45,701 nt of DNA, taken from the NCBI GenBank assembly GCA_017517705.1, contig JAFWYM010000003.1, positions 1 through 45,701 of the forward strand, given 5' to 3'. The notes under the pieces are model-generated. The model did not search any database, was not told the DNA's origin, and saw only the letters and a program-made list of their open reading frames with translations. Made by a program: the position numbers and the translations under genes. This DNA comes from Alistipes sp. (GTDB taxonomy: Bacteria; Bacteroidota; Bacteroidia; Bacteroidales; Rikenellaceae). Shown one piece after another: positions 1 to 45,701 of this stretch (positions within the stretch are counted from its first letter, which is position 1; each line of letters opens with the position of its first letter).

Positions 1-528
1 GTTACTTCGATTGGAGATTTGGCATTCCGTGTTTGCAGCTCGCTGACAAGTTTTTATGGCAAATTTGCATCAGAAGATAATCGTTGTTTAATTGTCGATG
101 GAAAACTGATAGCATTCGCACCTGCTGGTTTAACAGAATATACTATTCCCGATAGCGTTACTTCGATTGGAGATCATGCACTCTCTTGGTGCGACTCGCT
201 GACAAGTGTAACTATTCCCGATAGCGTTACTGAGATTGGAGATTGGGCTTTCTATTATTGCACCTCGCTGACAAGTGTAACTATTCCCGATAGCGTTACT
301 GAGATTGGACTTTATGCATTCAGTTATTGCAGCTCACTGACAAGTGTATATTGCAAGCCGACAACTCCACCAAGCTTGGGAGAGGGTGCTTTCAAATGGT
401 ATGATGGTAGTTGGAATTTGGTCAATATTGGGTGCACGATTTATGTCCCTACAGCTTCTGTTGAGGCGTATAAGTCGGCAGCATATTGGGGCGATTATGC
501 GTCAGATATCGTTGGCTACGAGTTTTAG
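1..528 (+). CDS. BspA-like leucine-rich-repeat protein, 5' end missing
   Basis: The frame is open from base 1, so the start and any signal peptide lie outside the window; 175 residues are visible. The protein is made of LRR_5 (BspA/Treponema pallidum type) units of about 23 residues, with the recurring pattern TSVTIPDSVTEIG followed by an aromatic-rich AF.YC.SL stretch. Three to four units can be seen. The last is followed by a C-terminal cap with a TTPPSLGEGAF segment and an IYVPTASVEAYKSA motif, which is how many Bacteroidales BspA-like proteins end. Such proteins are usually exported and bind host or bacterial surfaces; that role is inferred from the family. The DNA repeats are nearly identical (GATAGCGTTACT recurs), so the copy number may vary by recombination. 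A strong hairpin follows at 561-586. Confidence 0.9.
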   Translation, partial: VTSIGDLAFRVCSSLTSFYGKFASEDNRCLIVDGKLIAFAPAGLTEYTIPDSVTSIGDHALSWCDSLTSVTIPDSVTEIGDWAFYYCTSLTSVTIPDSVTEIGLYAFSYCSSLTSVYCKPTTPPSLGEGAFKWYDGSWNLVNIGCTIYVPTASVEAYKSAAYWGDYASDIVGYEF

Positions 529-560
529 CTTAACTACTTAATAAACAGCATCAATGGTGA

Positions 561-586
561 CGCGGGTATATAAAAGTATACCCGCG
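561..586 (+). terminator. Rho-independent terminator after the LRR gene, also part of a repeat
   Basis: Two perfect 10-base arms (CGCGGGTATA and TATACCCGCG) flank the loop TAAAAG, and TTGCTTTT follows. The position 33 bases after the LRR stop codon fits a terminator. Nearly the same hairpin recurs at 1373-1398 with no gene in front of it, so it is also a dispersed repeat. Confidence 0.65.
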
Positions 587-632
587 TTGCTTTTGCTCAC
601 TCCGCCCTCTCCAACGCTCCCTCCCGCTCTTG

Positions 633-654
633 CGGGTATTATTTTTAATACCCG
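633..654. repeat. Inverted repeat IR2, copy 1
   Basis: The arms CGGGTATTA and TAATACCCG (9 bases, perfect) flank TTTT. The identical element, including the following TGATGTTT, is at 1449-1470. In both places it lies 50-72 bases after a hairpin of the 561-586 type, so the two hairpins form one duplicated module. Confidence 0.8.
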
Positions 655-705
655 TGATGTTTAGGGAAGGTATGATGTGGGTGATGAGTTACTATAAGGC
701 ACCTT

Positions 706-795
706 GTCATCCTGAACGTAGTGAAGGATCTCAAAAAGGGACTACAGAGACGATAACGACCTTTCGGGCAGATTCTTCACTTCGTTCAGAATGAC
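706..795. repeat. Inverted pair of GTCATCCTGA-type dispersed repeats
   Basis: The arm at 706-731 starts GTCATCCTGAACGTAGTGAA and the arm at 770-795 is its near-complete reverse complement (ending CGTTCAGAATGAC), with only a few mismatches. The 38 bases between them hold no gene. Elements starting GTCATCCTGA and ending GAAGGATC are common between genes in Bacteroidetes; their function is not known. Confidence 0.75.
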
Positions 796-818
796 ACTCT
801 GGGGCAACCCCGCCCCTT

Positions 819-856
819 GTCATCCTGAGCGGAGCGTTAGCGTAGTCGAAGGATCC
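819..856. repeat. Third GTCATCCTGA-type repeat copy
   Basis: This copy has the longer version, starting GTCATCCTGAGCGGAGCG and ending TAGTCGAAGGATCC, in the same orientation as the arm at 706-731. Confidence 0.7.
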
Positions 857-885
857 GGAAGAGACGACGGGACGCATAATTTAGA

Positions 886-1046
886 GCGCAGCCATGGGGA
901 GCCAGGGTAGACTGGGTAGACTGGGTAAGGCGCTATCAGGGTGCTACCCATACTACCTATACTACCCATACTCCCCATATTACCCTCCCCCGAGTAACAG
1001 GAGTAACAGGTACCCCCACCCCTGTTACTGCGTTACTAAGGGGAGG
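886..1046. repeat. Mosaic nonamer palindrome, copy 1
   Basis: The order is: border GCGCAGCCATGGGGAG; a G-rich array of 9-base units like CTGGGTAGA; core GGCGCTATCAGG; a C-rich array of units like CTACCCATA; two AGTAACAGG units; the spacer TACCCCCACCC; and reverse-complement CTGTTACTG units. The two arrays can pair with each other, as can the TAACAG parts. The 18 bases before the border (872-889) match the flank of the copy near 37981-37998 exactly in inverted orientation. Confidence 0.8.
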
Positions 1047-1103
1047 ATGCGAAAAGTGGGGATTTATAGGTTTTGTAGGGCTGGCGATACATATAAAGCC
1101 GTC

Positions 1104-1170
1104 ATCGCGAAGAATTGCATCCGACGGCTACACTGATACGCACTCATGCTCTATGCAATTCTGTGGCGAT
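1104..1170. repeat. Inverted repeat with AGAATTGCAT arms
   Basis: The arm at 1104-1120 (ATCGCGAAGAATTGCAT) and the arm at 1153-1170 (ATGCAATTCTGTGGCGAT) are imperfect reverse complements around a 32-base centre. This is another dispersed palindrome without a nearby gene. Confidence 0.65.
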
Positions 1171-1372
1171 CTACCTTTGTTTAGCTTCCTCGCTGATACT
1201 CACTCCTACAACACCACACTCCGCAACGAGGTATATTCAGCGGTAGATGCCCACGTTGGGGCATGGTAGCAACCAACACTCCTCACCGTCACGGATGCCC
1301 CTCCTCGGCATGACGAATTTATTTATACTCCACCGACTTTTAGACTGCCCCCATTGCGACAGTCCCCGCTCT

Positions 1373-1398
1373 TGCGGGTATATAAAAGTATACCCGCA
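1373..1398. repeat. Second copy of the 561-586 hairpin
   Basis: The arms TGCGGGTATA and TATACCCGCA flank the same TAAAAG loop. The outermost pair differs from copy 1 (T-A instead of C-G), so pairing is kept despite the change. Confidence 0.8.
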
Positions 1399-1448
1399 GC
1401 CACTCCCCACGATGCCCCCCCTCTCACCCTCAAGTTACCCTCATATTG

Positions 1449-1470
1449 CGGGTATTATTTTTAATACCCG
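1449..1470. repeat. Inverted repeat IR2, copy 2
   Basis: Identical to 633-654: the arms CGGGTATTA and TAATACCCG around TTTT, followed again by TGATGTTT. Further downstream both copies have similar text (GATGAGTTACTATAAGGCAC and GATAAGTTACTATGTGGCAC), so the duplicated module is longer than the hairpins. Confidence 0.8.
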
Positions 1471-1546
1471 TGATGTTTGATGGGTTTCTATGGGGTACGA
1501 TGTGTTCCTGTGAGTTCTGATAAGTTACTATGTGGCACTTAGTCCC

Positions 1547-1597
1547 CAAACAAAACGGGGATGACAAATTTACTTTTTAGTCATCCCCGTTGTTTGC
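1547..1597 (-). terminator. Terminator of the complex I-like operon
   Basis: Perfect 12-base arms at 1554-1565 (AACGGGGATGAC) and 1580-1591 flank a 14-base loop; flanking CAAA/TTTG extends the pairing with a small bulge. Read on the minus strand the stem is followed by TTTGTTTGG, 20 bases after the stop of the last operon gene. It could also stop plus-strand transcription. Confidence 0.8.
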
Positions 1598-1610
1598 AAC
1601 TATCACGTTG

Positions 1611-2372
1611 TTAGCGCTTATGCTTCTTGCGCAGGCGCGTGATGCCGTCGATAAAGCACAAGGGGTGTGTGGGTGCGCCCGGGAGCCACAAATCGACATG
1701 GTACTTATCTAAGAACGTGCGGTCGACAGCGGGGCTATCAGCAAACAGGCCGCCCGATACAGCCTCGGAGCCGCAGACAACGAGAATCTTAGGCTCGGCG
1801 ATAGAGTTATAGCATATATCGAGGGCCTCGGCCATATTTTGGCTTATGGGGCCCGTGAGAACAAGGCCGTCGGCATGGCGTGGTGAGGCGGTGAAGCCCA
1901 CACCATAGCGGCCGAAGTCGAAGTTCACGTTGCCCGTGGCGTTGAGCTCCATCTCCACAGAGCAGTCGCCACCGGCCGACACCTCCCTGAGTTGCAGCGC
2001 GCGACCGAAGTACTTGGCTATCTCGGGGCGTATGGCTGCAGTGTCGAACTTTGGCGCTGTCTGTCCCACCTCGACGATGAGGTCCTCGCGGCGCGTGGCA
2101 GCAAGGCGGTGCTCGTTGGTAAACCTGATATTCTTGGGTGCGCACTTCTGGCACTCGCCACAGAAGAGGCATTTTCCTAAATCCAAGGTTAGCGGCTTTG
2201 TAGTGATGGCGCCCGTGGGGCATATCTTAGCAGCGCGCTCGATGTCGGCGCTATCCTCCGTGGCTGTGAGCAGCGGGAAGCCGCGGAACTCCTCCGTGAG
2301 GGTCACAGCGTCGAGGTTGGGGATATATTGCCTGCCGTGGCTGCGTAGTATCTTTGCTTTTCCGAATAACAT
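1611..2372 (-). CDS. Small subunit of Ehr-type complex: ferredoxin domain fused to NuoB/HyfI-like domain
   Basis: 253 residues. Residues 50-80 carry an iron-sulphur segment: CPTGAI at 51-56 and C68, C71, C74, C77 in CLFCGECQKCAP. The first three cysteines of a usual two-cluster ferredoxin are absent, so one [4Fe-4S] cluster is predicted. Residues 125-250 match NuoB and hydrogenase small subunits (SPRHADGLVLTGP, EAVSGG, LPGAPTHP). Of the N2 ligands only C137 remains: the paired cysteine is D136, GAC has become GSE (E203) and GCP has become GAP (A233). The gene is last in a six-gene membrane operon, 12 bases after the large subunit. The fold and complex membership are clear. Because key ligands are missing, electron transfer to a normal N2 centre is unlikely. 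The electron donor and acceptor are unknown. Confidence 0.85.
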   Translation of the reverse strand: MLFGKAKILRSHGRQYIPNLDAVTLTEEFRGFPLLTATEDSADIERAAKICPTGAITTKPLTLDLGKCLFCGECQKCAPKNIRFTNEHRLAATRREDLIVEVGQTAPKFDTAAIRPEIAKYFGRALQLREVSAGGDCSVEMELNATGNVNFDFGRYGVGFTASPRHADGLVLTGPISQNMAEALDICYNSIAEPKILVVCGSEAVSGGLFADSPAVDRTFLDKYHVDLWLPGAPTHPLCFIDGITRLRKKHKR

Positions 2373-2384
2373 ACCTTATTACTA

Positions 2385-3899
2385 TTATAAGTCGTGACCA
2401 CAGTACGATAGATTAAAACTCTTATTGTTGATGGGGAAGTCCGAGATGCCCTCCGAGCGTACCGCGATGGCGAGGCCGAGCCAGTTATGCACGCTCGGAT
2501 CCTTAATCTTATACTTCGTGATACGTCCCTCACTATCGGTGAGTGCTACGTGGCATATCTCGCCACGCCAGCCCTCGATGAGCGAGAAGGCGAGGGTATC
2601 GCCCTGGAGCTTGGCGTCGTAGTTAGGCGCTGCGATCTCTCCCGTAGGCTTATACTCTGCCAGTGTAGCCTCGATATAGTCGGCACTCTGCAACACCTCG
2701 TCCATACGTGTCGCAAGGCGCGACATGACATCGCCATCGTGCTTGAGTATAGGCTCGTGCTTAAGCTCCTCGGCATAGAACCCCGAGGGGTGCGTGGCGC
2801 GTATATCGCGCTTAAGGCCGCTGGCACGTGCCGCCTGACCTACACCACCGATGCGCTCCATCTCGCTCTTGGGAACAAGACCACACTGCTCGAAACGAGC
2901 AAGGAGCGTGGGGGCCTCAAGGATATCCTCCCTGACCTCGTTATAGCGACGGCGCACGTCGGCAATATTCTTGCGTATGAGGGCTATCTTCTCCTCCGTG
3001 AGGGGGTGGTTCGTACCCATGGGGCGTATGAGGCTCTTGCCGAAGCGATTGCCGCACCACGCCTGTGTGGTGTTGATGACGACGGTACGTAGCGCCTCGC
3101 ATGCCACCTGATATAGCTGGAAGCCTATATCCGTAGCCAAAGCACCCGTATCGGCAAGGTGCATGGCGATACGTTCGAGCTCGATGGCTATCATACGCTC
3201 GCGCTTGAGGTCGTCGCCGATGTCGGCATTGGCGAACTTCTCGATAAGCTCGGCGTAGGCCGTGGCGTGCCCCACAGCGGTATCGCCCGCCGTAGACTCG
3301 GCGATAAGCGTCTGGCGCAGGCGGTTATCGTTGCGTAGCATCTCGCTCTCTACACCACGGTGCTGATAGCCGAGGGCTATCTCGAGGTGCAACACCTGCT
3401 CACCATCGCAGATGAAACGGAAGGCTCCCGGCTCGATGATGCCGGCATGTATGGGGCCCACGTTCACCTCGTGGAGCTCGTCGCCATCGATAGTATAGAA
3501 GGGGTAGCTCTCCATCGTCGACTCCCTGTCGCGCCTATCATATGGAAAGCGTAGGGGCTTAAGCCATGGGTGGCTGTCGAAGGGTATGCCGTAGAGCTCG
3601 TGCATCTCGCGCTCGAAGGGGTGAAACTGCGGGTGCAGGGCTGTGAGCGAGGCGAGACCCTCGGCATAGTAGTCGGGGACGAACGAAGTGATGAGCACCT
3701 CGCCCGTGGTGTCGTCGAGGATGATGAGGTAAAACTTCAAGCCGCAATCTATCTCCGTGGCGAAGTAGTGTGCCACATGGTAGCGACTGTCGGTCATACG
3801 CTCCTTGAGGTCGTTATATAGGTCGACATACTCCACAACGGGGATGTCGGCGATGGCTACGGCCTGAGCGTTATTGTTTGTTATGTGGTATAGTTTCAT
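2385..3899 (-). CDS. Large subunit of Ehr-type complex (NuoC-NuoD/HyfG-like fusion) without Ni-Fe ligands
   Basis: 504 residues. The N-terminal part to about residue 120 is NuoC-like (HPFEREMHELYGIPF, 93-107); the rest is NuoD / hydrogenase large subunit. HRGVE at 180-184 is the conserved RGxE region. The first metal motif, normally CGxC before a conserved His, reads AGDTAVGH (204-211), so both cysteines are replaced (A204, T207). The C-terminal motif, normally DPCxxC, reads NLSYCGHDL (496-504), with S498 and G501 at the ligand positions. It therefore cannot bind a Ni-Fe centre in the usual way. Group 4 hydrogenase relatives with this loss are known as energy-converting hydrogenase-related (Ehr) complexes. 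It lies between the HyfF-like and small-subunit genes with gaps of 4 and 12 bases. No C-terminal maturation extension follows the motif, which fits absence of Ni-Fe processing. Confidence 0.88.
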   Translation of the reverse strand: MKLYHITNNNAQAVAIADIPVVEYVDLYNDLKERMTDSRYHVAHYFATEIDCGLKFYLIILDDTTGEVLITSFVPDYYAEGLASLTALHPQFHPFEREMHELYGIPFDSHPWLKPLRFPYDRRDRESTMESYPFYTIDGDELHEVNVGPIHAGIIEPGAFRFICDGEQVLHLEIALGYQHRGVESEMLRNDNRLRQTLIAESTAGDTAVGHATAYAELIEKFANADIGDDLKRERMIAIELERIAMHLADTGALATDIGFQLYQVACEALRTVVINTTQAWCGNRFGKSLIRPMGTNHPLTEEKIALIRKNIADVRRRYNEVREDILEAPTLLARFEQCGLVPKSEMERIGGVGQAARASGLKRDIRATHPSGFYAEELKHEPILKHDGDVMSRLATRMDEVLQSADYIEATLAEYKPTGEIAAPNYDAKLQGDTLAFSLIEGWRGEICHVALTDSEGRITKYKIKDPSVHNWLGLAIAVRSEGISDFPINNKSFNLSYCGHDL

Positions 3900-3903
3900 A
3901 CGT

Positions 3904-5319
3904 CTATCCTATATTTACTATTGTGTCGATAGCCTCCCTGAGGAAGTCGGGCTGCCACATGCCTAAGATGATGGCAACAACCAAGAGCACGGCTGCCGAG
4001 TATGACAGGCGGCGATTGACGGCCGACAGATGCAACTCATCCTGATTGGAGTGGTAGCCGAGGCGTAGTGTGCGGGACCATATTGCGTAGATGACGACGC
4101 ACATGAGTATGAGCATCGCTGCGAGGAGCCACCAGCTGCCGTTAGCGACAATCTCCGAGAAGATCATCACCTCCGAGAGGAAGAGTGGCGAGGGGGGGAA
4201 TGCCAACAGTACGAGTGTGCCGAGGATGAAGCCCACAGCACCTACGCGGTTGATGTTCATGTAGTTGCCTATGCGGTTTATGCTGTAGCTGTCGTATATA
4301 TGGCGCATGATGCCCACCTGGAAGAACATCGAACTCTTAACCAACGTATGGCATATTACGTGGAAGACGGCAGCCCAGAGCGCCACACCGCCGATACCCA
4401 TGCCTATGGCTACGATACCCATATTCTCCACCGTAGAGTACGACAGGAAGCGTTTGTAGTTGTTCGTGCGGCGCAGGAACATAGCGCCCACGGCCAACGA
4501 GAGGATGCCGATGAGTATCAAGACGTGGCGTGCCCACTCAAAGACCTCGGCCGAGGCATAAAGCGCGTATATGCGGTAGATTGATACGAAGCCTGCATTC
4601 ACAAGTGCCGTAGATATAAATGCCGAGGCGGGGGCGGGGGCGGCATAGTTGGCATCGACACCCACGGTGTAGAGCGGGAAGATCTCCATCTTGCAGCTAT
4701 AGCCCACGACGATAAGCAGGAAGGCAACCTTCAAATATAGGGGGTTGCCATTGACTATGGCCATACTCATCGAGGCGTAGTCCAAGGAGCCGTGCTCAGC
4801 AACAGTAGAGAGTAGCAGGATGCCGAGGTATGCCATGGCGATACCCGTAGAGCATACGAAGATATACTTCCACGTGGCCTCCAGCGACTGCTGGAACTCG
4901 CGGTGGTAGATGATACCTGCCGAGCAGATGGTCGTAGCCTCGAGGAATACCCACGTCATGGCTACATTGTCGGAGTAGTATACGCAGGTGATGGCTACCG
5001 CCAGGAGCATAACGAGGGTGTAGTACGCCTTATACGAGCGCGTGGATATACGTTCAGCCTTAAGGTACGACGACGAGTGTACGAGGACGAAGCCCAGGAC
5101 TGCCGTCATAAGCGTGTGGAATACCACGGCGATGGTGTCGGCGCGGAAGATCGAGAGCATAACGCCATCCATAAGCCCGAAGCCAAGGATGAGGCCTATG
5201 CCCGCAGCCTGCACCACGAAGAAGAGGGCTGCGATGATGTTGGTGGCACGCTCGGTGCGCACAACAAGAGGTAGCACGGCCAGAAGTATCGAGATAACGA
5301 GATATATAAGCATTTCCAT
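3904..5319 (-). CDS. HyfF/NuoN-like proton-translocating membrane subunit
   Basis: 471 residues, hydrophobic throughout with about 13-14 predicted membrane helices, belonging to the Mrp antiporter-like family that includes NuoL/M/N, HyfF and MrpD. The segment FHVICHTLVKSSMFF carries the conserved His and Lys of the proton channel, and KRFLSYSTVENMG is the usual broken-helix region with lysine. It is shorter than E. coli HyfF. In the operon it follows the HyfE-like gene by 5 bases. The likely role is ion translocation coupled to the soluble arm; which ion (H+ or Na+) cannot be read from the sequence. Confidence 0.9.
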   Translation of the reverse strand: MEMLIYLVISILLAVLPLVVRTERATNIIAALFFVVQAAGIGLILGFGLMDGVMLSIFRADTIAVVFHTLMTAVLGFVLVHSSSYLKAERISTRSYKAYYTLVMLLAVAITCVYYSDNVAMTWVFLEATTICSAGIIYHREFQQSLEATWKYIFVCSTGIAMAYLGILLLSTVAEHGSLDYASMSMAIVNGNPLYLKVAFLLIVVGYSCKMEIFPLYTVGVDANYAAPAPASAFISTALVNAGFVSIYRIYALYASAEVFEWARHVLILIGILSLAVGAMFLRRTNNYKRFLSYSTVENMGIVAIGMGIGGVALWAAVFHVICHTLVKSSMFFQVGIMRHIYDSYSINRIGNYMNINRVGAVGFILGTLVLLAFPPSPLFLSEVMIFSEIVANGSWWLLAAMLILMCVVIYAIWSRTLRLGYHSNQDELHLSAVNRRLSYSAAVLLVVAIILGMWQPDFLREAIDTIVNIG

Positions 5320-5324
5320 CGTTG

Positions 5325-5951
5325 TTAGTCTTTAATAGAGGTTAGGGCATCAGTCTCGTCGGTATGTATGTCGTCATCCATACGGCGGAGGAACATACCG
5401 AGGATAAGTATCGAGATAAGGATATCGAGCATGATGGCGAGGTTGATGAGTATGGGCAACTCGACGCCTATGGCCATCGAGAAGAGGAATACGCCATTCT
5501 CGATAACGAGGAAGCCGACCAGATGTGCGAAGATACGCTTACGCATGACAATAAGGATAAGTCCCGAGAGTAGGGCATAGAGCGCAACGCCGAAGAATAT
5601 CATGTCGGTGCGGTTGTCGGCCATATAATATGTTATGGTACAGCTGGCTACAAGTGCCACGATAGACATCACGAGCGCCCCGAACTGCGATGAGGACGAA
5701 TGTATGCGGTTGATCTTCGTCTTCTGTATCACGCGCATGAGGATAGCCGGGATGACGATAGCCTTAAATATGAGTGTCTCGACGATGATAAAGCCCATCT
5801 CTACGGGGTGGAAGGCGTGGAGGCGTGCCATGGCGATGCCGAAGAGCAACAAACCCTGGATGGCCAGAATCGTCGTGTGGTTTCTGAAGCGCTCAGCGAT
5901 AGATAGGTATATGAGCGTCAGCACATAGAGTATTATGAGTGATAGTACCAT
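5325..5951 (-). CDS. HyfE/NuoK-like membrane subunit
   Basis: 208 residues, about six predicted membrane helices. The length and pattern match hydrogenase-4 component E, whose C-terminal half is related to NuoK/MrpC; GFLVIENGVFLFSMAIG is the characteristic segment with a buried glutamate. It lies 6 bases after the HyfC-like gene and 5 before the HyfF-like gene, so translation is probably coupled. The C-terminal tail is acidic and soluble. Confidence 0.88.
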   Translation of the reverse strand: MVLSLIILYVLTLIYLSIAERFRNHTTILAIQGLLLFGIAMARLHAFHPVEMGFIIVETLIFKAIVIPAILMRVIQKTKINRIHSSSSQFGALVMSIVALVASCTITYYMADNRTDMIFFGVALYALLSGLILIVMRKRIFAHLVGFLVIENGVFLFSMAIGVELPILINLAIMLDILISILILGMFLRRMDDDIHTDETDALTSIKD

Positions 5952-5957
5952 AGCTGC

Positions 5958-6881
5958 TTAGATTTCGATGTTTTGGATTAGAAGGAAGCCGGTGAGCAAT
6001 ACCAGTGCCGACATCGCCACGATGGTGAGGATGAAGGTGGTGTTGCGCGAGAGCTTATTACGCGCACGCAGCGACTCGACGATACCTATTGATAGTCCGG
6101 CGCCAAGGATGGCCAAAGGCACGGTAAACTGCCAATGGAACGAGATGGCCACCGACACGGCATTGGCGGCGATGACGGCGAAGATGGCATTCTTAAGCCA
6201 GCCCGCGATGTGTATCATCGCCATGTCCACGCCCGAGTAGTCGAGGCACATAACCTCGTGAATCATCGTGAGCTCGAGGTGTGTCTTGGGGTCGTCCACG
6301 GGCACACGTCCCGCCTCGATAAAGAGGATGATGACAAAGACGTAGGCGACCAATAGGAGCACCACCGTGAGGTTCATGTCGAGCTCCTGGGCCGTAGAGA
6401 AGATGTCGGCAAACGACGAGTATCCGCAGAAGAGCGCCAACGTCGCCATCGCCATCATCAGCGCGGGCTCGACAAGGGCACCATAGAGTGCCTCACGTGC
6501 AGCACCCATACCCTCGAATGAGCTTCCTGTGTCCATTGCCGCGAGGATGAGGGCCACGCGCGAGAGCGCCAAGAGGTAGGCAACAAGGATGATGTCGCCG
6601 TGGAACGAGAGTATAGGCTCGAGGTCGGCAACGGGGATGAAGAGGAAGGCAACGACCGCAGCACCGAGGTATACGCAGGGTGCGATGCGGAAGAGGGCGG
6701 TAGTGGTGGTAGAGTATACCGAGCCCTTACGCAGCTGTAGCTGTACGTTGTATATATGCTGGAAGAAGCGAATACCCTTACGTCCGGCAAGCACAGCGCG
6801 TGTGCGGTTGATGACACCCGTAATCGAGAGTGCCACAACAATCATAAGCAGTGTATTGAGTAGTTTTATTAACATAGCCAA
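5958..6881 (-). CDS. HyfC/NuoH-like membrane anchor subunit
   Basis: 307 residues with about eight membrane helices. The segment EAGRVPVDDPKTHLELTMIHE carries the motif shared by NuoH, HyfC and EchB, which connects the membrane arm to the soluble large and small subunits and lines the quinone-like cavity in complex I. The size is close to E. coli HyfC. It follows the HyfB-like gene by 15 bases. With HyfB, E and F homologues present, the membrane arm is of the Hyf type. Confidence 0.9.
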   Translation of the reverse strand: MAMLIKLLNTLLMIVVALSITGVINRTRAVLAGRKGIRFFQHIYNVQLQLRKGSVYSTTTTALFRIAPCVYLGAAVVAFLFIPVADLEPILSFHGDIILVAYLLALSRVALILAAMDTGSSFEGMGAAREALYGALVEPALMMAMATLALFCGYSSFADIFSTAQELDMNLTVVLLLVAYVFVIILFIEAGRVPVDDPKTHLELTMIHEVMCLDYSGVDMAMIHIAGWLKNAIFAVIAANAVSVAISFHWQFTVPLAILGAGLSIGIVESLRARNKLSRNTTFILTIVAMSALVLLTGFLLIQNIEI

Positions 6882-6896
6882 TAGTTGATGTTAGGG

Positions 6897-8885
6897 TTAG
6901 AGTATACCTACGATGGTGAGTACGAGTACCACAACAAGGAATGCTAAAGCGAAGGTTATGTAGTTATTCACACGGCCGGTACGCAGGCGCATGACATACT
7001 CGTTGATGCGGTGCATCATCTTCACCCACCACTGTCCCAGTAGCGAGTCGACCTTATCCTTGTGGCGTATGCGGTAGTTGTGTGGCGAGGGGAATATCTC
7101 GCCCTTGTCTACAGCGCGACCATCGACCGTATCCTTCATCAGGGGCTTACCGATGCTCTCCAACCCCTCCGAGAACGACTCGCCCGTGTACTGCATGCGT
7201 ACGTTTGTCGCCGTGAAGCCGCAACCCCACGTCGGGCCACTCTCGACCTTGCGCGTGCTCTGAGCCTTATGTTTGATAACAAAGAGTATGATGACTACGG
7301 CAAGCAGTGTCCACCCCGTGGCGCTTAGTGCCTCGAGTGTCGGGGCAAAGTGGTTTAAGGCGATGCTGTTGTCGGCGCCACTTATCGACTCCGCAACAAT
7401 GGCAATGGGGCGTATGGCATACTGAGGCAGGAGACCTATGAAGAGGATGAATGCCGCGGGTATGGCCATGGCACCTATGCGCGCGTTGTCCACCTCGGTG
7501 CTCTCGGCAACATGTGTAGAGCGTGGCGAGCCGAGGAATACGACGCCATAGAGCTTTGTGAATGCTAAGACGACAATGCCGCCAATGAGCGAGAGGGCGA
7601 TGATGCCGGCAACAGAATAGAGCACCTCATGGCCATCGCTCACGCCATTGAACATACCGATGTATATAAGCAACTCCGACACGAAGCCGTTGAGGGGTGG
7701 GAGTGCGCAGATGGCAACCGTAGCAAGGAGCATAAGTATGGCAGTGATGGGCATGTGCTTGGCAAGGCCTCCCATCTGGTTCATTGCCGTGGTATGAAGC
7801 TTCGAGTATATGTTTCCGGCGCTGAAGAAGAGCAACGTCTTAAACAGCGAGTGGTTGACGGTATGCAGCAGGGCACCACAGAGACCACACATGCCGATGA
7901 GCGAGCTGCCGGCAGCGTGACCTACGGCTGCGATGCCGAGGCCTATGAGTATCACGCCCACATTCTCGATACTCGAGTATGCCAACATACGTTTGATGTC
8001 GTTCTGCATGGCTGCGAGGATGACGCCCCAGAGACCTGTGATGATGCCCGAGAGAAGAACGATAAGACCTATGGTATACAGGAGCTCGATGTTCTGGTCG
8101 ATAGACTGCAGCAGACGCATAATGCCGTATACGCCCGTCTTAATCATCACGCCCGACATTATGGCCGACACGTGCGACGGTGCTGCGGGGTGAGCCTCAG
8201 GAAGCCAGATGTGCATGGGGAAGAGACCCGCCTTCATGCCGAAGCCGATGAAGAGGATGATAAAGAGCGGCAGGGGCTGTGCTACCTTGAAGTAGTCGAC
8301 GATGGCGGTGAAGTTTGCCGAGCCCGTAACGCTATATGTCATCACGAAGCCTGCGACGAGGAACATGAAGCCTATGTGCATCATCACAAGGTAGTTAAGT
8401 GCCGCACGGCGTACATCCTGACGCTCGGCCTCGAAGAGTATCAACAGGAATGAGGCTATGGTCATCAACTCCCATGAGAAGAGGAACGAGAAGCCTCCGC
8501 TCGACATCACCACGAGCATCATCGACACCACGAGCACCACCAATGAGGTGTAGTGCAGCGAGATGTGTGCCTCGGAGAAGCGCTTGAGGTAGCCCTCGAC
8601 GTAGCCACGCGAGTATACAACCGTCGCTACCGAGGCGATGGCTATGATGACCAAAAAGAGCGATGATAGCTTATCCACCGAGAAGAACTCCGCACCGAAG
8701 AAGGGGGTTGAGAACTCGGCTATGGCTATGGGCTCTGTGCTGGCAAAGGCTCTGATCGCCAGACCAATAGCGGCAATGGCGGCGCAAGATATCGCGCCCG
8801 TTGCCATCCACACCTTATGTCGTTGGGGTGTGAGGAAAATAGCTACAATGACGACAAGTGCCGCCAAGAGTGTGTACAAATACAT
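6897..8885 (-). CDS. HyfB/NuoL-like proton-translocating membrane subunit
   Basis: 662 residues, about 16 membrane helices. It has the strong NuoL/HyfB signature MHIWLPEAHPAAPSHVSA and the channel segments MLAYSSIENVG and HTVNHSLFKTLLFF with conserved Lys and His. The length is close to HyfB (about 670). It is the first of the six complex genes and lies 20 bases after rsmE on the same strand, so both are probably transcribed from the promoter in the 9632-9649 palindrome. The last 120 residues contain a soluble loop before a final membrane helix. Confidence 0.92.
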   Translation of the reverse strand: MYLYTLLAALVVIVAIFLTPQRHKVWMATGAISCAAIAAIGLAIRAFASTEPIAIAEFSTPFFGAEFFSVDKLSSLFLVIIAIASVATVVYSRGYVEGYLKRFSEAHISLHYTSLVVLVVSMMLVVMSSGGFSFLFSWELMTIASFLLILFEAERQDVRRAALNYLVMMHIGFMFLVAGFVMTYSVTGSANFTAIVDYFKVAQPLPLFIILFIGFGMKAGLFPMHIWLPEAHPAAPSHVSAIMSGVMIKTGVYGIMRLLQSIDQNIELLYTIGLIVLLSGIITGLWGVILAAMQNDIKRMLAYSSIENVGVILIGLGIAAVGHAAGSSLIGMCGLCGALLHTVNHSLFKTLLFFSAGNIYSKLHTTAMNQMGGLAKHMPITAILMLLATVAICALPPLNGFVSELLIYIGMFNGVSDGHEVLYSVAGIIALSLIGGIVVLAFTKLYGVVFLGSPRSTHVAESTEVDNARIGAMAIPAAFILFIGLLPQYAIRPIAIVAESISGADNSIALNHFAPTLEALSATGWTLLAVVIILFVIKHKAQSTRKVESGPTWGCGFTATNVRMQYTGESFSEGLESIGKPLMKDTVDGRAVDKGEIFPSPHNYRIRHKDKVDSLLGQWWVKMMHRINEYVMRLRTGRVNNYITFALAFLVVVLVLTIVGIL

Positions 8886-8905
8886 ACGTATGCTTAATTG
8901 TTGGG

Positions 8906-9616
8906 TTAAAGCTTATTTATTGTTGCGGTTACAACGGTGGCTACCACGGCGGCCGTCTCTGTTCGGAGACGCTCCTTACCGAGGCTTATAGCCTTAAATC
9001 CGTTTTGCACCGCAAAGGTAATCTCTTCTTCCGAAAAATCACCCTCCGGCCCTATTAAAATGAGCGTTCGCCCCCCTTTTTTTATCAGCGAACCGAGATA
9101 GGGGCGCTCACCAAAGGCGTCGTTGCAGTGTGCGATGTACTTCTCGCCGGTGAAATCCATCGCTATAATCTTGCGCACGTCGGTCAAGGGATGGAGCGTG
9201 GGGTGGTAGGCCTTGAGTGACTGCTTAACCGCCGAGGTGATGACCTTCTCCTCGCGCTCGGCCTTTATCTGTCGGCGCTCGCTATGGTCACACTCAATGG
9301 GATATACCTCTGTGATGCCCACCTCCGTAGCTTTTTCCAAAAACCACTCGTAGCGGTCGATATTTTTTGTGGGAGCCACCGCGAGGCTCAGTTCATAGCT
9401 CATCTTCTCGTATTCGGGGGTGCTGTCGACGACCTCCACGGTGCAGCGTTTTGCGTTGTCATCCACCACTTTACAGCGATACAACGTGCCACGACCATCG
9501 GTCAAATGAAGCTCGTCGCCAACCCTCATGCGCAGCACGCGGACGCAGTGTTTCGACTCCTCCTCCGAGAGCGTATAGCACGGAAGTGAAATTTCGGGAG
9601 CATAAAATAGTTGCAT
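8906..9616 (-). CDS. rsmE: 16S rRNA (uracil1498-N3)-methyltransferase RsmE
   Basis: 236 residues, the usual length. An N-terminal PUA-like RNA-binding part (SEEESKHCVRVLRMRVGDELHLTDGRG, split here as two conserved stretches around HCVRVLR and GDELHLTDG) is followed by a SPOUT knot domain with LILIGPEGDFSEEEI and LGKERLRTETAAV, which bind S-adenosylmethionine. The enzyme methylates U1498 of 16S rRNA. It heads the operon of the complex I-like genes; this pairing has no obvious functional meaning and may only reflect shared promoter use. Confidence 0.94.
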   Translation of the reverse strand: MQLFYAPEISLPCYTLSEEESKHCVRVLRMRVGDELHLTDGRGTLYRCKVVDDNAKRCTVEVVDSTPEYEKMSYELSLAVAPTKNIDRYEWFLEKATEVGITEVYPIECDHSERRQIKAEREEKVITSAVKQSLKAYHPTLHPLTDVRKIIAMDFTGEKYIAHCNDAFGERPYLGSLIKKGGRTLILIGPEGDFSEEEITFAVQNGFKAISLGKERLRTETAAVVATVVTATINKL

Positions 9617-9631
9617 TGGTCAATAATTTTT

Positions 9632-9649
9632 TTAACTTTGCAAAGTTAA
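9632..9649. promoter_or_regulatory. Perfect palindrome carrying two divergent -7 elements
   Basis: TTAACTTTGCAAAGTTAA is a perfect 18-base palindrome, so both strands carry TAACTTTG, a Bacteroidetes -7 element (plus 9633-9640, minus 9648-9641). On the plus strand TTG at 9611-9613 lies 19 bases upstream, which makes a good promoter for the peptidase gene at 9666. The minus-strand promoter for rsmE and the membrane complex has no clear TTG at the right distance. Confidence 0.65.
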
Positions 9650-9665
9650 TTAAAAAATATTATAG

Positions 9666-11930
9666 ATGAAACGCCTTTTAACATTATCGACACTATTGTT
9701 TGTTATGATTATTAACTCAGGCTGTAACGAGAATGCGACGGTTGCCACGGGCAACCCCCTCTTGGACGAGTGGACCACCGAGTATGGTGTGCCCCCATTC
9801 GACCTCATCAAGACGGAGCACTTCAAGCCCGCATTTGAGGCTGCAATGCAGATGCACAACCAGGAGATCGATGCCATCGTAGCATCGACCGAGGAGCCTA
9901 CGTTCGAGAATGTCATCGTTGCGATGGATAGCGCCGGTGTGAAGCTCGGTGAGCTAAACCTCATCTTCGGCATGCTCTCGGCATCGGACTGCGACGAGCA
10001 GATGCAGGCGCTGATGAACGAGATAGCCCCGATGCTTGTGGAGCACTCGAGCACCATAATGCTCAACGAGGCACTCTTTGCGAAGGTCAAGAGCGTATAC
10101 GACAAGCGCGCGACGCTCGGCTTGGACGACGTGCAGATGCGCCTTGTGGAGAAGACCTACGACGACTTTGTACGCTCGGGTGCGCTACTCAATGCCGAGG
10201 ATAAGGCTCGTCTTGTGGAGATCGAGTCGGAGCTCTCGTCGCTCGGCATCAACTTCGGCAAGAATCTCTTGGCGGATAATGCGTCGTTCTACCTCGAGCT
10301 CAACTCTACACAGGTTGCCGACCTCCCCGAGAGCGTGCGTAGTCAGGCTGCGGAGGCTGCCTCGGCAATGGGTAAGAGTGGCTATGTCTTTACGTTGGCA
10401 AAGCCCAGCATGCTGCCCTTCCTGACGTACTCGACAAACCGAGACCTGCGTCGCCAGCTCTACGATGGCTACACGAAGCGTTGCGACAACGACAACGATA
10501 CGGATAACAAGCAGATCATCGAAGATATGACTCGCCTCCGCGTAGAGAAGGCGCATCTGCTTGGCTATAAGTCGTACTCGGAGTATGTGACGTCGGATCA
10601 GATGGCAGGAAGCCCCAAGGCTGTATATGCCCTTTTGGACGAGATATGGGAGCCTGCGTTGGAGTCGGCCAAGCGCGAGTTGGAGGATATGAAGGAGCTC
10701 TTCGAGAAGGATCACCCGGGTGAGACATTCGAGAAGTCGGACTGGTGGTACTATGCCGAGCAGGTGCGCAAGCAGAAGTATCAGCTCGACGAGGAGGCTG
10801 TGCGCCAGTATCTCTCGTTGGATAATGTGCGCGACGGTATGTTCTACCTCGCCAACCGTCTCTATGGCATCACATTCCGTCCTATCACTGTGCCTCGCTA
10901 CCACGCCGAGTGTACCGTATACGAGGTTCTCGACCATGACGAGTCGCATATTGGCGTCCTCTACATCGACCCCTATCCCCGCAAGTCGAAGCAGGGAGGT
11001 GCTTGGTGTGGTAACTTCACGGAGCAGCGTTATGTCGATGGTAAGCGTAAGGCCCCCGTTGTGGGCATCGTGTGCAACTTCACGCCTCCGGTGGGTAAGA
11101 CGCCGTCGCTCCTCTCGCTCGACGAGGCTGAGACTATGTTCCACGAGTTTGGCCACGCGCTGCACTTCCTCTTTGCCGATGTGCGCTATCGTGGCTTGAC
11201 GGAGGTTGAGGGCGACTTTGTGGAGCTCCCCTCGCAGATTATGGAGAACTGGGCATTCGAGCCTGAGATTCTCAAGAAGTATGCTACGCATTACAAGACG
11301 GGTGAGGTTATCCCCGACAACCTTATTGCCAAGATGCAGCGAGCCTCGCTCTTCAATCAGGGCTTCGTGACCACGGAGCTTACAGCGGCAGCACTCATCG
11401 ATATGGACATTCACACGATGGAGACATTCACCGATATTGATGTCAACGCCTTCGAGAAGTATAACCTCGCTACACGTCGTGGCCTCATCCCCGAGATTGA
11501 GCCTCGCTATCGCTACACCTACTTCTCGCATATCTTCGATGGTGGCTACTCGTCGGGCTACTACTTCTACCTCTGGGCCGAGGTGCTCGACAAGGATGCC
11601 TTTGCGGCCTTCAAGGAGCGCCGCGATATATGCGACAAGGATCTGGCTACGAGCTTCCGCTACGACCTCCTTGCTCAGGGTGGCCAGCGTGCCGGTATGG
11701 ATATGTATCGTAAGTTCCGCGGTGCAGAGCCCGATAAGATACCTATGCTCAAGGCGCGTGGCTTGTGGACGGAGCCCGAGCCCGTCGACACTCTCGTTGA
11801 GGCGCCGGTTGCAGAGCCCGCCATGGAGAGCACACTGCCGGCGATTAACCGCCCGTTGGTCGACTCAAAGGTGCGCCCAAAGATGAGAACATCAGAGACT
11901 ACCATCAAGTCCAAGCCCGTTAAGAAGTAA
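9666..11930 (+). CDS. M3 family metallopeptidase, lipoprotein (Dcp/oligopeptidase A type)
   Basis: 754 residues. A lipoprotein signal ends at C20 (MIINSGC), so the mature protein is probably anchored to a membrane facing the periplasm. The zinc site is FHEFGHALH with H493, E494 and H497; the third ligand is probably in the following EVEGDFVELPSQ segment. The length and pattern fit the Dcp / oligopeptidase A branch (about 680-700), which cleaves short peptides. About 55 extra C-terminal residues rich in Pro, Glu and Lys follow the conserved GLWTEPEP end and look unstructured. A paralogue starts 32 bases downstream with the same arrangement (NPL/NPF..EWTT..PPF). Confidence 0.93.
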   Translation: MKRLLTLSTLLFVMIINSGCNENATVATGNPLLDEWTTEYGVPPFDLIKTEHFKPAFEAAMQMHNQEIDAIVASTEEPTFENVIVAMDSAGVKLGELNLIFGMLSASDCDEQMQALMNEIAPMLVEHSSTIMLNEALFAKVKSVYDKRATLGLDDVQMRLVEKTYDDFVRSGALLNAEDKARLVEIESELSSLGINFGKNLLADNASFYLELNSTQVADLPESVRSQAAEAASAMGKSGYVFTLAKPSMLPFLTYSTNRDLRRQLYDGYTKRCDNDNDTDNKQIIEDMTRLRVEKAHLLGYKSYSEYVTSDQMAGSPKAVYALLDEIWEPALESAKRELEDMKELFEKDHPGETFEKSDWWYYAEQVRKQKYQLDEEAVRQYLSLDNVRDGMFYLANRLYGITFRPITVPRYHAECTVYEVLDHDESHIGVLYIDPYPRKSKQGGAWCGNFTEQRYVDGKRKAPVVGIVCNFTPPVGKTPSLLSLDEAETMFHEFGHALHFLFADVRYRGLTEVEGDFVELPSQIMENWAFEPEILKKYATHYKTGEVIPDNLIAKMQRASLFNQGFVTTELTAAALIDMDIHTMETFTDIDVNAFEKYNLATRRGLIPEIEPRYRYTYFSHIFDGGYSSGYYFYLWAEVLDKDAFAAFKERRDICDKDLATSFRYDLLAQGGQRAGMDMYRKFRGAEPDKIPMLKARGLWTEPEPVDTLVEAPVAEPAMESTLPAINRPLVDSKVRPKMRTSETTIKSKPVKK

Positions 11931-11962
11931 ATGTCGAAAACCTTAATACATAAAATTTAATT

Positions 11963-14086
11963 ATGACAACAAAATCAATCATTATGTCAGCAGTGGCACT
12001 TGCAACCGTGGGCACTACGACACTTCAGGCCGAGGGCCTCGTTATGCCCGAGGAGCTCAAGGGTAATCCCTTCGCTAAGGAGTGGACTACGCCCCACCAG
12101 ACACCTCCGTTCTCAGCTATCAAGATCGAGCACTATGAGCCCGCCTTCGACTATGCTATTGCGGAGAACCGCGCCGAGATCGAGGCTATTGTAAACAACC
12201 CCGAGGCTCCCACCTTCGAGAATACCATCGTAGCCATGGCCCAGTCGGGTCAGATGCTTGGCCGCGTGTCGGGCGTATTCTTCGTGCTTAACAGCAGCTG
12301 CACATCGGACGAGATGCAGCAGATTGCCATGAACGTAACCCCCAAGCTCACTGAACTATCGAACGACATATCGCTCAATCCTGAGCTCTTTGCTCGCGTA
12401 AAGGCTGTTTACGACAAGCGTAAGAAGCTTAAGCTCGACAAGGAGGATATGATGCTTCTCGAGGAGACGTATAAGAGCTTCTCGCGCTCGGGCGCACTCC
12501 TTGAGGGCGAGGCTAAGGATCTCTACCGCAAGTACTCTACGGAGCTCTCGCAGCTCACGCTCGAGTTTGGCCAGAATGCCCTTGCTGCAACAAATGCCTT
12601 CGCGCTCAACATCACCGACGAGGCTAAGGTTGCCGAGCTCCCCGACTTCGTCAAGGAGGGTCTTGCTGCCGAGGCTGCGGCACGTGGCCAGCAGGGTTGG
12701 ACCGTTACGCTTCATGCGCCGAGCTACGTACCCTTCATGACCTACTCTACGCAGCGCGACCTTAAGGAGCAGCTATACCGTGCTTACAACTCGCGCGGTG
12801 TGGGTGGCGATGCGGATAATATGGAGAACATACGCAAGATTGCCAACCTCCGTCTTAAGATTGCCAATCTCCTCGGCTACAAGTGCTATGCCGACTACGT
12901 ATTGGAGGATCGCATGGCTGAGAGCCGTAAGATCGTAAATGGCTTCCTCGATGAGCTCTGCGATGCTACGCTCGGTTACGCTAAGCGAGATGTTGAGGCT
13001 ATCACGGCCTATGCTCGCGAGAATGGCTTTGAGGGTGACCTCCAGCCTTGGGACTTCAGCTACTACAACGAGAAACTCAAGGAGGCGAAGTACTCTATCA
13101 ACGACGAGCAGATTAAGCCCTACTTGCAGCTCGAGAGCGCCAAGGAGGCTGTATTCATGCTTGCAAACAAACTCTATGGTCTCAGCTTCACTCCCGCTCC
13201 CGAGATTGAGGTATACCACCCTGAGGCTATGGCCTACGAGGTTAAGGACGAGAGCGGTAAGGTGTTGGCTGTCCTCTACATGGACTTCTTCCCCCGCGAG
13301 TCTAAGCGTCAGGGTGCCTGGATGACGGAGTTCCGCGGTACGAGCATCGTCGATGGCGTTGAGCGCCGTCCCCTCGTGTCGCTCGTAATGAACTTCACGA
13401 AGCCCACGGCTACGACACCCTCACTCCTCACGTTCGATGAGTTTACCACCTTCCTCCACGAGTTTGGCCACGGCCTCCATGGCATCCTTGCCAAGGGTAA
13501 GTACGAGTCTATCAATGGCACATCTGTTAAGCGCGACTTCGTGGAGCTCCCCTCGCAGATTATGGAGAACTGGGCTACCGAGAAGGAGTACCTCGACCTC
13601 TGGGCTAAGCACTACGTTACGGGTGAGGCTATGCCCGCCGAGCTTATCGAGAAGCTTGTTGCTGCCAAGAACTACCTCGCAGCCTACTACAACGTGCGTC
13701 AGCTCTCATTCGGTATGCTCGACATGGCATGGCACAGCATCACCACACCCTACGAGGGCGACGTTATGGCCTTCGAGCTTGCAGCATTGAAGCCTACGCA
13801 GGTTATGCCCTTTGTTGATGGCTGCGCTATGGGCCCCGCCTTCACGCATATCTTCAGCGGAGGCTACGCTACGGGTTACTACGGTTATAAGTGGGCTGAG
13901 GTTCTTGCAGCCGACGCCTTCTCATTCTTCAAGGAGGAGGGCATCTTCTCTAAGACCGTGGCCGACAAGTTCCGCTATGAGGTTCTCGAGAAGGGTGGCC
14001 ACGAGCATCCCATGACCCTCTACGTCAACTTCCGCGGTCATAAGCCTCAGACCAAGGCCCTCATCGACCAGATGAACCTCGAGTAA
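11963..14086 (+). CDS. M3 family metallopeptidase, periplasmic (Dcp type)
   Basis: 707 residues. The N-terminus is a Sec-type signal (hydrophobic residues 5-22, likely cut after TLQA); unlike the upstream paralogue it has no lipobox cysteine. The zinc motif LHEFGHGLHG gives H499, E500 and H503, followed by RDFVELPSQIMENW. It is clearly related to the upstream gene over its whole length (shared EAIV..PEAPTFENTIVAM, VYDKR, SRSGALL and YSTQRDL stretches) and lacks that gene's C-terminal tail. The two probably arose by tandem duplication and degrade short peptides outside the cytoplasm. A bidirectional hairpin follows at 14126-14174. Confidence 0.93.
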   Translation: MTTKSIIMSAVALATVGTTTLQAEGLVMPEELKGNPFAKEWTTPHQTPPFSAIKIEHYEPAFDYAIAENRAEIEAIVNNPEAPTFENTIVAMAQSGQMLGRVSGVFFVLNSSCTSDEMQQIAMNVTPKLTELSNDISLNPELFARVKAVYDKRKKLKLDKEDMMLLEETYKSFSRSGALLEGEAKDLYRKYSTELSQLTLEFGQNALAATNAFALNITDEAKVAELPDFVKEGLAAEAAARGQQGWTVTLHAPSYVPFMTYSTQRDLKEQLYRAYNSRGVGGDADNMENIRKIANLRLKIANLLGYKCYADYVLEDRMAESRKIVNGFLDELCDATLGYAKRDVEAITAYARENGFEGDLQPWDFSYYNEKLKEAKYSINDEQIKPYLQLESAKEAVFMLANKLYGLSFTPAPEIEVYHPEAMAYEVKDESGKVLAVLYMDFFPRESKRQGAWMTEFRGTSIVDGVERRPLVSLVMNFTKPTATTPSLLTFDEFTTFLHEFGHGLHGILAKGKYESINGTSVKRDFVELPSQIMENWATEKEYLDLWAKHYVTGEAMPAELIEKLVAAKNYLAAYYNVRQLSFGMLDMAWHSITTPYEGDVMAFELAALKPTQVMPFVDGCAMGPAFTHIFSGGYATGYYGYKWAEVLAADAFSFFKEEGIFSKTVADKFRYEVLEKGGHEHPMTLYVNFRGHKPQTKALIDQMNLE

Positions 14087-14125
14087 TTTTCGACTATAAG
14101 TCCGCATCTGCGGCATGCCTCAAAT

Positions 14126-14174
14126 AGAGTAGTCCTCGGGCTGTACGATTTAGTACCATCCCGAGGACTACTCT
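14126..14174. terminator. Bidirectional terminator between the peptidase and purC
   Basis: Perfect 15-base arms at 14126-14140 (AGAGTAGTCCTCGGG) and 14160-14174 flank a 19-base loop; TTTT follows on the plus strand and TATTTGAGG on the minus strand. The converging genes end on either side, so it serves both. Confidence 0.85.
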
Positions 14175-14227
14175 TTTGCTGTGCGCTGCTACTATAGTGC
14201 AGCGTTGCCGTATCTTAGTTTGTCGAG

Positions 14228-15172
14228 TTACAAGGTCTTGAGGTATTCCGCGACGTTGCGCTCGATGCGGGCCTCGACATCGTCAGCCTCGGCACGCACG
14301 AACTTCTCGCCCGTGACAGCCTCGTAGAGCTCGATATAGCGCTCCGTGATGCCGGCAACAACCTCCTCGGTCATCTCGGGCACCTGCTGTCCCTCCAAGC
14401 CCTGGAAGCCGTTATCCATAAGCCACTCGCGCACGAACTCCTTAGAGAGCTGCTTCTGCTTCTCGCCCTTAGCCAAGCGCTCCTCGTAGCCCTCCTTATA
14501 GAAGTAACGCGATGAGTCGGGTGTGTGAATCTCGTCCATGAGATATATTGTGCCGTTCTTCTTGCCGAACTCGTACTTCGTGTCGACAAGGATGAGGCCC
14601 ATCTTTGCGGCAATCTCGGTGCCACGCTGGAAGATGGCGCGTGTATATGCCTCCAGCTGCTCGTACTCCTCGCGTGATACAAGGCCCTGAGCTATGATCT
14701 CCTCTTTAGATATATCCTCGTCGTGGCCCTCGTCAGCCTTGGTTGTGGGGGTGATGATGGGCTCGGGGAACTTCTGGTTCTCGACCATACCCTCGGGCAT
14801 AGCCACACCGCAGATGGTGCGCTTGCCGGCCTTATACTCTCTCCAGGCGTGACCCGAGAGGTAGCCACGGATGACCATCTCGACCTTGTAGGGCTCGCAG
14901 CGATGACCTACCGTAACCATGGGGTCGGGCACGGCAATCTTCCAGTTGGGGAGGATGTCGCTCGTGGCGTCGAGGAACTTGGCAGCAATCTGGTTGAGCA
15001 CCTGACCCTTGAAGGGTATACCCTTGGGTAGCACCACGTCGAAGGCCGAGATGCGGTCCGAAACGACCATAACGAGGTAGTCGTCGTTGATGTTGTATAC
15101 GTCGCGTACCTTACCTACATAGTGGCCCTTCTGGCCCTCGAACTGAAAATCGTTCTTTACAATAGCGTTCAT
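14228..15172 (-). CDS. purC: Phosphoribosylaminoimidazole-succinocarboxamide synthase
   Basis: 314 residues, the long SAICAR synthetase form seen in Bacteroidetes and eukaryote-like branches. Conserved stretches are GKVRDVYNI near residue 20, [19 protein letters not shown] (ATP and substrate binding), [13 protein letters not shown] (here [13 protein letters not shown]) and [13 protein letters not shown]. It joins aspartate to CAIR with ATP in purine synthesis, in the cytosol. It stands alone between the terminator and the 3' end of lptD; no other pur gene is in the window. Confidence 0.95.
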
Positions 15173-15203
15173 AATATTATTTGGTAGTTTATATATTAAT
15201 TTT

Positions 15204-15240
15204 TCACTAATTACTCACTACTCACTGCTCACTACTCATT
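15204..15240. repeat. Period-7 CTCACTA tandem repeat
   Basis: Units CTCACTA, CTCACTG, CTCACTA and CTCATT run from 15214 to 15240, with a degenerate unit before them, in the gap between lptD and purC. A second small array of the same kind is at 38767-38790. Confidence 0.7.
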
Positions 15241-15245
15241 GGAAA

Positions 15246-17897
15246 TTAGTACATATAGTCGTACTGCGAGTAGCTCTTGTCGTACTTAAGGTCGGCCAGC
15301 GATGCAGCCTTTACGCCGATGTTGAATGCCCAGCTGCGGTGGTTACCGAAGGGTATCCACGTGAAGGACATCTGCCAGCAGTGCAAGTCGCGCGTGATGG
15401 CTATGGATGTCATCGACATCTTGCGTGCTGTGAAGTCGTAGCCCGACGTGGCTGTAATCATCAACTTGGGCGTGAGTCGGACGCTGGCGTTTAAGTTGAC
15501 CGTCTGTTGCAGGTTCTTCTTATATCCCGTTGTGCCGTTATTCACCAGCTGTGCGCTATAGCTGAAGCTGTAGTTGAAGCCTAAGTTCCACGGTATCGAG
15601 AAGTCGTAGTATTGTCCTGCCATCCATTGTCGTCGCATTGCGGGGTTGAGCTGCCCGTAGGGGTCGCTCCACGAGTTGAAGTACTCGGCAGGGATGGAGG
15701 TGATGTCGTTGCCCGCAACACGCGATTTGTCATCGCGCGACTTGAAGGTGTAGCCGAAGCTCCAACTTGCCGACTGTATACGTCCCGGTAGGCCACGGCT
15801 CCACATAAGCTTATTGTAGCGCACACCCTGGGGCGACACCTCGTAGGGGTCGAGCGTGATCGAGAGGTTGAGGGCTATATTCTGGTAGATGGTCGTACGC
15901 AGCTGTATCGGCAGTGTCGACAGTCGCATAGAGTCTGCCAAGAAGTTGTACGAGCCGTTTATCGATATCTGGTCGATGAGCTTAACCTTCTTGACCGTAT
16001 CTTTCGTGCGTATCTTGGCCTCGAGCGTCTGCGATAGGCCGAATGTGAGGTTTAGCTGCTGTCCGCTGCCCGGCACGCCGTAGGCGTTATCCGTGAAGGG
16101 GGAGTATACCTTGAACCTACCCGTCGTGTCGGTCTGCACCGTCTCGTAGAAGCCGTACTTCTGGCTGCTGAAGTCGGGGGCATAGCTGAAGCCTATGTTG
16201 GGGGTGAGTGTGTGGCGCACAGCCTGGAGCTTGCGCTCCTTCTTCTTCGCTACGTAGGTACCATACACCGTAGTATTTGCCGATACCGAGGCGTTGTAGT
16301 TATATAGGCGCCAGAAGCCATATTCCGGGGCGAGGGTCTCGAGCGTGCGCGTCTCGTTGTTCCACTGCTGGCTCACCTTCTTGAAGTACCAGCGCTCGGT
16401 GTAGTTGAACGAGGGGCTCACGTTGATGTAGTTGAAGAGCGATAGCGACGTAGACACGGGTATGGTGTGCTGTATACCGTTCTTCATATTTTGGAGTGTC
16501 TCCTCTGTGAACACCTTATCCTCGGTGGTGTTTACGGTGTTTGTCATCTTCATCGAGTAGCTCATCTTGATCTTCTCGTACCAGCGTGTCTTGCCTATGG
16601 CCTCCTTACGCTTGAAGGGGTTGAAGCTGGCGACGTTGAAGGTGATTGTCGGGAGCGTCACGGCGATAGTCTTATTCTTAGAGTTCTGCGACACCGACAT
16701 ATTCAGCGACAACGAGAAGGGTGTGCCCTCCCAGTTCTTCGAATACGAGATTGAAGAGTTGGTCTGCGTGGCGAGGATGTCGTTGACGTTGGTTGCCGAG
16801 TAGCGGCTGTAACCACTCGATGTGAGGTTCACCGATGCCGAGAATGTCGAGCCGGGGTTGGCCTTGGCATCCTGCGAGTGTGTCCACTGTATCTTGTAGT
16901 TATTCTGCTGCACGAAGTCGGCCTCGCCCTTCTCACCCGTGCGTATTGCCGAGTACTGGAGGTTGAAGTTACCGCGGAACTTATATCGCTTGACGTACTG
17001 CGATACGGCAGATACCTCCCACGAACCGAGGGTGTAGATGCCACCACGTATGGCTAAGTCCATATGCTCGCCTAAGGTGAAGTAGTAGCCTAAGTCGCGG
17101 ATGAAGAAACCCTTGGCATCCTCACCGTATGTCGGCATGAGGATACCCGACTTTGGGCCCATGTGTATCGGGAAGAAGGCCTCGGGGATGCCGGGGAAGT
17201 AGATGGGCACATCCTCCATCACGAGGTAGGCATATCCCGTGACAATCTTCTTGCCGGGGATAACCTTCGCCTGTGTCATTGCTAAGTAGAAGTGGGGGTG
17301 GTCGGTGCAGTCGCACGTGGTGTACATACCGTTGCCGATATGTATCGTCTCGTCGGGGTGCATTTTCACGCTGCTACCGATAAGCCATCCGTCGCCCTCC
17401 TGTGTTGCGATACCCTTAATCTTGGCCTTGCGTGAGTCGAGGTTGTAGGTGATCGTATCCATCGAGTAGGGTGCGCCTCCATCGGTGAACTCGGGGTGTG
17501 TCTTTGTGGGCTTGCCATCGACCGTATCCGAGGGGTAGCCGTGGGCGAAGATATCCTTCGTCTGCATATCTACGCGCATAAAGTCGGCCTTGAGGTTCAT
17601 ACCCTGATATGTCACATCGCCTGTTTTGTAGCTGTATATCATCTTATTCGTGGCGTCAAAGACGACGGAGTCAACAGCCTTACCCTCGATGATGTCATCG
17701 AACATCGGTGTGGAGGTGCGACGACGGGTCGTATTGTCGGCAGATGTGTCCCTTTGGCCCACGGGTGTGTCGACGCTATCGCGGCTCTGGAATAGACCAA
17801 AACCGCCCGCACCGGCACTTGAGAGGCCGAATGTGAGGCACACGAACGCAGCAACGAGCAGCGCAGATGTTAGATATTTTAAGAATAAATGTCTCAA
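15246..17897 (-). CDS. lptD: Outer-membrane LPS-assembly protein LptD-like
   Basis: 883 residues. A signal peptide covers about residues 1-30 (hydrophobic LTSALLVAAFVCLTFGLSS). Residues about 65-250 resemble the OstA/LptA N-domain (AVDSVVFDATNKMIYSYKTGDVTYQGMNL region, DTITYNLDSRKAKIKG), and VYFPGIPEAFFPIHMGPKSGILMP-like text (here PIYFPGIPEAFFPI) leads into a long C-terminal beta-barrel with alternating polar and aromatic residues, as expected for LptD. It would insert lipopolysaccharide at the cell surface. Bacteroidetes LptD proteins diverge from E. coli; the assignment rests on the domain order and these segments. It is divergent from the amidase gene. Confidence 0.82.
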   Translation of the reverse strand: MRHLFLKYLTSALLVAAFVCLTFGLSSAGAGGFGLFQSRDSVDTPVGQRDTSADNTTRRRTSTPMFDDIIEGKAVDSVVFDATNKMIYSYKTGDVTYQGMNLKADFMRVDMQTKDIFAHGYPSDTVDGKPTKTHPEFTDGGAPYSMDTITYNLDSRKAKIKGIATQEGDGWLIGSSVKMHPDETIHIGNGMYTTCDCTDHPHFYLAMTQAKVIPGKKIVTGYAYLVMEDVPIYFPGIPEAFFPIHMGPKSGILMPTYGEDAKGFFIRDLGYYFTLGEHMDLAIRGGIYTLGSWEVSAVSQYVKRYKFRGNFNLQYSAIRTGEKGEADFVQQNNYKIQWTHSQDAKANPGSTFSASVNLTSSGYSRYSATNVNDILATQTNSSISYSKNWEGTPFSLSLNMSVSQNSKNKTIAVTLPTITFNVASFNPFKRKEAIGKTRWYEKIKMSYSMKMTNTVNTTEDKVFTEETLQNMKNGIQHTIPVSTSLSLFNYINVSPSFNYTERWYFKKVSQQWNNETRTLETLAPEYGFWRLYNYNASVSANTTVYGTYVAKKKERKLQAVRHTLTPNIGFSYAPDFSSQKYGFYETVQTDTTGRFKVYSPFTDNAYGVPGSGQQLNLTFGLSQTLEAKIRTKDTVKKVKLIDQISINGSYNFLADSMRLSTLPIQLRTTIYQNIALNLSITLDPYEVSPQGVRYNKLMWSRGLPGRIQSASWSFGYTFKSRDDKSRVAGNDITSIPAEYFNSWSDPYGQLNPAMRRQWMAGQYYDFSIPWNLGFNYSFSYSAQLVNNGTTGYKKNLQQTVNLNASVRLTPKLMITATSGYDFTARKMSMTSIAITRDLHCWQMSFTWIPFGNHRSWAFNIGVKAASLADLKYDKSYSQYDYMY

Positions 17898-17914
17898 AAT
17901 TCAATAATTTTTTG

Positions 17915-17939
17915 TAACTTTGCCGACGATGTCGGCAAA
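17915..17939 (+). promoter_or_regulatory. Amidase promoter -7 element overlapping an inverted repeat
   Basis: TAACTTTG at 17915-17922 is a -7 element for the plus strand. It overlaps a perfect inverted repeat, TTTGCCGAC (17919-17927), GAT, GTCGGCAAA (17931-17939), that covers the expected start of transcription near 17929. This is where an operator would lie. No good TTG is found 19-21 bases upstream. The 120-base leader also holds ACCGGG/CCCGGT at 17944-17949 and 17969-17974. Confidence 0.5.
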
Positions 17940-18011
17940 ACAAACCGGGCGTAGGGTTTTGTAGCTATCCCGGTGGTGGTCTGTGGCCGATATCAACCGT
18001 GTTACAACCCG

Positions 18012-18019
18012 CAAAGATA
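18012..18019 (-). promoter_or_regulatory. Candidate -7 element of lptD
   Basis: Minus-strand TATCTTTG lies about 115 bases before the lptD start. There is no clear TTG 19-21 bases further upstream, so support is moderate. The transcript would run through the amidase promoter, giving overlapping divergent leaders. Confidence 0.45.
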
Positions 18020-18049
18020 GTAAAATTTTTGCATTAAATTGACTTATTT

Positions 18050-19150
18050 ATGAGAAATCTCATAATTGCCCTTGTGCTCCTTGTTCTACTACCCGTAGGT
18101 GCTAACGCCTCAGTGTCGGAAAATGTTGCGCCCGAGGGTAGGAAAAGGGTGGTCGTCATAGATCCGGGCCATGGTGGTCCGCGTCCGGGTAAGGTGATGA
18201 AGGATATCGCCGAGGAGGACTACGTGCTGGATGTCTCGAAGGAGGTGCGCAGGCAGCTCAGGACGAAGATGTCCAACTTAGATGTATATCTCACGCGCTC
18301 GTCGGACTCTGCCTACCACGAGAAGCAGGCCGAGGATAACAAGCGTCGTGCGGAGTTCGCGAATCGTAAGGGTGCCGACCTCTATGTCTCGATACACGCC
18401 AATGCCCACGAGAAGACGACGGTCAATGGTTGTGAGGTGTGGGTGCTCACGCTCAACGAGCGTCTTATGAATCAGAATCAGGGACAGGCGGCGCGCTATG
18501 CCGACGATGGCGACTTCATCGACCCGAAGGATATAGACCGCACGTCGCAGGGCTTTATGATGGCGGTGGCGCGACAGCTCGAGAATGAGCCCTTCAGTCG
18601 CTTCTTTGCCCAGGAGTGTTGTCGTAATATGTCGAGCTATGGCCTTAAGAATCTGGGAGTCAAGGCGGGGCCCGTCTTTACGGTGCTCTACTACTTCGAG
18701 GGGCCGGGTGTCATCGTTGAGTTGGGATACCTGACCAATAGCGATGACTACGCCTACCTATCGAAAAAGGGCTCTAAGACAGAGATGGCCACGGCTATAA
18801 GCGATGCCATCGTAAGCTATTTCAAGGCGTTGGATGGTAATGTGGAAGAGGCGCCCAACGAGGAGCCTGCTGCCGAGGAAGAGGAGACCATGGAGCCCGA
18901 GTCTCTCACGGAGGGCTATACCATACAGCTTCTGTCGAGCACCGTGGAGGTCGACAAGAACGACTATCAGTTCAAGTCGTACAAGGGTCGCGTGGCGTTA
19001 TATATGGGCACGGGACGCTACAAATACAAGTATTGTTACGGTAGCTATGCTACACGTGAGGCCGCTGCGGAGGAGCTTGCTCGCGTGCGTGAGACATTTA
19101 AGGATGCCTACGTGGTGCGATTTAAGGATGGAAATATAGTTACGAAATAG
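18050..19150 (+). CDS. N-acetylmuramoyl-L-alanine amidase with C-terminal SPOR-like domain
   Basis: 366 residues. The signal peptide is residues 1-20 (cut near GANA). The Amidase_3 (AmiC type) domain covers about 33-260: VVVIDPGHGG with zinc ligand H41, E55/E56 as the next ligand, SIHANAHE with the third, and VIVELGYLTN with the catalytic glutamate. An acidic linker (about 265-290) leads to a SPOR-like domain (GYTIQLLSS to the end), which binds denuded glycan at division sites. The enzyme cuts the stem peptide from peptidoglycan and probably works in cell separation. The MCE gene follows after 35 bases. Confidence 0.92.
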   Translation: MRNLIIALVLLVLLPVGANASVSENVAPEGRKRVVVIDPGHGGPRPGKVMKDIAEEDYVLDVSKEVRRQLRTKMSNLDVYLTRSSDSAYHEKQAEDNKRRAEFANRKGADLYVSIHANAHEKTTVNGCEVWVLTLNERLMNQNQGQAARYADDGDFIDPKDIDRTSQGFMMAVARQLENEPFSRFFAQECCRNMSSYGLKNLGVKAGPVFTVLYYFEGPGVIVELGYLTNSDDYAYLSKKGSKTEMATAISDAIVSYFKALDGNVEEAPNEEPAAEEEETMEPESLTEGYTIQLLSSTVEVDKNDYQFKSYKGRVALYMGTGRYKYKYCYGSYATREAAAEELARVRETFKDAYVVRFKDGNIVTK

Positions 19151-19185
19151 GCGTGAAGCAAGGAAATAATTAAAACAAAAGGAAT

Positions 19186-20166
19186 ATGAAACTGAGAAGA
19201 GAGTTTAAGATTGGCGTATTTGCCGTGATCGTCATCTGTGTGGCGTGGTGGGGTATTAAGTGGCTCGGAGGTCAGAATATCCTCCTTCAGAGCAACATCT
19301 ACTATGTGTACTACGACGATGTGTCGGGCTTGCAGGAGTCGTCGCGCGTGAAGCTGCGTGGTGTCGAGGTGGGTAACGTCCGCGATATCAGCCTCGAGAA
19401 GGAGCGTGTGAAGGTGGAGATTGCCGTCGAGAGTAATTATGCCTCGATGATTCCCGCAAATTCGGTTGCCGAGATTGGTGCTGCGGGTCTTATGGGTGGC
19501 GTGGAGATCGTCATCATCCAGGGTGATGCTGCTGAGCCGATAAAGAAGGGTGCTACGCTCGAGGGACGCATAAAGCCCGATATGATAGGCTCGTTGGCGG
19601 ATAAGGGCACGGCGCTTATCGATGGTCTGAACGAGACGGTTGATGGCGTCAACCAGCTTATCAGCAGCAACAGCCAGAATATCACCGACCTTGTGGCTAA
19701 CTTAGAGTCTATGTCGCAGTCGATAGATGGTATTCTTGCGGCTTCGGCTCCCGATATCAACAAGGCTGTCGACGATCTTAGTACTTTCACAGCGACGCTC
19801 TCGGCCAACACCGAGCGTGTGGAGTCTATGCTCGAGAATCTCGATACCTTCACGGGTGACCTCGCGGAGGCGGATGTTATCAACCAGCTCACTACTACCG
19901 TGGCATCGCTCAACCAGGTGCTTGCTGCCATCGAGAATGGCGAGGGCTCTGTGGGTAAGCTGCTTACGGATGAGGAGCTCTATAACTCGCTCACGACGGC
20001 TGGCGACAACCTCGGCTTATTGCTCGAGGACTTGAAGGCCAATCCTATGCGCTATGTACACTTCTCGCTCTTCGGACAGTCTGATGAGAAGGCTGCGAAG
20101 AAGGCAGCAAAGGAGGCGGCAAAGGCTGAGAAGAGGGCTGCAAAGGCACTTGAGACCGTAGAGTAG
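19186..20166 (+). CDS. MCE-domain (MlaD-family) protein
   Basis: 326 residues. An N-terminal membrane helix (FKIGVFAVIVICVAWWGIKWL) is followed by one MCE domain (about 38-115: YYDDVSGLQESSRVKLRGVEVG, here quoted in part, GAAGLMGGVEIVI). The rest is a long helical, probably coiled-coil, stretch rich in Asn, Leu and Ser, ending in a lysine/alanine-rich tail (KAAKKAAKEAAKAEK). MCE proteins such as MlaD carry lipids between membranes together with an MlaE permease and MlaF ATPase; neither is here. It lies between amidase and mutS2 and probably belongs to the same transcript. Confidence 0.88.
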   Translation: MKLRREFKIGVFAVIVICVAWWGIKWLGGQNILLQSNIYYVYYDDVSGLQESSRVKLRGVEVGNVRDISLEKERVKVEIAVESNYASMIPANSVAEIGAAGLMGGVEIVIIQGDAAEPIKKGATLEGRIKPDMIGSLADKGTALIDGLNETVDGVNQLISSNSQNITDLVANLESMSQSIDGILAASAPDINKAVDDLSTFTATLSANTERVESMLENLDTFTGDLAEADVINQLTTTVASLNQVLAAIENGEGSVGKLLTDEELYNSLTTAGDNLGLLLEDLKANPMRYVHFSLFGQSDEKAAKKAAKEAAKAEKRAAKALETVE

Positions 20167-20191
20167 TATCACACCATTGCTGTAGGCAGAG

Positions 20192-22681
20192 ATGATATAT
20201 CCGTCGAATTTTGAGCAGAGGGTAGGCTTCGATCGTATTCGTGAGGCTATCATCGAGCGTTGCACCATGCAGTCGGCACGCGATGTCATTGCGGGTGAGG
20301 TCTTCACGCGCTCACGCCGCGAGGTGGAGCGTCGTCTGGCCCTTGCCGACGAGATGCGCCTGATGCTCACGATGGAGACGGGTGTCGCCATAGGCGAGCA
20401 GGAGGATCTGCGCGCTATCGTCGATAAGGTTGCTGTTGAGGGCTCGTATCTCACGGTCGAGGAGGCTGTGACGCTTCTCGGTGGCTTGCGCTCGGCAGCA
20501 GCAATCGTAGGCTTCATTCTCTCGCGCAGGGAGCCTAACTATCCCTCGCTGAGGGCTATAACCGCGGGCGTCACGGTATTCCCGGAGTTGCAGCGCGAGA
20601 TTGAGCGTGTGGTGGACGATGCGGGTGAGGTGCGCTCGTCGGCATCTGCGGAGTTACAGGATATACGTCGCGCCATACGCGAGCATGAGGGCCTTGTGGC
20701 CAAGCGCCTGCAGCAGGTGTTGCAGAGGGCAAAGGCTCAGGGCATCGTCGAGGCCGACGCTATGATATCGATACGCGATGGCCATGCCGTGATACCCGTA
20801 TCGGCAGCCAATAAGCGTAAGTTGTCGGGATTCATCCACGATGAGTCGGCCACGGGGCGTACCTTCTATATCGAGCCCGTTGAGGTGGTGGAGCTGAACA
20901 ACGAGCTTAGGGAGCTGGAGTATGCCGAGACCCGCGAGGTGGTACGCATCCTCACGGAGCTCACGGCTGTGTTGCGCCTCGATGTTGAGGGGCTTGCGCG
21001 TATCGAGGGCTACCTTACGACCATCGATGCTCTTAGGGCTAAGGCACGCTGGGCGATGGATAATGGTGCCGTGAAACCCATAATATCTACCGAGGGGCGT
21101 CTGTTGCTACGCAAGGCTCGCCATCCTCTGTTGGAGCGCACGTTGAAGGAGCAGGGCAAGGCTATCGTGCCGCTGGATATGGAGCTCAATGCCGAGCAGC
21201 GCATACTCGTAATCTCGGGCCCCAATGCCGGAGGTAAGTCGGTATGTCTCAAGACTACGGGTATATTGCAGTATATGGTGCAGTGCGGCTTCCTGGTGCC
21301 GGTGTTGGAGAACTCGGAGTTCCCGATGTTCGACTCACTGATGATAGACATCGGCGATCAGCAGTCGTTGGAGAACGACCTCTCGACATACTCGTCGCAC
21401 CTATTTAATATGAAGGCTATGCTGCAGGAGGCCTCAGAGCGCACGTTGATACTCATCGATGAGTTCGGCTCGGGCACGGAGCCCACCATAGGTGGCGCCA
21501 TATCCGAGTCTATCCTCGAGCGTTTCGTGGAGCGTGGAGCCTATGGTGTGATTACGACGCACTATGCCAACATCAAGTACTTCGCATCGCGCAACGAGGG
21601 TGTGGCAAATGGTGCTATGGCCTTCGATGTTAAGAATATACAGCCACTCTTTAGCCTTGAGATGGGTAAGCCCGGAAGCTCGTTTGCTATCGAGGTGGCA
21701 CGAAAGATAGGCCTGCCGGAGGATATCGTCCGCAAGGCTATGGATAAGGCGGGCGAGGATCATATAAACCTCGAGAAGCAGCTTCGCGAGATTGCCCGCG
21801 ACAAGCGTTACTGGGCGGAGAAGCGTGACCGCATACGCCAGACGGATAGGAAGGTGGAGCAGCTGGAGCAGACATATAGCGATAGGCTGCAGAGCATCAA
21901 GGATGAGCGCCGCGAGATTATCGAGCGGGCACGTCGCGAGGCCGAGGAACTTATCGCCTCGGCTAACCGCCAGATAGAGAATACGATACGCACCATCCGC
22001 GAGTCGCAGGCCGAGAAGGAGCTCACGCGCTTGGCACGCAAGGAGTTGGAGACGTTTGCCGAGGGTGTTGATGGCCGAAGTGGCGCTAAGGATGACCGCA
22101 TAGAGCGCGAGATGGAGCGCTTGGCACGTCGCAGGGAGCGCCGTGAGCAGAGGGCAGAGAATCGCCAGAGGGGCATAGAGCCGGCAAGTAAGCCCGCGGA
22201 GCCTAAGCCTCAGGTGATAGAGGTAGGCACGAAGGTTAAGATGGAGGGGCAGACGGTGCCCGGCATTGTGGAGTCCATCAAGGGCAAGCGTGCGCAGGTG
22301 GCCTTCGGAAATATGCGCATGACGGTGGAGGTGGCACGCCTCAGGGCTGTGTCGGGTGCCGAATATAGGGAGGCTACACGTCCCACGATGGCACGCACGG
22401 TGGTGTCGGTCGACATACGCGAGCGCAAGCTCAACTTCCGCGACACGATAGATGTGCGCGGTATGCGTGCTGTGGAGGCACTGGAGGCTGTCGAGGATCT
22501 TGTGGATGATGCTCTTATGGTAGGTGTGGGCAGCGTGACGATACTTCACGGCAAGGGCACGGGAGCCCTCAAGGAGGAGATACGTCGCTATCTGCGCACG
22601 GTAAAGGATGTGGCAACCATTGCCGACGACCACGCTGACCGTGGTGGTGCCGGCATCACGCTTGTCACGTTCAAGCAGTAA
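20192..22681 (+). CDS. mutS2: MutS2 family DNA/ribosome-associated ATPase with Smr nuclease domain
   Basis: 829 residues. The ABC-type ATPase has Walker A GPNAGGKS at 343-350 and Walker B LILIDEFGSGTEP. A long coiled coil (about 510-660), charged and rich in Glu and Arg, follows, then a KOW-like segment and a C-terminal Smr domain (DVRGMRAVEALEAVEDLVDD, ILHGKGTGAL). MutS2 lacks the mismatch-recognition domain of MutS; family members act on branched DNA or on collided ribosomes. Which applies here is not decided by sequence. It lies 25 bases after the MCE gene. Confidence 0.94.
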   Translation: MIYPSNFEQRVGFDRIREAIIERCTMQSARDVIAGEVFTRSRREVERRLALADEMRLMLTMETGVAIGEQEDLRAIVDKVAVEGSYLTVEEAVTLLGGLRSAAAIVGFILSRREPNYPSLRAITAGVTVFPELQREIERVVDDAGEVRSSASAELQDIRRAIREHEGLVAKRLQQVLQRAKAQGIVEADAMISIRDGHAVIPVSAANKRKLSGFIHDESATGRTFYIEPVEVVELNNELRELEYAETREVVRILTELTAVLRLDVEGLARIEGYLTTIDALRAKARWAMDNGAVKPIISTEGRLLLRKARHPLLERTLKEQGKAIVPLDMELNAEQRILVISGPNAGGKSVCLKTTGILQYMVQCGFLVPVLENSEFPMFDSLMIDIGDQQSLENDLSTYSSHLFNMKAMLQEASERTLILIDEFGSGTEPTIGGAISESILERFVERGAYGVITTHYANIKYFASRNEGVANGAMAFDVKNIQPLFSLEMGKPGSSFAIEVARKIGLPEDIVRKAMDKAGEDHINLEKQLREIARDKRYWAEKRDRIRQTDRKVEQLEQTYSDRLQSIKDERREIIERARREAEELIASANRQIENTIRTIRESQAEKELTRLARKELETFAEGVDGRSGAKDDRIEREMERLARRRERREQRAENRQRGIEPASKPAEPKPQVIEVGTKVKMEGQTVPGIVESIKGKRAQVAFGNMRMTVEVARLRAVSGAEYREATRPTMARTVVSVDIRERKLNFRDTIDVRGMRAVEALEAVEDLVDDALMVGVGSVTILHGKGTGALKEEIRRYLRTVKDVATIADDHADRGGAGITLVTFKQ

Positions 22682-22704
22682 TAAGGATATAAAGAACTAT
22701 AGAT

Positions 22705-25068
22705 ATGAATTACCTATTGTCGGAAATAGCCCGTATTGTGGGCGGAGAGCTTCAGGGGGCAGACCTCAGGGTTCGTGAGGTGGCCACCGACTCGCGTAGC
22801 GTTGTAGCTAGCGAGGGTGTCGTATTTGCTGCCATCGACGGCAAGAACCACGATGGTCATAACTACATACGTCGTATGTCGGAGCGTGGCGTCGAGGCCT
22901 TTATTGTCGAGCGGGATGTGGAGCTGCCGACAAAGTGTTGTGGCGTCGTGCGTGTGGACTCGACGCTTGATGCGTTGCAGCGCCTCGCGGCGTATCACCG
23001 TAGCAACTTCAAGGGTACGGTGGTAGCCATCACGGGCTCCAACGGTAAGACTATCGTCAAGGAGTGGGCGGCACGCTCTATGCCCGATAGGGTGCGCTCG
23101 TTCGCCTCGCCCAAGAGCTACAACTCGCAGCTCGGCGTGGCGCTATCGCTCGTGATGCTCGAGGGCAACGAGGAGGTGGCATTCATCGAGGCGGGCATAT
23201 CGCAACCCGGGGAGATGGAGCGCTTGGAGCGTATGATACGCCCCGACATCGTTGTGGTGACATCTATAGGTGATGCTCACTCGGCAAACTTCGCGTCGGA
23301 GCAGGAAAAAATCGAGGAGAAGCTCATCTTGGCACGCGAGGCTAAGACAATAATATATAGCAGGGAGTATCCCACGTTGGCGTCGCGTATTGAGGCGCGC
23401 TATGGCGATCGTGAGCTTATAGACAGCAGTCACGAGACGGTGGACGATGCCATGGAGCTCAACGACGCCCTTATGGTCGATGCCTACCACGTGCAGGCGT
23501 TGATGCGTAAGCTCGGCTATAGTGTCGATGGCGCTATATTCTCGGCAAAGGTGGCGATGCGCCTGGAACTTAAGGAGGGCATCGACGACTCGATGATTAT
23601 AGACGACACCTACAACTCGGATATCAACTCCGTCATCGTGGCACTCGACGCCCTGCATCTGCAGTCTATGGGGCGTAGGCGTGTGGCTGTAATATCGGAC
23701 ATCCGCCAGAGCGGCATGGAGCCTGAGGAGTTGTATGGTCGTGTGGCGGAGGCTGTGCGTAAGGCTGCTGTCGACCATCTTATATGTGTGGGCGAGACTA
23801 TTGCTCTGTATCAGAGCCTCTTCCCGCGCGGCACGTCGTTCTACCTCACGACGGATGAGCTCATCGAGAACTTCTCGCGCGAGCGCTGGGCACACTCGGT
23901 GATACTGGTTAAGGGCAGCCGTGATAGCCGCTTTGAGCGTATTAGCCGCCTCTTGGAGCGTAGAACGCATACTACAACCCTCGAGGTTGACCTTGCGGCT
24001 ATGAAGAAGAACCTCAATTACTTCCGTCGTCATCTGCCGCAGCACCACCCCATGGTTGCTATGGTCAAGGCCTCAGGCTATGGTACGGGAGATGTGGAGG
24101 TTGCGCGTATGCTTCAGCACGAGGGTGTGCGCTACCTTGCTGTGGCGTTTGCCGATGAGGGTGTGACGCTGAGGTCTAAGGGCATAACGATGCCTATTGT
24201 CGTGCTTAATGCCGACGAGGAGAGCTTCGATGTGATGATAGCCCACGACCTTGAGCCCGAGATATATAGCTTCCACTCGCTCGATGCCTTCCGTCGTGCC
24301 GTGCATCGTGCGCATCGCGAGGCGTACCCCATACATGTGAAGCTCGATACGGGTATGCACCGCTTAGGATTTATTGACGACGAAGTAGACCTCTTGGGTC
24401 GCGCCATACACCACGACACGGCGCTCCACGTGGCATCGATATTCTCGCACCTAAGCTCTGCGGATGTGCCCGAGGAGGATGACTTCACGCGACGACAGAT
24501 TGCCGACTTCGACTATATGAGCCAGCAACTCACCGAGTGGCTCGACTATAAGCCGCTGCGCCACATTGCCAACTCGGCAGCCATCGTGCGCTTTGCGGAG
24601 GCATCGTTCGATATGTGCCGCTTGGGTCTGGGACTCTACGGCTATGGCTATGAGCATACCGAGGAGCTTATCCCCGTGGCGACGCTCTCTACACGCATCG
24701 TGCAGGTGCGCACGCTCGGCCGTGGCGAGAGTGTAGGGTATGGTCGCTCGGAGCGTACCGAGCGTGAGACCACGATAGCGACAATCCCTGTAGGCTATGC
24801 CGATGGCCTCGACCGTCATCTCGGTGGTGGCCGCTGGGAGGTAATCGTGGGTGGCAAGCGAGCAAAGATCATAGGTCGCGTATGTATGGATAGTGCGATG
24901 ATCGACATCACCGACATTGCGGGTGTGACCGTAGGCGATAAGGTGACGATATTTAGTGCCGAGAGGGGCAATACGTTGGAGGACATGTCGAGGGTGCTCG
25001 ACACCATACCTTATGAGATAATGACCTCTATATCGTCGCGCGTAAAGCGTATATACACTGAGAGATAA
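22705..25068 (+). CDS. murF/alr: Bifunctional MurF ligase and alanine racemase
   Basis: 787 residues. Residues 1 to about 420 are MurF (UDP-MurNAc-tripeptide:D-Ala-D-Ala ligase), with the ATP loop ITGSNGKT (K115) and YNSQLGVALSL. Residues about 424-787 are a PLP-dependent alanine racemase: K455 in MVKASGYGTG binds PLP, Y679 in SVGYGR is the second catalytic residue, and GRVCMD is the conserved C-terminal motif. The fusion supplies D-Ala and uses D-Ala-D-Ala in cell-wall precursor synthesis; it is common in Bacteroidetes. The usual MurF P-loop threonine pattern GKTTTK is GKTIVKEW here, as in other fused forms. Its stop codon overlaps the next start by one base. Confidence 0.94.
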   Translation: MNYLLSEIARIVGGELQGADLRVREVATDSRSVVASEGVVFAAIDGKNHDGHNYIRRMSERGVEAFIVERDVELPTKCCGVVRVDSTLDALQRLAAYHRSNFKGTVVAITGSNGKTIVKEWAARSMPDRVRSFASPKSYNSQLGVALSLVMLEGNEEVAFIEAGISQPGEMERLERMIRPDIVVVTSIGDAHSANFASEQEKIEEKLILAREAKTIIYSREYPTLASRIEARYGDRELIDSSHETVDDAMELNDALMVDAYHVQALMRKLGYSVDGAIFSAKVAMRLELKEGIDDSMIIDDTYNSDINSVIVALDALHLQSMGRRRVAVISDIRQSGMEPEELYGRVAEAVRKAAVDHLICVGETIALYQSLFPRGTSFYLTTDELIENFSRERWAHSVILVKGSRDSRFERISRLLERRTHTTTLEVDLAAMKKNLNYFRRHLPQHHPMVAMVKASGYGTGDVEVARMLQHEGVRYLAVAFADEGVTLRSKGITMPIVVLNADEESFDVMIAHDLEPEIYSFHSLDAFRRAVHRAHREAYPIHVKLDTGMHRLGFIDDEVDLLGRAIHHDTALHVASIFSHLSSADVPEEDDFTRRQIADFDYMSQQLTEWLDYKPLRHIANSAAIVRFAEASFDMCRLGLGLYGYGYEHTEELIPVATLSTRIVQVRTLGRGESVGYGRSERTERETTIATIPVGYADGLDRHLGGGRWEVIVGGKRAKIIGRVCMDSAMIDITDIAGVTVGDKVTIFSAERGNTLEDMSRVLDTIPYEIMTSISSRVKRIYTER

Positions 25069-25781
25069 TGAAGGGAACGATATATATGATACCCTGCCCT
25101 ATAGCAGATACACGCCCTCTGTGGGATGTGCTTCCGCGGGCTAACTACGAGGTGATGAACAGTCTCGATTACTTCATCGTCGAGAATGTACGCTCGGCAC
25201 GTCGCTTTCTCGCGAAGGCGGGTGTGGAGCGTAGAATCGAGGAGCTGGAGTTTGTCGAGCTCAACGAGCATACAACCAAGCCCGAGGATGTGGAGCGCAT
25301 GCTCCGCCCCGTGTTGGAGGGACGCTCGGCGGGTGTCATCTCGGAGGCGGGGGTGCCGGGTGTTGCCGACCCGGGTGCCGACATCGTAGCCTTGGCGCAT
25401 CGCCACGGCATACGTGTGGTGCCGTTGGTGGGCCCCTCGTCAATACTTATGTCGGTGATGGCCTCGGGACTCAATGGCCAGTCGTTTGCCTTCGTGGGCT
25501 ACCTCCCCGTGAAGGAGGGTGAGCGTGAGCGCCGTCTGAGGGAGCTCGAGCGCCGAGCACAGCAGGAGCGTCAGGCACAGCTCTTCATTGAGGCTCCGTA
25601 CCGCAATGTGAAGCTCTTCGAGGCATTGCTCAAGATTCTGTCGCCGAAGATGCGACTGAGCGTGGCTACAGATATCACAGCCCCCGAGGAGTATATCCGC
25701 ACGCTGCGTGTGGAGGAGTGGCGCAAGGTGCCTATGCCAGACATTGCGAAGCGACCTACAATATTTTTATTAGGCATATAA
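25068..25781 (+). CDS. RsmI-like SAM-dependent methyltransferase (tetrapyrrole methylase fold)
   Basis: 237 residues. Conserved segments are GTIYMIPCPIADTRP, ISEAGVPGVADPG (the RsmI signature region), VVPLVGPSSILMSVMASGL and FIEAPYRN. This is the short Bacteroidetes version of the family that contains RsmI, which 2'-O-methylates C1402 of 16S rRNA; whether this branch has the same target is not established by the sequence. The ATG overlaps the murF/alr stop (TAATG), so translation is probably coupled. Confidence 0.88.
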   Translation: MKGTIYMIPCPIADTRPLWDVLPRANYEVMNSLDYFIVENVRSARRFLAKAGVERRIEELEFVELNEHTTKPEDVERMLRPVLEGRSAGVISEAGVPGVADPGADIVALAHRHGIRVVPLVGPSSILMSVMASGLNGQSFAFVGYLPVKEGERERRLRELERRAQQERQAQLFIEAPYRNVKLFEALLKILSPKMRLSVATDITAPEEYIRTLRVEEWRKVPMPDIAKRPTIFLLGI

Positions 25782-25796
25782 TTTGTTCATTATAAT

Positions 25797-26405
25797 ATGA
25801 AACAATTTAATTTTAAACGATTTATGAGCAAGCAAACAACTGATAAAGAGAGAGATATGGCAGAAACAGCAGAGGCTCTGAATGTGGAGGAGCCTATGGC
25901 TACGGCTTTCGCGGATGACAATGTGGCAGAGGAGGGCGATGCCGAGGCTGACAATGTGTCAGTGGAGCCGACGTTGGAGGAGCAGATAGCCGTATGGCGC
26001 GATAAGTATATGCGTCTGCAGGCGGAGTTCGACAACTTCCGTAAGCGTACCGTGAAGGAGAAGATGGAGCTCGTGGAGCGCGGCTCGGAGGGTGCGTGGA
26101 AGGCTATACTCCCCATCCTCGATGATATGGAGCGTGCCGTGGCAGCATCCGAGAAGAGCGATGATATCGCTGCATTGCGTCAGGGCGAGGAGCTTGTGAT
26201 GAAGAAGTTTGAGAGTGTGCTTGCCACTGCGGGCATCGTGCCTATAGAGTGCGTAGGTATGCCCTTCAACGAGGACGAGCAGGAGGCTGTGGCTCGCTTT
26301 GCTGCGGGTGAGGATAAGCACGGTCTCGTTATCGACTGCGTGCAGCGTGGCTATAAGATGGGCGAGCACGTGTTGCGCTATGCGAAGGTTGTTGTGGGCG
26401 AATAA
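25797..26405 (+). CDS. grpE: GrpE nucleotide exchange factor
   Basis: 202 residues. An acidic, low-complexity N-terminus is followed by the long helix region (EEQIAVWRDKYMRLQAEFDNFRKRT) and the beta domain ending GYKMGEHVLRYAKVVV, which is the GrpE signature. It releases ADP from DnaK. The start is uncertain: ATG at 25824 (MSKQ) or 25857 (MAET) would also work, and the first 20 residues are not conserved. dnaJ follows after 19 bases; dnaK is not in the window. No CIRCE element is seen. Confidence 0.95.
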   Translation: MKQFNFKRFMSKQTTDKERDMAETAEALNVEEPMATAFADDNVAEEGDAEADNVSVEPTLEEQIAVWRDKYMRLQAEFDNFRKRTVKEKMELVERGSEGAWKAILPILDDMERAVAASEKSDDIAALRQGEELVMKKFESVLATAGIVPIECVGMPFNEDEQEAVARFAAGEDKHGLVIDCVQRGYKMGEHVLRYAKVVVGE

Positions 26406-26424
26406 GCCAATATTTTAGACTATT

Positions 26425-27597
26425 ATGGCAGAGAAGAGAGATTATTACGAGGTGTTGGGCGTCGAGCGCAATGCCGATGCCGATACCATAAAGAAGGCCT
26501 ATCGTAAGGCCGCCATCAAATATCACCCCGACAAGAACCCCGGGGATAAGGAGGCTGAGGAGAAGTTTAAGGAGGCAGCTGAGGCTTACGATGTGCTGTC
26601 GAACGATGATAAGCGCGCACGCTACGACCGCTTTGGTCATGCAGGCATGAATGGTGCCGGCAGTGGTGGCTTCGGTGGCTTTGGTGGCGCCGGAGGCTTC
26701 ACCATGGATGATATATTCGAGCAGTTTGGCGACATCTTTGGCGGTGCCTTTGGAGGCTTTGGCGGTGGTCGCTCGAGTGGTGGCACGCGTCGTCAGAGGG
26801 TCAACCGTGGTAGCGATATACGTGTTACGGTGAAGCTCTCGCTTAAGGAGATCGCCGAGGGCGTAACGAAGAAACTCAAGATAAACAAGACCGTGGCGTG
26901 CGATAAGTGTGGCGGTACGGGTGCCAAGGATAAGTCGGCATATACCACGTGCCCCGACTGTAACGGCTCGGGATATGTCATCACGGTGCAAAACTCCTTC
27001 TTCGGTCGCATGCAGACGCAGAGCGTATGCCCCAAGTGTCAGGGCGAGGGACGTATCATCAAGGAGCGCTGCGATAAGTGTGGCGGCGAGGGTACGGAGC
27101 GCGGTCAGGAGGTCGTGGAGGTTAAGATTCCCGCAGGCGTCGAGGAGGGTATGGCTCTGCGCGTCGAGGGTCGCGGTAATGCGGCACGTCGCGGAGGTGT
27201 CAATGGCGACCTTATCGTCGTTATCGAGGAGGAGCCCAATGCGGAGTTCCGTCGCGATGGCAACGACCTGGTATACAACCTCAATATCACCGTCACTACA
27301 GCCATCCTCGGTGGCGAGTTGGAGGTGCCGACCATAGATGGCCGTGTGCGCATCAAGCTATCACCCGGAACACACGCAGGCAAGGTGCTGAGACTTCGTG
27401 GCAAGGGACTGCCCAGCGTCAATGGCTATGGTAAGGGCGACATCGTGATACTTGTGGATGTGACTATCCCCGATGAGCTCACGAAGGAGGAGCGTAAGCT
27501 CGTAGAGCAGCTTGCCGAGCAGCCCCACTTCAAGCGTGCCGAGAATGTCGAGAACCAGAATATCCTGGAGAGGATGAAGAGCTTCTTCCGCGGATAA
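26425..27597 (+). CDS. dnaJ: Chaperone DnaJ
   Basis: 390 residues with full type I architecture: J domain (1-70) with HPD at 34-36; Gly/Phe-rich region (about 75-115); zinc domain starting at C159 with four CxxCxGxG repeats ([32 protein letters not shown]); and the C-terminal substrate-binding and dimer region. It stimulates DnaK ATPase and delivers unfolded proteins. The length matches the family. Confidence 0.97.
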
Positions 27598-27616
27598 CTA
27601 AATGTAAATTAGCGTT

Positions 27617-28153
27617 ATGTCATTCTTCAGACCACCGAAAACGAAGCCGCGACAGTTCAACTACATCCCGCGATACTACGACCCCTTGAAGGAGGAGCGC
27701 GACCGTCGCCGTAGGGAGCTGCACGGCACCTCGGCAATGGACGATGAGCCCTACGCCCCCGGAAAGTATATACGCACGCAGCGCGAGGCGCGTGATGCGT
27801 CGCGTGGCGACCGCAGTAGCCTTGCAGGCGTAGGACGCATAGTGCTTATCGGTGTTTTGATGGTTGCGGCCATCATCTTCTTCCTGCCGCGCTTTGTGAG
27901 CTTCGCGGAGCGTGCCGCAGAGGAGAAGATGGCGTTGAGCGAGCAGCCCGCTGCTATGCACGAGGGAGACACTACATCCGTGCCGCGCATAATACTCTAC
28001 GAGAAGCACGGCGATATCGACTTCCGCGAGTATAAGAGCCTCACACCCGAGGTGATTAACGAGATTGAGGAGTGGAACAGACAGAATCCCAATATAAACA
28101 TCTATGATGACGATGTGAAGATTGTGGATGGTAAGAGGGTGATAGAAAAGTAG
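27617..28153 (+). CDS. Conserved Bacteroidales membrane protein of unknown function
   Basis: 178 residues. The N-terminal 70 residues are basic and rich in Arg, Tyr and Pro (FNYIPRYYDPLKEERDRRRR). One membrane helix lies at about 74-93 (VGRIVLIGVLMVAAIIFFL). The C-terminal part is soluble and ends DDDVKIVDGKRVIEK. This looks like the small protein often found between dnaJ and mutL in Bacteroidales. I recognise the family by context and N-terminus but know no function. It is 19 bases after dnaJ and 34 before mutL. Confidence 0.85.
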   Translation: MSFFRPPKTKPRQFNYIPRYYDPLKEERDRRRRELHGTSAMDDEPYAPGKYIRTQREARDASRGDRSSLAGVGRIVLIGVLMVAAIIFFLPRFVSFAERAAEEKMALSEQPAAMHEGDTTSVPRIILYEKHGDIDFREYKSLTPEVINEIEEWNRQNPNINIYDDDVKIVDGKRVIEK

Positions 28154-28187
28154 GGTGATGTAACAACCCTCGGACGAGAGAATAGGT

Positions 28188-30074
28188 ATGAATAAAATAA
28201 GACTGCTACCCGAGATTGTGGCAAACCAGATTGCCGCGGGAGAGGTGGTGAATGCCCCCTCGAATGTCGTCAAGGAGATGATGGAAAACTCGCTTGACGC
28301 AGGGGCGCAGTGTGTCAAGGTGAACTACCGCAATGGCGGTAAGGAGCTTATACAGATTGTCGACGATGGCTCGGGTATGTCGAGCGAGGATGCGCGTATG
28401 GCCTTTGACCGCCATGCTACGTCGAAGATAACATCCATCGAGGATGTTTACCGACTGCACACCTTCGGCTTCCGTGGCGAGGCCTTAGCCTCGATAGCTG
28501 CCGTGGCGGAGGTGGAGCTGCGCACACGTCGCCAGGATGATGAGATAGGTACGGTGACGTTGATATCGGGTGGCGAGTTCCGCTCGCAGATGCCCGTGGC
28601 ATGCTCTAAGGGCTCGCAGTTTATGGTGCGCAACCTCTTCTACAACGTGCCCTCACGCAGGAAGTTTATCGATGGCGATAACTCGCGCCTCGGCTCGCAG
28701 ATAAAGAGCGAGTTCCAGCGTGTGGCGCTCTGTAACCCCGAGGTGGAGTTCGAGCTCAGGCAGAACGACGCCCTGGTATATTCGTTGCCACCGACAAATC
28801 GTCGCGGACGTATCGTCGATGTCGTAGGTAAGCACGTGAAGCAAAACCTCCTGGATGTCGAGGTGGACACCTCGGTGGTACGCATCGAGGGCTTCGTGGG
28901 TCGACCGCAGGCCGCCAAGAAACGTAACAACGAGCAGTATCTCTTTGTCAACGGACGCTACTTCAACTCAATACCTATGCAGCGCACCATCGTGCGTGCC
29001 TACGAGAGGCTTATCCCCGAGGGGTGTATGCCCTCGTATTTTATTTACCTCACGGTGGACCCCGATAGGGTAGATGTGAATGTACATCCGCAGAAGACGA
29101 CCGTCAAGTTTGCCGACCACGATGTCATCCTCGAGATACTTCAGGCGGCGGTGCGTGAGACGCTTGTAAAGACGGGTGCCGTACCCATGATGGACTTCCA
29201 GACGCAAAGTGTCGATATCCCCGTCTTTGGCGCTGAGCGACATAGCTATGCCGAGCCGCGCATAGCCACGCGCAGCGACTACAACCCCTTCCGCGATGAG
29301 TATATAGACCCTACGGCACCCATGCCCGATGTACCATTCACGGGCTTCGATGTCCCCTACGACGATATGGTGGGTGTGAAGCCCAACGCTGTGAGCGATG
29401 GCTGGAAGGCGGGAGGCAGCCTCGTGGAGTATATCGACGAGGAGGCCGAGGAGGAGACCCTCTTCGATGTCATAGAGTCGACGATGGGTACTATGGCCGA
29501 GTGTCGCACCTTTGGCGAGGCTATGGTACTACCGGGGGGCTATGCTGTGGCTACGTATGGTGGCCGTGGTGTTGTCGTGGCATTGCAAAGAGCGTATGAG
29601 TGTGTGCTGTATGAGGATATTATGGCGTCGCTTGGCGCTGGCAGTGCCCCCTCGCAGCGTATGTTCTTTGCCGAGGAGTTGGAACTCTCGGCTGAGGAGT
29701 ATGCCCTTATGGAGAGCCACGCTACGGAGTTTGCAGCTCTCGGCTTCGAGGTCGAATACTGCGGTGGCGGACGTATCTCGGTGGCGGGACGCCCCGCAAT
29801 GCTCGATATGGCCACGCCCTTAGACGAGCTGCTGTACGAGTTGTTGCACGGCATCGAGGAGGGTGGTATACCCTTAGATAAGGAGCGCGAGCGTATGGCC
29901 GAGCTCATGGCACGCCGTGGTTGCCGTGGCTATGGCCGTGGTATCACGAGCGCCGAGGCTATGGAGTTGCTACGTCGCTTGGAGAAGTGCTCGAATCCGA
30001 GCTTCACACCCTCGGGCTTGCCCGTCATGGCGGAGCTGACGACCGAGGAGCTCGCAGCAAAACTGATGAGATAA
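28188..30074 (+). CDS. mutL: DNA mismatch repair protein MutL, endonuclease motif degraded
   Basis: 628 residues. The N-terminal GHKL ATPase is complete: ENSLDAGA, DDGSGM, ATSKI and TFGFRGEALASI. The C-terminal dimerisation domain is present (about 435-628), but the metal-binding endonuclease motif DQHA(x)2E(x)4E, normally in this position, reads ALQRAYECVLYE, so the Asp and the His are lost. The CPHGRP-type motif near the C-terminus reads TPSGLP. ATP-dependent clamp function is expected; strand nicking is not. MutL with an intact motif is the rule in bacteria that lack MutH. No frameshift is seen, and codon use is like the neighbours. Confidence 0.93.
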   Translation: MNKIRLLPEIVANQIAAGEVVNAPSNVVKEMMENSLDAGAQCVKVNYRNGGKELIQIVDDGSGMSSEDARMAFDRHATSKITSIEDVYRLHTFGFRGEALASIAAVAEVELRTRRQDDEIGTVTLISGGEFRSQMPVACSKGSQFMVRNLFYNVPSRRKFIDGDNSRLGSQIKSEFQRVALCNPEVEFELRQNDALVYSLPPTNRRGRIVDVVGKHVKQNLLDVEVDTSVVRIEGFVGRPQAAKKRNNEQYLFVNGRYFNSIPMQRTIVRAYERLIPEGCMPSYFIYLTVDPDRVDVNVHPQKTTVKFADHDVILEILQAAVRETLVKTGAVPMMDFQTQSVDIPVFGAERHSYAEPRIATRSDYNPFRDEYIDPTAPMPDVPFTGFDVPYDDMVGVKPNAVSDGWKAGGSLVEYIDEEAEEETLFDVIESTMGTMAECRTFGEAMVLPGGYAVATYGGRGVVVALQRAYECVLYEDIMASLGAGSAPSQRMFFAEELELSAEEYALMESHATEFAALGFEVEYCGGGRISVAGRPAMLDMATPLDELLYELLHGIEEGGIPLDKERERMAELMARRGCRGYGRGITSAEAMELLRRLEKCSNPSFTPSGLPVMAELTTEELAAKLMR

Positions 30075-30093
30075 ATGATTAAATAGGATTGTT

Positions 30094-30819
30094 ATGGCAC
30101 CGTTTAGAACAAATAATACAACACCTCCCGTGGTGATGAACCTGATGATTGCTAACGTCGTTGTGTTTGTCGCTACGATGCTTATGGAGTCGGACTTGAT
30201 ACGCTTCCAACTCTTCAACCTCGACCTGCGTAGCGGGGCACAGGAGCTATGGATGGCGATGACCAGCGCCAGTGCGAGCTTCGACCCCAACTGGAGTCAG
30301 GCGCACTTCAGCCTATGGCAGCCGCTAACATATATGTTTATGCACGGCGGCTTCTCGCATCTCTTCTTCAATATGTTCTCGCTCTGGATATTTGGACGCA
30401 CGCTGGAGATAGAGATGGGATGGAAGCGCTTTCTCACCTACTATCTGGCGTGTGGCGTAGGTGCCGCACTCTTCCAGATGGGCGTGGCGCAGATCGACCT
30501 ATCGCACATGGAGGTGGGCTCGTTGGAGTGGCAGGCATATATGAGCACGCCGACGGTAGGTGCCTCGGGTGCCATCTTCGGATTGCTGCTGGCCTTCGGT
30601 ATGATGCACCCCAACGCTATAATATCGCTCATATTCCCACCTATAGCGATGAAGGCTAAGTGGTTTGTCATCATCTATGGCGCTCTGGAGCTTCTCTTAG
30701 GAGTCTCGGGCACGATGGACAACGTGGCACACTTCGCCCACCTCGGAGGTATGTTCTGGGGTTGGCTGCTCATACTATGGTGGCGCCACAGAGATAGAAA
30801 TAGAGTATACTACTTCTAA
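30094..30819 (+). CDS. Rhomboid-family intramembrane serine protease
   Basis: 241 residues with six or more membrane helices. The catalytic pair is S158 in GASGAIFG and H216 in AHLGGMFWG. The L1 loop segment HGGFSHLFFNMFSLWIFG is also typical. It cuts membrane helices of substrate proteins; substrates are unknown. It follows mutL by 19 bases. Confidence 0.94.
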   Translation: MAPFRTNNTTPPVVMNLMIANVVVFVATMLMESDLIRFQLFNLDLRSGAQELWMAMTSASASFDPNWSQAHFSLWQPLTYMFMHGGFSHLFFNMFSLWIFGRTLEIEMGWKRFLTYYLACGVGAALFQMGVAQIDLSHMEVGSLEWQAYMSTPTVGASGAIFGLLLAFGMMHPNAIISLIFPPIAMKAKWFVIIYGALELLLGVSGTMDNVAHFAHLGGMFWGWLLILWWRHRDRNRVYYF

Positions 30820-30894
30820 GTAGAAATATAGAAACGATTAAGGACACACAAACTATTAACTGAGCACGCCCCGTGTTCGTAAAGAAACTACATT

Positions 30895-32067
30895 ATGTCG
30901 AAAAAACGCGAGAATTACAGCAACCAACCATTTGGAACACCGCGACGTCGTGCCAAGCGCACGTTCCTCGGCGCGCTCTTTGTCATCGTGCTTCTGGCCG
31001 TGACCATATCCTTCACTGTGGCTCTTGTCATTGCCTACCTCACGCCCTATGTCTCTCCTTCGACATTCGGGTCGCTGACGATTGTCGGCATCTTCGCCCC
31101 CATACTATATGCTGCTGTGGTGGTGTGTATGCTGCTATGGCTCGTCACGGGACGTTGGAAGACGGCACTGCTGGTCGCTATCTTCCTTATCCCCGGTGCC
31201 TTCCGCATCACCGACTTCTACAACATAGCATTCATGCGCGAGGTGGAGCAGAAACACTCGCGTAACGACCTCACGCTGCTGACATACAACGTGCGTGGCT
31301 TCTACGACGATGATGCCAAGCGCTCGGTGCGCGGCATCGTGGATTACATCGACGCTATGGAGGCGCTCGATGTGGCTTGCTTCCAGGAGTTCGACACTAC
31401 GGCATCCGACATCGAGAGTCTTGACTCGCTGATGGAGGCTCGCAAGCTCATATATAAGCACGACGTCAAGGAGTTTGGCGATGTGGTGCTCCGCTCGTAT
31501 AGCCGCTATCCTATCATTGCTGCGGGCGACATTGCGGGTGAAAACCGTGGTACATCGCAGTGGGTAGATGTCGTCGTTAAGCGTGGCATCGAGCGCACGG
31601 CCGATACTCTGCGCGTATTCAACAACCACCTGCACACTATGAGCATCTCGGCAAACGATAGCGAGGATATCGCCGAGGGTAAGATACTCCAGGATGGCGA
31701 CCGTATGCGCAGCATCGTAGACCGCATAGCCAACAACTCGACAATACGTGTAGACCATGTCGACACCCTCGATATGGTCGTGAGGAACACCCCCTATGAG
31801 CATGTCATCTGTGGTGACTTCAACGATACGCCTATGTCGTACGTCTACGGCAGGCTCGTGGAGAGTCATAGCGACGCCTTCGTGGAGGTGGGTAAGGGTT
31901 ATGGCTACACCTTCCGCCCTATGTATGGCACGCTGCGTATCGACTACGTGCTCTACTCTAAGGGCATAGAGGCCACGAAGTACCTCGCCGACGCTAATGC
32001 CGAGTTCTCGGATCACCTCCCCGTGATCGTGACGCTCAAGGTTAATAGCACCGAGGAGCAGAAGTAG
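30895..32067 (+). CDS. Membrane-anchored endonuclease/exonuclease/phosphatase (EEP) family protein
   Basis: 390 residues. Three hydrophobic segments lie at about 22-112, then an EEP domain: LTLLTYNVRGF, ACFQEFDTT (metal Glu), VICGDFNDTPMSY (Asp/Asn), IDYVLYSKG and SDHLPVIVTL (His). All EEP catalytic motifs are there. The domain probably faces the periplasm and hydrolyses a phosphodiester or phosphomonoester; the substrate cannot be told from sequence. Pairing with a rhomboid gene is common in Bacteroidales. Confidence 0.9.
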   Translation: MSKKRENYSNQPFGTPRRRAKRTFLGALFVIVLLAVTISFTVALVIAYLTPYVSPSTFGSLTIVGIFAPILYAAVVVCMLLWLVTGRWKTALLVAIFLIPGAFRITDFYNIAFMREVEQKHSRNDLTLLTYNVRGFYDDDAKRSVRGIVDYIDAMEALDVACFQEFDTTASDIESLDSLMEARKLIYKHDVKEFGDVVLRSYSRYPIIAAGDIAGENRGTSQWVDVVVKRGIERTADTLRVFNNHLHTMSISANDSEDIAEGKILQDGDRMRSIVDRIANNSTIRVDHVDTLDMVVRNTPYEHVICGDFNDTPMSYVYGRLVESHSDAFVEVGKGYGYTFRPMYGTLRIDYVLYSKGIEATKYLADANAEFSDHLPVIVTLKVNSTEEQK

Positions 32068-32127
32068 CCTTGCAGTGGTCTGGGGCGTGGAAGCCATAAT
32101 CCGCCACAATTAAAATTGTTGGGATAA

Positions 32128-32159
32128 TTTTGCAAAATAGAATATTATTCTTACCTTTG
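32128..32159 (+). promoter_or_regulatory. Promoter of rpmI-rplT
   Basis: TTTG at 32128-32131 and TACCTTTG at 32152-32159 are separated by 20 bases, a near-ideal Bacteroidetes promoter. Transcription would start near 32166 and the rpmI start codon is at 32194. Confidence 0.75.
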
Positions 32160-32193
32160 CACGCTATTATTAACTAATTTAACTTTTGTAACA

Positions 32194-32388
32194 ATGCCAA
32201 AGATGAAAACAAATGCCGCTGCGAAGAAGCGTTTTTCTTTCACCGGCACAGGTAAGATCAAGCGTAAGCACGCTTATCACAGTCACATCCTGACCAAAAA
32301 GACTAACAAGCGTAAGCGTAACCTTTGCTATTCAGGTACCGTTTCAGCTGCCGATGAGGCTAAGATCAAGCAGTTGCTCGTGAAATAA
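32194..32388 (+). CDS. rpmI: 50S ribosomal protein L35
   Basis: 64 residues, highly basic, with the L35 pattern [20 protein letters not shown] and [14 protein letters not shown]. It belongs to the large ribosomal subunit. The usual upstream gene infC is not here; the gene has its own promoter. Confidence 0.97.
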
Positions 32389-32433
32389 TCGCGGATAATT
32401 GCAGAGTAGCACAACACTTTTTTTTAACAATCG

Positions 32434-32482
32434 GAGCGCAGTAGCCCCAAAGAGTGGGAGAGAATCACACCGCTACCAGCTC
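32434..32482 (+). promoter_or_regulatory. Possible stem in the rpmI-rplT spacer (L20 autoregulation candidate)
   Basis: In the 112-base spacer, GAGC (32434-32437) can pair with GCTC (32479-32482) and GTAGC (32441-32445) with GCTAC (32472-32476), leaving a small internal loop. L20 is known to bind stacked helices in its own mRNA in other bacteria. The stems are short, so this is a suggestion only. Confidence 0.25.
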
Positions 32483-32500
32483 TATCAAAAACTTTAAACT

Positions 32501-32845
32501 ATGCCACGTTCAGTCAACGCTGTTGCGTCACGCGCAAGAAGAAAGAAGGTTTTGAAACTTGCCAAGGGTAACTTTGGTTCAAGGGGAAACGTATGGACAG
32601 TTGCGAAAAATACTGTCGAGAAGGGTTTGCAGTTTGCCTATGCACACCGTCGTGAGAAGAAGAGAACATACCGTTCATTGTGGATCGTTCGTATCAACGC
32701 CGCAGTACGTATGCACGGTATGACCTATTCTGAGTTTATTGGCAAGATGAATGTTAAGGGTATCGCCCTCAACCGTAAGGTGTTGGCCGACCTCGCCCTC
32801 AACGAGCCTAAGGCATTTGAGGCAATAGTTAATGCAGTAAAGTAA
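32501..32845 (+). CDS. rplT: 50S ribosomal protein L20
   Basis: 114 residues, basic, with the L20 pattern [19 protein letters not shown] and [20 protein letters not shown]. It binds 23S rRNA early in large-subunit assembly. A clear terminator follows. Confidence 0.97.
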
Positions 32846-32865
32846 TAGACCTATATATATAGGGT

Positions 32866-32892
32866 AGGGCTGATTCCAATGGAGTCAGCCCT
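32866..32892 (+). terminator. Terminator of rpmI-rplT
   Basis: The 12-base arms AGGGCTGATTCC and GGAGTCAGCCCT, with one G-T pair and the loop AAT, are followed by TATTGTTTGTGTT, 20 bases after the rplT stop. Confidence 0.85.
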
Positions 32893-32937
32893 TATTGTTT
32901 GTGTTGGCGGAGGGGCGATGTGGTTGGGGGGGGTATA

Positions 32938-33111
32938 AGGAGCTTAGGGAGTATAGGGAGTGTGGGGAGTTTAGGGAGTTTAGGGAGTATGGGGAGTGTG
33001 GGGAGTTTAGGGAGTTTAGTGAGTTTAGGGAATATAGGGAGTTATCTGATAGCGCTCTCCTTAAATTCCCTAAATTCCTTAAATTCCCTAATCTCCCTAT
33101 GACTGCGCTTT
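32938..33111. repeat. Mosaic nonamer palindrome, copy 2
   Basis: Eleven consecutive 9-base units (32941-33039) of the type AGTTTAGGG/AGTATGGGG lead to the core TTATCTGATAGCGCTCT, then to C-rich units of the type CTAAATTCC (33061-33105), and to the border ATGACTGCGC. The C-rich units are complementary to this copy's own G-rich units and differ from those of copies 7 and 8. Reading frames through it are artefacts of the 9-base period. Confidence 0.85.
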
Positions 33112-33144
33112 TAGTTCCGTCTCTCTTCCCCCCCCCTCGCTCAC

Positions 33145-33720
33145 TTAGCTCACTACTTCGGCGTTTACCTTCACGTAGTTGTAGCCCAAGCGTCGGAGGG
33201 CGACGGCGACGCCGGCCTCGAACATAACCTTCGTCGTGCGGGCGAAGACATGGAAGGCCATGACGCTCTGTGCCTCGACCTGCTCCTTGCGGATGAGCGA
33301 CAGCGCACGCTCGGCTGTCGTGCGTATGAGGTCCTCGAGCTCCTCGGCACCCTTAGACTCCAACGGTAGGGCCATGAGCACCTCGGTGATATATTCGTCC
33401 ATGCAGTCGAAGCCGCGAGGCTCGGTAAACATCTTATGGAAGTCATCCGTCGTGGCGTAGCGGTTCCACTCCTTATCCCACAATACGGCGGCACCCATGC
33501 CCTCGTACATAGCCCATGCTATGGCTACAAGCGGGTACTTGCCTATCTCGGGCACGGCATCGGCCATATATGAGGGTGCCGACGTGCGCCACTTCTCGTT
33601 GAGCTCCTCGACCTCCAGAAAGCGACCATCGAGGGCCTTTTTCTCCGTGAGGTGCTTGGTGAGGGTGTCGCGTAGACCCTCCTCGTATCTATTGAGTAGT
33701 TCGTGCTGCTGTTCTGTCAT
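33145..33720 (-). CDS. Conserved protein of unknown function
   Basis: 191 residues, soluble, mostly helical, no signal peptide or membrane helix. I do not recognise a named domain. The middle contains PLVAIAWAMYEGMGAAVLWDKEW (quoted in part: AWAMYEGMGAAVLWD), which looks like a conserved core. It is the last gene of the valS-rnhA-flavin reductase operon, 2 bases after the flavin reductase; the coupling suggests a housekeeping role but does not reveal it. Confidence 0.8.
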   Translation of the reverse strand: MTEQQHELLNRYEEGLRDTLTKHLTEKKALDGRFLEVEELNEKWRTSAPSYMADAVPEIGKYPLVAIAWAMYEGMGAAVLWDKEWNRYATTDDFHKMFTEPRGFDCMDEYITEVLMALPLESKGAEELEDLIRTTAERALSLIRKEQVEAQSVMAFHVFARTTKVMFEAGVAVALRRLGYNYVKVNAEVVS

Positions 33721-33722
33721 TG

Positions 33723-34307
33723 TTATTTGCGTTTTTTCGTTGTCTTCTTACGTACCGACCAGCCGAAGTGGCCGATGAGCTTACCCAAGGTGTAGTACTC
33801 GCCGTGGGAGTATACTATGGGCGCAGCCTTGTCCAAGTGGAACTTGCCTGTCGCGGGGTCTATATACCTGTCGTCGGCCTCGATGCCCACAACGTCGGCA
33901 ATGAACATATCGTGCGTGCCGAGCTCCACAACCTGTCGCACGCGGCAGCATATCGAGAGGGGTGCCTCGGCAATAATCGGGGCACTCACGTGGTCACACG
34001 TTGCGGGGGTGAGCCCCGTGGCCTCCCACTTATTCACATCGCGGCCCGACTTGACGCCACACCAGTCCGTGGCACGCGCCATAGCCTCCGTGGTGAGGTT
34101 CAAGACGAACTCCCCCGTGCGGCGTATGATGTCGTACGAGTGGCGCGACTTGCGCACCGAGATATAACACATGGGTGGCTCGGTACATATCGTTCCTGTC
34201 CATGCCACAGTGAAGAGGTTGTACTCCTCGGGTGTGGCACCCACGCTCACGAGCACCGCAGGCAGCGGGTAGATGAGCGTGCCTGGTTTCCAGCTCTGCT
34301 TTGCCAT
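33723..34307 (-). CDS. Flavin reductase family protein
   Basis: 194 residues, one flavin reductase-like (FMN-binding split barrel) domain. Matching segments are PLPAVLVSVG, NLFTVAWTGTICTEPPMCYISVR and GEFVLNLTTEAMA. Such proteins use bound FMN to reduce flavin or act as small flavoproteins; the substrate is unknown. It lies 12 bases after rnhA. Confidence 0.9.
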   Translation of the reverse strand: MAKQSWKPGTLIYPLPAVLVSVGATPEEYNLFTVAWTGTICTEPPMCYISVRKSRHSYDIIRRTGEFVLNLTTEAMARATDWCGVKSGRDVNKWEATGLTPATCDHVSAPIIAEAPLSICCRVRQVVELGTHDMFIADVVGIEADDRYIDPATGKFHLDKAAPIVYSHGEYYTLGKLIGHFGWSVRKKTTKKRK

Positions 34308-34319
34308 ACTCCTTATCTT

Positions 34320-34775
34320 TTAGTTTCCGTCGTAGCCGCTATCTTCGAGGAGGTTACCACCGAGGGCGGCAGCCACGGCAAGCTCGTCGCAGCGGTTGTT
34401 CTCCACCGTCGAGGCGTGGCCCTTGACCCACACGAAGCGCACGTTATGCTTGCGGTAGACGCGTAGGAAGCGCATCCACAGGTCGGGGTTCTTCTTCCCC
34501 GCGAAGCCCTTACGCTCCCAGCCGAAGACCCAGCGCTGGTTTACAGCCTCGATGACATACTTCGAGTCGGAGTAGAGCGTGACATTCGAGCCCTCGAACT
34601 TCAACGCCTCCAGCGCCACGCATACGGCCATGAGCTCCATGCGGTTGTTTGTCGTCAGACGGTAGCCTGCCGAGAGCTCCTTGCGGTGTATGCCCGAGAG
34701 GAGGACTATGCCATAGCCCCCCGCTCCCGGGTTGCCGCGTGCCGAGCCATCGGTATATATCGTTATGTCGGCCAT
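34320..34775 (-). CDS. rnhA: Ribonuclease HI
   Basis: 151 residues. The four acidic catalytic residues are in ITIYTDGSARGNPG (Asp), ELMAVCVALEAL (Glu), LYSDSKYV (Asp) and ENNRCDELA (Asp), and WVKGHAS supplies the flexible His. The basic handle region (WVFGWERKGFAGKK) is present. It degrades RNA in RNA-DNA hybrids. The start follows the valS stop by 2 bases. Confidence 0.96.
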   Translation of the reverse strand: MADITIYTDGSARGNPGAGGYGIVLLSGIHRKELSAGYRLTTNNRMELMAVCVALEALKFEGSNVTLYSDSKYVIEAVNQRWVFGWERKGFAGKKNPDLWMRFLRVYRKHNVRFVWVKGHASTVENNRCDELAVAAALGGNLLEDSGYDGN

Positions 34776-34777
34776 CG

Positions 34778-37402
34778 TTAGCTTAGAGCCTCGATCTGAG
34801 CCTTCAGCGCAGCAATCTTAGCCTCGGCATCGGCCTGCTTGGCACGCTCGTTCATGACAACCTTCTCGGGTGCCGACTGCACGAAGCGCTCATTCGATAG
34901 CTTCTTCATCACCGAGGCGAGGAAGCCCTCCGCGTACTCGAGGTCGGCGCGTAGCTTCTCTAACTCGGCCTCCTTGTCGATGGAGCCCTCCATGGGCACG
35001 AAGTACTGCGTGGTCTTGACGATGAAGGCTGCGGCAGCAGGGTCCTTCTCCGTCGTAGCCTCCACGGCCTTGAGGTTGCCCATCTTGGCGATGACGGCAG
35101 CATACTCCGCAGGGTAGTTCTCGTCGGTAATATAGCGCAATGCGAGAGCTTCCTTCTGTGCTATATTCTTCTGCTTACGTATGTTACGTATGGCGGTGAT
35201 GACCTCCTCAGCGAGGGCGAAGCGTGCGAGAATCTTCTCGTCGGCCTTGCGCTCGGCCTTGGGCTCGCGGGCGATGACGATAGACTTAACATCGGCCTCG
35301 GGCTTGAGGTCCTGCCATATCTCCTCCGTGACGAAGGGCATGAAGGGGTGCAACAGGCGTAGCAGCTGGTCTACATAGTGCTTCGTGCGTGCGAGCGTCT
35401 GGGCATCTATGGGCGACTGATATGCGGGCTTCACAATCTCGAGGTACCAGCCGCTGAAGTCGTCCCAGAAGAGGCGGTAGAGCTCGGTGAAGGCCTCCGA
35501 TATGCGGTACTGCTCCATGTCGTGGGCTACGCGCTCTATACGCTCGAGCATGACCTCGTCGAACCACTCTATGGCCTGCTTGGCAGCCTCGGGCTGCGCT
35601 ATGGTGCTATCCACCTCCCACATGTTGATGAGGCGGTAGGCGTTCCATATCTTATTGCAGAAGTTACGTCCCTGCTCGCAGAGGGCCTCGTCGAACATCA
35701 CGTCGTTGCCCGCAGATGTAGACATGAGCATAGCCACACGCATGCCGTCGGCGCCATACTTGGCGATGAGGTCGAGCGGGTCGGGCGAGTTGCCGAGCTG
35801 CTTGGACATCTTACGGCCGAGCTTGTCGCGCACGATACCCGTGAAGTAGACATTCTTGAAGGGGCGCTCGCCACGCCACTCGTAGCCCGCCATAATCATG
35901 CGTGCCACCCAGAAGAAGATGATGTCGGGGCCCGTGACAAGGTCGTTGGTGGGGTAGTAGTACTCTATCTCGGGGTTGTTGGGGTAGCGTATGCCGTCGA
36001 ATACCGATATGGGCCATAGCCACGATGAGAACCACGTGTCGAGGACATCCTCATCCTGGCGTAGGTCGGCCATGGTGAGCGAGGCATCCTTCTCCTCGGC
36101 GAGCTTCAACGCCTCCTCCGCAGTCTCGGCCACGACGTAGCCACCCTTGGGGAGGTAGTAGGCGGGGATGCGCTGTCCCCACCACAGCTGGCGCGAGATG
36201 CACCAATCCTTGATGTTCTCCATCCAGTGGCGGTAGGTATTCTTATACTTCGCGGGCACGAACGATATGACGTCCTCCATCACGGCCTTCGTTGCGGGCT
36301 CGGCAAGACGCTCCATCGAGAGGAACCACTGCATCGAGAGCTTAGGCTCTATGGCCACGCCCGTGCGCTCCGAGTAACCCACATTGTTGGTGTAGGGCTC
36401 GACCCTCTCCATGAGGCCTGCGGCGGTGAGGTCTGCCTCTATCTGCTTGCGGCAGTCGAAGCGGTCGACGCCTACATAGAGGCCCACCTTGTCGTTTATG
36501 GTGCCGTCGTCGTTGAAGATGTCGATGCTCTCCAAGCCGTACTTCTCGCCAAGCATATAGTCGTTCACGTCGTGCGCGGGTGTCACCTTAAGCGCTCCTG
36601 TGCCGAACTCCACGTCGACATACTCGTCGCGGATGATGGGTATCGAGCGCCCTACGAGGGGTACGATGACGCGAGCATCCTCCTTGAGGTGCTTGTATCG
36701 CTCGTCGTTGGGGTTTACGCAGAGGGCCGTATCGCCGAGGATGGTCTCGGGGCGTGTTGTCGCCACGACGATATACTCCTCCGAGCCCTCGAGCTTATAG
36801 CGCAGGTAGTAGAGCTTGCCGTTCGACTCCTTGTATATCACCTCCTCGTCCGAGAGGGCTGTCTTTGCCGAGGGGTCCCAGTTGACCATCCTCACGCCAC
36901 GGTAGATGAGACCCTTGCGGTAGAGGTCGACAAAGACCTTAAGCACACCCGCGGTGCGTGCCTCGTCCATCGTGAAGCATGTGCGCTCCCAGTCGCACGA
37001 GGCGCCGAGCTTGCGCAGCTGGTTGAGGATGATGCCACCGTGCTTCTCCTTCCACTCCCAGGCGTGGCGTAGAAACTCCTCGCGTGTGAGCGACGCCTTG
37101 TCTATGCCCTCCTCCTTGAGCTTGGCCACAACCTTGGCCTCCGTGGCTATCGACGCATGGTCAGTGCCCGGCACCCAGCAGGCGTTCTTACCCTGCATGC
37201 GCGCACGACGCATGAGCACATCCTGCAACGTGTTGTTGAGCATGTGACCCATGTGGAGCATACCCGTGACGTTGGGTGGCGGTATTACGATGCAATAGGG
37301 CTCTCGGTCGTCGGGCTCCGAGTGAAATAGGTTCTCTTCGATCCAGAAGTCGTACCACTTCTGCTCGATACTTTCGGGTGAGTACTTGTCTGCTAACTGC
37401 AT
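34778..37402 (-). CDS. valS: Valyl-tRNA synthetase
   Basis: 874 residues from the chosen start. HIGH motif: HMGH at 50-53 in [20 protein letters not shown] in [19 protein letters not shown]; an editing domain in between; and a C-terminal coiled coil (about 805-874). An in-frame ATG at 37477 would add 25 residues ([13 protein letters not shown]), but these are unlike any ValRS, and the candidate promoter puts the RNA start inside them. [20 protein letters not shown] is the normal family beginning. It charges tRNA-Val and leads a four-gene operon. Confidence 0.95.
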
Positions 37403-37466
37403 AGTATATAATGTTTTAATCGTTTGTATGCTTATGCGTAGGCGCACGTGGGCGCGCATAATCGGA

Positions 37467-37474
37467 CAAAGATA
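37467..37474 (-). promoter_or_regulatory. Candidate -7 element of the valS operon
   Basis: Minus-strand TATCTTTG, 65 bases before the chosen valS start. There is no TTG at 19-21 bases upstream. It supports the start at 37402 over 37477. Confidence 0.5.
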
Positions 37475-37513
37475 CAACTTTTTTCTGAATTTTTAATCAG
37501 TAATGAGGATTTA

Positions 37514-37759
37514 GTGGGGAGATTGGGGAGAGTGGGGAGAGTGGGGAGAGTGGGTAGGACTGGGTAGGATGGGTATAGTGGGTAGGAAGGGTAGGATGGG
37601 TAGAGTGCTATCAGCTACCCATATTACCCATACTCCCCATACTCCCCATTTAGTAACAGCAGTAACAAGAGTAACAAGAGTAACAGGAGTAACAGGAGTA
37701 ACAAGAGTAACAGGCACCCCCACCCCTGTTACTGTGTTACTCCTGTTACTCCGTTACTC
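37514..37759. repeat. Mosaic nonamer palindrome, copy 3, with TAACA arms
   Basis: The G-rich array (37514-37605; units GGGGAGAGT, then GGGTAGGAT) is followed by the core GTGCTATCAGC, the C-rich array (37614-37650; units ACCCATACT/CCCCATACT), seven AGTAACARG units (37651-37713), the spacer CACCCCCACCC, and reverse-complement CTGTTACTC units to 37759. All unit lengths are 9. Confidence 0.85.
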
Positions 37760-37763
37760 GAGG

Positions 37764-37893
37764 GAGGAAGTATAGGGAGTTTAGGGAATATAGGTAGTAT
37801 GGGTAGTATGGGTAGTTATGGGTAATTATCTGATAGCGCTCTACCCAATCTCCCCACTCTACCCATTCTACCCAGTCTCCCCATAACTGCGCT
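37764..37893. repeat. Mosaic nonamer palindrome, copy 4 (inverted)
   Basis: G-rich units of the types GGGAGTTTA and GGGTAGTAT lead to the core ATTATCTGATAGCGCTCT, then C-rich units (ACCCATTCT, CCCCACTCT), and the border ATAACTGCGC. The order is the reverse complement of copies 7 and 8. Confidence 0.85.
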
Positions 37894-37896
37894 TAA

Positions 37897-37998
37897 AATT
37901 ATAGGTAGTATAGGTAGCTATCTGATAGCGCTCTACCCTGCCTCCCCACTCTACCCATTCTACCCAGGCTCCCCATAACTGCGCTCTAAATTATGCGT
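37897..37998. repeat. Mosaic nonamer palindrome, copy 5 (inverted)
   Basis: A short G-rich part (ATAGGTAGTATAGGTAG), the core CTATCTGATAGCGCTCT, a longer C-rich array and the border ATAACTGCGC. The next bases, GCGCTCTAAATTATGCGT (37981-37998), are the exact reverse complement of the flank of copy 1 (872-889), so the repeat extends beyond the arrays. Confidence 0.85.
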
Positions 37999-38193
37999 AC
38001 TGTCGTCGTCCCACGCCTTAATAGACTCTATGTTAATATATCTATTAAGGTATTGTACTATATATACATAGCCTCCTTGGGATGGCTATACGACAGCCCG
38101 CTATGCTAAATATATATTTAACATAGTGTTGACTATTAGTGTGTTGTCGCTGTGTATGTTGCTGTTGGTATATGGCGATTGGCATCCCTACCA
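37999..38193 (-). ncRNA. Possible structured small RNA
   Basis: About 195 bases without an open frame, starting just after a good minus-strand promoter. Stems: 38101-38111 with 38116-38126 (11 pairs, 4-base loop), 38068-38073 with 38084-38089 (ATAGCC/GGCTAT), directly stacked next to 38000-38006 with 38090-38096 (7 pairs), and 38016-38025 with 38041-38050 (10 perfect pairs). The first stem has a G-U pair on the minus strand but an A-C mismatch on the plus strand, which favours minus-strand RNA. GGGATG at 38079-38084 can pair with CATCCC at 38183-38188, perhaps a pseudoknot. It does not look like tmRNA, RNase P or SRP RNA; a 6S-like RNA cannot be excluded. No T-rich terminator is seen, and the 3' stem partly overlaps sequence shared with repeat copy 1. 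Confidence 0.4.
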
Positions 38194-38198
38194 CACTG

Positions 38199-38229
38199 CA
38201 AATATACAACATTCTAAGGCTATTGTCAA
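38199..38229 (-). promoter_or_regulatory. Promoter of the possible small RNA
   Basis: On the minus strand TTGACA (38229-38224) and TATATTTG (38206-38199) are separated so that TTG and TATATTTG are 20 bases apart, the same spacing as at rpmI and rsfS. No protein gene follows within 600 bases on that strand (valS starts at 37402). Confidence 0.65.
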
Positions 38230-38270
38230 GTATTTTGACATAAATTATTTCTATTGTTTTAGAAATAATG

Positions 38271-38400
38271 GGGGCGTGGGGAGTGTTGGGTAGTTATGGG
38301 TAGTTTAGAGAGTTTAGGGAGTTTAGGGAATATAAGGAAAACGATAATTCACTAATTTCCCTAAATTCCCTAATCTCCCTAAATTCCCCTATAACTTAAA
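38271..38400. repeat. Mosaic nonamer palindrome, copy 6 (degenerate core)
   Basis: G-rich units (GGGTAGTTA, GGGAGTTTA) and C-rich units (CCCTAAATT) surround a changed centre (AAAACGATAATTCACTAAT) that lacks GCGCTATCAG. The right border is CTATAACTTAAA, followed directly by copy 7. Confidence 0.75.
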
Positions 38401-38515
38401 GCGCAGTTATGGGGAGCCTGGGTAGAGTGGGTAGAGTGGGTAGGCTGGGTAAAGCGCTAACAGATAGCTACCTATACTCCCCAGACTCCCCAGACTACCT
38501 ATACTCCCCATAAAT
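38401..38515. repeat. Mosaic nonamer palindrome, copy 7
   Basis: Border GCGCAGTTATGGGGAG, four TGGGTAGAG-type units, core AAGCGCTAACAGATAG, five C-rich units (CTACCTATA, CTCCCCAGA) and CCCATAAAT. Copy 8 begins with the same 25 or so bases. Confidence 0.85.
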
Positions 38516-38518
38516 AAA

Positions 38519-38755
38519 AGCGCAGTTATGGGGAGCCTGGGTAGAGTGGGTAGAGTGGGGAGATTGGGTAAAGCGCTATCAGGTAATTACCCATACTACC
38601 CATACTACCCATATTCCCCATTCTCCCCATCCACCCCTTAGTAACGGAGTAACGGGAGTAACGCAGTAACGGGGGTGGGGGTGCCCGTTACTCGCGTTAC
38701 TCCCGTTACTCCCGTTACTCCCGTTACTCCCGTTACTCTTGTTACTCTTCGTCTG
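38519..38755. repeat. Mosaic nonamer palindrome, copy 8, with TAACGG arms
   Basis: Border GCGCAGTTATGGGGAG, G-rich units, core AAGCGCTATCAGGTAA, C-rich units (CTACCCATA), then AGTAACGGG-type units (38640-38671), the spacer GGGGTGGGGGTG and reverse-complement CCGTTACTC units to about 38748. Here the second pair uses TAACGG in both arms, where copies 1 and 3 use TAACAG in both. Confidence 0.85.
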
Positions 38756-38766
38756 CCTTAAAATTC

Positions 38767-38790
38767 CTCACTCCTCACTCCTCACTACTC
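38767..38790. repeat. Period-7 CTCACTC tandem repeat
   Basis: Three units of CTCACTC/CTCACTA and a partial one. It is related to the array at 15214-15240. Confidence 0.65.
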
Positions 38791-38810
38791 GTTAAGTTTT
38801 ACTTAGAATG

Positions 38811-38841
38811 TTGCGTGTTTCACATTTTTTGCTTATATTTG
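38811..38841 (+). promoter_or_regulatory. Promoter of the rsfS-ftsH-cdsA operon
   Basis: TTG at 38811-38813 and TATATTTG at 38834-38841 are 20 bases apart. RNA would start near 38848, giving a leader of about 95 bases in which CTCGTGCG and TGTGTGCGAG can form an imperfect hairpin (38852-38892). Confidence 0.7.
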
Positions 38842-38941
38842 CAAGAATCTATCTCGTGCGTGCGTTATGTGTTTGGGCGCATGTGTGCGAGAGGGTGGAA
38901 ATATAAACGTGTAAATAATTATAAAACAATAAGATAGTATT

Positions 38942-39301
38942 ATGGAAGATTTGCAGAAGCTTATTGATACGATAGTTGAGGCTATGGACGACAAGAAGGC
39001 GCAGGGTATCGTGTCGCTCGATTTGTCGGGTTTTGATGGTGCCATTTGTTCGCATTTTGTGGTCTGTCATGCAGACTCTACCACGCAGGTAGATGCCATC
39101 TCGGCAAGCATCGAGGATAAGGTGTTTGAGGTTATGGGCGAGTGGCCCGTGCGTGTTGAGGGACGTCAAAATTCGTTTTGGGTGGCGATGGACTACACGG
39201 ATGTCATCGTCCACATCTTCCAGACGGAGTTGCGCGACTTCTATCGCTTGGAGGAGTTGTGGGCAGATGCTCCGATGAAGCGTTATGAGTTTGGTGAGTA
39301 A
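38942..39301 (+). CDS. rsfS: Ribosome silencing factor RsfS
   Basis: 119 residues, the usual length. The DUF143/Iojap pattern is present: IVSLDLSGFDGAICSHFVVCHADSTTQVDAI (quoted in part: HFVVCHADSTTQV), VEGRQNSFWVAMDYTDVIVHIF and FYRLEELWADAP. It binds L14 and keeps the subunits apart when nutrients run low. It is first in the operon, 19 bases before ftsH. Confidence 0.95.
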   Translation: MEDLQKLIDTIVEAMDDKKAQGIVSLDLSGFDGAICSHFVVCHADSTTQVDAISASIEDKVFEVMGEWPVRVEGRQNSFWVAMDYTDVIVHIFQTELRDFYRLEELWADAPMKRYEFGE

Positions 39302-39320
39302 GAATTTTTGGGGATAGTTT

Positions 39321-41378
39321 ATGGCTAATGGAGTAAAGCAGCCCACTATGCGACCACGCTTTAACTTTATGTGGTTCTGGGCATTTGTAGCCGTTGTCAT
39401 CATCGGCTACTCGTTCATGGGCGACTCGGAGGGTCGTCCTGTTGATGGCGATTGGAATATGGTCGATGAGCTTGTAGCCGAGGGCTACGTCGAGCGCATC
39501 GAGGTTAAGGATAAGGAGAAGGCGAGCATCTACCTGCGCGAGGGGGCTCACGAGGAGCTCAAGGACGACGAGCGCTTCAAGCATATGCCCAAGACGGGTG
39601 CGCAGGTTGTCTTTAACACCGGTGGCGATGTTCAGTATTTTGCCGAGCGTCTTGCTGCTGCCGAGGCGCGTGCTCGCGAGGCGGGTGAGGATGTTGAGGC
39701 TGTCGTTGTCAAGTACGATCGCACGGAGAAGGGGTGGATGGACTATATGTTCGAGTTCCTGCCGTGGATTCTAATCATCGCCGTGTGGATATTCATCATG
39801 CGCTCCATGGCACGCAATGCCGGTGGTGGCGGTGGTGGCGGCATCATGAATGTAGGCAAGGCACGCGCCCAGATGTCGGATAAGAATGCTAAGCAGCGCG
39901 TGACGTTCAAGGATGTTGCGGGCTTGGAGGAGGCCAAGGTCGAGATTATGGAGATTGTCGACTTCCTCAAGCATGCCGATAAGTATAAGGCCTTGGGCGC
40001 CAAGATACCCAAGGGAGCACTTCTTGCAGGCCCTCCGGGTACGGGTAAGACGCTGTTAGCCAAGGCCGTTGCGGGTGAGGCTAACGTGCCATTCCTCTCA
40101 ATCTCGGGTTCTGACTTTGTCGAGATGTTCGTGGGTGTGGGTGCCTCGCGTGTGCGCGACCTCTTCGAGCAGGCCAAGAAGGTGGCGCCGTGTATCGTCT
40201 TTATCGACGAGATTGATGCCATAGGCCGTGCTCGCGGTAAGAACTCGGGATTCTCGGGTAACGACGAGAGGGAGAATACGCTGAACCAGCTCCTCACGGA
40301 GATGGATGGCTTCCAGACAAATGCGGGCGTCATCGTGCTTGCCGCAACAAACCGTGTCGACATCCTCGATAAGGCACTCATGCGTGCGGGGCGCTTCGAC
40401 CGTCAGATAGAGGTGGGACTGCCGGATGCTAAGGAGCGTAAGGCAATCTTCGATGTACACCTGCGCAAGTTGAAGCTCGACGATAAGCTCGATAGGGAGT
40501 TCTTGGCTAAGCAGACCCCCGGTTTTGCGGGTGCCGACATCGCCAATGTATGTAACGAGGCAGCGCTCATTGCTGCGCGTAACAACCATAATGTCGTAGA
40601 GCAGAGCGACTTCCTCGCAGCCATCGACCGCATCGTCGGAGGCTTGGAGCGTAGAAATATGCCTATGACGCCTGCCGAGCGTAGGGCTACGGCGATACAC
40701 GAGATAGGCCACGCCACTGTCATGTGGCGCCTGAAGAACTGCGACCCCGTGCTGAAGATTACGATTATCCCGCGCGGACGCTCGTTGGGTGCTACGTGGT
40801 ACCTCCCCGAGGAGAGGGTCAACCATAATGCCGAGCACTTCGTGCATAAGATGGCGGGGTTGGTTGCAGGACGTGTTGCCGAGCAGCAGCTCTTGGGCAT
40901 CACCTCCACGGGTGCGCTCAACGACCTCGAGCGCACGAGCAAGATGGCATACGCCATGGTTGCCTACTATGGCATGAGCCCGAAGGTGGGTAACATCAGC
41001 TTCTACGACGCCTCGGGGCAGCGCGACATGTTCACCAAGCCCTTCTCGGAGCGCACGGCAGAGCTTATCGACGAGGAGGTGCGACGCCTTGTGGATGAGG
41101 CTGTAGCCATTGCTCGCGACATCGTCGAAACGGAGCGCGTGAATATCGAGCGTCTGGCTGAGGTGTTGCTCGAGAAGGAGACTATATTCTCGGAGGATGT
41201 CGAGGCGGTGCTGGGTAAGAGTGCTCAGCAGATAGCGAAGGAGGCCCTCGAGGCTGCCACGGCTGTGGAGGCCACGGATGAGGCTAAGGATAAGGCTAAG
41301 AATGAGGATAATGGCTCGGACGAGGTGACCTATACGGTAGTGCCCGCCGAGAGTAACGATAACGATAAAACGGAGTAA
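39321..41378 (+). CDS. ftsH: ATP-dependent zinc metalloprotease FtsH
   Basis: 685 residues. Membrane helices lie at about 13-31 and 139-160, with a periplasmic domain between. A glycine-rich segment (AGGGGGGGI) precedes the AAA domain: Walker A GPPGTGKT at 237-244, Walker [12 protein letters not shown] and the second region of homology ([19 protein letters not shown]). The protease has HEIGH at 460-464. The C-terminal tail is acidic and rich in Ala, Glu and Asp. It degrades membrane and regulatory proteins. cdsA starts 3 bases later. Confidence 0.96.
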
Positions 41379-41381
41379 GAG

Positions 41382-42242
41382 ATGAGTGATAAGTTGAAGA
41401 ACTTTGTTGTGCGCACACTTAGTGGTGCTGTGCTTCTGGCTGTGGTCTTGGCTGCCTCGATGTCGTTTGAGACATACTGGATGCTGCTCCTTACGATTGC
41501 AGCCGTCGGTATGTGGGAGTTCTATATGATTGCTGAGGCTGTGGAGTGTTTCCCGCGTAAGATACTGGGCATGGCCGCCGGCATCACGCTCTTTGCTACG
41601 GCTCTCTTGGTGGCTGTGCGGATTGAGGGTATTGCCTTCGTCGCCACGTCAGCCATTGCGAGCTTCGCACTTTTCCTGGTTCTTCTCTTCGCCATCTTTG
41701 CTGTCGAGCTCTTTACAGCCTCGGAGTACCCCTTGCGTAATGTGGCAAGCACGATGCTCGGCATCCTCTATGTGGCAGTGCCCATGTCCCTGATGATATT
41801 CATCCCGCTGCTGCTCTCTGGCTGCGGGTGGTCACCCTGGTACTTCCTCTTCTACCTCTTCATCGTCTGGGGCAACGACGTCTTTGCCTACCTCGTGGGC
41901 ATCACGCTCGGTCGTCACCGCTTGTGTGAGCGTATCTCGCCCAAGAAGTCGTGGGAGGGGTTCTTTGGTGGCATCGTGGGAGCCTTGGCTGTCGGTGCTA
42001 TTGCTGCATACTGCCTCGGTGATAGCTATGTGCTGTGGTTAGGTCTTGCGGCCGTTGTTGCTATCACATCGGTCGTTGGCGACCTTGTGGAGTCGATGTT
42101 CAAGCGCGAGGCGGGCATCAAGGATTCGGGTAGCATCTTGCCGGGACATGGCGGTGTGCTTGATAGGTTCGATGCACTCATCTACTCGGCACCCTTCGCA
42201 TTGGTCTATCTCATCATTGCGGAGTCCTTAAAACTGTTATAA
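41382..42242 (+). CDS. cdsA: Phosphatidate cytidylyltransferase
   Basis: 286 residues with about eight membrane helices. The CdsA signature is intact: MFKREAGIKDSGSILPGHGG followed by LDRFDAL. It makes CDP-diacylglycerol from phosphatidic acid and CTP. It lies directly between ftsH and psd, so phospholipid head-group synthesis genes are together here. Confidence 0.95.
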   Translation: MSDKLKNFVVRTLSGAVLLAVVLAASMSFETYWMLLLTIAAVGMWEFYMIAEAVECFPRKILGMAAGITLFATALLVAVRIEGIAFVATSAIASFALFLVLLFAIFAVELFTASEYPLRNVASTMLGILYVAVPMSLMIFIPLLLSGCGWSPWYFLFYLFIVWGNDVFAYLVGITLGRHRLCERISPKKSWEGFFGGIVGALAVGAIAAYCLGDSYVLWLGLAAVVAITSVVGDLVESMFKREAGIKDSGSILPGHGGVLDRFDALIYSAPFALVYLIIAESLKLL

Positions 42243-42259
42243 CCTAAACTACTATACCT

Positions 42260-42928
42260 ATGAAGATTAACAAAGAGGGTTACGTAATAATCGGCACTAC
42301 GGGACTTATATGCCTGGCTATATGGTTGATTGTCTACTTCTTCATCGAGACCGAAGGGGCATGGGACTGGTTTATGGCGGGCTTCCTTGTGGTGTTCTGG
42401 TTCTTCGTTGCCGCCTTCTTCCGTGAGCCTCGCCGTGTGCAGATTCACGACGAGGAGCTCATCTTCTCGCCGTGCGATGGCCGTGTTGTAGTCACGGAGG
42501 TGGTACACGAGAAGGAGCATGTCGACTGCGAGATGATGCAAATATCTATCTTTATGTCGGTTACGAACGTACACATGAACTGGTTGCCCGTGGGTGGCGA
42601 GGTGGAGTATACCAAGCACCACCACGGTCGCTTCCTTGTGGCGTGGCATCCCAAGTCGTCTACGGAGAATGAGCGTGCTACGACTGTTGTGCGCCTGAAG
42701 AGTGGCAGTCGCGTGCTTCTGCGCCAGATTGCGGGCTTCGTGGCGCGACGTATTGTCACCTACGTCAAGCCTGGCGATGTCGTCGACCAGAATAGCGTCC
42801 TTGGCTTCATCAAGTTCGGCTCGCGTGTCGATGTGCTCATACCTAAGGATTCGGAGCTCTTCGTGGAGATTGGCGACCCTGTTATCGGCTCGCAGACGCC
42901 CATTGCGCGCCTTAAGCGTAGAGATTAG
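42260..42928 (+). CDS. psd: Phosphatidylserine decarboxylase family protein
   Basis: 222 residues, the short form common in Bacteroidetes. One or two N-terminal membrane helices (GLICLAIWLIVYFFI; WFMAGFLVVFWFFVAAFF) precede the domain with FSPCDGRVV, FMSVTNVHMNWLPVGG and, near the end, FIKFGSRVDVLIP. Self-cleavage between G187 and S188 would give the pyruvoyl group. It converts phosphatidylserine to phosphatidylethanolamine. The next gene starts 9 bases later. Confidence 0.93.
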   Translation: MKINKEGYVIIGTTGLICLAIWLIVYFFIETEGAWDWFMAGFLVVFWFFVAAFFREPRRVQIHDEELIFSPCDGRVVVTEVVHEKEHVDCEMMQISIFMSVTNVHMNWLPVGGEVEYTKHHHGRFLVAWHPKSSTENERATTVVRLKSGSRVLLRQIAGFVARRIVTYVKPGDVVDQNSVLGFIKFGSRVDVLIPKDSELFVEIGDPVIGSQTPIARLKRRD

Positions 42929-42937
42929 CTGTGGCGT

Positions 42938-44032
42938 ATGACTGTCGAGAAGATCATTAAGAGCGTTGCTACGCTTGCTGTCGTTGCTGCGGTGTTGTGT
43001 GCCATAGGCTACCTCGGGAAGGTGGTCTTGTATGTCGTTGTCGCTGCCGTGCTTGCCATCGTCGGACGCCCGCTTGTCAACCGCCTCCTTAAGGTGTCGC
43101 TCTCGGGACATAGGATGTCGCGGTCTGTGGCTGCGGCCATCACCCTTGTTGCCATGTGGGTTCTCTTCGGCGCGTTATGCTGGCTCTTTGTGCCGCTCCT
43201 GTTTGGCAAGGTTCACGAGCTCGCTGTTGTCGAGTGGGATGGCGTTGTGGGTGTCATCGAGCGAGCCTTGGTCGATGTCGAGTTGTTCATCGAGCGCACC
43301 TTCTCGGTGGAGATTACGGATATAGGCCTCACGTTCAAGCGCTTTGTCTTGGGCTTTATAGATGTGGACTACGTTAAGACCTTTGCAAATGTGGCGTCGG
43401 TGGTCACCACTGTGGCCATTGCCTTCTTCTCGATATCGTTCATCACGTTCTATTTCCTCAAGGAGGATGGTCTCTTCTATCGCCTTGTCGCCCTCTTCTT
43501 CCCCGACCGCTACCGCACCAATGTCTTTAACGCGCTGAACTCCATCACGGCACTCCTGTCGCGCTATTTCGGAGGCCTCATGGTCGAGAGCCTGCTGCTT
43601 ATGACCATCATCTCCGTAGTTATGATGCTCTTTGGTATGGACGTTAATGATGCTCTCTTGGTGGGTCTTATTATGGGTGTTATGAATCTCATCCCCTATG
43701 CCGGCCCCTGCATCGGATGCCTCGTGTCGGTCTCTATGGGTATTCTCTCGCCCATCGATGGCGATGTGGCGTATACGGCCATTGTCATTGTGTCGACTAT
43801 CGTTGCTGTCAAGCTCGTTGACGACTTTATCATACAACCCTCGCTCTACTCCGCACGTGTGCAGGCCCACCCCTTGGAGGTCTTTCTTGTGATTCTTATT
43901 GCGGGATATGTTGCGGGTATCTGGGGTATGCTCCTGGCCATACCTATGTATACTGTTGTGAGGGTTTTTGCCCGCGAGTTCTTCTCGGAGTATAGCCTCG
44001 TGCGCAAGCTAACAAGCCAGATGACTAAGTAA
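42938..44032 (+). CDS. AI-2E family transporter (PerM/TqsA type)
   Basis: 364 residues, eight predicted membrane helices with the family pattern: a soluble region (about 100-145) between helices 3 and 4, ITFYFLKEDGLFYRLVALFFPDRY (quoted in part: FYFLKEDG), GLIMGVMNLIPYAGPCIG, and VQAHPLEVFLVILIAGYVAG in the last third. The family includes exporters of autoinducer-2 and sodium-proton antiporters; the substrate here is unknown. Confidence 0.92.
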   Translation: MTVEKIIKSVATLAVVAAVLCAIGYLGKVVLYVVVAAVLAIVGRPLVNRLLKVSLSGHRMSRSVAAAITLVAMWVLFGALCWLFVPLLFGKVHELAVVEWDGVVGVIERALVDVELFIERTFSVEITDIGLTFKRFVLGFIDVDYVKTFANVASVVTTVAIAFFSISFITFYFLKEDGLFYRLVALFFPDRYRTNVFNALNSITALLSRYFGGLMVESLLLMTIISVVMMLFGMDVNDALLVGLIMGVMNLIPYAGPCIGCLVSVSMGILSPIDGDVAYTAIVIVSTIVAVKLVDDFIIQPSLYSARVQAHPLEVFLVILIAGYVAGIWGMLLAIPMYTVVRVFAREFFSEYSLVRKLTSQMTK

Positions 44033-44039
44033 CAACTAT

Positions 44040-44393
44040 ATGATAGATATCGAAGCAGAGGTTATCCATGGCCGTAAGATAGGCCGCGCCTTAGGCTTTC
44101 CTACGGCAAATATGACCCTTGATGGTTACGACGCTGTCGAGCGTGGCGTCTATCGCTCGGAGGTCACCATTGATGGCACCACATATCGGGCGATGTCGAA
44201 TGTGGGCATCCGCCCCTCTGTCGGAGGCAAGGAGCTCCTCTTGGAGACCCATGTCATCGGCTTTACGGGCGACCTTTACGGTCGCATCCTGCGTGTAAGG
44301 CTTGTCGAGAAGATACGCGACGAGAAACGCTTCTCGTCGATTAGCGACCTCAAGGATCAGCTTATGCGCGACTACAACATGATTCGCCGATAG
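44040..44393 (+). CDS. Stand-alone riboflavin kinase (RibF C-terminal domain only)
   Basis: 117 residues. Canonical riboflavin kinase text runs from near the start: VIHGRKIGRALGFPTANM, GVYRSEV, SNVGIRPSVGG, LETHVIGFTGDLYG and the final RFSSISDLKDQLMRD. The usual bacterial RibF of about 310 residues has an N-terminal FMN adenylyltransferase; it is absent and there is no room for it, since the previous gene ends 7 bases upstream. The kinase residues (PTAN and the Glu of LET) are intact, so it should make FMN but not FAD. No frameshift is visible. Confidence 0.93.
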   Translation: MIDIEAEVIHGRKIGRALGFPTANMTLDGYDAVERGVYRSEVTIDGTTYRAMSNVGIRPSVGGKELLLETHVIGFTGDLYGRILRVRLVEKIRDEKRFSSISDLKDQLMRDYNMIRR

Positions 44394-44434
44394 TGGCGCG
44401 ATACATATATTGTACATATTATAGATATTGACGT

Positions 44435-45701
44435 ATGACCCAACAAGAGTTCTATAGCCGCTATAGCTATGACCCTACTACCGACTCGCTCGGTAGTGGC
44501 GGTTTTGGCTCGGTGTATAAGGCCTACGACAATGTCGACGATCGCTATGTAGCTCTAAAGGTATCTCCAGTTAATCCTCAGCATCCAGAACTACGTCTTC
44601 GTGAGGAGGTGAATAAGGCTAAGGGTATGCGACATACTAACGTAGCACGCTATGAGGCTTGCTATACTTTTCCTACCTTTTCTGGAGAGATAGATATAGC
44701 TGTAATGCGCTACTATGAGGCTGGAAGCCTTGCTACGGTTATGCATTCGGCAAAACCTACCCAATCAGAGTGCTATGATATACTAAGGCAGATACTTCGT
44801 GGTATAGAGTTTCTGCATACACATAATATCATACACCGCGATCTTAAACCCCAGAATGTGCTTATAGTGCACCATGCAGGTCGCTATATCCCCAAAATTA
44901 CAGACTTCGGCATATCAAAGCAACTTGAGGATGGTGTGACCTCGGCTGTGAGTAATTCGGTGCTTGGAGGCACACGCGCCTATGCCTCACCAGAGCAACT
45001 TAAGGAGTCGAAGATACGCAAGAATACCGACCTATGGAGTTTTGGTGTTATTGCATACCAGATGCTTACGGGTGAATTGCCCTTCAATTCTGGAAAATTC
45101 TCTCCCACAAGTGAAGAGGGCCGTCAGGAACAATACCGTCAGATGATCTCAGGAATACTTCCTGATAGGTTATGTAGCGTTGTAGAACCCTGGCAGAGAC
45201 TTATTAGAGAGTGTCTTATTGTGGATAATACTAAGCGTCTTGCTCATGCTGAGGATTGCTTGGCTATCCTAGATGGAGATGATATTGAAGAAGTCGTAGT
45301 TGAAGCAACTCAATTCGATGATTTAAGTATTGCATATCATTTGGAACTCGAGCCCGAGCCGGAGCCAGAGCCCGAACCTGAGCCAGAACCCGATCCCGAA
45401 CCCGAACCCGAGCCCGAACCCGAGCCCGAGCCCGAACCAGAACCCGAGCCCGAGCCCGAGCCTGAACCCGAGCCTAAGCCTGAACCCGAGCCTAAGCCTG
45501 AACCCGAGCCTAAGCCTGAACCCGAGCCAGAGCCCGAACATGAGCCCGAACCCGAGCCCGAACCCGAGCCCGAGCCCGAACCTGAGCCAGAACCCGAGCC
45601 CGAGCCAGAGCCCGAGCCTGATCCAGAGCCTGAACCAGAGCCTGAACCTGAACCCGAACCCGAACCCGAGCCTGAACCAGAGCCTGAACCTGAACCCGAA
45701 C
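44435..45701 (+). CDS. Hanks-type Ser/Thr protein kinase with Glu-Pro repeat tail, 3' end missing
   Basis: The frame starts at ATG 44435 and has no stop before the window ends (422 residues visible). Kinase motifs: glycine loop GSGGFG (20-25), VALK with K42, HRDLKPQN (134-141, D136 catalytic), DFG (157-159), [11 protein letters not shown] and [19 protein letters not shown]. From residue 306 to the end there is almost only Glu-Pro, with occasional Asp, Lys or His. Kinase and tail are cytoplasmic up to here; whether a membrane helix and sensor domain follow cannot be seen. Codon use (more A/T at third positions, AGA, GGA) differs from the upstream genes, which may mean later acquisition. It lies 41 bases after the riboflavin kinase gene. 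Confidence 0.93.
45350..45701 (+). repeat. Glu-Pro hexanucleotide repeat inside the kinase gene
   Basis: Units GARCCN run without a break to the end of the window (about 58 units). Most units are GAGCCC, GAACCC, GAGCCT or GAACCT, with third-base changes and a few Asp, Lys and His replacements. Such arrays change length easily by slippage or recombination. Confidence 0.92.

Follow-up and report, generated by a model that had tools for sequence, protein, structure and literature searches.

A candidate one-gene foldback-like element behind the mosaic palindromes of an Alistipes genome

Introduction

Between valS and rsfS, the 45,701-nucleotide stretch of Alistipes DNA analyzed here (the window) carries a composite block of palindromes (37514–38755) built from 9-base units, which raises the question of what these palindromes are and what they derive from. 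The window is contig C16 of a ruminant-gut genome of the family Rikenellaceae (G000, hereafter the host genome; 1.99 Mb, 48 contigs, 96% complete), and its RsfS protein is 100% identical to RsfS from two ruminant-gut MAGs named Alistipes. The genomes used throughout are drafts, mostly MAGs.

Results

A dispersed family of mosaic elements

Each mosaic element runs from a border through a G-rich array and a core to a C-rich array, and both this order and the 9-base unit, as described in the initial annotation of the locus, were confirmed: self-match across the block was 0.51 at lag 9, 0.43 at lag 18 and 0.38 at lag 27, compared with 0.24–0.32 at the remaining lags in the range 2–30. The annotation had counted at least six copies in the block and two elsewhere in the window. 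The two outside copies stood, one on the plus strand (886–990; border 886–901, core 930–939) and one on the minus strand with TTTAGGG-type arms (32928–33108; border 33093–33108, core 33046–33055). Inside the block the number fell to four complete elements, two on the minus strand (37764–37892, border 37877–37892, core 37830–37839, fold z −4.8; and 37900–37984, border 37969–37984, core 37922–37931, with a short distal arm) and two on the plus strand (38401–38512, border 38401–38416, core at 38454, fold z −4.7; and 38520–38630, border 38520–38535, core 38573–38582, fold z −5.1). A fifth palindrome in the block (37514–37650, plus strand) consists of a G-array, a variant core (GTGCTATCAGCTA) and a C-array, without a border. 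RNA folding of six window stretches gave z-scores of −4.7 to −10.3, and none of the 200 dinucleotide shuffles made for each stretch folded as well.

Genome-wide we found 44 mosaic elements, none within a called gene, after two artefacts (C26:16824 and C6:47817) had been removed from 46 rows; the copies are therefore not confined to the window, and the many intergenic copies and sharp 9-base period that the initial annotation expected of a real family were both found. A few elements are exact duplicates near contig ends and may be assembly duplicates. Border-to-core length followed 35+9k (35, 44, 53, 62 or 80) in 39 of 42 elements, the exceptions being 52, 68 and 118 (two of the 44 were left out for short flank, and two exact duplicates were also left out). 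Several unrelated flanks show a sharp left end at GCGCAG. Left flanks (n = 44) showed the pattern of a C-arm end in 20 cases, that is, head-to-tail copies, and the CATAATTTA pattern in 15, with both in 2 and neither in 11. On the right side, which continues into other repeats, no end that matches the border was seen. Elements lie in both orientations relative to genes, and tandem duplications are present. An element's own pair of arms matched no better than swapped arms (p = 0.087), and arm co-evolution within mosaic elements was set aside as not significant. Several mosaic elements, for example at loci L012, L025 and L059, are bordered by another dispersed repeat, close to TTCGACTGCGCTCAGGATGACA, of which a similar copy lies in L102.

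Outside the host genome, no mosaic elements were found in 60 congeners, and the strict array-gap-array pattern was present in the host genome only among 61 genomes of the genus. The border, at up to one mismatch, gave 43 matches in the host genome; out of 100 relatives, 3 had a single match apiece, all three without arrays around them. An exact 25-mer scan of a genome contig collection, which may omit the host's own genome, returned no match. Rfam held no family reaching gathering score for the palindromes, and its weak matches (33 up to E 1; best bit score 31.9, rli51, cut-off 48) were taken as chance matches to long hairpins. A plasmid origin was rejected for want of any plasmid match, as was a phage origin, with no exact pattern match in viral contigs and a single phage record (Brochothrix phage) with 45-base matches. 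With 44 dispersed intergenic copies and no match in Rfam, plasmids or the open literature, the annotation's view that this design carries no name holds.

Three hairpin families around a gene remnant

The initial annotation had treated differing unit types as variation within one family. That is not so for AGTAACAGG, whose arrays form a distinct family of hairpins with a loop of their own, GGGGTGGGGGT (the GTAAC hairpin, 14 copies in the host genome), nor for most AGTTTAGGG units in the block, which form another hairpin of TTTAGGG type (38280–38392, no strand assigned, loop GAATATAAGGAAAACGATAATTCACTAA, fold z −5.1); it is so for the element with its core at 33046, which carries AGTTTAGGG in a true mosaic. 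Three hairpin families had been merged, and a gene remnant at the center of the block had been overlooked.

From left to right, the block comprises the borderless G/C palindrome, a GTAAC hairpin, the two minus-strand mosaic elements, a middle of about 275 bases, the TTTAGGG hairpin, the two plus-strand mosaic elements and another GTAAC hairpin. The two GTAAC hairpins are the outer ends of the composite (left, 37652–37760, minus strand, apex 37707–37732, fold z −10.3; right, 38640–38748, plus strand, apex 38666–38691, fold z −9.3) and form an inverted pair with 117-nt arms that are 85% complementary. A further GTAAC hairpin (991–1045, minus strand, apex 1003–1028), abuts the mosaic element at 886–990. 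Across the 14 copies of the apex the variable apical pair is complementary in every case (10 A–T pairs and 4 G–C pairs).

The middle of the block holds an internally deleted ATPase gene on the minus strand (37985–38069, ATG at 38069–38067), recognized by alignment to the 5′ region of L101, a locus in genome RGIG5460, and to the 3′ end of the intact gene; its promoter and 5′ region precede it on the same strand (38070–38260, with TTGACA at 38229–38224 and TATATTTGCA at 38206–38197). Window positions 38000–38275 align to the 5′ region of a gene that is intact both in the host genome (C6:48045–49229) and in L101, with an alignment score of 112 against L101. The remnant retains the promoter, the ATG and about 18 codons, passes through a GTGGGA microhomology (38014–38009) and resumes with the last ~9 codons (AWDDD...); this 3′ match to the end of the intact gene scored 13.5, a value reached by none of 500 shuffles. 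Because of an early stop the window copy is dead. The gene remnant in its middle explains why palindromes cluster at 37514–38755.

Gutted copies and the intact gene

The promoter-and-5′ block occurs at four sites in the host genome, namely the window, C32 (97.1% identity to the window), C38 (92.3%) and C15 (89.2%), and four is a minimum, as the search covered 487 kb. Only the window and C32 copies have the join to the 3′ end of the gene; at C38 and C15 a 181-base segment (C38:13281–13461, C15:95077–95257) follows instead, which is 94% alike between these two sites and absent from the window. GTAAC hairpins lie inverted on both sides of the window, C38 and C15 copies and on one side of the C32 copy, whose contig ends inside the block. 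Four block copies, two of them with both gene ends, together with the intact C6 gene, make up a multi-copy gutted derivative of a gene-bearing element, as is characteristic of MITEs. No target-site duplication was evident by eye in the outer flanks of C38, C15 and C32, where the ends are obscured by repeat arrays.

The intact C6 gene likewise lies between GTAAC hairpins, and it has mosaic elements on both sides; one of these GTAAC hairpins falls inside the 3′ coding end, where it encodes SNK and VTP repeats. Among dispersed mosaic copies, the CATAATTTA flank bears a weak likeness to the 3′ end of the gene, with 10 of 13 copies at 1–19 of 500 shuffles and the remaining three at 59, 170 and 376 of 500 (uncorrected). 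GTAAC hairpins were not found in 60 congeners, searched with a narrower pattern, or in 4 other genomes; they were found dispersed only in the host genome (14) and in RGIG5460 (6, two of them at the gene), and these are the two genomes whose ATPase gene carries the hairpin. RGIG4712 has the ATPase and no hairpin fitting the GTAAC pattern, which counts against a foldback reading.

The neighborhood of the block in the window calls for caution. Window positions 38083–38610 are 100% identical over 528 bases to C32:19509–20036, the terminal part of that contig; the 16 differences between the two copies all lie at or left of 38082. An oxyR-like gene adjoins the block copy on C32. Of 80 named loci, 72 have such a gene in the vicinity of rsfS, and none has valS there. 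Because of this identity and these neighbors, the valS–rsfS join may reflect ectopic recombination or an assembly chimera. Composites sharing the outer hairpins and the middle were found independently at C38 and C15.

A helicase-like ATPase under purifying selection

The gene product is an AAA_25 (PF13481) ATPase, with E-values of 7e-9 to 1.5e-15 in four Alistipes proteins. The closest PHROGs were DnaB-like helicases (phrog_243, E 2.3e-8, in L305), and among solved structures there was a weak match to Twinkle (E 0.012); on these profile matches the protein is assigned, as a prediction, to the RepA/DnaB-like hexameric helicase sequence family (AAA_25 / DnaB-like). Pfam reported nothing but AAA_25 above cut-off, with no recognizable nuclease or transposase domain, and scans with Pfam (5 proteins), NCBIfam (1), PHROGs (3) and PADLOC (3) returned no transposase family. 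AAA_25 is the sole gene seen inside the repeats. A C-terminal winged-helix signal in L305 (HTH_24, E 0.0086) lay below cut-off.

SSB uses its tip to recruit repair and replication proteins. Ten of 27 ATPase copies have a tail ending in acidic residues and PF, and the excerpted text of PMC5872125 gives the SSB tip as DDDIPF; the resemblance suggests that the two may be functionally alike. In the ATPases of L303, L305, L306 and L314 the reading frame runs on through the downstream array, which encodes V-T-x or V-S-D repeats between the C-terminal domain and the acidic tip, so that the 9-base period equals three codons there. A translated array likewise serves as ATPase linker in several species, for example G000, G011, G040, G025 and G027. 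The dN/dS ratio was 0.12–0.19 in five pairs (dS above 1 in three), which indicates purifying selection on the gene.

Cognate inverted flanks at ATPase loci

Homologues of the ATPase, the genes assessed for cognate inverted MINISATELLITES, were present in 28 of 61 genomes of the genus. From 36 ATPase places we examined 26; six were without a locus, and L320, L327, L328 and L329 were omitted as fragmentary or distant. Arrays of 7–10-base units lie on both sides of the gene in most of the 26 loci. L312 and L323 have inverted flanks without such paired arrays, and L304 and L325 have little upstream sequence.

Flank tests were performed on the 24 loci with enough flank on both sides, which L304 and L317 lacked. 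The match between the upstream flank and the reverse-complemented downstream flank exceeded the best of 53 control loci (rsfS, ubiX and rplS; 25.4 bits) in 21 of 24 cases, with a median of 97.6 at ATPase loci versus 19.7 at controls (Mann–Whitney p = 1.3e-10) and 38.3 at the lowest positive Alistipes locus; the direct-repeat median at the same ATPase loci was 37.6. Inverted flanks were missing at L306, L309 and L325. At 18 of 24 loci no downstream flank matched better than the locus's own, and none of 10000 permutations reached the observed sum; the flanks of L307 and L308 match each other instead of their own partners. The units are species-specific yet reverse-complementary across the gene, for example TCGCTCACA ×17 with TGTGAGCGA ×14.7, and TGTAACAAA with TTTGTTACA. 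ATPase loci thus have the long terminal inverted repeats of tandem short units by which foldback elements are known (inverted flanks in 21/24, tandem arrays in most), and the encoded transposase, the other hallmark, did not appear in the scans above. Among distant homologues in other Bacteroidales families, 21 of the 25 non-own places were tested (L349 and L355–L357 were left out), and the 21 were without comparable flanks: the best reached 29.7 bits, and 2 of 21 were just above 25.4.

Short arrays in the genus

Non-coding DNA of the Alistipes clade is rich in tandem arrays of 7–10 bases. In 400 kb of the host genome, 27 of 29 arrays outside called genes had a period of 7–10, and 18 had a period of 9. 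The corresponding figures were 62 of 66 in stretches of 20 relatives and 41 of 43 in 36 named rsfS loci of the clade, bearing in mind that the gene caller, trained on the host genome, leaves some coding DNA of relatives unmasked (lag-3 multiples are raised); in 44 more distant named loci, arrays were sparse, with 7 of 8 in this range. Intergenic arrays of this kind also occur in G059 and G044, in neither of which an ATPase was detected; arrays can thus exist at present without the ATPase. In the rplS gap, G044 has a bare G-rich array, and the host genome has the same array with a complementary C arm and two mosaic elements.

Several other repeats were observed. Locus L240, in G059, has many arrays of the CTAACAA heptamer and the TTAAGACC octamer and no detected ATPase copy. 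Heptamer arrays (TCCTCAC / GTGAGGA) lie beside 9-base arrays at 38765–38790 and at L217:3263–3326, and similar heptamers are found in the relatives L104 and L230. At the start of the window (142–348), a 69-bp unit occurs in three copies, which by eye we take to be leucine-rich repeats of the BspA type; at its end (45344–45699), GAGCCC/GAACCC tandem repeats inside a called gene (44434–45700) appear by eye to encode a proline-glutamate tract.

Sites, reversal and spread

Neighbor genes differ between most ATPase loci. Among 110 rsfS loci searched, the ATPase stands beside rsfS in L101 and L104 and is absent at L100. As judged by its neighbor, the G003 copy also lies beside rsfS. The ubiX gap was discarded as a candidate empty site, being not comparable between species. 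In the sister species G051 and G017 the flanks are collinear at 93% identity and the ATPase block is reversed, with the switches falling in array-bearing intervals; as the reversed block is 83.5% identical against 93% for the flanks, a pair of independent insertions is no less possible than a single inversion.

RGIG5460 has a mosaic family of its own, of like design with a different core (GGGGCTGRCGATACYCGCGCCC) and arms of 10-base units; two copies lie next to the gene, on its 5′ side, and three further sites hold a single copy each. In G040, G015 and G004 (392, 320 and 315 kb read) cognate arrays were not found dispersed: the sole four matches, in G040, were the gene's own array.

Discussion

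On balance, we lean towards the view that the mosaic palindromes are terminal-repeat and gutted (MITE-like), non-autonomous derivatives of a one-gene foldback-like Alistipes element, which is also the simplest single account. The architecture, the matching ends, the turnover of units between species, the many sites, the reversal of the block, the purifying selection and the gutted derivatives can be read directly from the DNA. That the ATPase drives mobilization is suggested by its cognacy with the arrays, by the selection on it and by its co-distribution with them.

A full unit would consist of inverted minisatellite hairpins, a promoter, one gene for a RepA/DnaB-like AAA_25 ATPase, and inverted hairpins again. 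The C-terminal domain of the ATPase, a weakly supported predicted winged helix, would bind the protein's own arrays, and the ATPase, which in some copies carries an SSB-like C-terminal tip, would be recruited to single-stranded hairpins during replication. Template switching promoted by the ATPase could then copy arms and entire modules into other arrays. Slippage of repeat units, together with copying by fold-back, would keep both arms and both ends alike, and would explain the exact 9-base steps. More tentatively, and with rather more doubt than belief, we consider that these elements may constitute a class of bacterial mobile element without a transposase, in which a lone helicase-type ATPase recognizes its own lineage's minisatellite foldback ends and uses template switching coupled to replication to spread them; with both ends of a copy rewritten in concert, each species would acquire a private recognition code.

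The main rival holds that the palindromes are passive minisatellite hairpins, produced by slippage, fold-back template switching and ectopic recombination between arrays at harmless sites, and that the ATPase is merely surrounded by them. Arrays in genomes without a detected ATPase agree with this, as does the rplS gap, where a bare array in G044 and an elaborated one in the host genome are what stepwise growth predicts, and so does the lean of element clusters towards convergent gaps (10/22 versus 18/89, p = 0.026; hand-sorted, with some low-scoring neighbor genes, and counting the 22 of 29 clusters that have a called gene on both sides). Passive slippage accounts for the arrays; it leaves unexplained the cognate inverted pairing around one gene family, the purifying selection and the multi-copy gutted gene, and we consider it rather unlikely. 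The same mild excess between convergent genes, the strong predicted folds of the six stretches and the position of all 44 elements outside called genes would suit host regulatory elements, that is, terminators, RNA stabilizers or protein-binding sites kept by selection on neighboring genes; the failure to find them in 60 congeners, their occurrence in both orientations and in tandem, and the lack of an Rfam family at gathering score make this very improbable.

Two further readings invoke an ordinary transposase. The elements could be IS-derived MITEs, as proposed for BrickBuilt, on whose borders a transposase acts in trans while the ATPase is a passenger. The sharp left end at GCGCAG and the tandem and gutted copies are in keeping with such an origin, to which we give little credence given that no right end was seen to match the border, the right side running into other repeats, and that no transposases of Y1, the family searched, were found. 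REP or REPIN elements moved by a RAYT would likewise appear as dispersed intergenic palindromes, often in tandem or inverted. Y1_Tnp (PF01797) was detected in 0 of 13 Alistipes genomes, the host genome included, whereas the same search recovered it from 7 of the 8 genomes taken from other families and from 5 of the 14 named controls, and this origin is strongly disfavored.

Under the foldback-like reading, a puzzling class of intergenic repeats is tied to one particular conserved gene, and their spread becomes open to direct test. If the reading is true, bacteria have foldback elements that move without a recognizable transposase, and the ATPase and its array would be natural co-diversifying protein–DNA pairs across dozens of species. 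There is also a warning for metagenome assembly: loci that are unrelated can be joined through element copies that are identical, as may have happened in this window.

Comparison with known systems

REPIN/RAYT systems resemble the Alistipes system in that a gene is flanked by palindromes that are dispersed elsewhere in the genome, as the excerpted text of PMC3733652 describes; they differ in that the RAYT is a Y1 tyrosine transposase, which was not found here, and in that REPs, as characterized in the same excerpts, are 20–40 bp long without minisatellite arms. Intergenic short tandem units are known from the TAACTGA heptamers, also present in five Bacteroidetes (PMC4679880, in part), and from the G4-forming repeats of Xanthomonas and Nostoc (PMC4692102, in part), which in the excerpts of these sources are not inverted arms with a conserved core and border and have no cognate gene reported.

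The BrickBuilt repeats of Porphyromonas gingivalis, according to the excerpted text of PMC4596501, are intergenic, number 19 copies and consist of a minisatellite inside a MITE with predicted long stem-loops. They share with the Alistipes elements the order Bacteroidales, the intergenic position, the minisatellite and the predicted stem-loops. Their unit is 23 nt, compared with 9 nt in the host genome and 10 nt in RGIG5460, so that the Alistipes elements are not BrickBuilt by unit length. BrickBuilt has 12-nt terminal repeats like those of IS5-family ISPg elements (PMC4596501, in part); the same excerpts report no associated gene and do not describe the array as complementary arms around a conserved core. 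No account of an ATPase paired with inverted repeats made of cognate minisatellites was found in open-access papers, a body of literature that mostly leaves out subscription journals.

The Drosophila FB element is a foldback transposon with gutted copies. Galileo and Tetris are of the foldback type, with long terminal inverted repeats containing internal tandem repeats and with element-linked inversions, as set out in the excerpts of PMC3573991, PMC4079207 and PMC2775673. The Alistipes element is like these eukaryotic foldback elements in its terminal inverted repeats made of tandem repeats and in the reversal of its block between two species. According to the same excerpts (PMC3573991, PMC4079207, PMC2775673), Galileo encodes a P-superfamily transposase, whereas the Alistipes element carries a lone RecA-fold ATPase; it is also bacterial, and its 7–10-base units are different in each species.
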